Assembly (NCBI GenBank): GCA_003194525.1
Contig: NBIV01000109.1
Coordinates: forward strand, 62,001-126,000
DNA: 64,000 nucleotides
From: Gracilariopsis chorda
Taxonomy: Eukaryota; Rhodophyta; Florideophyceae; Gracilariales; Gracilariaceae
Direction: 5' to 3'
The notes under the pieces were generated by a model that ran no database searches, was not told the origin of the DNA, and worked only from the letters and a program-made list of their open reading frames with translations. Both the position numbers and the translations under genes were made by a program. Of the stretch, positions 1-64,000 are shown in pieces; position 1 is the first letter of the stretch; each line of letters starts with the position of its first letter.

Positions 1-639
1 CGCCTAATGGAAGCAAGTCATGTGCATCCAGAGGTACTGGCGCAAAGCTGTAACTCGCATCCAAAGAAACACCAATCTTCGTCGAGATTTCCAATCTGGG
101 AGTCAGGTTTTCTGACTTGAATCTTGCGAGAATGCATCTACAAACGAAATGTCAACATTCCCTGCGTACTTTCATGAGGACGAGATACGTTACATTAGAC
201 TTGAGACCGTGCTTCATGGTTTGCGCATGCAGCGAACCATTAGTCTAAGATTATATGCAGCCCCGTTTCTTGAAGCGTTTTGCAACTCCAAAGACACTGT
301 AAGCAGTTACCGTGAATCACCCGCGCTGTTGTGGTCAGGACCAGACCTTTTCTTCATTCTGAAATCTTGCACTTGGAATTGGTGCACATTTACAGTAAGC
401 GTTACTGTATGCACTTTGGTGTTTGTGCAGTCGTCCCTGTCGCGCTCTCGCTTGCGGTCAGTTAGAAAACAAAAGACGACATCGCCATGTCAGTTAGGGA
501 TCGCGGGGGTGACAACCCAAAAACAGAAATAAACCATTACTAGCTTACAAGTAAAAACGGCCTTCGGCAGTAGGCAGCGCTGCGCGCCGCTGAATAAGGG
601 TGGCTTTGGGGGATCTGTAGGCCGGCTATGCTCGCTATC
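1..639. other. No supported gene
   Basis: One plus-strand open frame (149-532, 127 codons, ATG start) exists, but it shows no domain, no composition typical of a folded protein and no recognisable relative, so I do not call it a gene. The stretch may be the flank of an older transposon insertion. Confidence 0.4.
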
Positions 640-1113
640 GCTCGCAAACGAGCTGCAAACCAATGAGAGCTGCGGCGTCGAGAGTGAATATAGAATGGAA
701 TTGCAATTGAGCGCTCGAGGGTTGGTTATTGGCTGGAACTGATTTGGGACGTGAGATTTGTGATGTTACTGAAATGATAGAAAGCAATGTAGAGACGAAT
801 AGCACCAGTGCAGCAGAGAAAGAGGACTTATACATTATCTAGCCCGCTCTCAGAGAGCGTTATAATAGCCAGAGCAGATGTTGAGAAGCGTGGAGTGCTT
901 GAAAATGATTGCAGTTTTGTATGTGGAGTGCAGTTGTAATTGGCTGGCATCTCCAAAATAACTGCAGTTCCCGCCAATGTGCAGCGGTGTAGCTGGCACT
1001 GCTGCAGTGCCAGCCACTTGGCCGCTGCGGCAGTCAACATGCCGCAGCAGCCAATGCGATCTGAGATTTGCTGCTGCTGAGTTTTTTGATTGGCGTGGAG
1101 GCAGGAAAATTAC
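640..1113. repeat. Hairpin-rich dispersed repeat, copy 1, left part
   Basis: The segment shares long blocks with 11215-11608, for example the words GAATATAGAAT, TTGGTTATTGGCTGG and GTGCCAGCCACTTGG. It contains an imperfect palindrome around 1001-1024 built on GCTGGCACTGC and its complement. Element A is inserted in it: the text after the right LTR (11113-11170) continues the same repeat. Copy 1 has about 150 bp (roughly 740-895) that copy 2 lacks. I see no coding sequence and cannot assign a class; a non-autonomous element is the likely nature. Confidence 0.55.
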
Positions 1114-2015
1114 TGTAGTGCAATCCCCGCAAGCGGGACAACACACGAAGACGTTCGGAATTTTCCCCTCTGGAGGGTAACACAGCGAACGGAGCCTCTC
1201 CGGATGAGCACGACGAAGTCAGGTTGTAAAGCCGAGGCTCACCCTCACGCCAAGCGGGGAGAGTTGAAACTGTAGGATTAGGATCACCACGAATGGGAAA
1301 ACAGCCCTTCCAAGGGGTACGAGTCCACGTAAGTGGGGTAAGACGTCACGGGGTACCGGCATGAGAGACACGCGTCAGCGGTGACGAGCAACCACACAAA
1401 AGGGTAGGAACCACGAGAGTGGGGTAACGGAAATACGGGGGATGCCCGATTGGGGGCGAAGGGGGTGTGGGCCAGCGGGACCACGGAAAAAGGTACAAAG
1501 AAACTCTATACAGGGGCGAGATCACGGCGATGGTGAATTAAGTGACAAGTGCCCAAGGCGGTGATACTCCTAGTGACGCAGGGTGGATAGGTCTACCGTT
1601 AGTAACGCAGCTTTACTTCCGAGGAGCGTAGAAGACTCGCGAAAGCGGAAAAGACTTAGAGCCAAGAACCCTGGTTGGGGAGGTTTACTCAGTGTCAGGG
1701 CGAGGTCGCCAAGCCACTATATAGTGTAGTAATCTCCCTACTGTAGCGTAGAGAAATAATAAATAATAAATATAAGATAACTAAATGTCCACACCGTGGT
1801 GCCAACCTCCTCTTGACTATCCATATCACTCGTGGTCCACTCACGTCTTGGGCGGCACACGGCGCATGCACAGGTGTGCAACTGGCGCACAGTGCGGATC
1901 CGCTGAGGGCTGAGACACCCGCTAATAGCGGTAGTAATCATAAACATGCGAAAGCGGCAAAAACATCAAGTCCACAGGGCATCGCTGAGTCTTCCTCCTT
2001 GAGGATTGCACTTCA
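1114..2015 (-). repeat. Element A 3' LTR (family 1)
   Basis: It is 902 bp long and matches 10206-11107 end to end. It contains CACTATATAGTG at 1715-1726, a perfect 12-bp palindrome holding a TATA box that can be read on both strands, and AT-rich AATAATAAATAAT just beyond it. In the plus direction it lies directly upstream of the antisense gene, so it probably supplies that gene's promoter (inference). Confidence 0.95.
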
Positions 2016-2030
2016 TATCCCCCTTCTGAG
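2016..2030 (-). other. Polypurine tract of element A
   Basis: Read on the minus strand this is a purine run, AGAAGGGGGATA, directly abutting the TG of the 3' LTR, the position and composition of a plus-strand primer. Elements B (40986) and C (57727) have the equivalent tract. It fixes the element's orientation as minus. Confidence 0.85.
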
Positions 2031-2051
2031 GTGCGAATACGACATCCACGA

Positions 2052-2890
2052 CGGCGACGGAAGCACCGGGCAAGGTCCTTAAATGTAAGTCCGGTTCGCC
2101 GGTTCTCCATCCCACTCTGGGTAACGAGCACCTAGCTGCGAACAGCGAATCTGCGACCAACTATTCCGAGGTTCTTCCAACAACACGTACGCTTTCGCGG
2201 CCTTCTTCTCCGATTACTCGGCTTCCTTCATCTACGATGAACAACAACAACAATAATGGCAACAACAACGGCAACGCCGGCAGCAACAACGGCAACACCA
2301 GCAGCAACACACCGTTGCAGTACTTCTCCGGATTTAATTCCGTGCCTCTATCGCAGAGCGGTCTCTCGACTCCTCCGCAACAAACAGGCGCAATTGCGAG
2401 TGCGGCTCCCACGGGAGGGTATCTAATGGCAGCGTGGCCGTCGTACGACATGCTGTTCGGGCTGCAGCCTTCGCAACATGCGATAACTCTCCGGCTGGCG
2501 CCGTGGTTCCACCCGACTGCGGGGTTCAATGATGCGCTTCTGGCGATGTATACCGATTGAAACGGGATGCTCCCGGGTGACGTTCCGGCAATCGTAACCA
2601 CTTCGTGGGATTGGCGCAATCGCGTAGCGATACTCGTGCACACGTTAATCCGACGGGGTCGGGAATCAGCAGCTTCCGCGCACGCGGCGTTGGTCTTACT
2701 TGCTCATCAACGGCTTCGCCGGGCCCCCTTTGAGTATCCTATCCCCGATGGTATGGGCTCCGACATCGGATTGTATCGCACCCAAGGTGAAATGGGGTAC
2801 CTCGACCGCCTCGCGGGTTTGGAGGTCCTCGGCACGGCCGTTTGCGTCGACCACTTGATGGTGCGTATCGGGACCCTTGCTGTGGGTTAA
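2052..2890 (+). pseudogene. Antisense LTR-proximal gene of element A, truncated copy
   Basis: This is the element A copy of the antisense gene that is best preserved in element C. The position of the start codon in element B is ACG here (2052), so the first in-frame ATG is 2237, at the head of an Asn/Gly-rich stretch. One in-frame TGA (2558-2560) replaces a Gly codon of B. Recognisable residues run through the conserved LRLAPWFHP and TTSWDWR blocks to 2817, where an internal deletion joins the frame to reversed pol sequence; it then stops at 2890. About two thirds of the protein is missing. No known domain is seen. Confidence 0.75.
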
Positions 2891-5800
2891 AGTATCCCGC
2901 TTCGCGGTTTTTTCACTCCTTGAGGGGGCTTCTATTGACGATACCCTTTGAGGGGCTTCTAACGCATCTGAAAGATGAGCATCTGGGTCGCGAACCACAG
3001 GTTTGTGTGTAGATATCCGTCTTGACGGGGGTGCTTCAGACGACGAAGTCGGTTGCACCACGGTGCGTCGTACAGTACGCGTCGAGTCGCCTCGGGCGGT
3101 AATTGGTGCCTTTGCCGTCCGTACGGTGTCGGGGTCACGTGCCGTTTGCAACGGATGGTCGAGGGTTGTCCGCGCTGGGTTGCGTTCCGCCTCCTCACGT
3201 GAAGGCGGTTGCATCGGTGCTGCCGGTGTGTTGTCCCGCTTCGGCGACGAATTATTTCCGTCTTTGACGTGCTTTCCTTCCGGAGTGACCGGTGCGACTT
3301 CGGGCACACTGTCGGGATCAACCGAGACACTCTGAGTGAGTTCGCGACTGGGCGATGGTCCTAAACCAGAATCCAGCTTGTTGGTCGTTTTCCTTCCGTC
3401 CTGTACGGTGTGCTTGCCCGGCCTGGCCGGTGTGTTCTGCCGTGCAGTAGGAGTTACAACGTCCGGTGTAGTCGGCTCAGAGGATACCGCGAGGGCCTGC
3501 TCTGCATCATCCAGCGTAGCTGTTGTTGACGAACCGTGACCCACGGAATGCGGATCAACGCTCGACGGCACAGCCGGTTCAGTATCGCGAACGCGATTAG
3601 TTTCCTGCGACGATTTCACTTTGGCCAGAGACTTCCCACTGCATGGTGCATTTTGACGACTAGAATCCCGGTGGGGAGTGCGATCTGGCGCAGATGCGGT
3701 AGAACTTCCTCGAGAGGGTTCAGCGGTAGCTGTAGCGCGCAAATGCGAAGATGGCACGTCAGTAGACGGAATTCTCGGTCCACTATTGTCCTTTTCGATG
3801 TTTCCAGAGGTCCGTGCACCACGGTTGTCATGACGGGACGAAGCGGTTTCAGTGTTAGGGTCTTCCTCCCCCTCCTTAGATGGAGCGGCATAGGGAGTGG
3901 TAGAAGCGCCCAAACTGCGGGGATAGACACCGCGCGGTGGCGTTAGAGAAGAAAGGCCATTCGGGCCTGCGTCCGGTAAGGACGGTATATCTGAGAGTCC
4001 CTTGAAGGGTGTGGCAACACAGAAGGCCTGTTAACCACAGATGTGGGTTGTTCCACTGGGGTGTGTTGGTTCTCATCTTGGTAAGCAACCTCTACAGAGG
4101 GTGGCGGTGCCATAACGACGCGATCGCGGGAAATCCACTCATGAGCGTCGTTCATTTCCACCACTAAGGTGTCGTTATCCACTGATATGACCTTGTAGGG
4201 ACCGTCCGCGACGGGTGAGAGCTTATGCCGTTTCTCCTTATCAGGATTCCAGTGCTCCTTACGGACGAAGACGTAGTCACCCTCCATAATTGGCGGTGCT
4301 GTACCTCGTACACGAGAGTCAAAATCACGCTTATACGCGGCCTGTGCTCGTGCCATGGAGCTCCGGGCGACCGGGATTAACTTCGTAAGCCACGCTTTCC
4401 ATCGTGGGCGATAATCCTTCACGGAAGGGAAGTTTGCCAGCGTAGGCTGGGGTTCCAACGCTACGGCGGGCGGATGACGCGAAAGTACCAATTCAAATGG
4501 AGTCAAACCCGTTGTACGGTGTACCTGTTTGTTATACGCAAACTTCAAGGCGTCAGTGTACAGGTCCCATGTTTTGGGGTGATCAGCAACGTAAGAACGG
4601 AGAGAGGCTAACAGCGTTCGGTTAAACCGCTCGACTTGCCCATTACACTGGGGGTGGTAGGTCGTTGTGAACAGATTCTTGATATCGAGAATCCGACACA
4701 CGTCGTCAAAGAATAGCGATGCGAATTGCTTTCCGTTATCGGCTAGAATGTTAACCGGTGGTCCGTAGACAAATACCCAATGGGTGACGAAGGCTTGCGC
4801 CACCGCGAAAGCAGATATCTTCCGTAAAGGTACTGTGCGAACCAACTTGAAGAAATGATCCGTGATAACGAGTAAAAACTTATGTCCACGCTTTGTGGTG
4901 AGCAGCGGTCCCAAGAGGTCAATTGCGACAAACTCGAGAGGGGACCGTGCTGGAAATAACTTCAACTTCGTTGAGTGCTTCCGGAGTTTGACCCGGTTTT
5001 TGGCACACTCCGTGCATGACCGCACAGTCGCGTAGCATTCCACAGCCATGGCTGGCCAATAGTAACTCCGTCGCAACGTGAGGTAAAGTTTCCGTCCACC
5101 GGCGTGTCCACCAAGTTTCGCATAGTGCGATAAGTGCAGCACTCTAGATTGTAGAGTATGTGGTACCACTACCTGTGGGGTTGTTTTAACCGTCCTGACG
5201 AGGTATCCAACATCATTCACCTCGAAAGGGAGTTGCGCACCGCCATTAAGGAGGGCGCGAATCTGAGTACAGAAAGGATCACCTGGTTGTTCTCTGACCA
5301 TCTCCTCCGGGGGTATTGGCATGAAATTACCCGGTGGGGGTTTCTGAGCATCTTCCGAGACGAGTAGTGCGTCCAGTTCATCATCCGATTCCGGTTCTTC
5401 ATCCGAGTTATCGGGTTCACGGTCCGGGGCCTCTGGTTCTTGACCGTCGACGACGAAGCAAGGAATGTCCTCGTCCCCAGCGGGTAGAGTTTCACCATCC
5501 GTGGGTAAACGCGACAGCGCGTCCGCCTGAGCGTTCTTTGTGCCCTTCTTGTAGATCACCTCGAAGTCGAATTCCGCAAAGCGGAGCCTCCAACGCATTA
5601 AGCGACCTGACGGTTCAGAGACTGTCATGAGCCATCGTAATGACGAGTGATCCGTGTAAACGGTGAAATGCACACCCATAAGATAGGGGCGGAGAGTGGA
5701 GAGTGCCCACACAACTGCAAGACACTCTTTCTCCGAGACAGAGTAATTCCGCTCGTGAACATTCAGTGAGCGTGACCAGTACTCAATAGGGGTTCGTTCT

Positions 5801-6828
5801 CCTTCGGGAGTTGTCTGAAAGAGAGCGCAACCTACTTGGTAGTCACTAGCATCCGTGTCTACGGTAAACGGTAGTCCGGGTTTCGGTAACGATAAGATCG
5901 GTGCTGATGTTACAGCCTCCTTGAGGGAGTTAAACGCCTTCGTCTCGACGGACGTAAAGGGTTTCAATTTCGGTGGTTGGCCTTTCCGCAAGAGCGCGTT
6001 CAAGGGTTCTGAGATATCCGCGCAATTCGGGATAAACCGTCGATAGACGTTGACTAATCCTCGAAAGGAGCGTAGTTCCATTTGAGTGGCGGGTTCCTTC
6101 GCTTGACGGAGCGACTTAACTCGAGCTTCCTCGATCATCACACGCCCAGGGCGGATTATGTGGCCCAGATACTTCACTGTATCTGTAAAGAACTCACATT
6201 TCCTCAACTTGAGAGTAACGCCAGCCTCACGTAGCGTGGTCATGATATCTCTCACGTGTGTGAGGTGGTCATCCAGATTATCTGAGAATACTATGATATC
6301 GTCCAGGTAGACGAGGCATGTACGCCATTTGAAGCGAGCCAGTAGTATGTCGATAGCACGCTGGAAAGTAGCGGGAGCATTGGTCAAACCAAAAGGCATC
6401 CGTTTGAAACGGTAGAGTCCGGAGTGACAGACAAAAGCAGTCTTGTCGCGGTCCTGTTCCCTGACGGGCACCTGCCAGTATCCCCAATTGGCATCTAGAG
6501 CCATGAAAACGGTAGCATTTCCGAGTGAATCGATGTACTCATCCATTCGTGGGATCGGGTACACATCCTTGATGGTTACGGCGTTCAGTCGACGGTAGTC
6601 GATGCAAAAGCGCCAGGATCCATCCGATTTTGGAGCCAGTACCACTGGGGATGCCCACGGCGACTGAGCCGGTTCTGTTACTCCAGCTCGGAGCATCTAT
6701 TCCACTTGGAATTCTTCTTCTTCTCGAGCTTTAGGGCCTGCCCTATAGGGGTGCTGAGCGATCGGCCTGGTATCAGGTAGCAAGTCAATCCGGTGCTCCG
6801 TTGTAGTAATCTCCCCTAGGGAGCCATC
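2818..6828 (-). pseudogene. Element A pol: reverse transcriptase, RNase H, integrase, tail
   Basis: The main open stretch is 3943-6696 (917 codons). Numbered from its first Met, RT spans about 15-190 with the catalytic Asp in ALDANWGYWQ (68) and the YLDD box (130-133). RNase H follows with VDTDASD and the YTDHSSL motif, then an HHCC zinc finger (HLSHYAKLGGH ... CTEC) and the integrase core with Asp (FVAIDLLG), Asp (ADNGKQF) and Glu (NGQVERF). It would copy and insert the element. An in-frame TAG at 6697-6699 replaces a Lys codon of B, and a one-base loss near 4010 shifts the frame into 2696-3913, a hydrophilic Pro/Ser/Arg/Thr-rich tail. The C-terminal chromodomain present in B has been deleted. 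Confidence 0.95.
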
Positions 6829-6831
6829 CTA

Positions 6832-7976
6832 CATCGTGGTGAAAATCCGTAGCATCTCACGGAGACGTTCACGGTGCGATTCCGGCACATGACCGAGGTC
6901 GAGTTCCTCGAGTTATTTCACGGGATCAATCCGGTCGTAACTCGTTGGAACGGGCTTAGCATCCGAGCATTTCGGCATTTGGACGGCAGTGTCCTCCCCC
7001 TCCTTAGAGTGAACGAGACCGAGGACATCGGCGGCGGTCATTCTCGTGGGAACCATCGCGGTGGGGTGGGGCATTACCGAACCAATGACTTGGTTTTTCA
7101 CCAGTGACTGAGGCGTAGAGCCTAGATTGGCGACCAGCACGTTGAACGGTTTATCGGGCTCAATTTGAGCTACTCCATTCGCCACGGCGAGTTGATACCT
7201 ATCATATAAGGATGAAAGGGGTTGAATTACTCGTAAACCGTGTTGACGGGAGGTGACTCGTACCCAAACTTGGGATTCCGGTGGAAGTTGGACAGACGCG
7301 GCGACGCGGAGCTTTGTAGAGTCCTGGGAAGCCGGTGGGGGTTCCTGCGCAGCAGGTAATGGAACGTGCTTCTTCGAGGCACGTCGTAGAGGACGACGTA
7401 CGATCGAAACGGAGGAGCCGTCTTCCATTTCCACACGTCTTAGACGGGGCCTGATGGCATCGACGAATCTGTCACAGAAGTCGCATCCCAAGATCAAAGG
7501 GGCGGCAAGTTTCCGACAAACAATAAAGTTGAGTTTCACAAGAAAGGAGCCAAGGCGCACGACCAGGTCGATTGTCCCAACCGTTGATAACCGGTTATCA
7601 TTGGCATCCGGGACATCCGGTATCATGCCATGGCGGATCTGAGACTGCAACGACGGTGGCAGGAGCGACTCAACGATGAAGTTCGGGCCTGCACCTGTGT
7701 CAAAAACAGTGAGAACTCGCACCATAAACTGGGTAGAAAGGCCAAGGTCAGCATATATCTTGTAGTTTCTCTTGGCCATTACCAAAAATCTGTCCGGGAA
7801 CCGGTTGTTTCGAACACGTTTCCACGGTCGACGCTGAACACTAAAGTGTTCAGAGTTCATGTCTGAGACGGACTGTTTCCTAGTAAGGATTTTGACCGGG
7901 AAGCGAGGCAGTGACGCCTCGGGCGCCTTCAACCTCAACTCTGAGGGCGCCTCTCCCATAGGGGGGACTCCCGAAA
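6832..7976 (-). pseudogene. Element A retropepsin region
   Basis: The frame holds the aspartic protease motif DTGAGPNFIVES and the flap-end motif LILGCDF about 80 residues later, as in Ty3/gypsy proteases, so it would cleave the Gag-Pol precursor. Its frame is -1 relative to gag and is already open at the gag stop (see 7977-7986), although an ATG is also present at 7959. A nonsense change (TAA) near 6913 ends it early compared with element B. At 6829-6831 both copies carry an amber codon before RT. Confidence 0.9.
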
Positions 7977-7986
7977 TCAGTTTTCC
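7977..7986 (-). promoter_or_regulatory. Candidate -1 frameshift site between gag and protease (A)
   Basis: On the minus strand the gag frame ends GGA-AAA-C-TGA, written GGAAAACTGA, and the protease frame is -1 and open across this point. The same ten bases occur in element B at 48587-48596, where no ATG opens the protease frame. It is not one of the classical XXXYYYZ heptamers, so the assignment is tentative. Confidence 0.4.
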
Positions 7987-9779
7987 TGAGCCCGTTCCGC
8001 CTGAGGCGGGGTCTCAGAATCCCGAACCACTAGCAGTGGAGCGCTAGCGCGGGTGTCTTGTCGAACAAGACGGGGGTTAGTGACCTGCTCAGCAGGGGAA
8101 AGCAACGCGTGTTGCGGGTTCGTATCCGGGATATTCCGGGGGAAGTCCGTCTTCGCTCGTAAGTACGATGCAATCGGAACGGCCTGCTTCTCCGGTGGAG
8201 TAAGGGCTTCATAGTTACTGATCATTTGGGTTACTTCTCTCAAAGTGAGGATACAGTCCGGTGAAATGTGACCGTGTTCGTAACATATGTGGCACATGAC
8301 TCCAGAGCGTGGGGGCGGCTGACCGGAACGAGCATCCGTGTGTCTCACCGCTGTGCGGGAATCCTTCCATCCGAGACGACTCTGCCGGAGGGCACCATTC
8401 GCATAGGGAATGCGAGGTCCGTGAACACGCGGTCCGTCAACATACAGCAGGGAATTCTCCTGGGCTGTGTCGTAGGAAGCATCCGTCGTGGACGGCAGTT
8501 CCGTGGTCTGAATAGACTGAGCACCGGCCTGAGCGAGGTAAACGTTATCGTAGTCCCTTGAAGCGCGTCCACTCGCTGCTAGCGATAAAGATGGTGAACT
8601 GGCTTCCATCATCAACGCCTTGGCGGGACGAGACTTCGATGCAGGGATTCGAGCTCGAAGTGCATCACCTTCCGCTTGCGCGTGTTGAATCAAATCCAGG
8701 TAGGTGGTGTTACGACGATCCTCCCGATATCGGGCCACCAGCGTACGGATTGCCGGATCTAATCCATCGATATACATGGTGCAGCGCTCTCCAGAGGAGT
8801 AAACATTGCCACACCTGTGGAAGGCCTTATTAAGGCGTACCGAGAATTCTGTTTCCGTCTCTCCAGATTTCTGGCGGGTATCGCGTAAAGCGAGAATAGC
8901 CGCTTGAATAGCGTTGTTCGTCGCGTAGGATCGCAAGAGGTACTGAACCGCTTCCGGCCAGCACGTTACACCTCCTTCGGAGGCTTGGGAAGAACCTCTT
9001 ACAGAGTTGTATTGATCCTCGGCGAGTCCACGTAGAAAATACGGTAGGGCAATAAACGCCTGTCCTTCGTTCATACCAAGTATGTCCGCTTCGGAAACGA
9101 ACCTTCCGAGGAAGTCTAACACCAATATGGGATCTTCTCCAGAAAAGGACTGGTTACGAAGGGAAAGCTGCATACGCTTTATGCAGTCCTTCACCTTACC
9201 CGTACCACGGGGTGTACGATCCAATGAGGAGTCCTCAAGGCGATAATATCGGTACGATACCAACCTCTTGTAGAGGGGATTAGTACATTTGAGTTCTCTC
9301 AATCCTAAGTGTTTCCTCCCCTTCCTCCGGGGGCGAATCACACCTTGGGTGGAAGAAGACCGTTTAGAATGGGACGGGCGTCGGCGACGATCATCGTCCG
9401 ACGAAGAATCCGACGACACCGAACCATCAGAATGGTGAGAATCCTGTGAACACAGGGAGGAATCCGACGAGTCGGGATCGTGCTTGGGCTGCTTCTTACG
9501 AGTGCGGCGGGTAGAATCTTTCTTCGTGCGCTTCGCTTTTTGCGAGACAGCAGCGGCCTCACCCGGGACGTTGTCATCCATCAAGATAGTTTGCTCCAAC
9601 GTCCTCACACGGGCACTAACACGATCAAATCGGGTTTCCACATTCTCAACATAGTTGGCAGGACCACCAAAACATTCCAGCACAGTGTTGACATCCGCCC
9701 TTAAAAGGCGAATGTCCTCAGCCAAATCCTTCATAAAAGAGGTATCAAACCTGGCACGCAGGACTTCAAACTCCTCCAC
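7977..9779 (-). CDS. Element A Gag (capsid/nucleocapsid)
   Basis: The open frame has 600 codons with no ATG at its head; the first usable codon listed is a GTG, and two TGA codons lie just upstream. The N-terminal part contains a coiled-coil-like stretch (RLLRADVNTVLECF ... VRTLEQ), then a Lys/Arg/Ser/Asp-rich linker, a retrotransposon-gag fold region with EDPILVLDFLGRFVSEADILG, and near the C-terminus a zinc knuckle CHICYEHGHISPDC of the CX2CX4HX4C type. It would form the virus-like particle and bind the RNA. It is the only undamaged frame of element A. It probably continues an upstream frame by a -1 shift (see 9731-10090). Confidence 0.85.
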   Translation of the reverse strand: MEEFEVLRARFDTSFMKDLAEDIRLLRADVNTVLECFGGPANYVENVETRFDRVSARVRTLEQTILMDDNVPGEAAAVSQKAKRTKKDSTRRTRKKQPKHDPDSSDSSLCSQDSHHSDGSVSSDSSSDDDRRRRPSHSKRSSSTQGVIRPRRKGRKHLGLRELKCTNPLYKRLVSYRYYRLEDSSLDRTPRGTGKVKDCIKRMQLSLRNQSFSGEDPILVLDFLGRFVSEADILGMNEGQAFIALPYFLRGLAEDQYNSVRGSSQASEGGVTCWPEAVQYLLRSYATNNAIQAAILALRDTRQKSGETETEFSVRLNKAFHRCGNVYSSGERCTMYIDGLDPAIRTLVARYREDRRNTTYLDLIQHAQAEGDALRARIPASKSRPAKALMMEASSPSLSLAASGRASRDYDNVYLAQAGAQSIQTTELPSTTDASYDTAQENSLLYVDGPRVHGPRIPYANGALRQSRLGWKDSRTAVRHTDARSGQPPPRSGVMCHICYEHGHISPDCILTLREVTQMISNYEALTPPEKQAVPIASYLRAKTDFPRNIPDTNPQHALLSPAEQVTNPRLVRQDTRASAPLLVVRDSETPPQAERAQEN

Positions 9780-10090
9780 GAGGGTATTGTGTGCTTCAGC
9801 ACCTCATCAAGCTGCGCTTGGACACTAGAGGGGGCGTCGGTATCGGGTTCTCCCCTCCGGGGTGTAGCTACATCGGCAGAAGCCGGGTCGACACCAGAGT
9901 TGGGAGCGTCCTTCAACGCCTTAGGCGGGGGTTTCTGGGCTCTCGACGAGTCTTGGCCCTTCGACTTGCCTCTCAAAGTGGCACGTCGAGGGTGGCCAGC
10001 GGGGACCTTCGAGATCTCTACCTGTTCCACGTCACTGACGGAACGACTCCGCGTGACAACGGGTTCGGCGGAGGATGGTCACCGAGACAT
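9731..10090 (-). pseudogene. Element A short leader frame upstream of gag
   Basis: The frame starts with an ATG at 10090 (MSR) but codon 4 is TGA here and CGA in element B. The rest is a basic, Pro-rich, disordered sequence (KVPAGHPRRATLRGKSKGQDSS ...) ending LDEVLKHTIPS, where it overlaps the start of the main gag frame. The same layout is found in B, so this probably encodes the natural Gag N-terminus joined to gag by a -1 shift, or a separate small ORF. Confidence 0.55.
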
Positions 10091-10189
10091 GTGTAGACCA
10101 AAAACTCCCACGAAGTGGTAAGAAACCAAAAGTTTGGACAGTGAATCTTCGAGGAGAGGTAATACAAAACCTAACCGTTTCCGATTCTA

Positions 10190-10202
10190 GGTCGGGAGAC
10201 CA
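10190..10202 (-). other. Primer binding site of element A
   Basis: Three bases inside the 5' LTR the minus strand reads TGGTCTCCCGACC, complementary to a tRNA 3' end with acceptor strand TCGGGAG, discriminator A and CCA. The match may extend a few bases into the T arm. The identical site occurs in element B (50788-50800). I cannot name the tRNA. Confidence 0.7.
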
Positions 10203-10205
10203 CTT

Positions 10206-11107
10206 TGTAGTGCAATACCCGCAAGCGGGACAACACACGAAGACGTTCGGAATCTTCCCCTCTGGAGGGTAGCACAGCGAACGGAGCCTCTCCGGATGAG
10301 CACGACGATGTCGGGTTGTAAAGCCGAGGCTCACCCTCACGCCAAGCGGGGAGAGTTAAAACGGTAGGATTAGGATCACCACGAATGGGAAAACAGCCCT
10401 TCCAAGGGGTACGAGTCCACGTAAGTGGGGGATGACGTCACGGGATACCGGCACGAGAGACACGCGTCAGCGGTGACGAGCAACCACACAAAGGGATAAG
10501 AACCACGAGAGTGGGGTAAGGGAAATACGGGGGATGCCCGATTGGGGGCGAAGGGGGTGTGGGCCAACGGGACCACGGAAAAAGGTACAAAGGAACCCTA
10601 AACAGGGGCGAGAACACGGCGGTAGTGAATTAAGTGACAAGTGCCCAAGGCGGTGATACTCCTAATGACGCAGGGTGGATAGGTCTACCGTTAGTAACGC
10701 AGCTTTACCTCCGAGGAGCGTAGAAGACTCGCGAAAGCGGAAAAGACTTAAAGACAAGAACCCTGGTTGGGGAGGTTTACTCAGTGTCAGGGCGAGGTCG
10801 CCGAGCCACTATATAGTGTAGTAATCTCCCTACTGTAGCGTAGGTAAATAATAAATAATAAATATAAGTTAACTAAATGTCCACACCGTGGTGCCAACCT
10901 CCTTTTGACTATCCGTATCACACGTGGTCCACTCACGCCTTGGGCGGCACACGGCGCATGCACAGGTGTGCACCTGGCGCACAGTGCGGATCCGCTGAGG
11001 GCTGAGACACCCGCTAATAGCGGTAGTAATCATAAACACGCGAAAGCGGCAAAAACATCAAGTCCACAGGGCATCGCTGAGTCTTCCTCCTTGAGGATTG
11101 CACTTCA
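10206..11107 (-). repeat. Element A 5' LTR (family 1)
   Basis: It is 902 bp, the partner of 1114-2015, with the palindromic TATA box at 10807-10818. Transcription of gag-pol would start a little downstream of that box on the minus strand. Confidence 0.95.
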
Positions 11108-11214
11108 ATGACATGCACTGAAGGGGGCGTGCAAGGGGATTTTTTGGTGCAATGGCTCCCGTCAATCAACAACACCCTTCTCATACATGTTTAAATCATT
11201 ATACTACGGGGTGG

Positions 11215-11608
11215 TGTTGAGAGAATGAATATAGAATAGAGTTGCAGTTGAGCGCTCGTGCGTTGGTTATTGGCTGGCACTGCAGTTTTGTATGTAGAGT
11301 ACAGTTGTAATTGGCTGGCACCGCCAAAATCACTGCGGTTCCAGCCGCTGTGCAGCGGTGTGGCTGGCACTGCTATAGTGCCAGCCACTTGGCAGCTGCG
11401 GCAGTCAACTTGCAGCAGCAGCCAATGCGCTTTGAGCTTTGCTGCTGTTGTTGCTGCTGCTGACAGTGATGCTGGTGGTGGTGATTAAGGTTTTGAATGG
11501 CGGGTAGGCGTTGCGCCAAGCGAGGTTTATGCTGGCAATGAAGGGGGGGCGCAATGAATTTTATTTGCGCAATGCCTAACTTCAATGAACAACTATGGCC
11601 TCATGTCT
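11215..11608. repeat. Hairpin-rich dispersed repeat, copy 2
   Basis: It matches copy 1 (640-1113) in long blocks but lacks about 150 bp of it. It carries a perfect hairpin at about 11359-11387, arms GTGGCTGGCACT and its complement separated by five bases, and a CTG/TTG-rich run near 11440-11462. The solo LTR at 11609 is inserted at its right end. No coding potential is visible. Confidence 0.55.
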
Positions 11609-12433
11609 TTCAGGTGCAATGCCCGGAAGTGGTAGTGCACCTAAAGACCTTCGGGATCTTTCCTCGTTAGAGATGAGCCCAGTTGGGTACAGCCCTCCCA
11701 GGAATGCCACGACTGTGTCGCGTTGTAAGGCCAAGGCCACCCGTCGCGACTTGCGCAGGGAGGTTGAGGCAAGAATCGGGTATCCGCAGGAGGGATGTAT
11801 GGGGTTGGTCGTCCTCTAGAGAGGTGAGGTTTCCACGTTAGTGGCACGCGCGAACACGAGCCGTGGGTAACGGGAGAGCCACCCTGTAAAGCGAAAAATA
11901 AGGGGGAGCAGAGTCACGAGTGTCGTGACGAAGACTAACCGCAGTGCCGGTAAATAAACCTTATACAAGGCGAACACCAAGAAAGTTGGAATAACAATCC
12001 GAATACTCGGGTTCTTTAGATAGGCAAGGGGGTTAGACTTCCCGTATGCCACGGTGCTTCCCTTCAAAGAGGGGTAGAGAACACGCGAAGGCAGTAAGGT
12101 CTAGAGCCAATTCCTCAGGTTGGGGTCCCTTGTTCGGGAAAGGTTTACTGGTGCGACGGCAAGTTGCAGTTTACTGGTGCGACGGCAAGTTGCTGGCGCA
12201 CTAAGTACTAAACATCCCAGAAATGGGTGAAAAAATTATAAATAAAATTAACTAAATTACTCCACTTTGGTGGTTCATGCCCTCTACTATGGCCAACCGC
12301 CAATTGACTCTTCTCTGCTTCACTTGTCCGATCCACTATTAGTGGTCGTAGTTCATGCAATGACTACATTACCCAAAACGTTCGGGAAATCAACCAAGTG
12401 CCTGGAATCCCTCCCTGACGGCATTGCACTTCA
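11609..12433 (-). repeat. Solo LTR, family 2
   Basis: About 825 bp align with the LTR of element C (56901-57726): both hold GACCTTCGGGATCTTTCCTC-like and GGTTTACTGGTGCGACGGCA blocks and end in CATTGCACTTCA or a close variant. No internal element sequence adjoins it. The 5-mers beside it, TGTCT (11604-11608) and TGTCC (12434-12438), look like a target duplication with one change, so this is probably a solo LTR left by LTR-LTR recombination. The word TTTACTGGTGCGACGGCAAG is tandemly duplicated near 12143-12193. Its first base pair is TT rather than TG. Confidence 0.75.
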
Positions 12434-12704
12434 TGTCCGAGAAAGTGCTGACAAATGGAGATATTTCCGGCCAATCCATACACGTTTGTGTTATCTCACG
12501 TCTTAAGAGGCAGTCTGAATGATCGTTATCTTCCCTTATACCTACTTCATTACTTCAAAGTTCCCCATTATTCGCTAGGAGCCCCATCACGTCTCACACA
12601 TTTACGATCCTCATTGTAGCATGTTATCGTTGGAATTGTTCTACTGATGTAGTAAAATGAACGTGAGTGGAAAAACACTGAAAAAACTTCTGTATCTTTC
12701 TTCT
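12434..12704. other. No feature seen
   Basis: The segment between the two family-2 LTR copies has no supported ORF, repeat or RNA signal. Confidence 0.4.
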
Positions 12705-13140
12705 TAAAAGTCGAACCCAGCTTGGCAGAGCTCTCGACGAGGGGGCACCACTATGTCGGGTTGTAAGGCCGAGAGGGACTGTCGCGAATTGTGCGAGGAG
12801 GTTGAAGCCAGTATGGGGTATCTTCCGAAGAGGTTTGTGTGGGTGCTTATTTTCAACAGAGGTGTTCTTTCCAAGTGAGTGGCTCGTGCGGGCACCGGCC
12901 GTGGATAGCGGGAAAGTGTACCAAAATGGAAAACGAAGAAAGAAGAAGAGGTATTCAGCGGGGGTGAGCTGAGTTACGAGAGTGACTACAACAAACGGCA
13001 GCGCAGGTAACACGCCCTTAAAGAAAGGCGGAAACCAAGGTAATTGCAACTGCAGTTTCGGTAATGGGGTCCTTTGGGCGGGCAAGGGGGATAGACCTTC
13101 CATAACCTACGATAATTCCCTCTAAGAAGGATATGAGAGC
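12705..13140 (-). repeat. Diverged family-2 LTR fragment
   Basis: Blocks such as TCGGGTTGTAAGGCCGAGAG, GAGGAGGTTGAAGCCAG and GGCCGTGGATAGCGGGAAAGTGTACC are shared with the solo LTR and the element C LTR, in the same order. Both LTR ends are missing or unrecognisable, so this is an older fragment. Confidence 0.6.
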
Positions 13141-13209
13141 ACATTTTGTAGCTAAAGACGCCCGCCTTGTAACTCCTACTGCTAACAATAATTAGTATGG
13201 TTTTGATGA

Positions 13210-13650
13210 CGAGTAGAAGTGGCCTCAGCCACGAGCTGCGCTGCACGCCGCGCATTTTTCATTGCTTTGATTATTTTTGTAGCTTTCGGAGGCTCTTCGG
13301 GCACTTTGCTCGCTAACGCTCGTAATAGCGCCCGTAAAGTCCAAGGGCGCCGTGGCGCCTAGAGTAGTAATAGCAGTGTTTACGAGAACATGTCTGTGAT
13401 TGATTGGATAATCACTGCACTGCAATACTTACCCAAAATTACAGCAGTGCCGAGAAGTGAGCCTACTCTACTGCACGACCCTTGACATTTGTAACTGTAC
13501 GGCACTGCAGTCGTTATGAGAGTGATGTCCACTAACAAGTAAACTTTCCTGCTTTTGCTGCTGCTTACTATTTTGATTGGAGGGAGGCGTGGGGACAAAT
13601 GGGTGTTTTGCACGTGCCTACACAGGCATGCAGGGCGGTTTACTGGCGCA
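13210..13650. repeat. Possible third, diverged copy of the hairpin-rich repeat
   Basis: Shared traits with copies 1 and 2 are the motif GCTGCGCTGCACGCCGC, a central part rich in CACTGCA and AGCAGTGCC, and the end TTTGCTGCTGCTTAC..TTTTGATTGGAGGGAGGCGTGG. The likeness is much weaker than between copies 1 and 2. Confidence 0.3.
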
Positions 13651-16600
13651 ATGCCTTTATTTAATCAAAATCACCCCTAAGAGCATGAAAAAATGGTCAT
13701 AGTGGACAGAGAAAAGGAAGCGTTATTCTGATGCGAGAGGTCCTGCGCGTCACGATAGAGGAGTTACAAAAAGTGGTATGAAGAATAAGAGGGCGGAAGA
13801 AGCAAGAGCCCAAAAACGAGTAGTTTAATTGAAGAAATTAGAAGCACATAAAATATGATTATGTTTGGAAAAGGATGCACAAATGAATGGCTTCAGGCAT
13901 TAATGGGTTTGGAATAGCTAAATGCATTGAATGAATTGTTTATGCATTCCGTAGTATACGTAGGGAGTCATGCAGAAGCAGCACATGGTCATTTCTTCGA
14001 ACAGGAGATAATAGAACGTACAACTGACCGGTGCAGAAGAAGTTAGATCGCACAAATACAACGAAGCCCTCCAAGGTATTTTCCTGTCCTTAATGAATGC
14101 TTTCTGCAAACAAACCTGCCCCCAAATCATGCGAATGTCTGCGAAAGAAAACTCGAAGTCGATACAAAGCAGGAGCGGTCTTTCCAGCATATGTCCGTTC
14201 TCGTTGCATCGAGCCACGTTCATGACAACTGATCCACACAAAAGACCAAAAAAAGGGCTCTCTAACCACTACAGCCGGATGAAGCATGTTGCAAATGAAC
14301 ATATCCGGCATATCAATTTTCATGTCCAAGTTATGAGGGGGTACTCTAGTAGACGCATACTGATATGCAAATTCGCGAACAATAGTACTGAAGATTTTGA
14401 TCTCTGGCTTCCGTTGAAGACCAAGATGTACAGTCCTAATTGATGGAAGAGTGAGGCATTGAAAAGAAACAAATCCAGCGCTGCTCCATTATTTTCGTCG
14501 ACCAACTAATTGTTGTACGCAATGAGTACTTTTCTGAGATACACATCTTCTTCTCGTTGTTCTGTTAACCACTTCCACAGAAATTGGGAAGCAGTGTACA
14601 TGTTGCTTGTAGATCTGAATGCTAATGGCGCATCTTTGGAGATGGTGTTGCGTGCATTGGAATTGAGCAACGACGAAAATGCTGGATCATTGCCTTGGCG
14701 TACTTGTTCGGTGCAGTCCAGCAGTTGAATCGAGCATAATTTCCACAGATCACTCTTCTGCACCTGCTTTTTAAGGATGTTTGTGCACACTAGTCTCATT
14801 CTTCTACTCTGTTCAGCCTCGATTTGTATCTGGGGCACAAACATAAGCAGCTGTTAGTAGTAATCGCTGGATAAAATGATGGTCAAACCCCGAAATGGAC
14901 GACGGTTTTCCATTCAACTGCAGCAAATATGTTGGAGCAAATCATCGATGAGTTCTATAAGCTTTTGTAAAAGCATGGAAGCTTCCATAAAGAGGATCAA
15001 TTGTATTTCGCGAAGCAGTTTCGCTCCTTGAGATTGGCGTGTGTACTTGAACAACTGAGCTGTAGAGCTGCTTGTACTGTTTAACTGCTACACTTAGCTC
15101 AATCTAGCTGTTTTGTGTGGCCACCTACGTTCAACGATGCTGCAATGCCCGTTGTAGACGTCATCTCGGTGACCATTCCTTTTTACTGAGCGATAACCAG
15201 GAGAACGTTCAGAACGCACATCTCTCCAGCGTGTACGGATTGCTGCACAAATAAAAGCTTTGCTGGAGTGGTTTTTATTCTTGCCGTGTTTCTCGTTGTT
15301 TAAATTTAACAAGGATGGTGTCAAATTGCCTATTACAAATGTTTAACTTCGCCTATCTTCAACGCACCGCTAACGCGGTTTTTTTTTGCACTCGCGGATC
15401 TCCAGTTTCCATAGCTCAAGTTTTGTCAGTCAATGCTATGCAAATCTGCTGTATTTGCTGCAAGGAGAAGCTGTGATCATGAAGCAGCCATCAAATGTGC
15501 CAGTCTGATAAATTTACACCAAACGCGGATATATCCCTTGATTTAATTGCTGTTCATCGTCTGTGTGTGAATCGCTACATACCGCATCCGAGTTATCGCT
15601 TACCACTTTCTTTGGTTCTGCACCTTGCTGATATAATGTAACAACAAGACGCCGTAGAATTGCAAGACTGCTGTATATCTGCAGAGCGTTTTGGAATGCA
15701 TATCAAAATCTGTTTTATCCAAGGGCAGCCTGCTCTCAATCGCCGTTTTACCATACGTTCTATACTGCTGTTTTTTAATATTTCTTGCGTGTTTATAAGA
15801 GCTTAAGCCGTAATTCATGAGCATGAAGCAACGAACAAATAGCTAAGGGTCAAACGGTGGAAAATCTGTGATTCTTTCGAAGCAATGCTCGTTTTACCTG
15901 GGCTCTGCCACATAGATAGGCAAATCGCAGTCCTCTTTAGGCACCTGAGTGCCGTCTGCGTCGTGTTGATTAAGCACGAGAGCAGAAAGCGTGGCAGAAT
16001 GTTGAGGTACTTGATGAAGAAATGTACCAATAATTGACGTACGATAAGATGTCTACATAATGACCAACCTCTCACCGGAACTACAGTCGAAGCAAACAGA
16101 CTTCCTCCCCGCCCAAGCAAAGGAAACTGTCTCCATCAACAATGTAGTGTTGCACTATTTGTTCCTCTGAGCCGTTCCTTGGGGCAATATCTTACGTCCA
16201 GTTTTGTATCTCAACCGATCTCTATCGATGTTGTACCTCCTGTTTTTAATGTCTAGAAATCGAACAAGCCTCTGATTGCAGCAAGCCGATTCATTGGTAG
16301 TGTCACCTCTGACCTTTTGATCAGTATAGACTAAATCAAAACCCTTATCCTCTTGTAACCACTACCGCCTTTCAATATCCAGGAACGCGTTCACAACCCA
16401 GATGGGCCCAAGATCAACGACAACTGCTATGATTCTCATAACAGTGCCAAAGTACAAGGTCTAATATTTCTGGGAAATAATGAGCTCTTAAGATGATGAT
16501 GATGGAGAACCATTTGAAGAATGCGAATCGGGATCGAAATAGGATGCAATGCAAAACTTCTGCTGCGTAAATCTTCCCGATTGCGGTGATCGAGAAATAT

Positions 16601-17317
16601 AACCTTCCAAGCTCTCTAAGGCAAACTCTGTAGACGCCCTAATAACTCTGAGACCCCTGAAAGAGCCTGCTGATGCGACAGGAAAACTATTCGGGAAGTT
16701 TACTCCAGTACTTTGCAAAATCGAATTATCGTCAACACTTTTCCCCTAAATAATGCCAATTGTATAACAGATAGCCAAGAGCTCATGGCCGATCCAGAAC
16801 AGGAGGGGTTGTGGGTCGTTTGCAGAGTTTGCATCCTTGTCGTGGAGAGCAGGGTGATGAGAAAGAGTCTGCTTTTAAGATGGCACAGAATAGAAGTGAA
16901 ACCAGTGCAAGGGGAGGCAAAATGATCTGCAGTAGGAAAAAAGAACTCTTTTGTAATGAACCCTTTACTGCTGAGATAATGGTCCAATCGTGTTCATAAT
17001 TGTTTGAAGCAAGAAACCATTTTCCCTCTATGTGGCACGTTCACAAGACGATTGTGACAACAGGATACAGAACTAGCAGCCTTCATTTTGGAGAACACAG
17101 CACGTGGGAGGGGCTTTGAAAATGCTTGAGAGCTTTCAAAAACACTATTCAAGCGACACTGGAACGTAGATTGTAAGTTTTGCTGCCAACCGATATGAAC
17201 AATGCAGTATCTGATGTGTTGGTAAAGTTTTTTAAAATGTAGTAGAGGCATCCAGAAGCTTCTTAGAGGCAACTGGAAACTGCTGCCTTTTAGAGACTTC
17301 TATAAGGTTCTATAGAA
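13651..17317. other. Gene-poor stretch with decayed ORF scraps
   Basis: I see no intact gene. Minus-strand frames at 13918-14241 and 14320-14844 have protein-like composition (the latter includes QFLWKWLTEQREEDVYLRKVLIAYNN split by stops from a following frame) and may be one decayed transposon ORF, but I recognise no motif. A minus frame at 16488-16718 and others here are no better than chance. Confidence 0.3.
13918..14844 (-). pseudogene. Possible decayed transposon ORF, unidentified
   Basis: Three overlapping minus-strand open frames (14506-14844, 14320-14505, 13918-14241) follow each other with stops between and read as continuous hydrophobic/aromatic protein sequence rather than random translation. 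No catalytic motif can be named. It could equally be chance. Confidence 0.2.
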
Positions 17318-17323
17318 TAACAA

Positions 17324-17508
17324 TGTAGACCTATTTTTACATCATGATAGAAACTCAGTACAGCTCTAGAACACTATAGAAATTTATTGAAAAAGTATAA
17401 AAGAATGATTGAAAACCTCTCCTTGACAAAAGATAGAAGTCAAGCCGAGTGAATATGCCGTAAAACTACTTGTTTTATCCTAAGCGTTTCACGTCAACTC
17501 TACAACAG
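17324..17508 (+). repeat. Copia 5' LTR
   Basis: The start at TG (17324) is inferred from the TAACAA duplication. A TATA-like GTATAAAAG lies at about 17394. The last 56 bases (from TGAATATGCC) are repeated at 24041-24096. The end is CAACA or CAACAG; one base is uncertain. Confidence 0.65.
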
Positions 17509-17521
17509 GTTATGGGCCCAG
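17509..17521 (+). other. Copia primer binding site, initiator-Met anticodon arm
   Basis: Directly after the LTR the strand reads GTTATGGGCCCAG, with one more G before it. This is complementary to the conserved anticodon arm of eukaryotic initiator tRNA-Met (CTGGGCCCATAAC), not to a tRNA 3' end. Drosophila copia and yeast Ty5 are known to prime from a half initiator tRNA, and this site fits that mode. Confidence 0.75.
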
Positions 17522-17752
17522 ATAACGCCTAAGTCAATAATCTTGTTGGTAGTAATCGCTTAGAAGTCAGCTCCAAAGTAGAAAGTTCCGAACGACACCG
17601 TGGAAGTTCGAAGTCTTTCAGAAATCGCTCGACAGCGACCTGAAGAAAGGATATCGTGAACCCAGAATCGTTGAAAATTGTGAAAACGCGTACAGTACGG
17701 AACCCGTCAGAAACAGGAATAAGCAAAACTCGAGAAATTCAACGCCATAATC

Positions 17753-17796
17753 ATGGATACAGAAGAACGAAGTACCTTCAAAATCGAACAGCTTAA
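17753..17796 (+). pseudogene. Copia Gag, first 15 codons
   Basis: An ATG at 17753 begins MDTEERSTFKIEQLN, which joins in frame, after the inserted transposon, to GNNYFSWKFRMMNYLKKK at 22396. Copia Gag proteins typically begin with such an L-x-G-x-N-[YF]-x-x-W-K-F motif. The insertion point is the TTAA within the Leu-Asn codons. Confidence 0.75.
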
Positions 17797-17965
17797 CCCC
17801 ATGCCACTTCAGTGAGGAAAGTTCCTCACCAAATTTTCAGGGTGAGGCCCGTGAGGCCGTCCCGTATCACCGTATTTCCGTCCTGCCCGCCGCACTGTTC
17901 GATGAGCCTTACCACAGATTGGTGAGCTCACCCGGATATGGGACGATCTCACCGAACAATGGGAC
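17797..17965 (+). repeat. Left long terminal inverted repeat of the piggyBac-YqaJ element
   Basis: It pairs with 22228-22391. The first 14 bases agree perfectly and the rest agrees with scattered differences, including the blocks TTTTCAGGGTGAGGCC and GTGAGGCCGTCCC. Inverted repeats of this length are long for piggyBac elements, whose terminal repeats are often 13-20 bp. Confidence 0.8.
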
Positions 17966-18615
17966 GACTAATGCAGTTCTAGAGCCTGTTTACGGCTTCA
18001 AATCCTAGTGGTAGCTTGTTGGATGGCTTTCGAGTCGCTGGGAGATATGAGTCTTGTACGGGTCGAGGATAGCTTTCATGCCATTGCCGTTCAATGAAGA
18101 TTATCAACCATGGTAACGCATTGAAAGAAATGCCATAAACGTCAAAACTGTTCAATAGAGAACTACAATTCGTGGTCTAGGTGTGTAGTATATCTGTTCA
18201 GGGGACCCGTTTCTGAAGCTCCTCCAAAATCAGTAGGTGGAATGGTTGCACGTACTAATACTCTATCCTTGTGCCATTGATCCCAGCAATTGGTACACAT
18301 TTCCTGTCTACATACAGAACACCATTGCTTCTGTCATGATCCTCCTTTCTTCCCAAACTCTTTTCCCTTCTTACGTATACTATAACTGTATGAACAAAGT
18401 GCACAGTATAAATCCTTGCTTTTCACCCTCTTGTGCAAGAGTGATTCGGACAATCTTCTTTTCGTGTCCTCTGGTCGATTATATTTCTGCACCACATCAC
18501 GTTGATACGATGGTTTCATTTGGATAGTTACGCTACTCTGATCGTTGGCTGATGGCAATGAGTTTCGGCTTATGCAAGTTTGAGCTCCAGATGTCTCTGT
18601 TTGTAACAGTTTCTT

Positions 18616-20240
18616 TTATTCTTTCCCCAGCTGTCTTGCATATGAAGCAAAAGACGCACAAGGCGTACCAACTTGTCTTAACTCTCGATAACCTTTGCCA
18701 CTCTTTACATCATTCCAGGTGTCCGGTAGAGCCCCACTGTTTTTGGCAAGGGATAATCTGTGTACGATAGCGGCATTGCTTACCTGCGAGCAAAGCAAAC
18801 AGCCGATGATACTTACGATTGGGTTCTCCGACGAGTTTGTAAAGCATAGAGAAGTCAGTGCACGACTGAATTCATCGAGTACTTCTTTCAAATGGTTACA
18901 GTAGACCAAAATTGTTGGACGTATCATTCGGGCTGGCAGTAGCGTCCCTGTCCGTGAAACTAATCTCCAGTAAGCCAGACTCAGACTATAGCAGGTAGCA
19001 AAAGAATGAAGGTCCGTTGCATGTGAAGACTGCAGCATTTGATCATATTCCTTTGGGATGTTCTGCGCGTCTTTTCCGACCCAGTAAAAAGCTCCCACCC
19101 TCAATGCAGCCAGTACATAACTATACTGGGATAGCAGAGTCTCATCAAATGCAACGATGGCAGTGTATATTATCTCTCCGATGCCGCATGTGCTTCCATT
19201 TCGCACAACAAAACAAACCTTGTTCGCTTTCAAACAAACTGCATGATGAAGAAACTGCAGTCTATATTCGGTAGATGGAACCAATTGTTGAAACACCAGC
19301 CCAGCATCTACACTTCTTCTAACTCCAGATATCAGAATGCTTGAACCAAAATTCCTTGATACATATCTAGCATCCTCAGTAGTTCGAACAGCGGTCATAG
19401 TTTTGATTTCGAATGCACAAACAGGACGGTTTTCTTGTTTGTCAAGATAGACCATCAAAGCGTCAGGGCTTTCAGACATCATCAAATCAGATCCCGAAGA
19501 TATCAATCCGATACTACGGATGTAGTAGCTCTATATTTGTGCGTATCACCTTTCATCTTAGTCGAGAGCCACTCTTGGACATTGTGACTGTCAAAAAGTG
19601 TCGGTAGTTCCCTCAGCACTTGTTTCTCATTAAATAATCCTTCTTTCATACCAACGGTACTCACTAATGGTTTCATAACCCATGAATCCAATGAACGCTT
19701 GTAAAGGACCTCCAGTAATTTCTTCTTCGCTGCGATCACCTCCTCCTCCGCTGAAAGCTCTTCAACTTCATTTTCAACCAGTAAAAGCTCTCCAGTTTGC
19801 ACCTGCTGTCGGAATACCAGAATTTTCTCTACAATCTGTGCTTTCCGTAGCGTGCTAGAAACGGGATGCCCAATTCTGGACATGGCAGCAACTAGCTTCG
19901 CTTTTGTCTTTGCGTTGAGGGAATTTGTCTCTGCAGAAACCAAGAATGTCTTCATTTGGTCAAACTCGTTCTCTGATGGGACTGTGGAGAGCGAAACGTT
20001 AAGTTCCTCGCAAAAATTCTTCAATCGAAGTTCCAACCGCGTTAAAGATTCAATTGTTGTGTCAGAAAAGTGTGAATTACCGTATCCTGTAGAGTTTCCT
20101 TTCAAATTTTCCGCGAGAGCACGAACGTTGATCTCAAAATTGTGTGCCAGTGCCCGAAAAAAATTAGAGAGGGTTCGAGAGGTGAACTGAAAAGCTCTAG
20201 CTAGGAACCACTCAGGATCTTGGGACTGCAATGCAGTCAC
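18616..20240 (-). pseudogene. YqaJ-like PD-(D/E)XK nuclease region of the transposon
   Basis: Two overlapping frames (20240-19503 and 19506-18616) meet at a stop and frame change near 19504. The first contains QDPEWFLARAFQFTSRT (about 20220-20170), matching the W-x3-R-x4-[IF]-T-x-S signature that opens YqaJ-like exonuclease domains, then a charged helical segment (LVAAMSRIGHPVSSTLRKAQIVEKI) resembling a SAP-type DNA-binding hairpin. The second holds SPDAL (Asp codon about 19462) and FEIKTMT (Glu to Lys about 19410-19402), the D and E-x-K of the nuclease active site. It may be the C-terminal part of the transposase polypeptide, since no clear separate start is seen, or a separate cargo gene. 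Confidence 0.65.
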
Positions 20241-20247
20241 TTCAATA

Positions 20248-22182
20248 CTATACTGACAACCTGACCGACTTTGTATCTAGCCAAATAAAGTCCATATGTT
20301 CCCTCCTGTCTTTCGTATACGCGATGAAATTGTTTGAGATCCGCACTGCTTTTAAAATTTGACAGCCTGCCTTGGGCACCAATGTAAACTTTGAGGACTT
20401 GAACATTTCATGATTCTTATGATAAACAGAAGCCACTCGCTCACTATAACTCTCTCGGTATACAACGGCTTCTACAGGGCGTCCAGAAGCTGTTGTCGGC
20501 TTCCCACGAGCTGCATAAACTGCGCGACATCCCTTCTCTTTATCTCAACACCCTTGTGCCGCTTCCGAGTTGGAACATCCCCAAACGAAAATGGGTAGTC
20601 CAATGATTTTTTGTGCGTACCCAGTATTGTTGCGCCAAGCTGATTTAAAAGTTGGTGGCTTCTTGATTGCTGTATTTTCGATCTGCAGCGAAAATGTATT
20701 CGATCATACCCCTAATGGAACCAGCCGTAGAAACATCCTGTAGCAGTCTCATGAACCGTTGATATATCAATCGACTTGTCTCTGACCCTCGTATAATGAC
20801 CAGCCAAGATGACAGGTCTCGATGATGAGCAAATTGCATTGTTGACCGGACTCAAAGCCTTCTACGATTTATTTACATGGCTCAGCACTGTAAGTTGCGC
20901 AACTGCTCTAGATCACAAACGCTTGTGGTTTTCATCCAAGCTAAGAATAGAGTGTCCAGGAACCAACAAAAATAACCGATTGATAGCAGTCAGCTCGTCC
21001 TCTAGTTCTGTGATCTACGCATTAGCTCTACGAGGAAACTTTGACCATCCCGAACCAAACTGCTCCACTCGTTGTCGTCATTGGGTAGTGCAGCACAGAG
21101 CAGACCAAATTTCCAAGTACCGTTTGCCTGAGACACCTATGTCGAAAAAAACTCTTTGTTCTCTGGAAGAGTCATTGTAGTAACCGATGTGCCATATGAT
21201 ACAGCAAGCACATATAAAATGATTACTCCTTTAAACTCGAACATGTCTGTTGGTTGCTGACGACGAGCCCTCAGAACACGGTTTACATACCTTGCAACCT
21301 TCGTCAAAATATAGTTCGGTAGGAAAAAGTCGAAAGTCGTCAATTGGGACAACCTTGAGTATCCCACATTGCTTGCAAAAGTTGACATTTTACGAATCTC
21401 TTTTGTCACGTTTCCAAACACTGCATTGGTCTCCTCAACATAACTTTTCCCGAGCTTTCGGTTAATGTCGTCAATATCAAGTTCAAATGATTGACATGGT
21501 GAGGAGTAGGTCCACTGATTTAAACCTTCTGCTAAATGTCCTCGGTCTGACTCATTATCCGGATTGGATTCATTCGGAACAGATTTATTGTTCGAATGCG
21601 AGCCAGAGCTGTCATCAAATGTACAGTCCATTTTGTCATTGAACAAAGACGACCAGATATCCTCTGCGGCGACATTTTTTGCTTCCATTTCATTTGAGTT
21701 CATAGGATTTAATGCATTGTTTGCAGACTGGCGCTGTTGATCTGCATATAAATCTTGAACTTCATCGTCTAATAGAATTTCATCCTCCAAAACTTTGGAA
21801 CATGGAAAATCCGTTGAGGTCGTAGCAGTAGATGTTTTGTTCTGGAGATCTGCTTCGTGAAAACTAGGATTTTCGTTACTGCTCTGTGTAAAACTTGACC
21901 CCTGAATAGTATAATCCAGGTATTGCTCTAAGGTTTGATGAGGTTGATGTACTATAAAATGCGAATTTTGATCACCGGACAAGTTAAAAGATCGGACAAG
22001 TTAAAAGGTGCCCCAGTTTCCTCATCACTAGGCATGGGTTGTGACTCTTGGGGTGGCAGGACATAATCATTTTGAATCTCAAGACTGGGCTTTGGGTCGC
22101 AAAGTGGGTTTTCATCTTCGGACAGAAACTGATCGACATCATGTTCATCGCAGGAAAGACGTTTTAGCGGCGGTAGAGGCAT
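20248..22182 (-). pseudogene. piggyBac-type DDE transposase region, decayed
   Basis: The probable start is the ATG at 22182 (MPLPPLKRL), followed by an acidic region. A 17-bp tandem duplication near 21983-22016 shifts the frame into 21982-21137. There the sequence FEFKGVIILYVLAVSYG matches the conserved opening helix of DDE_Tnp_1_7 transposases. Further on, in other frames, ILSLDEN (about 20935) has the first catalytic Asp, like the VDES box of the element at 26989, and FAADRKYSN..FLNQLGATILGTHK (about 20690-20600) looks like the second Asp region. The third Asp is not located. Function would be cut-and-paste at TTAA. Confidence 0.6.
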
Positions 22183-22227
22183 TATTGTGCCAATTTCTGG
22201 CGGGAACGGAAAGGTTGAATTGGTGAG

Positions 22228-22391
22228 TACTTACGTTGCGTTCGGTGATTTGTTCGGTGAGCTCACCGATCTACGGTGAGGTTCACCGAACAGTGCGGCT
22301 GGCGGGACGGAAATACAGTGATATGGGACGGCCTCACCGGCCTCACCCTGAAAAATCGGTGGGGAAATTTCCTCACCGAAGTGGCATGGGG
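22228..22391 (-). repeat. Right long terminal inverted repeat of the piggyBac-YqaJ element
   Basis: It is the complement of 17797-17965 and abuts TTAA. Its inner part repeats the word TTCGGTGA and its complement several times, possible transposase binding sites. Confidence 0.8.
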
Positions 22392-24040
22392 TTAACGGGA
22401 ACAACTATTTCTCATGGAAGTTCCGAATGATGAATTATCTCAAGAAAAAGAACTACTGGAAAACCGTCATAGAAGAAGAAACTAATAATGTCTCAAATGA
22501 AAAAGCTCTAATAGACATAAGTCTATCAGTCGATGATAACCAAATCGTCTACGTAGAGCCTTGCAAATCTTGAACAGAAGCTTTGAAAGCGTTAGCCGAG
22601 GTCTATGAAAACAAGGACGTAACCAATAAAATGGATGTCAAAGACGAGTCATTTGAAAAAGACTTAACGAAGGATAATCGGCAAAACAGCACATTGAGGA
22701 ACTAAAGAGGCTAAAGACCAGAATTAAACAGCTTGGTGTGAACAAAACCAAGGAAGAACATATCATGAGACTTCTCAGAAGTTTGCCAAAAAGCTTCGAG
22801 AGTTTTGTGGTTACTTTGGAAAATATCGCCAAGAAGTTATCCATGGAAGAAATTCATGCTAGGATGTTACGTGAAGAGCCCAGGCATAATTCTAGTGAGC
22901 AGAACAAGGCATCAGTGAACTTACTGCAATGCGAATATGGTAACAAAAAGATTGGTTTTCCGTTCAAGTGTCATTATTGTCACAAGAAAGGAGATAAGAT
23001 TACAGACTGTAGGAAACGAAAAAGAGATCAGGAAAATCCTCAGAACTCAGAAAAAAGAGAGCAGTCTTCTGGAAACTTTTTAATGGCAGAATAGAACAGA
23101 AAGGTGCTATCCGGTACATGGTACATGAACTCTGGCGCATCCTTCCACATGACCAATAACCAAACCTGGCTTCGTTCGGGTTCATATCAAATCATTGACC
23201 CTGTAAGCATCTGACTTGGAGATGGCACAACAGTTTCCTCGAAACTAAAGGGAGACATTCTTATGCAGTTCTAAATGAATGGAAAATATCACACACTATC
23301 TGTTCGAGATGTTCTCTACGTTTCTGGAATTACGACAAATATTATATCCATTGGGCAAATTGGCGCTCGTGGTCATAAGATGTTCTTCCGATATGGATTA
23401 TTCACAGTTCAATGGAGAGATTTTGATGAAAAAGTGGTTTAGGTGAAGAAAGAAAATTCAACTTACGCGTTCAAGAGTTCAAAAGTGAATGATGAGGATT
23501 ATACAGCATATTCCGCAAAAGTAACAGATATGGAATTTGGCACGCTAGACTGCGACATGCTGGAAAAACTGTTCTTTCTCAAGTTCTCTCGAAGAAAACT
23601 GCCCACGGACTCCCGGAATAGTTCAATGCGAACAATATCAAATTTTGCAATGGTTGCGTCTTTAGTAAAAGGTTTCCAGATCATTTTCTCCTACAGGCAA
23701 GTTTCAAGTGACTGAAAAATTAGAACTCATTCATACTGACGTCTGCGGACCAATGAGCACAAAATCAAAGGGAAAGAAATCATATTTTATAACGTTTACC
23801 GATGAATTCACCAGGAAATCATTTGTGTATTTTCTAAAAACCAAGGACGAATCTTTACAGAAAACAAAGGAATTCATCAAAACAGCGGAGAATCAAACTG
23901 GTCTCTGTGTCAAGAGAATTCGGAGCGACAGAGGAGGAGAGTATATTTCAACTGATTCAGAGGAATACTTTAAGGAGAAGGGCATAGTCCATGAACCAAC
24001 TGGAGCTCATCAACCACAACAGAATGGAGAAGCCGAGTGA
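22392..24040 (+). pseudogene. Copia gag-protease-integrase, broken
   Basis: After the transposon the frame resumes with GNNYFSWKFRMMNYL. Further blocks are the Gag C-terminal half (22738-23094) with a degenerate zinc knuckle CHYCHKKGDKITDC in which the usual His is Asp, a protease motif WYMNSGASFHMTN around 23115, and the integrase core (23708-24040) with HTDVCGPM and RSDRGGEY, ending QQNGEAE at the third catalytic residue. Stops occur at several points. Everything after the integrase Glu is deleted. Confidence 0.85.
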
Positions 24041-24096
24041 ATGTGCCTTAAAACTACTTGTTTTATCCTAAGCGTTTCACGTTAATTCTACAACAG
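24041..24096 (+). repeat. Copia 3' LTR remnant
   Basis: Fifty-six bases match the end of the 5' LTR (17453-17508) with four or so differences. It is fused directly to integrase at AAGCCGAG, a word present in both parent sequences. Confidence 0.75.
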
Positions 24097-24102
24097 TAAC
24101 AA

Positions 24103-25232
24103 TGAGTTACAAGCCAGGCTATTCTATTTCTAGAATAGTAATTCAAACTTGCTCGTTTAGTCAACGATAGTTTACTGAGCCTTACGCTTTTCTCACCTTT
24201 AGTAAATCTAGGAATATGTAAGAGTCTTCAGGCTATTTTCTAAACCTTTACGCACACTTCGAGCCTTATATAGAGACTCGAAGTGTTGGAGCTCCAAAGG
24301 GAACCCGGCACTTCTACGTCTTCTGATTCATTCGTGATCTGTGATACGTTTGGCGGGGGATGGTGACTAAGACGCTTTTAGGGGATGGCGTCATCTTCAT
24401 GGCGATGACTACGACGGTACAGTTTTCTTCCAATTGGGTGAGGCAGCAAAGAGCCCCAACATGCTGAACCACGTCCAGTTTAGTTTTTCCACAAGCCACT
24501 TCCAAGGCGACGTGTAACACAGAGCGCCACTATCCTGCATCTCTTTGGTCATCTGTTGAATTTGGCATCTATCGATTGAGAACGGCTGATGCAACTAAAT
24601 TGCGACTATCTACAAAATCGCAGGTAGATCTTAGCAATGCGTGGGAAGCGCATTTGTTGACCAACTCTCGACGAATCAAAGTCGCAAGTGTGACGGTGTG
24701 AGTATGCATACGAACGATCTGGCGCACTGCGCCATTCTCAGTCTCAGAGCTGATTTTGGCTTTTGGTCAACTGGACCATCTAAGCGCAAGTGTTACCGGT
24801 GGTAACAAGGATAGTTACGCGTGGTGCGTCGGTGCCTGCGGTACCATGTTCCATGGCATGTTGCGTCGCGAATATGGTCGGGGGAGAACAATCACCAAAT
24901 CCAATCTGACTGAAAAAGAGAACGGCTCAAAAATGTCACTTTTCTGTAAGCGCAAGCTCTGTGTTGGCTGCTTTCTCGGCGCGAACAGCGGGTGGGCACC
25001 GCATGACGTGTACTACTGTAGGACGTGCCTTCTGCATCCCACTGTGCATGTCTCGATACACTTTACCATTCCCGCGCATCTCGCGCGTATCTTTTGCTGC
25101 ATGGCTTGGGTCCCTCCGCCTGAACCCACAACTAACATAAAAGAACCGCCCAGACTTCCGCCATCGACTCGGGCCCCTTCGGCGCACAACTCCACCTTCC
25201 GTCCCGCATGTTCACTTTTCTCTCCTCTCACA
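24103..25232. other. Intergenic stretch with one TATA-bearing hairpin
   Basis: No gene is supported. At 24255-24285 a perfect inverted repeat with 9-bp arms (CACTTCGAG and its complement) encloses 13 bases that contain TATATAG. An open frame runs from 24756 into the next gene's first exon, but only its last part, from the ATG at 25233, looks coding. Confidence 0.45.
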
Positions 25233-25407
25233 ATGATCTCTGTGGCGCCCGTAACCGCGTCCTTCTTGATGCTTTCGCTTCTTCTGCCAACAGTCTGGCG
25301 CGTCCAAGCCCGATTCATCCAAGCCTCCCAACAGGTCCTCCGAGCGAACGCCGTTCGCCGCGCCGACAGCGCACAAATTTTTACAACCTGCGCCACAAGG
25401 TTTCACT

Positions 25408-25512
25408 GTACGTCTTCATATCAAACCGCATCCCACCACTTCAATCCACACGCTAAAACATGAAACCACTCATTCAACCTGTCTCCTAATTAATCGTCTA
25501 ATCCGAGACTAG
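25408..25512 (+). other. Intron 1 of the RTX-like gene
   Basis: It begins GTACGT and ends CTAATCCGAGACTAG, with TCTAAT as likely branch point, and joins a phase-1 donor to a phase-1 acceptor to give the codon TGT (Cys). Confidence 0.65.
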
Positions 25513-25808
25513 GTCCGCCAAAGTGCTCCTGCCTAAAGAGCGGAAAGTGTGCCAACGCTACACATATTAAGCAGGGACTAGCCAACTGTGGCTTGGATCT
25601 CATCGTTTCCAACTGCTCGGATGTAGTGTTTAATGAAGCTTTCCTGCAATGTAAGGTGAAAAGAAAACCTCTAAAGCTCTGCGCAGAGTCCCGCAACGGT
25701 ACTGCGCCTTGTCTCGAACGTCGATGCTCTACAACGAAGCTTCTCTCAGGCATTGGATCTCCGACAATTTCCTCAAGTGGAAAATGCCTCTGTCGCTGTT
25801 GCAACGGC

Positions 25809-25909
25809 GTAAGTTGTTCCCCGCTTCCTGCGCTTTGAAAGCGCTCTGCCATGCGTTGAATCTGACATAGGGTTTGATTGTCTCTGACTTGTTTTCTTCG
25901 CGCTCTTAG
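25809..25909 (+). other. Intron 2 of the RTX-like gene
   Basis: It begins GTAAGTT and ends with a pyrimidine-rich TTTTCTTCGCGCTCTTAG; both borders are phase 0. Confidence 0.7.
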
Positions 25910-27009
25910 CAAATGCCCGTGTGCGATCCGGGTATGCACGTTGTCGGCAGTGGCGGAGTTTCAGTAATTTCTGTGCAATGCAAGTGTGTTGGTATCAGTT
26001 CGGAAACAGAGAATGACGGTCAAGACCAAATTTCTGATGAAACGTCTGTTCAAAGCCCACAGCAAAGCACACCCTCCAAACAGCAAGCCCCCACACCCGC
26101 TCAAAACGAGCAGCAGACAACATCCTCTGACGCAAGCGAAGGAAGCGACGGAGCTCAGACACCCGCATCCACTGCGAGTCCGCCCCCCGATTGCGTTGAG
26201 ACGCAGTGGCTGACGCAGAATGGATTTGAAAAGGACCTTCTTGAAAAAATGGGCAGCGCCTACGTTGTATGTCCGCATCACTTTCCCTGCGGGACCCCGG
26301 GCCATATGGTCAGACGATGCAATGAAAAGGCCCGTTGCTCGTTGGTCAGCTACGCTCACATTTGTCGCGAAGACAACGCCTGCATACAACGGCTGATGCA
26401 TGTGTCTCGACTTAAGCATTCGTTTGATTGGTCACTTGTGCGGCGTTTTGGCGACGATGGTAGTTGGATTGAACTAACGAGTGTTAGTGTTGATACTAAC
26501 AGCCCTCCCTTTTCATTATCCTATGGCATAGCTTACCTTGGACACTACTTGAGTTCACATGGATATGGCCATATGTGTGACTACATGGTGAAAGGTATTC
26601 GTAGGATGCGCAGAGCAATATGTTGAGTAGGAAAACTCGTAGATAGTTCTTCGGTGTTTGGGAGACCTATTAGCGTTTCTATAAGATACCATTTTCTGTA
26701 TAATGGTGGATAGTTAACGGACGGCAATCCAGCCGCAGTGGTACATGTATGAAGATTGATTGACGTCGGTTGCATACATGGCGCCCCGCGACCACATTTT
26801 CCCCTTTTAAACGCGAGTGCTACACTGTTGGGAGGACTAGTCTAACAATTGGAAGAGTCAGACATCACGACCCCCATTACCATTGACCTTGGCTCAAGTT
26901 CGGGCGCTTTGGGCTCAGTAATAGGAGAATCGGTCCACATGCATCTACCTCGAATGCACAGCGTGCAAGGACACTATTCAGTCCCTAGTGTCTATGGGAC
27001 CGGCCGGTT

Positions 27010-27046
27010 GGCCTCATATGAGGTCAACTTGGCCTCATATGAGGCC
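27010..27046. repeat. Two subterminal 16-bp palindromes, left end
   Basis: GGCCTCATATGAGGCC occurs at 27031-27046 and with one change at 27010-27025; a third perfect copy is at 29828-29843 near the right end. Being palindromic and subterminal, they are candidate binding sites for a transposase dimer. Confidence 0.7.
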
Positions 27047-27180
27047 AAATCTATTTCCAAAAAATTAGAAAAAACGTCCTCATTCAGGGCGTTCAATGCG
27101 TTTTCTGTTATCTAAATAAAATCTAATTTTCTATTCCTGCTTTTCGTCTACAAAAGGTTCAATTGAACAGTTAGTTTATC

Positions 27181-27265
27181 AGATATAACAGCTCAGTGGT
27201 TTACTAACTGCTTGGAGACTGTAAGATACAGAGTTCAAACCTCGCTGAGTTTGTGTAAACTCAAA
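27181..27265 (+). other. Weak tRNA-like sequence inside the piggyBac element
   Basis: ACAGCTCAGTGG resembles a polymerase III A box and, about 45 bases on, GAGTTCAAACCTC resembles a B box. The arms do not fold into a proper cloverleaf, so a decayed tRNA-derived SINE or chance are both possible. Confidence 0.2.
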
Positions 27266-27524
27266 AACTCCTTCGGGAGCTCGACTAATTCTAGTAACAC
27301 TATCTTCTAAGAACGCATTTGCGTCCACTTGAACAGCAGACAGAATGCGGTCACATCTGCTAAAGGGATAGCTTCGCCACAGAAGATAGTTAATCTAGCA
27401 AGTTGAATAACGCAGATTGAATTAGTAAGGGGCTTAAGGTACATTGAAATTTTGTTTATACTCTAAAAAATGCCCCTAAACGGGCTAAAAACGCATGTTG
27501 ACACATATAAAACGATGTTGTTGA

Positions 27525-29654
27525 CTAATTGTCGCGCATAATATGATGCTTGTCACGCAAGTGATCATAAAAACAATCACGCCCAGTTCCAGTGTGACAT
27601 ATATATATGTCCATATCATTAATTTTCCTGCATTCAGAACAAATAAACTTCGACTTATAGATTGTCTTGCAAATTTTGCATCTTCCTTGGTACACCAAAG
27701 AAGTAAAAGAACCATCAAGCTTCCTTCGTTTCCTATTTGTTTGCATTAAATGAATACCTGTTCCAGCAATTTTCGGATTCTCTTCAGAAACTTCTATGTT
27801 TTCAGATTTCCTCTACATGGGACCAACTGAATCCCATGTATTATCTATGAGTCCATCCGCCAGCATGCAATAGAAATCATGCGGAGAAAGAACCAATTTT
27901 TCTCCATAAGATGCTTTGTAAAGATTCCAAGCATCAACCACGCACATCGCTAGCAGAGATGTATTCACTCTAAAAGACCATTCTTTAACTTCAAATTTCT
28001 TCTCGAGGTTCAAATCATCCTGTCGAGATCGATTGTGTCGATCAATTTTCGAACAGCAAGAGTAATATTCCTCACAGACTTCTGGAATCGGAATTGAGAT
28101 AGAAATTTTTTTCGAAACTCCATTATTAGTTCTCCACCTCTCTCGTGCGATGGGAGTTCCAGGCTCCGTACTTCCACAGGTACTGATAAAATACCTCCTT
28201 TCACGGTCCACCCAGAGAACAGACATTAGCTTTTGATTTAGTTCAGGCAGTTCAGCAACCATTGCTACATGCTGTCCGCGTTCAGTCATGGTGAGCTCTG
28301 ATAAATGTTTCATTGGAAACCTTTTTGTGGCCGTTTTTACCACTCCAATGAACCTCATTCCTCTCCTAAGAAGCTGTTCCGCGGTTTCCAGAGATGCAAA
28401 GTATGAGTCTGCACATACAATGCGATCCGTAGCAAACCAGCTTTCCACCAATCGTAGCAAGACTGCCGTACCGTGTGGATTATCTGCCTCAAACGGTAGA
28501 TTAACGGTGTCAGCAGATCCCATTGTTATTTCTATTTTGAGAAGAATACCACTTTTCCCACAGCACACCGTTTTCAATTCACAACCATTCTCAGGTTTCC
28601 TGTCCAGTGCAGTGTAGTGTGGAATTCCAATTCCACTCCAATGGCCTCCAAGTCCATACCAGCGTGACATGCTTTCATCAACTCAAAGTGTGTGGGACGG
28701 AGTAACAAAAGCCTTACTGTGATCATTTATCGCTCTGACGAAATCCGTTAGCCGTGACCATCTGGCATCATTTTCCACTTCTTCCTCTCCATTTCCACTG
28801 AAAACGATGCATCTTCTTATAACTTCAAACCGATGGCGTGACATGATTTTACCCAGCTTGGGCGAATCAATATACTTAGATGAAGAGTTTTCAGACCACA
28901 GTGATCTCCTTCTCGAAAACTCGAATCGACTCATTAAGATCATTATGCCAAAGAACCTTAGAATTTCGCCTTCTGTTGTCCTGTTTACGTTTTCTGCTTC
29001 CAACCTGATATTTGTCTTTCGAACAATTGTTCCCAAGTGAGCAACAGGAAACATCCACATGAAGAAATCATATGGTGAAAGATCGGTAGGCACATGTACT
29101 GCTGAGATAAAGTCTCCTATCGGTCCCGTGACTTTCCACTGGTGCATTTGCACTGGACCATTAAGAGACAAGGAAACATTTGCTTTGATCCATTTCGTCG
29201 AATGAACTTCGACCACGTCCTCGTGACCGTTACGTTCTGTCACAGTATGATGGCTTCTCGCACTAATACTGTTACTGTTTTCGGCAATCGTGACAACCTG
29301 TTCTGACGGGTCGATGGTTACCTCGCCATTAGAAGTAATATTATTACTCTCCATATTGGTTCCAGCTGATCGTTCAGTATTTCCTTCAAGCGTGACATGA
29401 TCACCTGCCTTTAGGTTACAAATTTTCATGACGCACTCCTTGTCTCGGCCAGGCAGCTCAAAGTTTACGGTGACAAGAGTCACACGGCGTCCATTTTTGA
29501 TTTCCACTTCCACTTTTGTGACGGTTCCACTGATTAGTTTCGTTTTCCATTGTGTGCCAAAGAAGCGTTTACATTCATTGATTGACGTCACGAGTCGCGC
29601 GCGAGTGTTTACTCTGTTGCCCACCACTCTTCGTGGATCAGAGCTTGTTGACAT
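27525..29654 (-). pseudogene. piggyBac transposase (CTAG element)
   Basis: One frame of about 710 codons runs from the ATG at 29654 to 27525 with only two stops, TGA at 28680-28682 and TAG at 27813-27815. After a basic N-terminal region with possible OB/beta-rich parts, the DDE_Tnp_1_7 domain begins around YDFFMWMFPV; the first catalytic Asp is in VDESMSRWYG directly after the TGA, where many relatives have Cys. CADSYFASLETAEQLLRRG is the second Asp region, and VVDAWNLYKAS carries the third. The C-terminus (27746-27525) is a Cys/His-rich zinc-binding domain CKICKTIYKSKFICSEC, typical of the family. It is nearly intact, so loss of activity is recent. Confidence 0.85.
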
Positions 29655-30098
29655 CTTGAACTCAGATTAGGCGGATTTGGTCGAGTTTGAAGGTGTTTAC
29701 GAAGTGTATACGCACTTATAAGGCCCGAAACAGGGTTGCCAAGCAAGAAGAGAGTGTTGACAACAAGAAGACGGAAAGATTTTGAAATATTTTTATTGTT
29801 TACGAAAGTTACGAATGTTGTAATTTTGGCCTCATATGAGGCCAATGGTCCAATAGACACTAGTATCATAGGTCATAGAGCAGACGACAGTGTGTTTGTT
29901 GCGAACGGAGGAGAATGTACATTTAAAGGAAGGGGAGGGAACAATACTTTGATTGCTAAGCGCTGGCGCCATAAATTGACTGGAGGTACAGGTCAAGATG
30001 GTTTTGAACTGTATGCCTGCAGTCCTTCCGATCTCGATGTTGTATACGTCTCAGGAGCTGAAAAATGCTGTGTCTATCTGCAATGGAACGTTGGTTGA

Positions 30099-30545
30099 TG
30101 GTCGCCCCTCGATCGACGTCCTGAGCAGGGAAGGTGCGTATCTCTCTGTGATTAGAGATTCAATCATGACTGTAGACGGCTCCAGTCGGACGTTGTCCAA
30201 CAGTTTTGTGATATGTGAGAGCAGAAGAATACTTTTTGCACTGTGGAACAGCTTTGACTCCGTGGAAAGGGCACGATGCCTACGATTCGTATCAAATACG
30301 CAACTGATGGCTCATTCTCGAGTGTTATATAAGTGAGCAGAAATCGCCCGAAGCTTCACTCTGTTACATATAATTCTGAGCTGAAAGTAGGCATCGATGA
30401 GAAGAACTTGGAATTTATTACGTGTTCAGGAAAGATAATCTTCAAGGACGTCGTCTGGGATGACATGTATCGATCAAGAGTGGCAGATTTGGATATCCTA
30501 TTTTGCCGAAAGATTTCGTTTGATTCAGATGAGAGATATCGATGA
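30099..30545 (+). pseudogene. Probable frameshifted continuation of the RTX-like gene
   Basis: Beyond the stop at 30098, protein-like text continues in two further frames: 29998-30336 (IDVLSREGAYLSVIRDSIMTV) and 30333-30545 (VTYNSELKVGIDEKNLEFITC). These could be the real C-terminus displaced by two frameshifts or spliced exons. No domain is named. Confidence 0.3.
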
Positions 30546-32412
30546 TACAAAGACAATGTTCAAAGATGACGTCTACACGTTTCTACTAAATCCGGTAAAC
30601 TTGAAGAACCCGTCTAATTGACACTTTATATGGCAATTCAAACCAAACCCCAATGATGCTCGACAGTCTGAGGAACAGAAAAGATAGGAACGCCTTTGAA
30701 ATTGTTCTTGGGGTTGGAACAAATGTTCGCTAAGTCAGACGATTTTGTCTGCGCAGCGAAAGAAAAGATTACTTAGGGAAGACACCTGAGCTTCGAAGTT
30801 GTTCAACGAGAGAGTTTTTCAACAGTCATCGGCTGCAGACTGCCTTTGGCCTTCTCTGTTCTGTCTGAACTTCAGCTGTGAGGTGTTTTTTCGTTTCCTC
30901 GCGCCCACTCTACGCCTTTCTTTGGTTACTGCCTTACATACGTAGCTCAGTCAGTTTCTACAGCCCGACAGACGACGAACTACTGGCGCTCTGGCGCAGC
31001 GAGCAACGGCCAGCAGAAATGCTTCTAATGTTCTCCAATACTATGGGGTTTCATGCCCTTCTCATAGAACGGCCCTCTGCAGGAAAAGAAATCACTGTAT
31101 TCCGCAGCACTCTGCACACATTAAACGTTGATTGGTTAGTTCTGACTTGGCTGGTCATTCTACAACAATCAGTGTTCTGGCTCTGGACCACAGCGGAATA
31201 ATACGCTATTATATCTGGTGGAGTGAGATGGAAGTGAATGAGGTACCCTTCGGTAGAGAGTTTAGCGCATATTATATGCAGACGTTTACGGGTATACCCT
31301 AAGGGACTCAGAACGGGAAAAATACATATCAGAATCGATAGGTCAGAGGCTCAATATGACCAAACCTTCTTTTATGAAAGGTTATGGACAATGAACGAAG
31401 ACCGGAGAAATTCGTCATTGTCCGTTATCAAAGTTCTTGCGATGTATCCTGAGTCTTTGCCAGAGAGTTCATGGAAAGCCATGCGAAAAAATTCGCCGTG
31501 ATGTAACTCGGAATCACGTATTTCCCATATAGTTCCAATAATGATGAGATGGACATACACCGGGTCGCATGGGATGGAACCATCTGGTGCAAGAAGGTAA
31601 CCGCTTCTGTATGAAAGAACCTTACATACTTTTCGACAAGTTCTGCAGGAGTTTCCCTTGTGATTGGAGTTCTGTATACTTCGTATTTAATTGCCTGTGT
31701 CTTCACGTTGTTGCTTGCTGTTAGTGTGGATTTGAATTTATGGAACATAATGTAACATTTGATAAACTACCGAATCTCTGAGTCTATGTCCAATATACCA
31801 GGCAGATTGCGAGCTTTGCTGTGTTTGCCGTGAGGAGGGACTATCCTAGAAAGTGATCAGCTAAGAAAAGTGTGGGGATCTAAAGAGCGTCACATTTCGC
31901 CACTTCACTTAACTCACCTGCTTGCAGCAATCCCCAGCTGATAGGGTCCTTCGCTTCGCTATAGACTTTCTCACATGGACCCGGAAAGTTATGAAAATTA
32001 TTCGTTCACCTAAGAAATGTACACGCGTACAACCAATCAAGTGAATGAACAGAAAAGGATCGCGTTGCAAGGAGGTGGAAGAAGTGTAGAATTAAGATAC
32101 AAGGTCTGGATCACTGCTACTGTTGTTCGAAGACAACTTGGACAAAGGATTGACTGGAAACACATCTCCAGTTGCCAAAACAGTTCTCTTTTATACACGA
32201 TCGTCTTTCTTTGCGTTTCGTGACTATAGAAATCTAAAGACCATCTAAGATTACATGGTATTGAAGGCGATTCTAGATTTGCAAAACTATTCAAGCGCTA
32301 TTTTCTGGTTGGAACGGAGAATTCTTCTGTACTTCATTCAATAGAGGTGTTACCTCGGTGTGGTGCAGTGCAACCGATCGGCAAACAATCCAAAGCGTGA
32401 AAGACAAAGACA
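30546..32412. other. No supported gene
   Basis: Short frames on both strands (for example 30878-31201 plus, 31428-31748 minus) show no motif and no consistent coding character. No repeats of the other elements were recognised here. Confidence 0.4.
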
Positions 32413-33387
32413 TTAAGCTGATAACCAGTTTGCAATGGCCATCCCGATTTCATCTGGAGAATCTTCCTGCAAGAAGTGGATTCCAGGAACGGACACTTCA
32501 GTTAATTCAGGAAAAGAACGAGCGACTCGAAGGGACTCGGAACCATCAGTGATCAAAAGCCCTGGTTCTCCTCGGATAAGCAGCTTCGGAACGCTAGACG
32601 TTTGCAGCCACTGAGAATACGTTTCAATGAAGGCAGTGACATCAGCTGGAACCCCATTTATGGGTATTTGTCTTGGAAATGTTAACGTCGGTCGGCGATC
32701 TTCCCCAGCGTTCAAAAACGGGCGCCGGTACTCATCCAATTCCTTCGCAGAAAGATTGCGTATAACACCATCGGGAAAAAGTTGTTCAATGAAAATGTTT
32801 TTATTGAGAATGAGATCCTCTCCAGCTGGCGATCGAATCAGATTAAAGAAGTTTGTGATCTCAGATGGGAAAGTATCCGATCGATACGTTGTGACAAGCG
32901 CCTCGAAGAACACAATCGCCTTCACGGCGTCCGAATTTCCGCGGTTGTAGAAGGCCCATAAAAACCCGAGCGCTGAACCCCAGTCGTGGATGACCAGAGT
33001 GACGTCTTCTTTGACGCCAAGTGCTTCCAGAAGCTGATAAAGGTAATTTGAATGTTCCAACACGGTGTACCGGTTAGGCCCGCTGAAGTCCAATTTTTCT
33101 GTGTCACCCATACCAATGAGATCCGGTGCAATTAGCCGACCACGCCCTTCAAGGTGAGGCATGATATTCCTCCATAGGTACGAGGAGGTTGGGTTTCCGT
33201 GTAGAAAGACGATCGGATCGCCTTCGCCAACTTCGACGTAAGCCATTCTCTTGCCGGCAATGGTCTTGAACTGCTTTGTGATAAAACGGGCAGGGGGGTC
33301 ACCCGTAGCACGAGCGGCGTTTGCTGAATGGGGAAATGAAAGAAGACATGCGATGAAGCAAACGGCAAATAGGTATCGGAGGGACAT
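32413..33387 (-). CDS. Secreted haloalkane dehalogenase
   Basis: The 324-residue protein starts at the ATG at 33387; an upstream in-frame extension to 33447 begins with a non-ATG codon. It opens with a signal peptide (MSLRYLFAVCFIACLLSFPHSANA), then an alpha/beta-hydrolase. Residues visible: HGNPTSSYLWRN with halide-binding Asn65, VIHDWGSALGF with nucleophile Asp135 and Trp136, acid Glu162 in FFEAL, and His304 in GIHFLQEDSPDEIG. That is the complete pentad of the HLD-II subfamily, which hydrolyses haloalkanes to alcohol and halide. The cap domain (PAGEDLIL ... RRPTLTFPRQIPI) is full length. The family is mainly bacterial, so transfer into this genome followed by gain of a signal peptide is likely. 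No intron is needed. A TATTTAAAT-like box lies about 70 bp upstream. Confidence 0.93.
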   Translation of the reverse strand: MSLRYLFAVCFIACLLSFPHSANAARATGDPPARFITKQFKTIAGKRMAYVEVGEGDPIVFLHGNPTSSYLWRNIMPHLEGRGRLIAPDLIGMGDTEKLDFSGPNRYTVLEHSNYLYQLLEALGVKEDVTLVIHDWGSALGFLWAFYNRGNSDAVKAIVFFEALVTTYRSDTFPSEITNFFNLIRSPAGEDLILNKNIFIEQLFPDGVIRNLSAKELDEYRRPFLNAGEDRRPTLTFPRQIPINGVPADVTAFIETYSQWLQTSSVPKLLIRGEPGLLITDGSESLRVARSFPELTEVSVPGIHFLQEDSPDEIGMAIANWLSA

Positions 33388-33910
33388 TGTCCTGAAGAGA
33401 TAGAAAGGAATGGGGCAGTTCGTCTGGATTGAGAGCGCCACTGACAAAAGCAGTATTTAAATGCTAAGGCTCTGGTGGACGTACGTTTGATTGTTCTGCG
33501 CAGAGGACAGTGGTTTCTACGAAGTAGCCAATCACATTGATTCGATTGTTGTTGATCACACGATTGTAGATATTTCGCCAAGTCTCGATGCAGATGAGGT
33601 TAACAATTCAAGCGGTCATGTGGTTTCTTCGTTACCGTGGTAGCCAATTACGTTCGCCCAATTGTTGTTTGGTCAAGATCTTCAGTTTGTCGCCTCGGTG
33701 AGATGTGCATGTGTTCCAATGGCACATTATTAAAATTACAAATGTTTTGACATACTACATGCGCGTGTTTCACAAATTCAAATGCAAAACTCATTCCGCA
33801 GGTCAGCTACATTTGGTACAATGGTATATTCGTTGATCGCATTTCTCTCCTTGCCAAACGTGTGATCAGCGGTCTTTCCCAAGTCTCCTGAATCTCTAAC
33901 ACCCGCTTCA
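33388..33910. other. Upstream region of the dehalogenase gene
   Basis: Apart from an AT-rich TATA-like box at about 33457-33465, I see no gene. The phrases TAGCCAATCACATTGATTCGATTGTTGTT and TAGCCAATTACGTTCGCCCAATTGTTGTT-like pieces near 33527 and 33641 repeat each other; both hold CCAAT, so they may be duplicated promoter boxes. Confidence 0.35.
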
Positions 33911-34168
33911 TTATTGGCTTTCTAAACATAGCCCAGCTCCCTCATAGGGGTAGAACCCCTCCGCTGGGAGCATCCGCGAATCTTGCTCACGACTCAAAAA
34001 CATGAATTTTAGGTCACCGCCTTTGAAGCAAACGGCCCCACAAACCTTAAAATCGTCGAGCAGCTCCTGCAACGTGTTCACACAGTAACGGCCGCCGTGC
34101 GTCGCCCCTCCACTGTTCAGCCTCCTGGCGGCGTTCCCGTCTGCGAGATCGATCCTAGCGACCAGCAT
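33911..34168 (-). CDS. Small hypothetical protein, 85 residues
   Basis: An ATG at 34168 opens a frame with protein-like composition and four Cys (RYCVNTLQELLDDFKVCGAVCFKGGDLKFMFLSREQDSRMLP). No signal peptide and no family are recognised. It may be one exon of a larger gene. Chance cannot be ruled out. Confidence 0.3.
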   Translation of the reverse strand: MLVARIDLADGNAARRLNSGGATHGGRYCVNTLQELLDDFKVCGAVCFKGGDLKFMFLSREQDSRMLPAEGFYPYEGAGLCLESQ

Positions 34169-35179
34169 TACCCTTGGTAAGTTACGTGCTCACCGCCGTG
34201 AAATGCAGAAACGGCGTCATGTCCGCGCTTGCAACTGGCGCACTTGTCTCAGCGCGCAAAAAGTCATGGCTGTAAAGCGATTCGGTGCGCACCATACGCG
34301 TCACCATGCGGCACCTGTGCGTGAAGAGACTTGTGCTTTCGTCCAGTTGCGTTGACAAGGGGAGGAAAGGTGCCCTTTTGTAATTGCATCATCTGCGGAT
34401 ATCTCACGAACACTCAGAGCGTCTCCGCCAAAGATTTCAAATCCAACTTGGCGTGATATAATTGACTTCCAAAAATTATTGAAAATTATTTCCACTATTC
34501 AAAAATTGCAACACGATTCATTTTGAGTTTCTCCACCGGCACCGCCCAAACATTCAATTGCTCTCGTATTTTGATCTCCAACCGCACAGCGTACCAAGGA
34601 ATCTCATCACATTATACACGCTGTAAGGGTATTGTAATAGAACATTGACGTAGAAACGTAGACGTGTCTCCGTTCTCAGCCGATATCTGCGCTGACGGGC
34701 AGTGTTACAATTTGACAAGGACAAGTGATGCCGTCCGACAGATCTCCAGGAAGGAGGCTGGACAACGACCACGTTTCGCACCAACTTCTCTTACAGATTT
34801 TGACTTGTTATGCCAATCTGGTAATCAGAACACTGCTGCCTACGTCCTTTTAGTCACCATTTCTTCCGATGGAGACATCAACGTTCCCTTTGTTTATCGC
34901 CTTTGCCACGATTTGTGTTTTTCGTTTGTTTGGTTAAGCACAGATGTAGATGGGACGCGATTCCACCGTGCCTTGCGAAAACGCGCATACTACAAGTTAC
35001 AGTATCTTCAAGTGACGTGCCATAATCTTAGTCAAAATGCAAAGGTATTTATCAAGGCGGTATGGAGAGGTAGGTCAATTACGAGAAAGAGACTGTGATC
35101 TGCAGTTCACCTAAAAGGTTGGAAACTACGTTCGAAGATCGCGGAGCGTTTGCAAACCATTGCAGAGATCGCTTCAGTG
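34169..35179. other. No firm gene
   Basis: A plus-strand frame at 34664-35098 (144 codons, no ATG at its head) has some protein-like stretches but no motif. Nothing else is supported. Confidence 0.3.
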
Positions 35180-35700
35180 CTACGTTCTGAAAACAGCTTG
35201 CTTCTTCCGGAAGAACCTTGGATGAATAAGTTTAAGAGAAAGAGACGATTTGCATGTCAAGCCAGAAGAGGAGGGCTCCCGAGAAACCTTGCGGACCATG
35301 ATCGGGGCCAGTTGGCAAAAACGGCCAATGTTCGGTCGAGTACTTAATTCTGAGAATACCTTGCACATTAGCCAAGCACCTTCGGTGAAGGAGTCAAACA
35401 CTGCCCGCCTACCATCAGCCTGCGCAGCTGGTCGCGTGCTACGAATCTCGCACCAGATACCAAACCCGCTTTTCATGTACGTGCCCGTCCTCGGCACCTC
35501 GTTCGGCTCACCACGGGCGCCAATCCGCGCAAGAGCGCTGGCATTGTCTGCCACCCCTTGCAAAGGTCCATCATCCGGAGAAGCAAAACAACTTGTACCT
35601 TGCACCCTCTTCTCCCCTGCCCCGTGCGCTGTGCAGGTCGCTGCAAGCAAAACGCCCGTTGCAGCGCCCGTGTGGTGGTCGAGTAACCACTTGTGACAAT
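35180..35700 (-). CDS. Possible hypothetical protein fragment
   Basis: The minus frame ending at 35180 reads GVLLAATCTAHGAGEKRVQGTSCFASPDDGPLQ and on through GTYMKSGFGIWCEIRST and FTEGAWLMCKVFSELS, which looks like the ripe part of a small secreted Cys-containing protein. No ATG is found where a start is expected, so an upstream exon or decay must be assumed. The complementary plus frame (35250-35696) is also open, so strand is not certain. Confidence 0.25.
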
Positions 35701-36511
35701 TCTCAGAGCTCCAGCTGCAGGTCTTTGTATCCGGAACGCTTTTTCTCCGACATCGGGCAGCACCTTGCCAAGCGATACATCCACCTTCTTTTCCTGACCA
35801 GACTCATTCGGCAGACATTTTCCTTCAAATCCAGATCCTTCTTCCCCAACACATTCCAAAGCCGACGTAGCATTAATGGCGCCCAGTTGCTTGTGATTCA
35901 AAGATTGAGCTTCCCAGTCAATGAAATTCATTTGCGTCTAAAATGCAAATGAATTGCACTGAATACTCTGATGCTAATTGGCCAGGCGACTTCGACTACG
36001 CGTGCAGAGCCTCGCGAATTCGTAAAAAGTCCTCGAATCTCGTCCAAATTCACCGATCGATGGCTAGAAGTTCTCTGTTCTGCCGGTAAGTCTTCAGCGC
36101 CTTCGGGTTCGTTTGTGTTGCGGTGCATCCCCATGTCGTAATTACCATGTAACTGGAATAAACCTCAGTCGAGAAAAAATATGCAAATTCATTGGCCTAT
36201 TTCAACTTTATTGCTCGATGGCCTTGTATCTTACCCTTCTATACAACTGATACTTGGAATACAAAAGGAAGGGTAAGATGTTACCGTCAATTCTCAAGAT
36301 CCGGCTTGGCTTGTCTATACAGAGAATCGTTCGTTCCCTTTCCAAAGAACAAACCCTTTGACGCAAGAATGAACTGTTTTCACTCTGTCATATAATCACG
36401 TTCGCAGTGCCCTCTTCCGCGGAACTTGTGCTTGCTTAATATCAGGGTTATACTTCTATTGCTTTGCGTTGCTTCGTACACAGCTCTCGCATATTACCAA
36501 CTCCCGATTCA
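35701..36511. other. No supported gene
   Basis: Open frames on both strands at 35473-35952 overlap each other and show no motif. The stretch just before 36512 is the presumed promoter of the next gene; TTAATATCAGGGTTATACTTC at about 36435-36455 is the only AT-rich candidate. Confidence 0.35.
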
Positions 36512-38002
36512 ATGAACGCAATGTTTGGAATGGAGCTCAGCAGAATGATGATACGACAGACACGAAACCCGTCACCAGCATGGATGGCGACCTACAATTG
36601 TTCACGAAAGGGACTAGGTCACTATAGTAAATGGGACTTGCATGGCTTCTACGAAGACAAATTCAATGATCCTTTGAACTTGAACTTGAGCGAAAACGCT
36701 GTCTCTCTTCTCACAGCATTATCATGTTCCTTTTCCCTTATCTTGTTTACCGACATTGTGTTTCGAATTGCCGTTCGTGCCAAGACAAACCAAGTGAGCA
36801 AGCAAGTGGTTTTCCGTCGCCATCTGTTAAACAGTTTTTCAAACCCTATAAATCTTCTCTCAGTACTCGTCAACAAACTTCAGTCAAAGCAATCTGCCTC
36901 AACTTCAACAGAAGGGACTCAAAACTTGGAATGGAAAGCTTTAACTCCATCCTCGAAACGCAACTTTACTCTTTTACTTCTGCTGGGACTGTTGACCGTT
37001 TTCGTAGAGTTCTTGTTCATCTTTTTAGCCACTAATCAGAACAAGATGTACGCCTTCCAACTTGATGAGGTTCCAGTGTTTGAGTTTGAAGATAGAGGGT
37101 GTGAGCGCATTGCGTCTCCTGTAATTGATTCTTGTATTCAAGAATCTTGGACTGAAAAGGCTGGCTTCAATACTCACGGATATTTACAGATCTGTTCAAG
37201 TCAAACAGTTTCTGCTGCAGTTGAAGATGAGAAGCTTTCTAAATCAAATGGTATTGTGTCTTTTGTAATACTTGACACTGATGGCGTTGATGTCATTGTC
37301 CGCTATAGGGAAATCAATGCGGTTGAGAGGACAACAATTGGAGTTATTCTTGAAAGTGGTAGCGTCTATCAAGGGTTACAGAACGTGAGTTCAAAGTCGT
37401 TACTGTTTGCTCTGTCAAATCGATTTCGGAGATCAAATGCTACAATTCTGGATACCTTCGCACAAGACAATATGGATTCTGGTGCTGGTATTTTGGAGAA
37501 TCCGCCGACTGAACAAAACGCGAAGCCTGACGCTGCTTCTATTCTCGTGAGTTTAGAAAATGTTGATCTCAGAGAAACGCATTTATCTCATATTCTGCAC
37601 CCAAACTCAAGCGAAGGTGATTTGAATCTTGCAATGGTTATTTACTTGCACGATGTGGCGCGTTCCATAATGTTTCCTACCGGGACTGGACGTGGCGTTA
37701 GACTAAGGGGAAGGGAAATCTTGTATTTGGATGAGGTTGAAACACCGCTAGCCCACTACAATAGACCTTGGATTGGAGTCCTGCCCAGTTTGATCATCTG
37801 TGGTGTTCTGTTGCTTATATGGATCTTTGTTGCGGTAATGAGAATCGAAAATGAGGTTGACTCGCGATTGGCGTGGAAAGAATTCTTCAAGAGCACCATG
37901 TCGGTAGAAGACTTTGGGAAAGGGAGTGATGAATGGCAAGAAATGTGCTGGCGATGCGATGGCTCGGGAAATCGATCATTTGGTTTCTCACCTAGAATGT
38001 AG
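36512..38002 (+). CDS. Three-helix membrane protein of unknown function
   Basis: The frame gives 496 residues from the ATG at 36512 (an in-frame extension to 36464 lacks ATG). Three hydrophobic segments are clear: about 64-88 (VSLLTALSCSFSLILFTDIV), 152-173 (FTLLLLLGLLTVFVEFLFIF) and about 420-445 (WIGVLPSLIICGVLLLIWIF). Between helices 2 and 3 lies a soluble domain of about 245 residues with paired Cys (CERIASPVIDSCIQ) and possible N-glycosylation sites (NVSS, NATI), so it is probably lumenal or extracellular; the C-terminal tail has CWRCDGSG. No stops, no intron, good coding composition: this looks like a live host gene. I do not recognise the family. Confidence 0.7.
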   Translation: MNAMFGMELSRMMIRQTRNPSPAWMATYNCSRKGLGHYSKWDLHGFYEDKFNDPLNLNLSENAVSLLTALSCSFSLILFTDIVFRIAVRAKTNQVSKQVVFRRHLLNSFSNPINLLSVLVNKLQSKQSASTSTEGTQNLEWKALTPSSKRNFTLLLLLGLLTVFVEFLFIFLATNQNKMYAFQLDEVPVFEFEDRGCERIASPVIDSCIQESWTEKAGFNTHGYLQICSSQTVSAAVEDEKLSKSNGIVSFVILDTDGVDVIVRYREINAVERTTIGVILESGSVYQGLQNVSSKSLLFALSNRFRRSNATILDTFAQDNMDSGAGILENPPTEQNAKPDAASILVSLENVDLRETHLSHILHPNSSEGDLNLAMVIYLHDVARSIMFPTGTGRGVRLRGREILYLDEVETPLAHYNRPWIGVLPSLIICGVLLLIWIFVAVMRIENEVDSRLAWKEFFKSTMSVEDFGKGSDEWQEMCWRCDGSGNRSFGFSPRM

Positions 38003-38523
38003 GTTTGAATCATAACTCATTTTGCGAAGGGAATAAGACTCCATATGTTCTCATGCAGCTACGTCACTGTGATACCGTACTGCAGTGTTAGCGAGCTACA
38101 GATGGAATCGGTCTGCCGCTCGCTGACACTACACGTATAACCCGGTCTTGGTAAAATGAAAGGCGTTCAGAATGTGCCCATTCCTGAGTTTTCATCCACA
38201 TTTGGAGTCAGCCAATACTTCTCTGCAACATGTGTTATTATGAGAATTCCCGTAATCTAATGTGTTCAAACTTCACTTAGAACAATTAATCCTTGCATGT
38301 GCAGTACAATCCACGTCTGAAAAACGACAGAGCGGCACAAAGACATAGTCAGTGAGTGCGCCTCAGGGCAAACTCCGCAAGCTGAAAGTTTGTGATGATG
38401 GAGTGGGTATCCGGACCCCACTCCAGAACGACAGGTTAGATGTTGCGGTAGGTTACACAACAAGTACTCTCATTTTATGTATATAAGAAGCATTCGCACA
38501 GTGGCAAATTGATATCCGTTGTG
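38003..38523. other. Intergenic stretch
   Basis: No gene is seen between the membrane-protein gene and the pogo element. A TATATAAGAAG box lies near 38479. Confidence 0.4.
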
Positions 38524-38525
38524 TA

Positions 38526-38552
38526 CACCCAGTGACTGCAAATAGCGTGGGT
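38526..38552 (+). repeat. Left inverted repeat of the pogo-like element
   Basis: It pairs with 52177-52203 with a single mismatch over 27 bases. Confidence 0.85.
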
Positions 38553-38718
38553 CACATTATTTACTGAAGCCTTTTATGGCGCCAGGGCACAAGATATAAT
38601 GTGGGCCACGTTATCATGTGTACCACGCTAATTGTGGTACCAACGAAAATAACGTGGCCCACACCAATTTCGAAGAAAGTAATTAGCGTGGGTGCCCAAG
38701 CATAATCCGATCTCCACA

Positions 38719-40085
38719 TCAAGCTACCACAGCGGCCCCATCAAAATGACTACGGTAATTCCAAACGATTCCTTGAAGCTTCGGAAAGAGCCGTCGCTCT
38801 TCCCAAAGCCCATTCATGTTAACGGCTAACCCGGTACGTATCATTGCTTTTCTTGCATACGTCAGACCATCAACATCCCGCTGACGATTAACATCTCTCA
38901 CCGCGAGCACCGCCAAATTTAGGAACAACTTCTTTCCTGGATTACATATTCTTCCCGAACTTGACCATGAGCCCTTTTGTATCATGTCCATCTTATGCTT
39001 CTCCCGACAAGCGTTCCACGCACATTTAATCTTTTGAATGATAAAAGAATCGGCTGGCTGCACCAAATCCGTTGCATTTGGAGGAAATCATTTCAGTTCA
39101 GTGTTGATATTGCGACAACCGTTGTCGAAAGCAGACGTTGGAATATGCCTGCTACAGTTGTCTACAAAAAGAATCCGCTTACGGCCATTTGAAAGGCGGG
39201 TTATGACTTTCTTCTCTTCCAACCATTGTGGCAACATCGTAAAATTTTTCCCACCTTTTCGGACACTACGATACAAAACTCCTTTTTGGTCGTCTGGTAC
39301 GCCTCTTATAGGATACGATCGAGATTTATTCTGGAATGACATAAACACAGGTTCATTTCTTGCGTTAGGGCCACCATTTATGCGAACAACCATCGTCATA
39401 CCCTCCCCACTAGACTCCACGTCATTATACTTCACCTAGTTTTCGCCGCAAAATCCTAATGTTGTTCCATTATCCCTGTTGATTACAAAATGTGTGTCGT
39501 CCGCGTTCTCAACATCCTCTTCCTTCAATGCTTCGCATCGGAATGCGCGCGCCACTTTTCCCAGGTGGTACACAACTGCCTTAGGTATCAACTCAGTCTT
39601 TTCGGAGGAGAGCATGCGCTTGCCAGTGTGCGCTCTACTTACAATTCTGTGGCGCTCCATGAATGATTGGATCCACTCGCGGCTTATGGACTCGATAACT
39701 CATTTGTTACTACGGTCATCCAACATTTCTTTATGGTACAAAATGGAACTTGATTGGTGGATAAGGTTTATATTCATAGTCTAAAGAGTACGCCAGTTGA
39801 ACTTTACTCCAAGTTTTCGAAGCCTGTCAAACTCAGTCAGCATGCCCATATGAAGAGCGGTAACCCACCCCCATAGTTTCCTTCCCCTGCCCGTACGAGC
39901 CTTCAGGTTGACGCGCTTCATGCCCATATGCGTACCCCGTGTAATCGAAATACATGCTTCTCTGCTCTCATTTACTCCATCATGGTTTATGTATTCATAA
40001 AGATTGAGCCAACGGCGGCTCGCTTTTTGGAGGTTAGCGTTGGCTGAGCTGCGAAAAAAAAAATGGGAATTGATGCACGGCTTAT
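38719..40085 (-). pseudogene. pogo-like DDE transposase, C-terminal part
   Basis: The text reads in order: residual DNA-binding region after the retroelement (40085-39781, with FFFRSSANANLQKASRRWLN and an HTH-like HDGVNESREACI), a CENP-B-like HTH piece ERHRIVSRAHTGK (39660), first catalytic Asp in ENADDTHFVI, then VKYNDVESSGEGMTMVVRI, second Asp in ILFVDNCSRH (about 39135) and third in MVQPADSFIIQKIKCAW (39066). The frame changes at least three times; one change lies at a run of ten A at 40054-40063, where nine would keep the frame. The N-terminal 28 codons are beyond element B at 51705-51789. Confidence 0.75.
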
Positions 40086-40985
40086 TGTAGTGCAATACCC
40101 GCAAGCGGGACAACACACGAAGACGTTCGGATCTTCCCCTCTGGAGGGTAACACAGCGAACGGAGCCTCTCCTGATGAGCACGACGAAGTCGGGTTGTAA
40201 AGCCGAGGCTCACCCTCACGCCAAGCGGAGAGAGTTGAAACGGTAGGATTAGGACCACCACGAATGGGAAAACAGCCCTTCCAAGGAGTACGAGTCCACG
40301 TAAGTGGGGGAAGTCGTCACGGGATACCGGCACGAGAGACACGCGTCAGCGGTGACGAGCAACCACACAAAGGGGTAGGAACCACGAGAGTGGGGTAAGG
40401 GAAATACGGGGGATGCCCGATTGGGGGCGAAGGGGGTGTGGGCCAGCGGGACCACGGAGAAAGGTACAAAGGAACCCTATACAGGGGCGAGAACACGGCG
40501 GTGGTGAATTAAGTGACAAGTGCCCAAGGCGGTGATACTCCTAGTGACGCAGGGTGGATAGGTCTACCGTTAGTAACGCGGCTTTACCTCCGAGGAGTGT
40601 AGAAGACTCGCGAAAGCGGAAAAGACTTAGAGCCAAGAACCCTGGTTGGGGAAGTTTACTCAGTGTCATGGCGAGGTCGCCGAGCCACTATATAGTGTAG
40701 TAATCTCCCTACTGTAGCGTAGATAATAATAAATAATAAATATAAGTTAACTAAATGTCCACACCGTGGTGCCAACCTCCTCTTGACTATCCGTGTCACA
40801 CGTGGTCCACTCACGCCTTGGGCGGCACATGGCGCATGCACAACTGTGCACCTGGTGCATAGTGCGGTTCCGCTGAGGGCTGAGACACGCGTTCATAGCG
40901 GTAGTAATCATAAACACGCGAAAGCGGCAAAAACACCAAGTCCACAGGGCATCGCTGAGTCTGCCTCCTTGAGGATTGCACTTCA
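40086..40985 (-). repeat. Element B 3' LTR
   Basis: It starts TGTAGTGCAAT and ends ATTGCACTTCA; the palindromic TATA box is at 40686-40697. It is followed by the polypurine tract 40986-40998. Confidence 0.95.
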
Positions 40986-41020
40986 TATCCCCCTCCTGAG
41001 GTGCGAATACGACATCCACA

Positions 41021-42822
41021 ATGGCGACAGAAGCACCGGGCAAGGTCCTTAAATGTAAGTCCGGCTCGCCGGTTCTCCATCCCACTCTGGGTAACGAACA
41101 CCTAGCTGCGAACAGCGAATCTGCGACCAACTCTTCCGAGGTTCTTCCAACAACACATACGCTTTCGCGGCCTTCATCTCCGATTACTGGGCTTCCTTCA
41201 TCTACGATGAACAGCAACAACAACACCGGCAGCAACACACCGTTACAGTACTTCTCCGATTTCATTCCGTTCCTCTACCGCAGAGCGGTCTCTCGACTCC
41301 GTCGCAACAAACAGGCGCAAATGCGAGTGCGGCTCCCACGAAAGGGTATCTAATGGCAGCGTGGCCGTTGTACGACATGCTGGTCGGGCTGCAGCCTTCG
41401 CAACATGCAATGACTCTCCGGCTGGCGCCGTGGTTCCACCCGACTGCGGTGTTCAATGATGCGCTTCTGGCGATGTATACCGATGGAAACAGAATGCTCC
41501 CGGGTGACATTCCGGCAATCGTGACCACTTAGTGGGATTGGCGCAATCGCGTAGCGATACCCGTGCACACGGTAATCCGACGGGGTCGGGAATCAGCAGC
41601 TTCCGCGCACGCGGCGTTGGTCTTACTCGCTCATCAACGGCTTCGCCGGGGTCCCTTCGAGTATCCCATCCCCGATAGTATGGGCTCCGACATCGGACTA
41701 TATCGCACCCAAGGTGAAATGGGGTACCTCGACCGCCTCGCGGGTTTAGAACCACTCTTGTGGAGAAGCAATCCCGCGGCGCGCTAAGACGCGGTGTGCT
41801 GGACACGACCCATCATTCGGGCTGAATTCCGCTATATGCGTCGCTTGGCGAGGGCCAACTTCTTGTCGATGATACGCTTTGAGCGGCAAGCACGGTCCCG
41901 ATTCGGGTATTTGATTCCGTATCAGAACGTAGAAGTCGAACGCATCCGCGTGGTCATCCGACGGGGTCGGTACGTTCCGATTCCACCGTGGTGGTCGCAT
42001 CTCGAAGCGTGCCGAGGTTGCTACATCGGGTTGCCTCCCGTGATCACGTATTACGGCTCATACCTCATCGAGGATCCTCAGTCCGGGCTCTGGTCAGTGG
42101 TGGTCACCGAATAGGCGGTCCGCACAGCGGCTTTCATCCTCTGGGAGGTTTATGACCAGTACAGACTGTGGTTCATCCCGTTTCGGGTCCGTGCCGCCAT
42201 CCGAGCGCTGGACTTACGAATCCCACTAGGTGGTGAGGCAAACGCTGACGAAGTAGCGGGGCTCCTCGATTTCATCGACCACGTTGACTGGGCTTCGGTT
42301 CCTCTAGAGCAGAGTGGGCGTACTGCCGGTAGCAGGATACAGGACCTGTCGCCAGGGCGTCGAACTCCGCTCGCGGGTGACTTCATCTACTTCAACCCTT
42401 GGGAGGGGCATGAGATGTCCGCGGAGGAAGCGAACGAGCTCCGGTTTGCACCGAGATATATCCCTGAGGGGCATCCGACCGGTTTTGTTGACGCCGATGA
42501 GTACTACAACGTCTACGACGGTGAGGATCCGATGTTCGACAACGAGCCCGACGAAGGTGCCGGTCACGTCGAGGCAGAGGGAGAACCATATGGTATGGAT
42601 GCTCCTGGAGTCGCCCCTGCGAGTCAGCCGTCCAATCCGTCGGTCGGTCTTCCCACTGGTGGGTCCTCTACGCCAGGTGAGGCGAACGTGGCCCCTGCGG
42701 GGCAGGCTGCCGTGATCTCTCAGTTCCTCCGCCAAGTGGGGCTGGGAGGTAACGAGGCCAGTGGCGATGTCACCGCGATGCGGGATGCTCTGATAGCCCG
42801 ACTCCAGGGAAATAACCACTAA
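41021..42822 (+). pseudogene. Antisense LTR-proximal gene of element B
   Basis: The start ATG at 41021 is 35 bp from the LTR edge and gives MATEAPGKVLKCKSGSP. The frame shifts once near 41270 and carries stops at about 41528 (TAG for the Ser of TTSWDWR), 41785 (TAA for Gln) and 42112 (TAG for Trp), each a single-base change judged against element C. The protein can be followed over about 600 codons: an Asn/Thr/Gly-rich head, a conserved middle (LRLAPWFHP, PIIRAEFRY, RSRFGYLIPYQNVEVERI, PQSGLWSVVVTE, VRAAIRALDLRIPLGG), an acidic stretch DPMFDNEPDE and a conserved C-terminal helix (ISQFLRQVGLGGNEASGDVTAM). No known domain, signal peptide or membrane helix is seen. Confidence 0.8.
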
Positions 42823-42930
42823 GGTGGGGGCGGTTCCAACCCGTAAGGGGGCGTGTTCCATCACCATGGGGGGGCAACCTTGTGACGTAGTGTAGTCCTT
42901 CGACTAGTCGGTTTTCCATCGATCGTATCG

Positions 42931-42936
42931 AATAAA
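42931..42936 (+). terminator. Poly(A) signal of the antisense gene, element B
   Basis: AATAAA lies about 110 bp after the antisense stop codon, in the antisense direction, with a pyrimidine/GT-rich stretch behind it. Element C has AATAAA at the matching place (59647-59652). Confidence 0.55.
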
Positions 42937-43035
42937 ACCCAAGTTGACTTGTGTTCCTTCTTCTTTCCTTTTCTTTCTTCCTTTCCACACCACAACTCGA
43001 TCCTTCATTTCCTTCCTTCCACCGCAGTGGCTTGC

Positions 43036-43464
43036 TTATCCCACTTGGGCGTTTATCACCGATGCCGGGATTCCCGTTCGCGTTCTGCGATGATATGACA
43101 CCACTTTCGAACGTGGGAGGTGCTCTATCGGCTCATCCGAATCATATTCGGGCCCGAAACCGTACCAGCGTACGCGGTACTGGATGTAACCATCTGGATG
43201 GTAAGAATGTTCCACAATGTGGTCAACAACAAACTCCTGTTTGTAGACTTCCCAGCCTCGCCGTGTTCGCATTATCGCGTCCTGCACGGCAGGCTCTACC
43301 ACCACTGGTGGGTGTTGGACAGTCTTCCCCGGAAGGCGCATGGCTTGGTACTGCCTGTCCATGCCCTTTGAGGGGTCATTAACCGGTTTCCGGGTAGGTT
43401 CATCCGCTTCGCGGGCCTGGAGGTCCTCGGCACGGCCGGTTGCGTCGACCACTTGATGGTGCAT
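43036..43464 (-). pseudogene. Element B pol C-terminus with chromodomain
   Basis: Codons 77-128 of this frame (43081-43236) read EFVVDHIVEHSY...YIQYRVRWYGFGPEYDSDEPIEHLP, with the aromatic residues and the W-x-G-[FY]-[GD]-x-E-x-[DT] pattern of a chromodomain. In chromoviruses this domain follows integrase and steers insertion to modified chromatin. It is separated from the main pol frame by stops in the region 43464-43666, among them a TGA that replaces an Arg codon of A. Confidence 0.8.
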
Positions 43465-43665
43465 ATCGGTACCCTTTCTGTGGGTTAAAGTATCCCGCTT
43501 CGCGGTTTCTTCACTCCTTGAGGGGGCTTCTATCTACGATACCCTTTGAGGGGCTTCTAACGCATCTGAAAGATGAGCATCTGGGTCGCGAACCACAGGT
43601 TTGTGTGTAGATATCCGTCTTGACGGGGGTGCTTCAGACGACGAAGTCGGTTGCACCACGGTGCG

Positions 43666-46600
43666 TCATACAGTACGCGTCGACTCGCCTCGGGCGGTAA
43701 TTGGTGCCTTTGCCGTCCGTACGGTGTCGGGGTCACGTGCCGTTTGCAACGGATGGTCGAGGGTTGTCCGCGCCGTGTTGCGTTCCGCCTCCTCACGTGA
43801 GGGCGGTTGCAACGGTGCTGCCGGTGTGTTGTCTCGCTTTGGCGACGAAGTATTTCCGTCTTTGACATGCTTTCCTTCCGGAGTGACCGGTGCGACTTCG
43901 GCGACACTGTCGGGATTAACCGAGACACTCGGAGTGAGTTCGCGACTGCGCGATGGTCCTAAACCAGAATCCAGCTTGCTGGTGGTTTTCCTTCCGTCCT
44001 GTACGGTGTGCTTGCCCGGCCTGGCCGGTGTGTTCTGCCGTGCAGTAGGAGTTACCACGTCCGGTGTAGTCGGCTCAGAAGATCCCGCGAGGGCCTGCTC
44101 TGCATTATCCAGCGTAGCTGTTGTTAACGAACCGTGACCCACGGAATGCGGATCAACGCTCGACGGCACAGCCGGTTCAGTATCGCGAACGCGATTAGTT
44201 TCCTGCGACGATTTCACTTTGGCGGGAGACTTCCCACTGCGTGGTGCATTTTGGCGACTAGAATCCCCGTGGGGAGTGCGATCTGGCGCAGATGCGGTAG
44301 AAAGTTTTCGAGAGGGTTCAGCGGTAGCTGTAGCGCGCAAATGCGAAGATGGCACGTCAGTAGACGGAACTCTCGGTCCACTATTGTCCTTTTCGATGTG
44401 TCCAGAGGTCCGTGCACCACGGTTGTCATGACGCGACGAAGTGGTTTCAGTCTCTCGACGATAGTTAGGGTTCTCCTCCCCCTCCTTAGATGGAGTGGCG
44501 TGGGGAGTGGTAGAAGCGCCCAAACTGCGGGGATAGACACCGCGCAGTGGCGTTAGAGAAGAAAACCCATTCGGGCCTGCGTCCGATAAGGACGGTATAT
44601 CTGAGAGTCCCCTTGAAGGGTGTGGCAACACAGAAGGCCTGTTAACCACAGATGTGGGTTGTTCCACTGGGGTGTGTTGGTTCTCATCTTGGTAAGCAAC
44701 CTCTACGGAGGGTGGCGGTGCCATAACAACGCGATCGCGGGAAATCCGCTCCTGAGCGTCGTTCATTTCCACCACTAAGGTGTCGTTATCCACTGATAGG
44801 ACCTTGTAGGGACCGTCCGCGACGGGTGAGAGCTTATGCCGTTTCTCCTTATCAGGGTTCCAGTGCTCCTTACGGACGAAGACGTAGTCACCCTCCTTAA
44901 TTGGCGGTGCTGTACATCGTACAAGAGAGTCAAAATCACGCTTGTACGCGGCCTGTGCTCGTGCCATGGAGCTCCGGGCGACCGGGATTAACTTCGTAAG
45001 CCACGCTTTCCATCGTTGGCGATAATCCTTCACGGAAGGGAAGTTTGCCAGCGTAGGCTGGGGTTCCAACGCTACGGCGGGCGGATGACGCGAAAGTACC
45101 AATTCAAATGGAGTCAAACCCGTTGTACGGTGTACCTTTGTGTTATACGCAAACTTCAAGGCATCAGTATACAGGTCCCATGTTTTGGGGTGATCAGCAA
45201 CGAAAGAACGGAGAGAGGCTAACAGCGTTCGGTTAAACCGCTCGACTTGCCCATTACACTGGGGGTGGTAGGTCGTTGTGAACAGATTCTTGATATCGAG
45301 AATCCGACACACGTCGTCAAAGAATAGCGATGCGAATTGCTTTCCGTTATCGGCTAGAATGTTAACCGGTGGTCCGTAGACAAATACCCAATGGGTGACG
45401 AAGGCTTGCGCCACCGCGAAAGCAGATATCTTCCGTAAAGGTACTGTGCGAACCAACTTGAAGAAACGATCCGTGATAACGAGTAAAAACTTATGTCCAC
45501 GCTTTGTGGTGAGCAGCGGTCCCAAGAGGTCAATTGCGACAAACTCGAGAGGGGCCCGTGCTGGAAATAACTTCAACTTCGTTGAGTGCTTCCGGAGTTT
45601 GACCCGGTTTTTGGCACACTCCGTGCATGACCGCACAGTCGCGTAGCAGTCCACAGCCATGGCTGGCCAATAGTAACTCCGTCGCAACGTGAGGTAAAGT
45701 TTCCGTCCACCGGCGTGTCCACCAAGTTTCGCATAGTGCGATAAGTGCAGCACTCTAGATTGTAGAGTATGTGGTACCACTACCTGTGGGGTTGTTTTAA
45801 CCGTCCTGACGAGGTATCCAACATCATTCACCTCGAAAGGGAGTTGCGCACCGCCATTAAGTCGGGCGCGAATCTGAGTACAGAATGGATCACCTTGTTG
45901 TTCTCTGACCATCTCCTCCGGGGGTATTGGCACGAAATTACCCGGTGGGGGTTTCTGAGCATCGTCCGAGACGAGTAGTGCGTCCAGTTCATCATCCGAT
46001 TCCGGTTCTTCATCCGAGTTATCGGGTTCACGGTCCGGGGCCTCCGGTTCTCGACCGTCGACGACGAAGCAAGGAATGTCCTCGTCCCCAGCGGGTAGAG
46101 TTTCACCATCCGTGGGTAAACGCGACAGCGCGTCCGCCTGAGCGTTCTTTGTGCCCTTCTTGTAGATCACCTCGAAGTCGAATTCCGCAAGGCGGAGCCT
46201 CCAACGCATTAAGCGGCCTGACGGTTCAGAGACTGTCATGAGCCATCGTAATGAGGAGTGATCCGTGTAAACGGTGAAGTGCACACCCATAAGATAGGGG
46301 CGGAGAGTGGAGAGTGCCCCACAACTGCAAGACACTCTTTCTCCGAGACGGAGTAATTCCGCTCGTGAACATTCAGTGAGCGTGACCAGTACCCAGTAAG
46401 GGTTCGTTCTCCTTCGGGAGTTGTCTGAAAGAGAGCGCAACCTACTTGGTAGTCACTAGCATCCGTGTCTACGGTAAACGGTAGTCCGGGTTTCGGTAAC
46501 GATAAGATCGGTGCTGATGTTACAGCGTCCTTGAGGGAGTTAAACGCCTTCGTCTCGACGGACGTAAAGGGTTCCAATTTCGGTGGTTGGCCTTTTTGCA

Positions 46601-47438
46601 AGAGCGCGTTTAAGGGTGCTGAGATATCCGCGCAATTCGGGATAAACCGTGGATAGACGTTGACTAATGCTAGAAAGGAGCATAGTTCCGTTTGAATGGC
46701 GGGTTCCTTCGCTTGACGGAGCGACTTAACTCGAGCTTCCTCGATCATCACACGCCCAGGGCAGATTATGTGGCCCAGATACTTCACCGTATCTGTAAAG
46801 AACTCACATTTCCTCAACTTGAGAGTAACTCCAGCCTCACGTAGCGTGGTCATGATATCTCTCACGTGTGTGAGGTGGCCATCCAGATTATCTGAGAATA
46901 CTATGATATCGTCCAGGTAGACGAGGCATGTACGCCATTTGAAGCGAGCCAGTAGTATGTCCATAGCACGCTGGAAAGTAGCGGGAGCATTGGTCAAACC
47001 AAAAGGCATCCGTTTGAAACGGTAGAGTCCGGAGTGACAGACAAAAGCAGTCTTGTCGCGGTCCTGTTCCCTGACAGGCACCTGCCAGTATCCCCAATTG
47101 GCCTCTAGAGCCGTGAAAACGGTAGCATTTCCGAGTGAATCGATGTACTCATCCATTCGCGGGATCGGGTACACATCCTTGATGGTTACAGCGTTCAGTC
47201 GACGGTAGTCGATGCAAAAGCGCCAGGATCCATCCGGTTTCGGAGCCAGTACCACCGGGGATGCCAACGGCGACTGAGCCGGTTCTATTACTCCAGCTCG
47301 GAGCATCTTTTCCACTTGGAATTCTTCCTCTTCTCGAGCTTTAGGGCCTGCCCTATAGGGGTGCTGAGCGATCGGCCTGGGATCAGGTAGCAAGTCAATC
47401 CGGTGCTCCGTTGTAGTAATCTCCCCTAGGGAGCCATC
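43666..47438 (-). pseudogene. Element B pol: RT, RNase H, integrase, tail
   Basis: Two frames carry it: 47438-46236 (RT up to RNase H) and 46440-43666 (RNase H, integrase, long Pro/Ser/Arg tail), joined by a one-base loss near 46318. Motifs match element A: YLDDIIVFSD, VDTDASD, HLSHYAKLGGH..CTEC, AIDLLG, ADNGKQF and NGQVERF. The first RT catalytic Asp is Glu here (ALEANWGYWQ). In this copy the tail continues in frame where A is shifted. Confidence 0.9.
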
Positions 47439-47441
47439 CTA

Positions 47442-48586
47442 CATCGTGGTGAAAATCCGTAGCATCTCATGGAGACGTTCACGGTGCGATTCCGGCACAT
47501 GACCGAGGTCGAGTTCCTCGAGTTCTTTCACGGGATCAATCCGGTCGTAACTCGTTGGAACCGGCTTAGCATCCGAGCATTTCGGCATTTGGACGGCAGT
47601 GTCCTCTCCCTTCTTAGAGTGAACGAGACCGAGGACATCGGCTGCGGTCATTCTCGTGGGAACCATCGCGGTGGGGTGGGGTATTACCGAACCAATGACT
47701 TGGTTTTTCACCAGTGACTGGGTCGTAGAGCCTAGATTGGCGACCAGCACGTTGAACGGTTTGTCGGGCTCAATTTGAGCTACTCCATTCGCCACGGCGA
47801 GTTGATACCTATCATATAAGGATGAAAGGGGTTGAATTACTCGTAAACCGTGTTGACGGGAAGTGACTCGTACCCAAGCTTGAGATTTCGGTGGAAGTTG
47901 GACAGACGCGGCAACGCGGAGCTTTGTAGAGTCCCGGGAAGCCAGTGGGGGTTCCTGCGCAGCAGGTAATGGAACGTGCTTCTTCGAGGCACGTCGTAGA
48001 GAACGACGTATGATCGGAACGGAGGAGTCGTCTTCCATTTCCACACGTCTTAGATGGGGCCTGATGGCATCGACGAATATGTCACAGAAGTTGCATCCCA
48101 AGATCAAAGGGGCGGCAAGTTTTCGACAAACAATAAAGTCGAGTTTCACAAGAAAGGAGCCAAGGCGCACGACCAGGTCGATTGTCCCAACCGTTGATAA
48201 CGGGTTATCATTCGCATCCGCGACATCCGGTATCACGCCTTGGTGGATCTGAGACTGCAATGACGATGGCAGGAGCGACTCAACGATGAAGTTCGGGCCT
48301 GCCCCTGTGTCCAAAACAGTGAGAACTCGCACCATAAACTGGGTGGAAAGGCCAAGCTCAGCATATACCTCGTAGTTTCTCTTGGCCATTACCAAAACTC
48401 TGTCCGGGAACCGGTTGTTTCGAACACGTTTCCACGGTCGACGCAGAACACTAAAGTGTTCAGAGTTCACGTCTGAGACGGCCTGTTTCCTAGAAAGGAT
48501 TTTGACCGGGGAGCGAGGCAGTGACGCCTCGGGCGCCATCAACCTCAACTCTGAGGGCGTCTCTCCCGTAGGGGAGACTCCCGAAA
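47442..48586 (-). pseudogene. Element B retropepsin region
   Basis: It holds DTGAGPNFIVES and LILGCNF (Asp changed to Asn in the second motif). There is no ATG at the place where A has one (ACG instead), yet the frame is open from the gag stop through to the amber codon at 47439-47441. This supports expression as a Gag-Pro fusion. Confidence 0.85.
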
Positions 48587-50332
48587 TCAGTTTTCCTGAC
48601 CCCGTTCCGCCTGAGGCGGGGTCTCAGAATCCTGAACCACTAGCAGTAGAGCGCTAGCGGGGGTGCCTTGTCGAACAAGACGGGGGTTAGTGACCTGCTC
48701 AGCAGGGAAAAGCAACGCGTGTCGCGGGTTTGTATCCGGGATATTCCGGGGGAAGTCCGTCTTCGCTCGTAAGTACGATGCAATCGGAACGGCCTGCTTC
48801 TCCGGTGGAGTAAGGGCTTCATAGTTACTGATCACTTGGGTTACTTCTCTCAAAGTGAGGATGCAGTCCGGTGAAATGTGACCGTGTTCGTAACATATGT
48901 GGCATCGTGGGGGCGGCTGACCGGAACGAGCATCCGTGTGTCTCACCGCTATGCGGGAATCCTTCCATCCGAGACGACTCTGCCGGAGGGCACCATTCGC
49001 ATAGGGAATGCGAGGTCCGTGAACACGCGGTCCGTCAACATACAGCAGGGAATTCTCCTGAGCTGTGTCGTAGTACGCATCCGTCGTGGACGGCAGTTCC
49101 GTGGTCGGAATAGACTGAGCACCGGCCTGAGCGAGGTACACGTTATCTTAGTCCCTTGAAGGGCGTCCACTCGCTGCTAGCGATAAAGATGGTAAACTGG
49201 CTTCCATCATCAACGCCTTGGCGGAACGAGACTTCGATGCAAGGATAAGAGCTCGAAGTGCATCACCTTTCGCTTGCGCGTGTTGAATCAACTCCAGGTA
49301 GGTGGTGTTACGACGATCCTCCCGACATCGGGCCACCAGCGTACGGATTGCTGAATCCAATCCATCGATGTACATGGTGCAGCGCTCTCCAGAGGAGTAA
49401 ACATTGCCACACCTGTGGAAAGCCTTATTAAGGCGTACCAAGAATTCGGTTTCCGTCTCTCCAGATTTCTGGCGGGTATCGCGTAAAGCGAGAATAGCCG
49501 CCTGAATAGCGTTGTTCGTCGCGTAGGATCGCAAGAGGTACTGAACCGCTTCCGGCCAGCACGTTACACCTCCTTCGGAGGCTCGGGAAGAACCTCTTAC
49601 AGAGTTGTATTTATCCTCGGCGAGTCCACGTAGAAAATACGGTAGGGCAGTAAACGCCTGTCCTTCGTTCATACCAAGTATGTCTGCTTCGGAAACGAAC
49701 CTTCCGAGGAAGTCTAACACCAATATGGGATCCTCTCCAGAAAAGGACTGGTTACGAATGGAAAGCTGCATACGCTTTATGCAGTCCTTCACCTTACCCG
49801 TACCACGGGGTGTACGATCCATTGAGGAGTCCTCAAGCCGATAATATCGGTACGATACCAACCTCTTGTAGAGGGGATTAGTACATTTGAGTTCCCTCAA
49901 TCCTAAGTGTTTCCTCCCCTTCCTCCGGGGGCGAATCACACCTTGGGTGGAAGAAGACCGTTTAGAATGGGACGGGCGTCGGCGACGATCATCGTCCGAC
50001 GAAGAATCCGACGACACCGAACCATCAGAATGGTGAGAATCCTGTGAACACAGGGAGGAATCCGACGAGTCGGGATCGTGCTTGGGCTGCTTCTTACGAG
50101 TGCGGCGGGTAGAATCTTTCTTCGTGCGCTTCGCTTTTTGCGAGACAGCAGCGGCCTCACCCGGGACGTTGTCATCCATCAAGATAGTTTGCTCCAACGT
50201 CCTCACACGGGCACTAACACGATCAAATCGGGTTTCCACATTCTCAACATAGTTGGCAGGACCACCAAAACATTCCAGCACAGTGTTGACATCCGCCCTT
50301 AAAAGGCGAATGTCCTCAGCCAAATCCTTCAT
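48587..50332 (-). pseudogene. Element B Gag
   Basis: It has the same layout as A: coiled coil, basic/Ser/Asp-rich linker (KKQPKHDPDSSDSSLCSQ), gag fold, and zinc knuckle CHICYEHGHISPDC. One TAA at 49145-49147 replaces a Tyr codon of A. The gag frame has no ATG at its head (GTG in A is unconserved), in agreement with an N-terminus supplied by the upstream frame. Confidence 0.88.
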
Positions 50333-50373
50333 AAAAGAGGTATCAAACCTGGCACGCAGGACTTCAAACTCCT

Positions 50374-50688
50374 CTACGAGGGTATTGTGTGCTTCAGCAC
50401 CTCATCAAGCTGCGCTTGGACACTAGGGGGGGCGTCGGTATCGGGTTCTCCCCTCCGGGGTGTAGCTACATCGGCAGAAGCCGGGTCGACACCAGAGTTG
50501 GGAGCGTCCTCCAACGCCTTAGGCGGGGGTTTCTGGGCTCTCGACGAGTCTTGGCCCTTCGACTTGCCTTTCAAAGTGGCACGTCGAGGGTGGCCAGCGG
50601 GGACCTTCGAGATCTCTGCCTGTTCCACGTCACTGACGGAACGACTCCGCGTGACAACGGGTTCGGCGGAGGATGGTCGCCGAGACAT
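50374..50688 (-). CDS. Element B leader frame upstream of gag
   Basis: From the ATG at 50688 it gives a 104-residue basic, Pro-rich product MSRRPSSAEPVVTRSRSVSD ... LDEVLKHTIPS and stops with TAG where the gag frame, lying at -1, is already open. It is intact here and broken only by one codon in A. It is likely the Gag N-terminal segment. Confidence 0.5.
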   Translation of the reverse strand: MSRRPSSAEPVVTRSRSVSDVEQAEISKVPAGHPRRATLKGKSKGQDSSRAQKPPPKALEDAPNSGVDPASADVATPRRGEPDTDAPPSVQAQLDEVLKHTIPS

Positions 50689-50787
50689 GTGTAGACCAAA
50701 AACTCCCACGAAGTGGTAAGAAACCAAAAGTTTGGATAGTGAATCTCCGAGGAGAGGTAATACAAAACCTAACCGTTTCCGATTCTA

Positions 50788-50800
50788 GGTCGGGAGACCA
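50788..50800 (-). other. Primer binding site of element B
   Basis: TGGTCTCCCGACC on the minus strand, three bases from the LTR, identical to element A. Confidence 0.7.
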
Positions 50801-50803
50801 CTT

Positions 50804-51704
50804 TGTAGTGCAATACCCGCAAGCGGGACAACACACGAAGACGTTCGGATCTTCCCCTCTGGAGGGTAACACAGCGAACGGAGCCTCTCCGGATGAGCAC
50901 GACGAAGTCGGGTTGTAAAGCCGAGGCTCACCCTCACGCCAAGCGCGGAGAGTTGAAACGGTAGGATTAGGACCACCACGAATGGGAAAACAGCCCTTCC
51001 AAGGATTACGAGTCCCCGTAAGTGGGGGAAGAGGTCACGGGATACCGGCACGAGAGACACGCGTCAGCGGTGACGAGCAACCACACAAAGGGGTAGAAAC
51101 CACGAGAGTGGGGTAAGGGAAATACGGGGGATGCCCGATTGGGGGCGACAGGGGTGTGGACCAACGGGACCACGGAAAAAGGTACAAAGGAACCCTATAC
51201 AGGGGCGAGAACACGGCGGTGGTTAATTAAGTGACAAGTTCCCAAGGCGGTGATACTCCTAGTGACGCAGGGTGGATAGGTCTACCGTTATTAACGCGGC
51301 TTTATCTCCGAGGAGTGTAGAAGACTCGCGAAAGTGGAAAAGAATTAGAGCCAAGAACCCTGGTTGGGGAAGTTTACTCAGTGTCAGGGCGAGGTCGCCG
51401 AGCCACTATATAGTGTAGTAATCTCCCTACTGTAGCGTAGATAAATAATAAATAATAAATATAAGTTAACTAAATGTCCACACCGTGGTGCCAACCTCCT
51501 CTTGACTATCCGTGTCACACGTGGTCCACTCACGCCTTGGGCGGCACACGGCGCATGCACAACTCTGCACCTGGTGCACAGTGCGGATCCGCTGAGGGCT
51601 GAGACACCCGTTAATAGCGGTAGTAATCATAAACACGCGAAAGCGGCAAAAACACCAAGTCCACAGGGCATCGCTGAGTCTGCCTCCTTGAGGATTGCAC
51701 TTCA
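50804..51704 (-). repeat. Element B 5' LTR
   Basis: It is 901 bp, the partner of 40086-40985, with the palindromic TATA box at 51404-51415. Confidence 0.95.
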
Positions 51705-51789
51705 CTTGTGAGATGATGTTTTTTGGGCCTGCTTTGTTGGCTTCATTGTTCATCCATGTGACAATTTTGGCGCGATCGGCGATAGCCAA
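51705..51789 (-). pseudogene. pogo-like transposase, N-terminal 28 codons
   Basis: An ATG at 51789 gives MAIADRAKIVTWMNNEANKA and leads to NIISQ, where element B interrupts it; after the retroelement the frame would go on AVHQFP before the A-run. The composition fits the first helices of a Psq/CENP-B-like DNA-binding domain. Confidence 0.55.
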
Positions 51790-52176
51790 AACGTTGTGAA
51801 CCGATCACTTTATTGATGCAGCTTGTCGTGGGGTGGGAGGGGATAGATGGCCTCCGTTGAGGGGCATAGATTCTGAGCAGGAATCGGTAGTGTTGCCTGC
51901 TGTCGTTGGATCTTGTTGCGAAGATGCTCGTTCGAATGCTGCAATTACGGGAGATGCTGAGATTGGAACGCTTATCGTGTTTTTTGGCGTTGGAAAGTGG
52001 ACGGAGGAATAGCCGAGAAGCTGTTTTGAGCTGGTCTAATTTGGAGTTCGAAGGCTTTAAAGTTCCGGCGAAATGTATTGTTGGTGGCGTACCCACATTA
52101 ATTCTAACGGTGAGCTACTCCGTTTGTACCGTATTTGTTGTGGCCCACATCATTTACGTTACCACATTATTTCTTC

Positions 52177-52203
52177 ACCCACGCTATTTGCAATCACTGG
52201 GTG
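52177..52203 (-). repeat. Right inverted repeat of the pogo-like element
   Basis: It is the complement of 38526-38552 and is followed by TA. Confidence 0.85.
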
Positions 52204-52205
52204 TA

Positions 52206-52272
52206 CTTGTAACTTACAAGTTGTAGGCTTAGAAGCATGACTAAAGTTATGTAGGCCGCTTTGCGGCCTACA
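52206..52272. other. Two hairpins at the outer flank of the pogo element
   Basis: CTTGTAA-C-TTACAAG (52206-52220) is a perfect palindrome, and 52250-52272 has 10-bp arms (TGTAGGCCGC and its complement) around TTT. Neither belongs to the pogo inverted repeat. They could be the end of another small element or a transcript-end hairpin. Confidence 0.5.
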
Positions 52273-55200
52273 AGTCTTTTGTCACGCTTCCTAGCTTTGA
52301 AAGGTACAGAACGGACATCAAGCCAAAGGTTACCCAAATTGCAAAGAAAAACACGTATCACAAATGAACATTCAGAGAACCAGAAAATATATGCAGTTCA
52401 GTATCAATTGCTCAGGTCTTTTGACTTCTCTTCCTCACTCGTGTTCCATTGAACAGATAAATTATTCCTCTTCCAGTTCTACACATAACTCGCTACAAAT
52501 AGGTAAAGATTGAGGTTCATATAATCCAATCAATTACTAGCAGAAACCCAAAATCCAATCCAGTACCCTGGCAAAACCAAATCGTGCTGCTAATAAATGT
52601 ACTGAGCTGTACCAAGCAAGTCTCAATTCTCATGCGAATAGTACTGACCAGTCTCAAATCATTTACGAAGTACTGCATTTCGTACTATCATACCTTCAAA
52701 TTTGAACATCTTCAAAAAACATTTGAATCCTTTGAAGATGTCTCCGAACGTTTAACGCAAGTTTCTTGCTAGTGATAAACCAATTTTGTCAAACCAGCAG
52801 GCATCTTCAATTTTGGTTACAACACACGTCACAACAAGAGGAAAGTTTTGCGTCTTACTCGTTTTGACGAATTCCCTTGCTTATAAGAAAGTTATCTCCA
52901 ATCACTGAAGTATAAAATCGTTTTGATGAATTATGATGGTGATGATATTAAAGATGTTGGACAATCACCATCATAAACTGTGAGAAAGATTTAAACTGTG
53001 CTTTGAAACAGTATATTGGTTACTGCATTGTCACATGACAAATATACATTGCGGAGCCTTGTGTGCAATCGTAAAGGTTTGATTCTGGCCGGCACATCTG
53101 GTTTAATGCTAGCTACGCCTTATAAAAATTAATTAGGGTGCTGTTCATGCGCAGAAACTTTGCATAAAATAACGAAGTATCACAATATGCACTTTTTGCC
53201 TTTCTCTCATCAAAATGTTTTTGGACTTGCACTGTTTTCATTGCTGATTCTTAACCATGAAAATAATAAATTGTTTTAAACGCTGGGATCTGCTTAGCAG
53301 AAAAGCACATTTCCGTTCTAACCAAAAGCTTTACTCTCATGCCAATACAAAGAATGCAGCTTCTCCACTGCTGATTCTGCCATGGCTGTGCTGTGGACAT
53401 GGGAACATTTGTGAGCTTTCTTCACGGTTATACCCTGTGCATCAGCCACCAGTTGGGCTGTATCATTTACGATTATGCGTTTTCTGGCTAGTCCAGAGAA
53501 TGATGCTTCATCTCCGTTTTCACTTCATTCATGGCTCTGCCGTGGACATGAGAAAACCCGTTGGATGACCCCACTATTTTTCTCTTTTTAGCAGTGGCAG
53601 GCCTGGCTGTTCGATAGAAAAAGCTTCAATCGAAGACTCTGACTGAAAATACAGACACTTTGCTGCTTTTTCTCCCACGAAGTACATTACCAATACGCTA
53701 TTTATAGATTGTAAGAAATGAACTGATTGCACCTAAACCATCTAGTGAGAACAACCTGTCGTTTCTTCTCTATTCTTCTTTGAACATTGTAGCCTACAAA
53801 TACAAATTAGCTAGCATACCTTCGTATACTACAGTTTTGACGATACTTGTTTAGCATTCTATTCTCCCCAGACTTTTTTGCAAATTAATCATGAGCATCG
53901 AGATCTGTCAACCAGTTCTTTTTTCTTGAAATAGATCTTGAAATCGCCAAAAATACGTTCTTCTGTATTTTAAAGATATGAACAGTGTACAATGCGTAGT
54001 TTAACAATAGTACATAACCAAAACATAGGAAAAAGCAAGTGACTCCAAAGACCATATATAGAAGAAAACAGGCAGAAGAAAGAACAAAGCAGAGCACCAC
54101 GGTATTCTCACATTATGTTGGAACAGAGAAGTCTGTAAACGAAGGCAATGAACCCTAACGAATTTTCACACGAACAATTTTCTCATGTCTCCTATATTTA
54201 TCATCTGGGGCTTTTACATCGACGTAGAAGATATTTCAGACTAACTATTCTGCCACATTAAGTAGTCACTAGTCAATACTTTTCAAAAATTGGTAGTCGA
54301 AAAAACTTCAATAATAATCAAAATATTGGATGTTGAATACTTCTCTTGACAAAGGAGTCAGTCAAATTCCCTATTATGGGAAAATAGTCAGTCAAAAATA
54401 CGTCCCTGGGATATTTCTTCTACCAGAAACTTCCAGAAGCAGTTTTATCGGCAAATAAAACTCCACTAAAATTGGTACAGTTATGTGGCAGAATAATGTG
54501 GCAAACTCATCAGAATATCATTGAATGCTCTTCAGAGTCTTTACACTTACCAAAATTCTAGGATGATTTCTTTTCATAAGATCAAACTGTTTTGTGAGCC
54601 AACAATTTCACGAGACTACGGCGAGACGCGATGCTAAGAGTATTACGACACTTGTTGAATGGCAGGTATTAGCAAAACCATGACCCATTTTAGGAACACA
54701 ATGTATTTATTTTGACAGCCATACGTGTGTCGTGAGCTATTTTTTTTGTTACGTCCCAGCTGCTCGCACATATTGTTCCGTTGCGTTTGGTAGTTACGTA
54801 CAAGTTAAGTTATGTCAAGCAGGCAAGAAACGGAACTATGAAATAATAGAGCATATTGAATAGTTGGGTTGTGTATATAACCTGCCGGAAGTTGGCCTCT
54901 GCTCCCAATCCGGCCACGACAACCTACAACTTGACCCCAAACCCCAGCCCAGTTTAACCTCAACATCCTTGTTATCTTAGAGTTTAGTAGCTTTTACCTG
55001 ATTGTAGCCCAAGCATTTCAACCTTAGCCAGCCCATGGCCCCTGCACCAACACGTATATCAAACACTGTTTCCGTGATTCTCTGTTTCCAATTCACTATT
55101 TTCTCTTGGCTCGATACTAGTCTTGTCGTAAACTCGAGCTTTTTCCTCTTCTTGTCTCTAAAGATATCAGGCCTTTGTCTTAGTGGTAGCGTTTTCTTTT

Positions 55201-55438
55201 TCTGTTACTCTTTCTATCCTCCAAAGTGGCCTGGACTATCTTCTTCTTTGGTTATCTTTCTGCTGATCTCATTATGAAATGTTGTTCATATCCTCTAAGC
55301 CTTCTTTTCTGGGCGTGAAAGAGCGAGCTACGTTGAACGGGCGGTCATTTTTTGGTTTATTTGTGTTGTTGGTGTTTATTTTTGGTGGTTTGACAACCCA
55401 CCCCGGTCGTTTTGCTTGTTAAGAATGAGATAAATGCT
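52273..55438. other. AT-rich stretch without a supported gene
   Basis: The base composition is visibly richer in A+T than the retroelements. Short frames (53257-53568 plus, 53885-54100 minus, 55035-55277 plus) have no motif; the two last are merely rich in hydrophobic codons. A 24-bp class repeat CTGCTGATTCTGCCATGGCTGTGCTGTGGACATG-like text recurs loosely at about 53374-53405 and 53525-53548. Confidence 0.45.
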
Positions 55439-55439
55439 G

Positions 55440-55801
55440 CTCCTTCACAGCCACCGCCGCCACAGCAGCCTGCTTTGCCACAAGCTGAACAAGAAGAGGA
55501 GCAGATGTTCTTCTGGATGTAATTGGAAGATGATGAGCCCACACCGGCTCCCTCACACCAGCCAAGGCAGCAGCCACAGCAACGGCTTTATACGACGTTA
55601 ATCCAGTCTGCTGAGCGTTCTGATCGAGGATTGTATCGCGTGTACTATCCGTGGGATCCCGTGGCAGCTCAGGTGAGGAATTCTCAGGCCATCCGTGCAA
55701 GATTGTCAGACTTTCAGACGATTCCAACTGCAGATCAAAGGCGATGCAGAAGATGCGGCGAACATTTACACATACTTTCCTCCTGCCCGTACCCAGACTA
55801 G
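55440..55801 (+). pseudogene. Gag-like fragment with a CCHC zinc knuckle
   Basis: A plus-strand reading, interrupted by TAA at 55520-55522, runs through a Pro/Gln-rich part (PPPPQQPALPQAEQEEEQM ... SHQPRQQPQQR) to CRRCGEHLHILSSC, a perfect CX2CX4HX4C knuckle, and stops at 55801. That order is typical for the C-terminal end of retroelement Gag proteins. No neighbouring protease or RT is found, so it is an isolated fragment or a domesticated gag piece. Confidence 0.4.
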
Positions 55802-56175
55802 ACATTGAAAACTCGTATCTGGAAGTATTGCGGTGGTGTTTTGCTTGGCAAAGAGACCACCGGAGTGTACTCTGGAATGAGAAAATTGTCATAATGGGGC
55901 GTCACGTTCCGCAGAAGGTATAGCAGCGAGTTTGTTTACAGTTTTATAGCCTGAGAGCCTTTCACAGCCATTTACCCAACTTATGTATGCTCTTCGCGAC
56001 GACGCAACCGTTCATGGACATTTGATATATGGCGGGAGGCGTTCACTTCTTTCTCAGACTTGAATGCAACACAGCTTTTGCTCTCCTCACGCACAATTAC
56101 ATCAACACGCGCTACAGATTTCTATAGGGTACCGGTCCGCATTCCTCGGATCGATCTCACTATGCGCGTTGCAAT

Positions 56176-56541
56176 TTGCGTGTTTTCATTCAAAAAATCA
56201 GCGTACGAGACATCGTGCACAAGTTGTACGATGTGATCAAGCCCATGAGAGACCTGGTGCGCGAGCGGTACCAATCCATGCTCAGCATGCAACAACAACA
56301 CCAAAATGTAGAGACCGCCGTGAACATCGGCATGCAGGCTGCAAAAGAAGGATTAGTCGTATGTGCGTACGAAGGAACACAAAGTGCCACAGTCAATGCA
56401 ACCCATTTATGTCCGGGCACTCTCCCCGAAAATTCTTCTGGTGTGGGGCCAACCATGATGAGAACTCTAGTCATGGATCCGACTGGCCTGTACCGAGTGC
56501 AGTCTCAAGTACCGCGCTTGGTAGAAGGAACAGTAATATAA
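56176..56541 (+). CDS. Hypothetical protein with coiled-coil start
   Basis: The frame of 121 codons (first codon TTG; first ATG codon is Met24 in KPMRDLVRER) is helical and charged at first (RDIVHKLYDVIKPMRDLVRERYQSMLSMQQQHQNVETAVNIGMQAAKEG), then Gly/Pro/Val-rich. It reads as genuine protein. The start could be in an upstream exon. I do not recognise a family. Confidence 0.35.
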   Translation: MRVFIQKISVRDIVHKLYDVIKPMRDLVRERYQSMLSMQQQHQNVETAVNIGMQAAKEGLVVCAYEGTQSATVNATHLCPGTLPENSSGVGPTMMRTLVMDPTGLYRVQSQVPRLVEGTVI

Positions 56542-56560
56542 GAGTATGCCGTAGTGATGG

Positions 56561-56584
56561 CTGCTGCTGCTGCTGCTGCTGCTG
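56561..56584 (+). repeat. CTG microsatellite
   Basis: Eight uninterrupted CTG units, 20 bp downstream of the stop of the preceding frame. Confidence 0.95.
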
Positions 56585-56900
56585 GAGAATGGGCGAATGC
56601 AAATGCCACAAACAATGGGAAAGTGCGGTACCGACTTCTGACTGTTAGAATTACTTATTATTTACCTTTCTTTGAATATAGTTGGCTCTAGCATCAGTTT
56701 CAACGTGCAAAAACTAGCTAGGGTTATTTTAATTGATCTGCTCAAGAAATCGGTTACCCATTTGCCATGCCAAACTGGCCTCGAAGCCGAGTTGACATCT
56801 TCGCGACACTCTGTGATTATGGCATCAGAACATGTTCATGTCAAAGAAGTCTTGGTTGGCCACGTGATTGGCTGTAAATTACACGTTGCCTACTACTCAC

Positions 56901-57726
56901 TGTGGTGCAACGCCCCAAAGGGGAGAAACAACGAAAGACGTTCGGGATCTTTCCTCCGTGAAGGTGAACCCAGTTGGGCAGAGCCCCTCTAGGGGTGGCA
57001 CGGCGGAGCCAGTTTGTAAGACCGAGGCCACCCTTCGCGACTAGTGCAAGAGGGTTTAGGACAAGAATCGGTATCCGCGAGAGCGGGAATGCGTCCTCGC
57101 TAGAGGTAGGTGTCCACGTAAGTGGGGGTGTGTGAGCAGATGCGCACACGAGGGCCGTGGATAGCGGGATATGTTACCCTGGAAAGGGGGAAAAAGAAAG
57201 GGCGAAGAGGAGGAAAGGAGGACGAGGTGAGTCGCAAGAGCAACGGGGGCAAGCGGCGATGCCAGTAACAGTATCCCTATACAGGGCGAAACACCAATGC
57301 AACTGGAATAATATGACTCCCAGTGATGGGTCCCTTTAGATGTACAAGGCAGTTAGATGTCCCGTGGTTCATGGCGTTTCCTTCCAAGGAGGAGTGGAGC
57401 ACGCGCGCGAGCGGTAACAACTAGAGCCAATTCCCAGGTTGGGGTCCCTTGTTGGGGAAGGTTTACTGGTGCGACGGCAGTGCACCGTCGCACTAAGTAC
57501 TAGCTTCCCAGAAATGGGGGTGAAAATAATAAATAAAATCAACTAAAATACTCCACATTTCGTGCCAACATCCACTATTGTGGCCAACTGCCAATGGACC
57601 CAAAACCGTTTCCCATTTGTCCATATCCACCATTGTGGGGCGTAGTTCATATTCACACTACACAACCGATAATATCGGGAAAGCAATCAAGTACCAAGAA
57701 TCCCTCCCTGAGGGCGTTGCACTACA
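56901..57726 (-). repeat. Element C 3' LTR (family 2)
   Basis: It starts TGTGGTGCAACGCCC and ends GGGCGTTGCACTACA (826 bp). It has a hairpin with 9-bp arms GTGCGACGG and complement at 57469-57493. The solo LTR at 11609 and the fragment at 12705 belong to the same family. The core ACGTTCGGGATCTTTCCTC is shared in altered form with family 1 LTRs. Confidence 0.9.
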
Positions 57727-57738
57727 TATCCCCCCCTA
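57727..57738 (-). other. Polypurine tract of element C
   Basis: The minus strand reads TAGGGGGGGATA directly before the LTR. Confidence 0.8.
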
Positions 57739-57781
57739 AGACTGGAAAACGACCGCAGATGCGGAGGGTTCCCAGACGAAA

Positions 57782-59560
57782 ATGGGTGATAAAAGCGCGT
57801 GCGCCGTCTCCGGTTCTCCGGTAAATCCCTCTGCACCAGAGTCATCGAGTGCACAAACAACAACAACAGCCACCCTCAAAAATGGAGAAATGAACAACGA
57901 CAACAATATCAACCATAACAGCCAACCTTCGAGGCCTCTCGGGCGATACACCACCGGTTTCCGGTCAGTTCCCCTGCCTCAGGGCGATCTACATCCGGTA
58001 AAACCGGGGAATATGGCTGCTACAGCCGACCATCTCTTCGCACTACCACCTTCGGTGGGGTCCTCCAGAACCGCTCCGGCGTTCAACTGGCCAACCTACA
58101 ACACCCTGGTGGGGCTCAACCCGAAGAATCGGAATCACGCGTCGCGCCTGCGCCTGGCCCCGTGGTTTCACCCAGTCACTGTCCTCAATGAGGGATTGGT
58201 CACCGCTTATGCGGATGGCTCAGACACCATTCCGGGGGATCTGCCCAGAGCAGTCACCACATCGTGGGATTGGCGTCCCCGGATTGCGATTCCGCGTCAC
58301 CACCTCCGAAGGAATTCGGACGAGACCGTCGCTGTGGCCCACACCGCGTTGAAGCGCATGGCATACCAACGGCAGAGCTGGGCTCCATTCGATATACCGG
58401 TCCCACCGGAGTTTGGCTTCGACGTTAGCCATTTCTGCACTCGCGGGGAGATTGGGTACGGCGACAACCTGTTCCGCCTCGCTTGGAGGAATTTGCCCGC
58501 AGCGCGCCAAGAAGCCCTTTGTTGGGAGCGACCGATTATCCGGGCGGAGTTCCGCTATCTTTCCTGGCATTACGGGTCAACCTTCGTCCAGAAATTCATC
58601 CGCTACGAGCAGCGTCGGCGATCCCGATTCGGGTATTTCATCCCGTATCAGAACGTGGAGATAGAGCGAATTGCGCCGCCTCACCGATTAGGTCAGTATG
58701 TAGCACTCACCGAGTGGTGGTGCTTCCATGAAGCGTGCCGGGTGTGCTACATAGAACTCCCGCCGTTACTTACGTACCTCGGGTCGCTGCTTATGCAGGA
58801 TCCCCGGTCAGGGTTGTGGTCCGTAGTGGTTACGGAGTGGTCAGCCCACGCTGCGGCTTATATCCTCAACGAGGCGTACGACCAGTTTCGTCTCTGGTTC
58901 CTCCCACCGCGTGTGCGGGCAGCGATCTGCAATTTGGATCTTCGCATCCCCCTTGGGGGCCAGGCCAACAATGAAGAGGTCCTCCAATTACTTGGGTACA
59001 TAGACAGCGTTAGCTGGAGTGAGGTCCCGCTGGAGCAAAGCGGTCGTCTGGATGGCGACAGCGGTAACACCGGTGGTCCGGGACTGGGTAGAAACACCGC
59101 GCTTGCGGGGGATTTTATCTACTTCGACCCCTGGGAGTTCCGGGAAAATTCCTCCGAGGAGGCGCGCGAGCTTTGCGATGCGCCCCGGCATGTGCCAGAA
59201 GACCACCCGGTGGGGTAAGTCGATTCTGACGACTACTACCGCGTATACGGCGGGGATGACCCAATGTTCGATAACGAACCGGAAGAAACCGGGGAGATGG
59301 ACGTAGAGGAAACCGGCGCTAGCGCGGAAGCTTTCCCAGAGGGGATATCTACGGCCGAGCCGGCTGCTGACCCTTCGGCGGCAAGTGCCGGACCTTCTAT
59401 CCCCAGCGGGGTGACGGCGAGTGAAAACGAGATCATCGCACGTTTTCTCCGGGGTGCTGGTCTGAGCGCTGCCGAGGTATCGGGGGATGTCACCACTATG
59501 GCGGACGCGTTGGCCTACCGCCTCGCTGGTGGTTACGCCCCGGGCGACGGCGAAGAGTGA
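57782..59560 (+). CDS. Antisense LTR-proximal gene of element C, best copy
   Basis: From the ATG at 57782 one frame runs 592 codons to the stop at 59560 with a single in-frame TAA at 59216-59218, where B has a sense codon. The product has a Ser/Thr/Asn-rich head with NNDNNINHN, a large conserved body (LRLAPWFHP, TTSWDWRPRIAIP, PIIRAEFRY, RSRFGYFIPYQNVEIERI, PRSGLWSVVVTE, VRAAICNLDLRIPLGG, DFIYFDPWEF), an acidic part around DDPMFDNEPEE and a C-terminal helix (ARFLRGAGLSAAEVSGDVTTM). Trp, Arg and Tyr are abundant in the body, suggesting a folded nucleic-acid or structural protein, but I recognise no family. It is opposite in sense to gag-pol and does not overlap pol. Known plant Retand/Ogre-type elements also have extra ORFs, some antisense, near the 3' LTR; homology to these is not evident. 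Confidence 0.8.
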
Positions 59561-59646
59561 GCCCCTTTTGTCCAGTTTCCTGGTGTTCCTTCTCTGGCAT
59601 AGCCAGCTAGTGTAGTATAGTGTGTGGGGAGCTAGCTGCTCCCTTG

Positions 59647-59652
59647 AATAAA
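59647..59652 (+). terminator. Poly(A) signal of the antisense gene, element C
   Basis: AATAAA lies about 90 bp beyond the antisense stop codon; the matching signal in element B is at 42931-42936. Confidence 0.55.
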
Positions 59653-59805
59653 CTTTCCCGTTTAGAACGGTGATTTTCGTTTGAGTTCCGCGTCTTCGAC
59701 GGACCTTGCCTTGTTATCCTTTCCTATCGCCCTCCGCTCGCACGGCAACGTTACCCGACTTGGGCATGAACCAGCGACCCGGCTGAGCCGGTGAGTCCGA
59801 CCGGG

Positions 59806-62091
59806 TCAGTAGGTCTGAGAGTCCCCGGCTGGGGTGTGGTAGTACCGTAGGGTACTCCCGGAGGATTCCCGTGTTGCAGAGTCCGTACAAACGGGATGTC
59901 CTGAATCCAGGATTACCTCTGAGGAGGGAGGGGGGTCGAGCGCGACACGATCGCGGGAAATCCGCTCGTGTGCTCCGCCTATCTCTACAACGACAGTGTC
60001 GTCATTAACAGATATGACCTTGAAGGGTCCGTCCGCCACAGGCGAGAGTTTATGATGCTTCTCCCGTTCCGGGTTGTAGTACTCCTTCCTGATGAAGACG
60101 TAGTTATTTGCCCAAATCGGGGGGGTTTTTCCTCGCAAGCGAGCATCAAAATCCCGCTTGTAACTGGCTTGGGCCCGTGCCATAGACTTCCGCGCAGTGG
60201 GGACCAGCTTAGAAAGCCATTGCTTCCATTGCTTCCGGTAGATACCCACTGATGGGAAATTTTCCAAGGTAGCTTGGGGTTCCAGCGCCACAGGCGGGGG
60301 TGTTCTAGATAGAACCAACTCGAATGGTGATACTCCGGTAGTCCGCTGTACCTGCATATTGTACGCGAAGGTTAACGCGGCAGCGTAGAGATCCCAATTC
60401 TTTGGGTGGTCAGCGACGTAGGAACGTAGCGCCGCGAGTAACGTCCGGGTAAACCGTTCAACTTGCCCATTACACTGGGGGTGGTAGGTAGTCGTGAACA
60501 AGTTCTTGACATCCAGGATGCGACAAACCTCCTGAAAGAACTTGCTCACGAACTGCTTCCCGTTGTCAGAGAGCACCTCTACAGGGGGACCGTAGACAAA
60601 AATCCAGTGCGTCACCAGAGCCTGGGCCACCGTGAGAGCGGTTATCCTCCGAAGAGGGACAGTCCGTACCAGCTTAGAAAAGCGGTCGGTAATGACAAGT
60701 AGAAACTAGTTTCCAAGTTTTGTGGTGAGTAGTGGTCCGAGGATATCAATTGCGATAAACTCGAGTGGCGCCCTTGCGGGAAATAGTTTCATCTTCTTCG
60801 CATTTTTGCGGAGCTCGACGCGATTCTTCGCGCATTTGCTACAGAACCGCACAGTTGCGTAGCAATCCACTGCCATGGCGGGCCAATAGAAATCCCTTCG
60901 CAGGGTTAGGTAGAGTTTTCTCCCACCTGGGTGACCTTCCATGCGGGCGTAGTGTGATAGATGTAACACCCGCGATTGCAGGGAATGTGGTACCACAATC
61001 TGTGGGCGGGCTTCTACCTTCCTTACAAGGTAGCATTTGTCGTACACGCCGAAAGGGAGATCTTCACCAACGTTAAGACGGGCACGAATCCTCGTGCAGA
61101 AGGGGTTACCGAACTGTTCTCGGATCATCTCCTTCGGTGAAACCAGTACAAAATTTCCCAGTAACGGGTTCTCAGACTCATCTCGCGATGCGAGTAGGTC
61201 GTCAAAGTCAGCATCCTCGTCCCAGTTTTCTGGCCCAGCCTCGACGGCACATTCCGGATCATCCGGGTCTATGTCCATGAAACATGGGACTTCATCATCC
61301 TCCGTTGGGAGTGCTTCCCCACTTGTGGGTAAACGCGACAGGGCGTCAGCTTGGGTGTTCTGCGCGCCCTTCTTATAAATGACTTGGAATTCATATTCCA
61401 CGAGGTGGAGTCTCCAGTGCATGAGGCGTCCCGACGGGTCGGAGATATTTATTAACCACCTCAGTGTGGAATGATCCGTGTATACGGTGAAGTGAACTCC
61501 CGTAAGGTAGGGGCGCAGAGTGGTCATCGCCCATACGACGGCGAGGCACTCTTTCTCCGATATGGAGTAGTTCCGCTCATGAACATTGAGCGAGCGCGAC
61601 CAATAACCGATTGGGTGTCGTGCCCCTCGGGGGTGGTTTTAAAAAGAGCACACCCGACTTGGTAGTCGCTTGAGTCCGTATCTACGGAGTATGGCAAACC
61701 AAGGTTTGGGAGATGTAGGATTGGTGCTGATGTGACAGCCTCCTTCAAGGAGTTAAAAGCTTCCGATTGCTCGGGCGTAAATGTTCCCAGTTTTGAGGGG
61801 TTCCCCTTTCGCAACAACGCGTTCAGGGGCGCCGCGGTATCCGAAAAGTTCGGGATAAACCGTCGATAGACGTTGACCAGCCCCAAAAAAGAGCGCAGTT
61901 CCGTTTGAGTACGGGGCTCTTTCGTCTCAACGAGGGATTTGACTCGAGCTTTCTCGATCGCTAACCGTCCAGGACGGATAATGTGACCCAGATACTTCAC
62001 AGTATCTGTGAAAAACTCGCATTTCCTCAACTTGAGGGTAATTCCCGCATCGCGGAGTACGGTTAGCACGTGTCGGACGTGAGGACCGTTC
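59806..62091 (-). pseudogene. Element C pol fragment: RT end, RNase H, integrase
   Basis: From 62091 downwards the RT thumb/connection (LKLRKCEFFTDTVKYLGHII, FLGLVNVYRRFIPN), RNase H (VDTDSSDYQVGCALF, YTDHSTLRWL), integrase zinc finger and core (AIDILG, SDNGKQF, NGQVERF) are readable. A frame change near 61620 and a TAG at 60706-60708 (for Lys) break it. It ends at 59806 after a short C-terminal domain with GDY/NNYVF-type integrase tail motifs and no chromodomain. Confidence 0.9.
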
Positions 62092-62094
62092 TAA

Positions 62095-64000
62095 AATGGT
62101 GTTCTGGGACGTACCAGCGTACTGACTTGCAGTTTTTTGAGCCAATGTTTTCACCGATGTGAAAATGCACATCAGCTCAAAACTTTCAGGCCTCTGCATG
62201 TCTGATCTTCAGAGTATGAATACTACTCAGACTCCGAAGAGTATTCATCCTCTTCTCCATGGGTATGTCAGCAGATACTGTACAGTTTATACTGTCGTCG
62301 TCGCCACATCACTTTGAATTTTATAAGACGCTCTACACTTTCGTAAAGGCCATTTGACCGAGCGAGATCCCATGGCCTAAGAACACATTCCAGTTGCGTT
62401 CATAATGTTATCCGTCATCAAGAAGGTGCTTCCGCTGATCTTGTTTGATCCTCTTCAAATATTTGACACCAAAGCGCACGTGGTTTATCGCACTCGCCAT
62501 GACCAAAACGAACACCAAGCGTCGTCGATCACTGCAAAGAGCCGCCCTCTTGAATCTTAATGAGGCAATCTTGCTTGGATGTTTTGCTCCAGCAAAAGCA
62601 ATCCAAAAACCGAAGTTGGGAAGAAAGACTCCATCATTGCTTCCCAGATTGCGTGAAACAAATCCTCGAAACGACGAAAAATTAGGATTTGGCTACACCG
62701 CACGATATTTTTAAAGACTGTTCCGAATGACACGAGCAAGCTTTGTCAGTCTTTTAGAAATTGTACAGCTCGACCTCACAAAGGACTTTGAATCTGCACG
62801 AAGACTGGGTAATGTAGTCATTGCCCCAGATGTACTTCTTGGAATAACTCTTCGTGTGCTATCAGGAGGAAAATACCAAGACATTGCCCACTCACACAGA
62901 ATTGGATTCTCAGCTGTGTATCATATTTTTCATGAGACGTACGGATTTATTGGAAAAAGGTTGAAGATTCACGAACTGCCTGAATCGGAAGAAGAAATAA
63001 GAAGGCTTGCGGATCGATTTAAGACATTTCGATGCATACCAAGTCCTTTGACCGGTTGCATAGGTGGGCTCGATGGCATTCTAATTCCCATCAAGAAGCC
63101 CGAATAGTGTCACAATCCGGCGTCGTTCTATTGCAGAAAAGGTTATTATACACTGCTTGTACAGGACTTGGTATCTTTCGACTATAAGTTCGTCTCTGTA
63201 TTCATCAAGTGTGTTGGATCCACCCATGACTCTCTCTGTCACAACGTATCCGAGCTTGGGCGGTTTCTGAAACAGAAAGGACTTTCTACAGGTCATTGGA
63301 TTGTAGGCGATGAGGCATTCACCTGTTCAGAGGTGTTGATCACACCGGTTCCAAGCTCCAAAGATGGAGAGGACGAGGTTCATTTCAACTATTTTCTGTC
63401 GTCATTGAGAATTATCGTGGAACAGGCATTTGGAGTTTTGGTATTGAAGTGAAGAATACTGAAAAGTGATTTGCTATTCGACCTAGAGAAAAGCACTCGG
63501 ATTGTCGTTTTATGCATGAAGCTCCATAACTTCTTGATTTCAAAGGATACAGCGTATAGGACGTTTGAATACTCAGATGCTGATCTACGTTTAGTGAAGC
63601 AACAGTTTGATGAATGGTACGCGTTCTGTGCCGGGAACAACGGAAACAATCACAGAGCGCATGCTGTACCGCCGGAGTCAAGGAAGAGAGCCGAAATGAT
63701 TCAGATCGTTAAGCAGCTTGGACTAAAACGTCCTCCGGTATATAGAGCTACTGAAACACAACCTTGTGAGTATCTTCTTTGTAACTCTAACTAACCTTTC
63801 GGAAGCAGTAGAAACTATCTTTCTTCTGGCCCTCGGTTTCTAAGCAATATCGTGCTCAGGTTTTTATGAAATATTTCAGAGGTGCAGCTCACGATACAGA
63901 CAAGCTAGCAATTCCTATCCGAAGATGCCGCCGTATCAGATTTCCGTACCACAATTGTATCCCGCCCGTACATGTATCTCGCCACCTATCCACACAAGCC
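62095..64000 (+). mobile_element. PIF/Harbinger-like transposon, left part
   Basis: The sequence departs from element C directly after TAA (62092-62094); PIF/Harbinger elements duplicate a 3-bp TWA target. A Harbinger-type transposase is encoded on the plus strand. The right end and the second TAA would lie beyond the window, so the inverted repeat cannot be checked. Confidence 0.65.
62499..63794 (+). pseudogene. PIF/Harbinger-type DDE transposase
   Basis: A single frame of 431 codons from the ATG at 62499 to the TAA at 63792-63794 contains three in-frame stops: TAA 62712-62714, TAG 63105-63107 and TGA 63450-63452, each one base from a plausible sense codon. An HTH-like region (GGKYQDIAHSHRIGFSAVYHIFHET) precedes the DDE_Tnp_4 core: first Asp in GCIGGLDGILIPIKKP, second in VGDEAFTCSEVLITP, Glu in SLRIIVEQAFGVL. 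Catalytic residues are all present. The few changes suggest recent death. Confidence 0.85.

What the first reader, a model, noticed from the sequence alone, without database searches (positions are those of the whole stretch)
57782..59560. An antisense protein gene carried by three related LTR retrotransposons
Seen: elements A, B and C each have, next to the 3' LTR and opposite to gag-pol, a long frame for the same protein (about 590 residues in C). B and C belong to different LTR families, yet blocks such as RSRFGYxIPYQNVExERI are kept. In PIIRAEFRY (58532-58558 against 41809-41835) the DNA differences in the first six codons are all at third positions and all synonymous. Known: extra, sometimes antisense, ORFs near the 3' LTR exist in some plant Ty3/gypsy elements. 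Inference: this is a selected gene of an ambisense element, of no family I recognise; it might serve packaging, regulation of sense RNA, or host interaction.
Basis: partly seen in the sequence, partly recalled or inferred. Interest (0 to 1): 0.88.

Follow-up and report, generated by a model that had tools for sequence, protein, structure and literature searches.

The report
Antisense gene in red-algal retrotransposons
Several related jumping genes in the genome of a red seaweed carry an extra protein gene on the opposite strand, kept by selection and matching no protein family that was searched; it resembles extra genes known from plant and fungal jumping genes but looks like a separate protein in another host group.

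Summary
The window lies in a 91.3-Mb genome, almost certainly of the red alga Gracilariopsis chorda. The antisense frame is real: window 57782-59560 (+), 592 codons, between the end of pol and the 3' LTR of a Ty3/gypsy element. The three window copies are broken, but 33 of 57 distinct fetched loci hold an unbroken frame of 600 aa or more. Four diverged families (B, C, D, E) share the layout pol-chromodomain -> <- aORF - LTR. The frame is under purifying selection: dN/dS 0.31-0.36 between C lineages, 0.16-0.36 between families; the other five frames hold stops in all 13 pairs tested. Homologues came only from Gracilariales or unnamed assemblies; no Pfam, NCBIfam or PDB-sequence family. The start codon lies 35-58 nt from the LTR, so the promoter is probably in U3 (inferred). 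The protein has no membrane segment, an arginine-rich, lysine-poor core and an acidic tail: most likely a nucleic-acid-binding regulator of the element (inferred). It works like the antisense ORFs of Grande, RIRE2, Retand and Boty, but without a detectable TRP28 domain: a new variant of a known kind.

The parts
57782..59560 (+). antisense accessory ORF (aORF) of element C, 592 codons plus TGA, one in-frame stop at 59216-59218
   Evidence: purifying selection among its relatives
56901..57726 (-). 3' LTR of element C (gag-pol sense is -); the U3 side abuts the aORF
   Evidence: 92.5% match to the other LTR at C109 about 132080-132903, outside the window; ends read
57727..57742 (-). polypurine-tract-like stretch just inside the 3' LTR, overlapping the inferred 5' leader of the aORF
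   Evidence: sequence; similar stretch in families B, D, E; function inferred
57524..57549 (.). A/T-rich block in U3, candidate shared core of sense and antisense promoters
   Evidence: A/T runs ending 239-275 nt upstream of the ATG in 8 of 8 loci of B, C, D, E examined; promoter role inferred
57469..57493 (-). hairpin near the inferred 5' end of the sense RNA (10-bp stem)
59809..60702 (-). integrase part of pol of element C
   Evidence: PF00665 E 2.8e-10
60709..61635 (-). RNase H / zinc-binding integrase part of pol of element C
   Evidence: PF17917 E 4.9e-27, PF17921 E 6.4e-13
41021..42807 (+). aORF of element B, broken by a frameshift and in-frame stops
   Evidence: tblastn 85% and 95% identity to an unbroken B-type copy
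40085..40985 (-). 3' LTR of element B
   Evidence: 97.0% match to 50803-51704
50803..51704 (-). 5' LTR of element B
2054..2866 (+). remnant of the aORF in element A (about the first 274 residues)
   Evidence: deletion junction near 2806-2820
1114..2015 (-). 3' LTR of element A
   Evidence: 96.0% match to 10206-11107
10206..11107 (-). 5' LTR of element A

Best explanation
This is an accessory gene of a group of chromodomain-bearing Ty3/gypsy retrotransposons in red algae of the order Gracilariales, encoded antisense to gag-pol between the end of pol and the 3' LTR. SHOWN by computation: the frame; its place in four element families; many unbroken copies; purifying selection on its own codons; a homologue in a second genus; no membrane segment; an arginine-rich, lysine-poor core. 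INFERRED: (1) its mRNA starts in the U3 part of the 3' LTR, which would make U3 a two-way promoter: from the 5' LTR it drives gag-pol, from the 3' LTR the antisense gene; (2) the ~600-residue protein (S/P/T/N-rich head, basic core with a motif like IRxERRxRxRFGYxxPYQN, acidic tail, conserved C-terminal segment) binds the element's nucleic acid and regulates its expression or replication, as has been proposed for plant antisense ORF proteins.
For: Layout: in C, B and E loci the chromodomain end of pol faces the aORF stop at 190-196, 211-217 and 453 nt, in D at about 1.5 kb; the domain itself was named by Pfam only in C-type L002, the others by tblastn to it. 51 of 70 B-type integrase matches have an opposite-strand aORF 1198-2150 bases downstream, commonest 1951, and 0 a same-strand one within 6 kb. 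Selection: dN/dS 0.312, 0.315, 0.360 for three C-C pairs (95% bootstraps of pN/pS within 0.21-0.57); 0.159-0.355 for seven between-family pairs, none of 1000 bootstraps of pN/pS per pair above 0.70; the other five frames hold 7-41 stop-containing codon pairs in each of the 13 pairs. Copies: of 90 scored C-type matches 72 have no stop inside the matched stretch by my count of the listing; among fetched loci an unbroken frame of at least 600 aa in 21 of 26 distinct C, 8 of 20 B, 3 of 6 D and 1 of 5 others. Other genus: P0003 of Gracilaria domingensis, profile E 5.4e-141. Start: ATG 35 (B), 47 (D, E), 55-58 nt (C) from the LTR end in 8 of 8 loci. Protein: largest 19-residue hydropathy mean 1.03-1.52, core pI 7.8-9.3, C-terminal part pI 4.1-4.5 in four representatives; core of 265-266 residues with 32-36 R and 0 K in the C, B and D copies, 33 R and 2 K in E, against 71 R and 47 K in a pol frame.
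Against: No transcript or protein was seen. The three window copies are broken. 19 of 70 B-type integrase matches have no listed aORF match within 4 kb, several inside long open pol frames, so the gene may be dispensable in cis; 17 of 68 B-type aORF matches have no partner integrase. Some of either may be contig ends. Two recent pairs show no constraint (L013-L012 0.94, L032-L034 1.08). Synonymous sites between families are near saturation (pS 0.55-0.73), so those ratios are rough; pol is more constrained (0.08-0.14 in five between-family comparisons, 0.27 in a sixth). Own-frame openness is by choice of unbroken copies and is not evidence by itself.
Confidence: 0.55

Rival explanations
1. Structural role: the antisense protein is a second particle or packaging protein that joins Gag assemblies, made from its own mRNA so that its dose is independent of Gag-Pol.
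For: Many unbroken copies; a large core with many invariant W, Y and P residues; an arginine-rich core could hold RNA.
Against: The elements already have a separate gag-like frame (named by eye and position, no Pfam gag match). No Pfam or PDB-sequence relative of the aORF. Not found at 19 of 70 B-type loci.
Confidence: 0.15
2. Counter-defence: the protein protects the element from host silencing or degradation; its lysine-poor core would be one way to escape ubiquitin-linked turnover.
For: 0 lysines against 32-36 arginines in the core of the B, C and D copies counted; it evolves faster than pol.
Against: Lysine depletion may be a compositional accident; by eye P0001 and P0003 hold a few lysines in the aligned core. 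No Pfam or NCBIfam match.
Confidence: 0.15
3. The functional product is the antisense RNA (dsRNA-based self-limitation), and the frame is only open by chance.
For: Antisense LTR transcripts without coding function are known in other elements (PMC7264820, passages).
Against: Codon-level purifying selection in this frame, with the other frames closed by stops; B and C proteins still 53% identical while synonymous sites are near saturation.
Confidence: 0.03
4. An envelope-like protein.
For: The stretch between pol and 3' LTR is where env lies (recalled).
Against: Antisense orientation; no 19-residue hydropathy mean above 1.52 in four family representatives.
Confidence: 0.02

Closest known systems
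Antisense additional ORFs between pol and 3' LTR (aORF-3R) of plant Ty3/gypsy elements: maize Grande gene23, rice RIRE2, Silene Retand, bean PvRetro13 (PMC7264820, passages; PMC11963269, passages and Discussion)
   Same: Place, orientation, conservation in many copies of a family, function not established; the Grande protein is reported as nuclear and its region as transcribed antisense.
   Different: Retand elements are non-chromovirus and 97% of clusters encode a TRP28 (PF04195) domain; here pol ends in a chromodomain and PF04195 gives no match in the genome search or in 12 family members at E up to 10. For Grande a promoter upstream of gene23 is reported; here the ATG almost touches the LTR, so the promoter is inferred to lie in U3.
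brtn of Boty-like elements in the fungus Botrytis cinerea (Zhao et al. 2011, seen only as cited in PMC7264820)
   Same: Antisense extra gene between pol and 3' LTR, outside plants.
   Different: Another host kingdom. No sequence of brtn was compared; none of the five proteins returned by the homologue searches is named as fungal.
HTLV-1 HBZ (recalled; a passage of PMC7264820 mentions the HTLV antisense promoter in the 3' LTR)
   Same: Antisense gene read from the 3' LTR inward; accessory regulator.
   Different: No sequence comparison was made; HBZ is a bZIP-type protein (recalled), which this is not known to be.

Membership tests
Ty3/gypsy chromovirus | RT and RNase H followed by integrase, with a chromodomain at the pol C-terminus | tested here: met
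   RVT_1 (A, B), RNase H and integrase domains (A, B, C); PF00385 E 5e-11 in C-type L002; homologous pol ends in B and E and D by tblastn. No RT tree was made.
[quoted passage not shown]
   51 of 70 B-type integrase matches; same layout in examined C, D, E loci
antisense additional ORF class (aORF-3R) | antisense transcription | not testable with these tools
   no RNA data held
plant Retand aORF protein | TRP28 domain (PF04195) | tested here: not met
   no match in the six-frame genome search at E up to 10; none in 12 members of A1; no profile-profile comparison made
env-like accessory gene | transmembrane segment | tested here: not met
   largest 19-residue hydropathy mean 1.03-1.52 in four representatives
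captured host gene | homologue outside the elements | tested here: inconclusive
   three protein searches returned five proteins in all; genome searches score only best candidates

The most novel reading that the evidence does not exclude
The elements run a two-promoter, Tat- or HBZ-like circuit. U3 fires both ways; from the 3' LTR it makes an arginine-rich, nearly lysine-free protein that binds the hairpin at the 5' end of the sense RNA (a TAR-like element present in C, D and E with paired changes) and switches the element between expression and packaging. This would be a retrovirus-style trans-regulator that arose independently in red algae.
Probability: 0.12. Interest if true: 0.88.

Novelty: new variant of a known kind. 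Interest (0 to 1): 0.6.

Why it matters
In the review read here in passages (PMC7264820) antisense accessory genes of LTR retrotransposons are discussed for plants, with Boty as the fungal example, and their function is called unknown. A selected case in red-algal chromoviruses, with no detectable TRP28 domain, suggests that such genes arise repeatedly and are useful to the element. With dozens of unbroken copies and several diverged families in one small genome, the role of the protein and of a two-way LTR promoter becomes testable. The searches that showed no description in red algae were made, by titles and abstracts in the listings; they cover open-licence papers only.

Tried and rejected
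Oomycete origin: my first guess from the look of the neighbouring genes; literature search was aimed at it; dropped when P0002 of Gracilariopsis chorda matched the genome at 100% over residues 1-491. TRP28: no match at profile level; no profile-profile comparison was made because no TRP28 alignment was at hand. Viral origin: the IMG/VR scan gave 22 pattern matches, none confirmed by tblastn. PHROGs and NCBIfam, four representatives: one chance-level PHROG, E 0.21, no NCBIfam. Rfam: nothing in 56800-64000. The 241-aa sense frame 58988-59713 opposite to the aORF: no Pfam match; the minus frames hold stops in each pair, so I do not take it for a gene. Shared deletion subfamily for element A: 1 of 40 matches spans the junction, A itself. 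Chromodomain hits as a control for elements without an aORF: 3 of the 150 listed hits were fetched; one is by eye a host helicase gene, the others show little, so the control failed; no aORF profile match in the three. I did not establish whether other gypsy lineages of this genome lack the gene. Structure prediction and fold search: not available.

Full report
Where it is. The window is G000:C109:62001-126000 of a 91.3-Mb, 1081-contig genome. The annotated G. chorda protein BWQ96_03215 (P0002) matches this genome at 100% over residues 1-491, so the organism is almost certainly the red alga Gracilariopsis chorda (Rhodophyta, Gracilariales).

What is in the window. Element A has LTRs 1114-2015 and 10206-11107 (96.0% alike), element B 40085-40985 and 50803-51704 (97.0%). 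Element C has its 3' LTR at 56901-57726 and the other about 6.9 kb beyond the window, 92.5% alike. Gag-pol reads on the minus strand: RT, RNase H and integrase domains in A and B, RNase H and integrase in the C pieces scanned. On the plus strand, starting next to the 3' LTR and reading toward pol, is the antisense frame: C 57782-59560 with one in-frame stop; B 41021-42807 with a frameshift and stops; A about the first 274 residues.

Copies and families. A search with the C protein (471 residues) scored 90 of 1718 candidates; 72 have no stop inside the match by my count of the listing. A search with the B fragment gave 151 matches, of which I took the 68 at 79% identity or more as B-type. P0002 brought in two more families, D (93-100% to P0002) and E (61-65%), and one copy at 71%. 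Such counts are lower bounds. Of the 58 loci fetched (57 distinct places), 33 distinct ones hold an unbroken frame of 600 aa or more: C 21 of 26, B 8 of 20, D 3 of 6, the E and 71% loci 1 of 5; they were fetched as best matches, so this is no random sample. Representatives of B and C are 53% identical.

Layout. The pol frame ends with a chromodomain-type segment that faces the aORF stop at 190-196 nt in two C loci, 211-217 in two B loci and 453 in an E locus; in one D locus the same order holds with a spacer of about 1.5 kb. Pfam names the chromodomain in C-type L002; B, D and E ends were matched to it by tblastn. Of 70 B-type integrase matches, 51 have an opposite-strand aORF downstream within 4 kb (1198-2150 bases, commonest 1951), none a same-strand one within 6 kb; 19 have none listed, and 17 of the 68 aORF matches have no partner. 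Element A is one of the 19; its deletion junction is spanned by 1 of 40 matches, itself. C84 keeps a first part of the aORF. The other 17 were not examined; at least one lies close to a contig end (C932).

Selection. NG86 on codon alignments of unbroken copies (L001 up to its stop): C-C 0.312, 0.315, 0.360; B-B 0.447; B-C 0.159 and 0.195; C-D 0.323; B-D 0.278; D-E 0.307; C-E 0.355; B-E 0.319. The 95% bootstraps of pN/pS for the three C-C pairs lie within 0.21-0.57; no between-family bootstrap exceeded 0.70; the B-B pair is wider, 0.26-0.81. Other pairs: L002-L001 0.47; L013-L012 0.94 and L032-L034 1.08, both very young. In the 13 pairs each of the other five frames holds 7-41 stop-containing codon pairs. 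Four of these frames give ratios of 0.57-2.10. The fifth (minus, offset 1) gives 0.37-0.55 in 11 of 13 pairs and 0.97 in two, but with 16-34 stops; I read it as a shadow of the aORF's free third positions. Pol pieces compared the same way are more constrained: 0.08-0.14 in five between-family comparisons, 0.27 in a sixth, longer and less alike one; A-B 0.52 with a wide interval. Synonymous sites between families are near saturation, so those ratios are approximate.

Relatives. Three searches of 5.8 billion proteins returned five proteins in all: P0002 and P0005 (G. chorda), P0003 (Gracilaria domingensis FGB62_50g12, E 5.4e-141) and P0001 and P0004 from a source without organism names. Each search scored about 8000 candidates. 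No Pfam match at E up to 0.1 for the window frame and only chance-level ones for 12 members at E up to 10; no NCBIfam match and one chance-level PHROG for four representatives; no PDB sequence; no confirmed IMG/VR locus.

The protein. Head of about 110 residues rich in S, P, T or N; mostly basic core; acidic tail; a conserved C-terminal segment. No 19-residue hydropathy mean above 1.52. The PWFHP-to-PLGG core of 265-266 residues has 32-36 R and 0 K in the B, C and D copies counted, 33 R and 2 K in E; a pol frame has 47 K to 71 R, a gag frame 23 to 64. It holds the well-kept block around IRxERRxRxRFGYxxPYQN. I read this as a nucleic-acid-binding protein; that step is inference.

Expression. The ATG is 35 nt (B), 47 nt (D, E; LTR end judged by its TG..CA-type terminus, not by an LTR pair) or 55-58 nt (C) from the LTR end in the 8 loci; one D copy, L034, has lost this ATG. 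The promoter is therefore probably in U3. In the same 8 loci an A/T-rich run ends 239-275 nt upstream of the ATG; B carries TATAAG and E TATATAAC on the aORF strand. On the other strand the block is followed by TACTTAGTG or a variant and a hairpin. These promoter readings are inference from sequence; no RNA was seen.

The hairpin. In 14 chosen variants of C, D and E (B does not align and was left out) 93.6% of cells pair. Two neighbouring pairs have changes on both sides, in the five D rows, probably one or two events; the three E rows break one of these pairs. The covariation score exceeds all 500 shuffles and the slid versions, but 382 of 500 shuffles reach the number of pairs with double changes and all 500 the number of pair types, and related rows inflate the score. 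B folds into a different, weaker structure. It is a lead for a target of the protein, nothing more.

Comparison with the known. [quoted passage not shown] PMC11963269, passages and Discussion). In Retand elements 97% of clusters encode TRP28, and a regulatory role is proposed. The present gene works like these in layout, but it fails the TRP28 test, sits in chromodomain elements, and lives in a red alga. Searches listed no paper on such a gene in red algae. Hence: new variant of a known kind.

Stop and LTR coordinates, pol-aORF spacers of D and E, and the counts of unbroken frames were corrected; results against the hairpin and the unpaired aORF matches were added.

Noticed in passing
57469-57493 (-) and LTRs of families C, D, E: Strong hairpin near the inferred 5' end of the sense RNA, with paired changes between families; a weaker, different form in B.
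   Followed up: partly
aORF core, e.g. L002, L022, L032: Arginine-rich core of about 266 residues without lysine in the B, C and D copies counted.
   Followed up: partly
G000 C3, integrase matches at 98989, 107802 and 116613: Three B-type integrase copies at 8.8-kb steps on one strand, suggesting a tandem array of elements.
   Followed up: no
G000 C701 (7761- and 12204+) and C705 (8852- and 13944+): Pairs of aORF copies in inverted orientation on one contig: nested insertions or assembly effects.
   Followed up: no
27816-29666 (-): Split transposase with DDE_Tnp_1_7 domain in two adjacent frames (PF13843, E 1e-22 and 2.2e-21); piggyBac-type from recall.
   Followed up: no
32416-33456 (-): Alpha/beta hydrolase (PF00561, E 2.3e-22), with a signal-peptide-like start by eye.
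   Followed up: no
11959-12438 and 57275-57731: 72.6% similar stretches: probably a remnant LTR related to that of element C.
   Followed up: no
P0002 (BWQ96_03215): The deposited model lacks about 21 residues that related loci hold in one open frame, probably a wrong intron.
   Followed up: no
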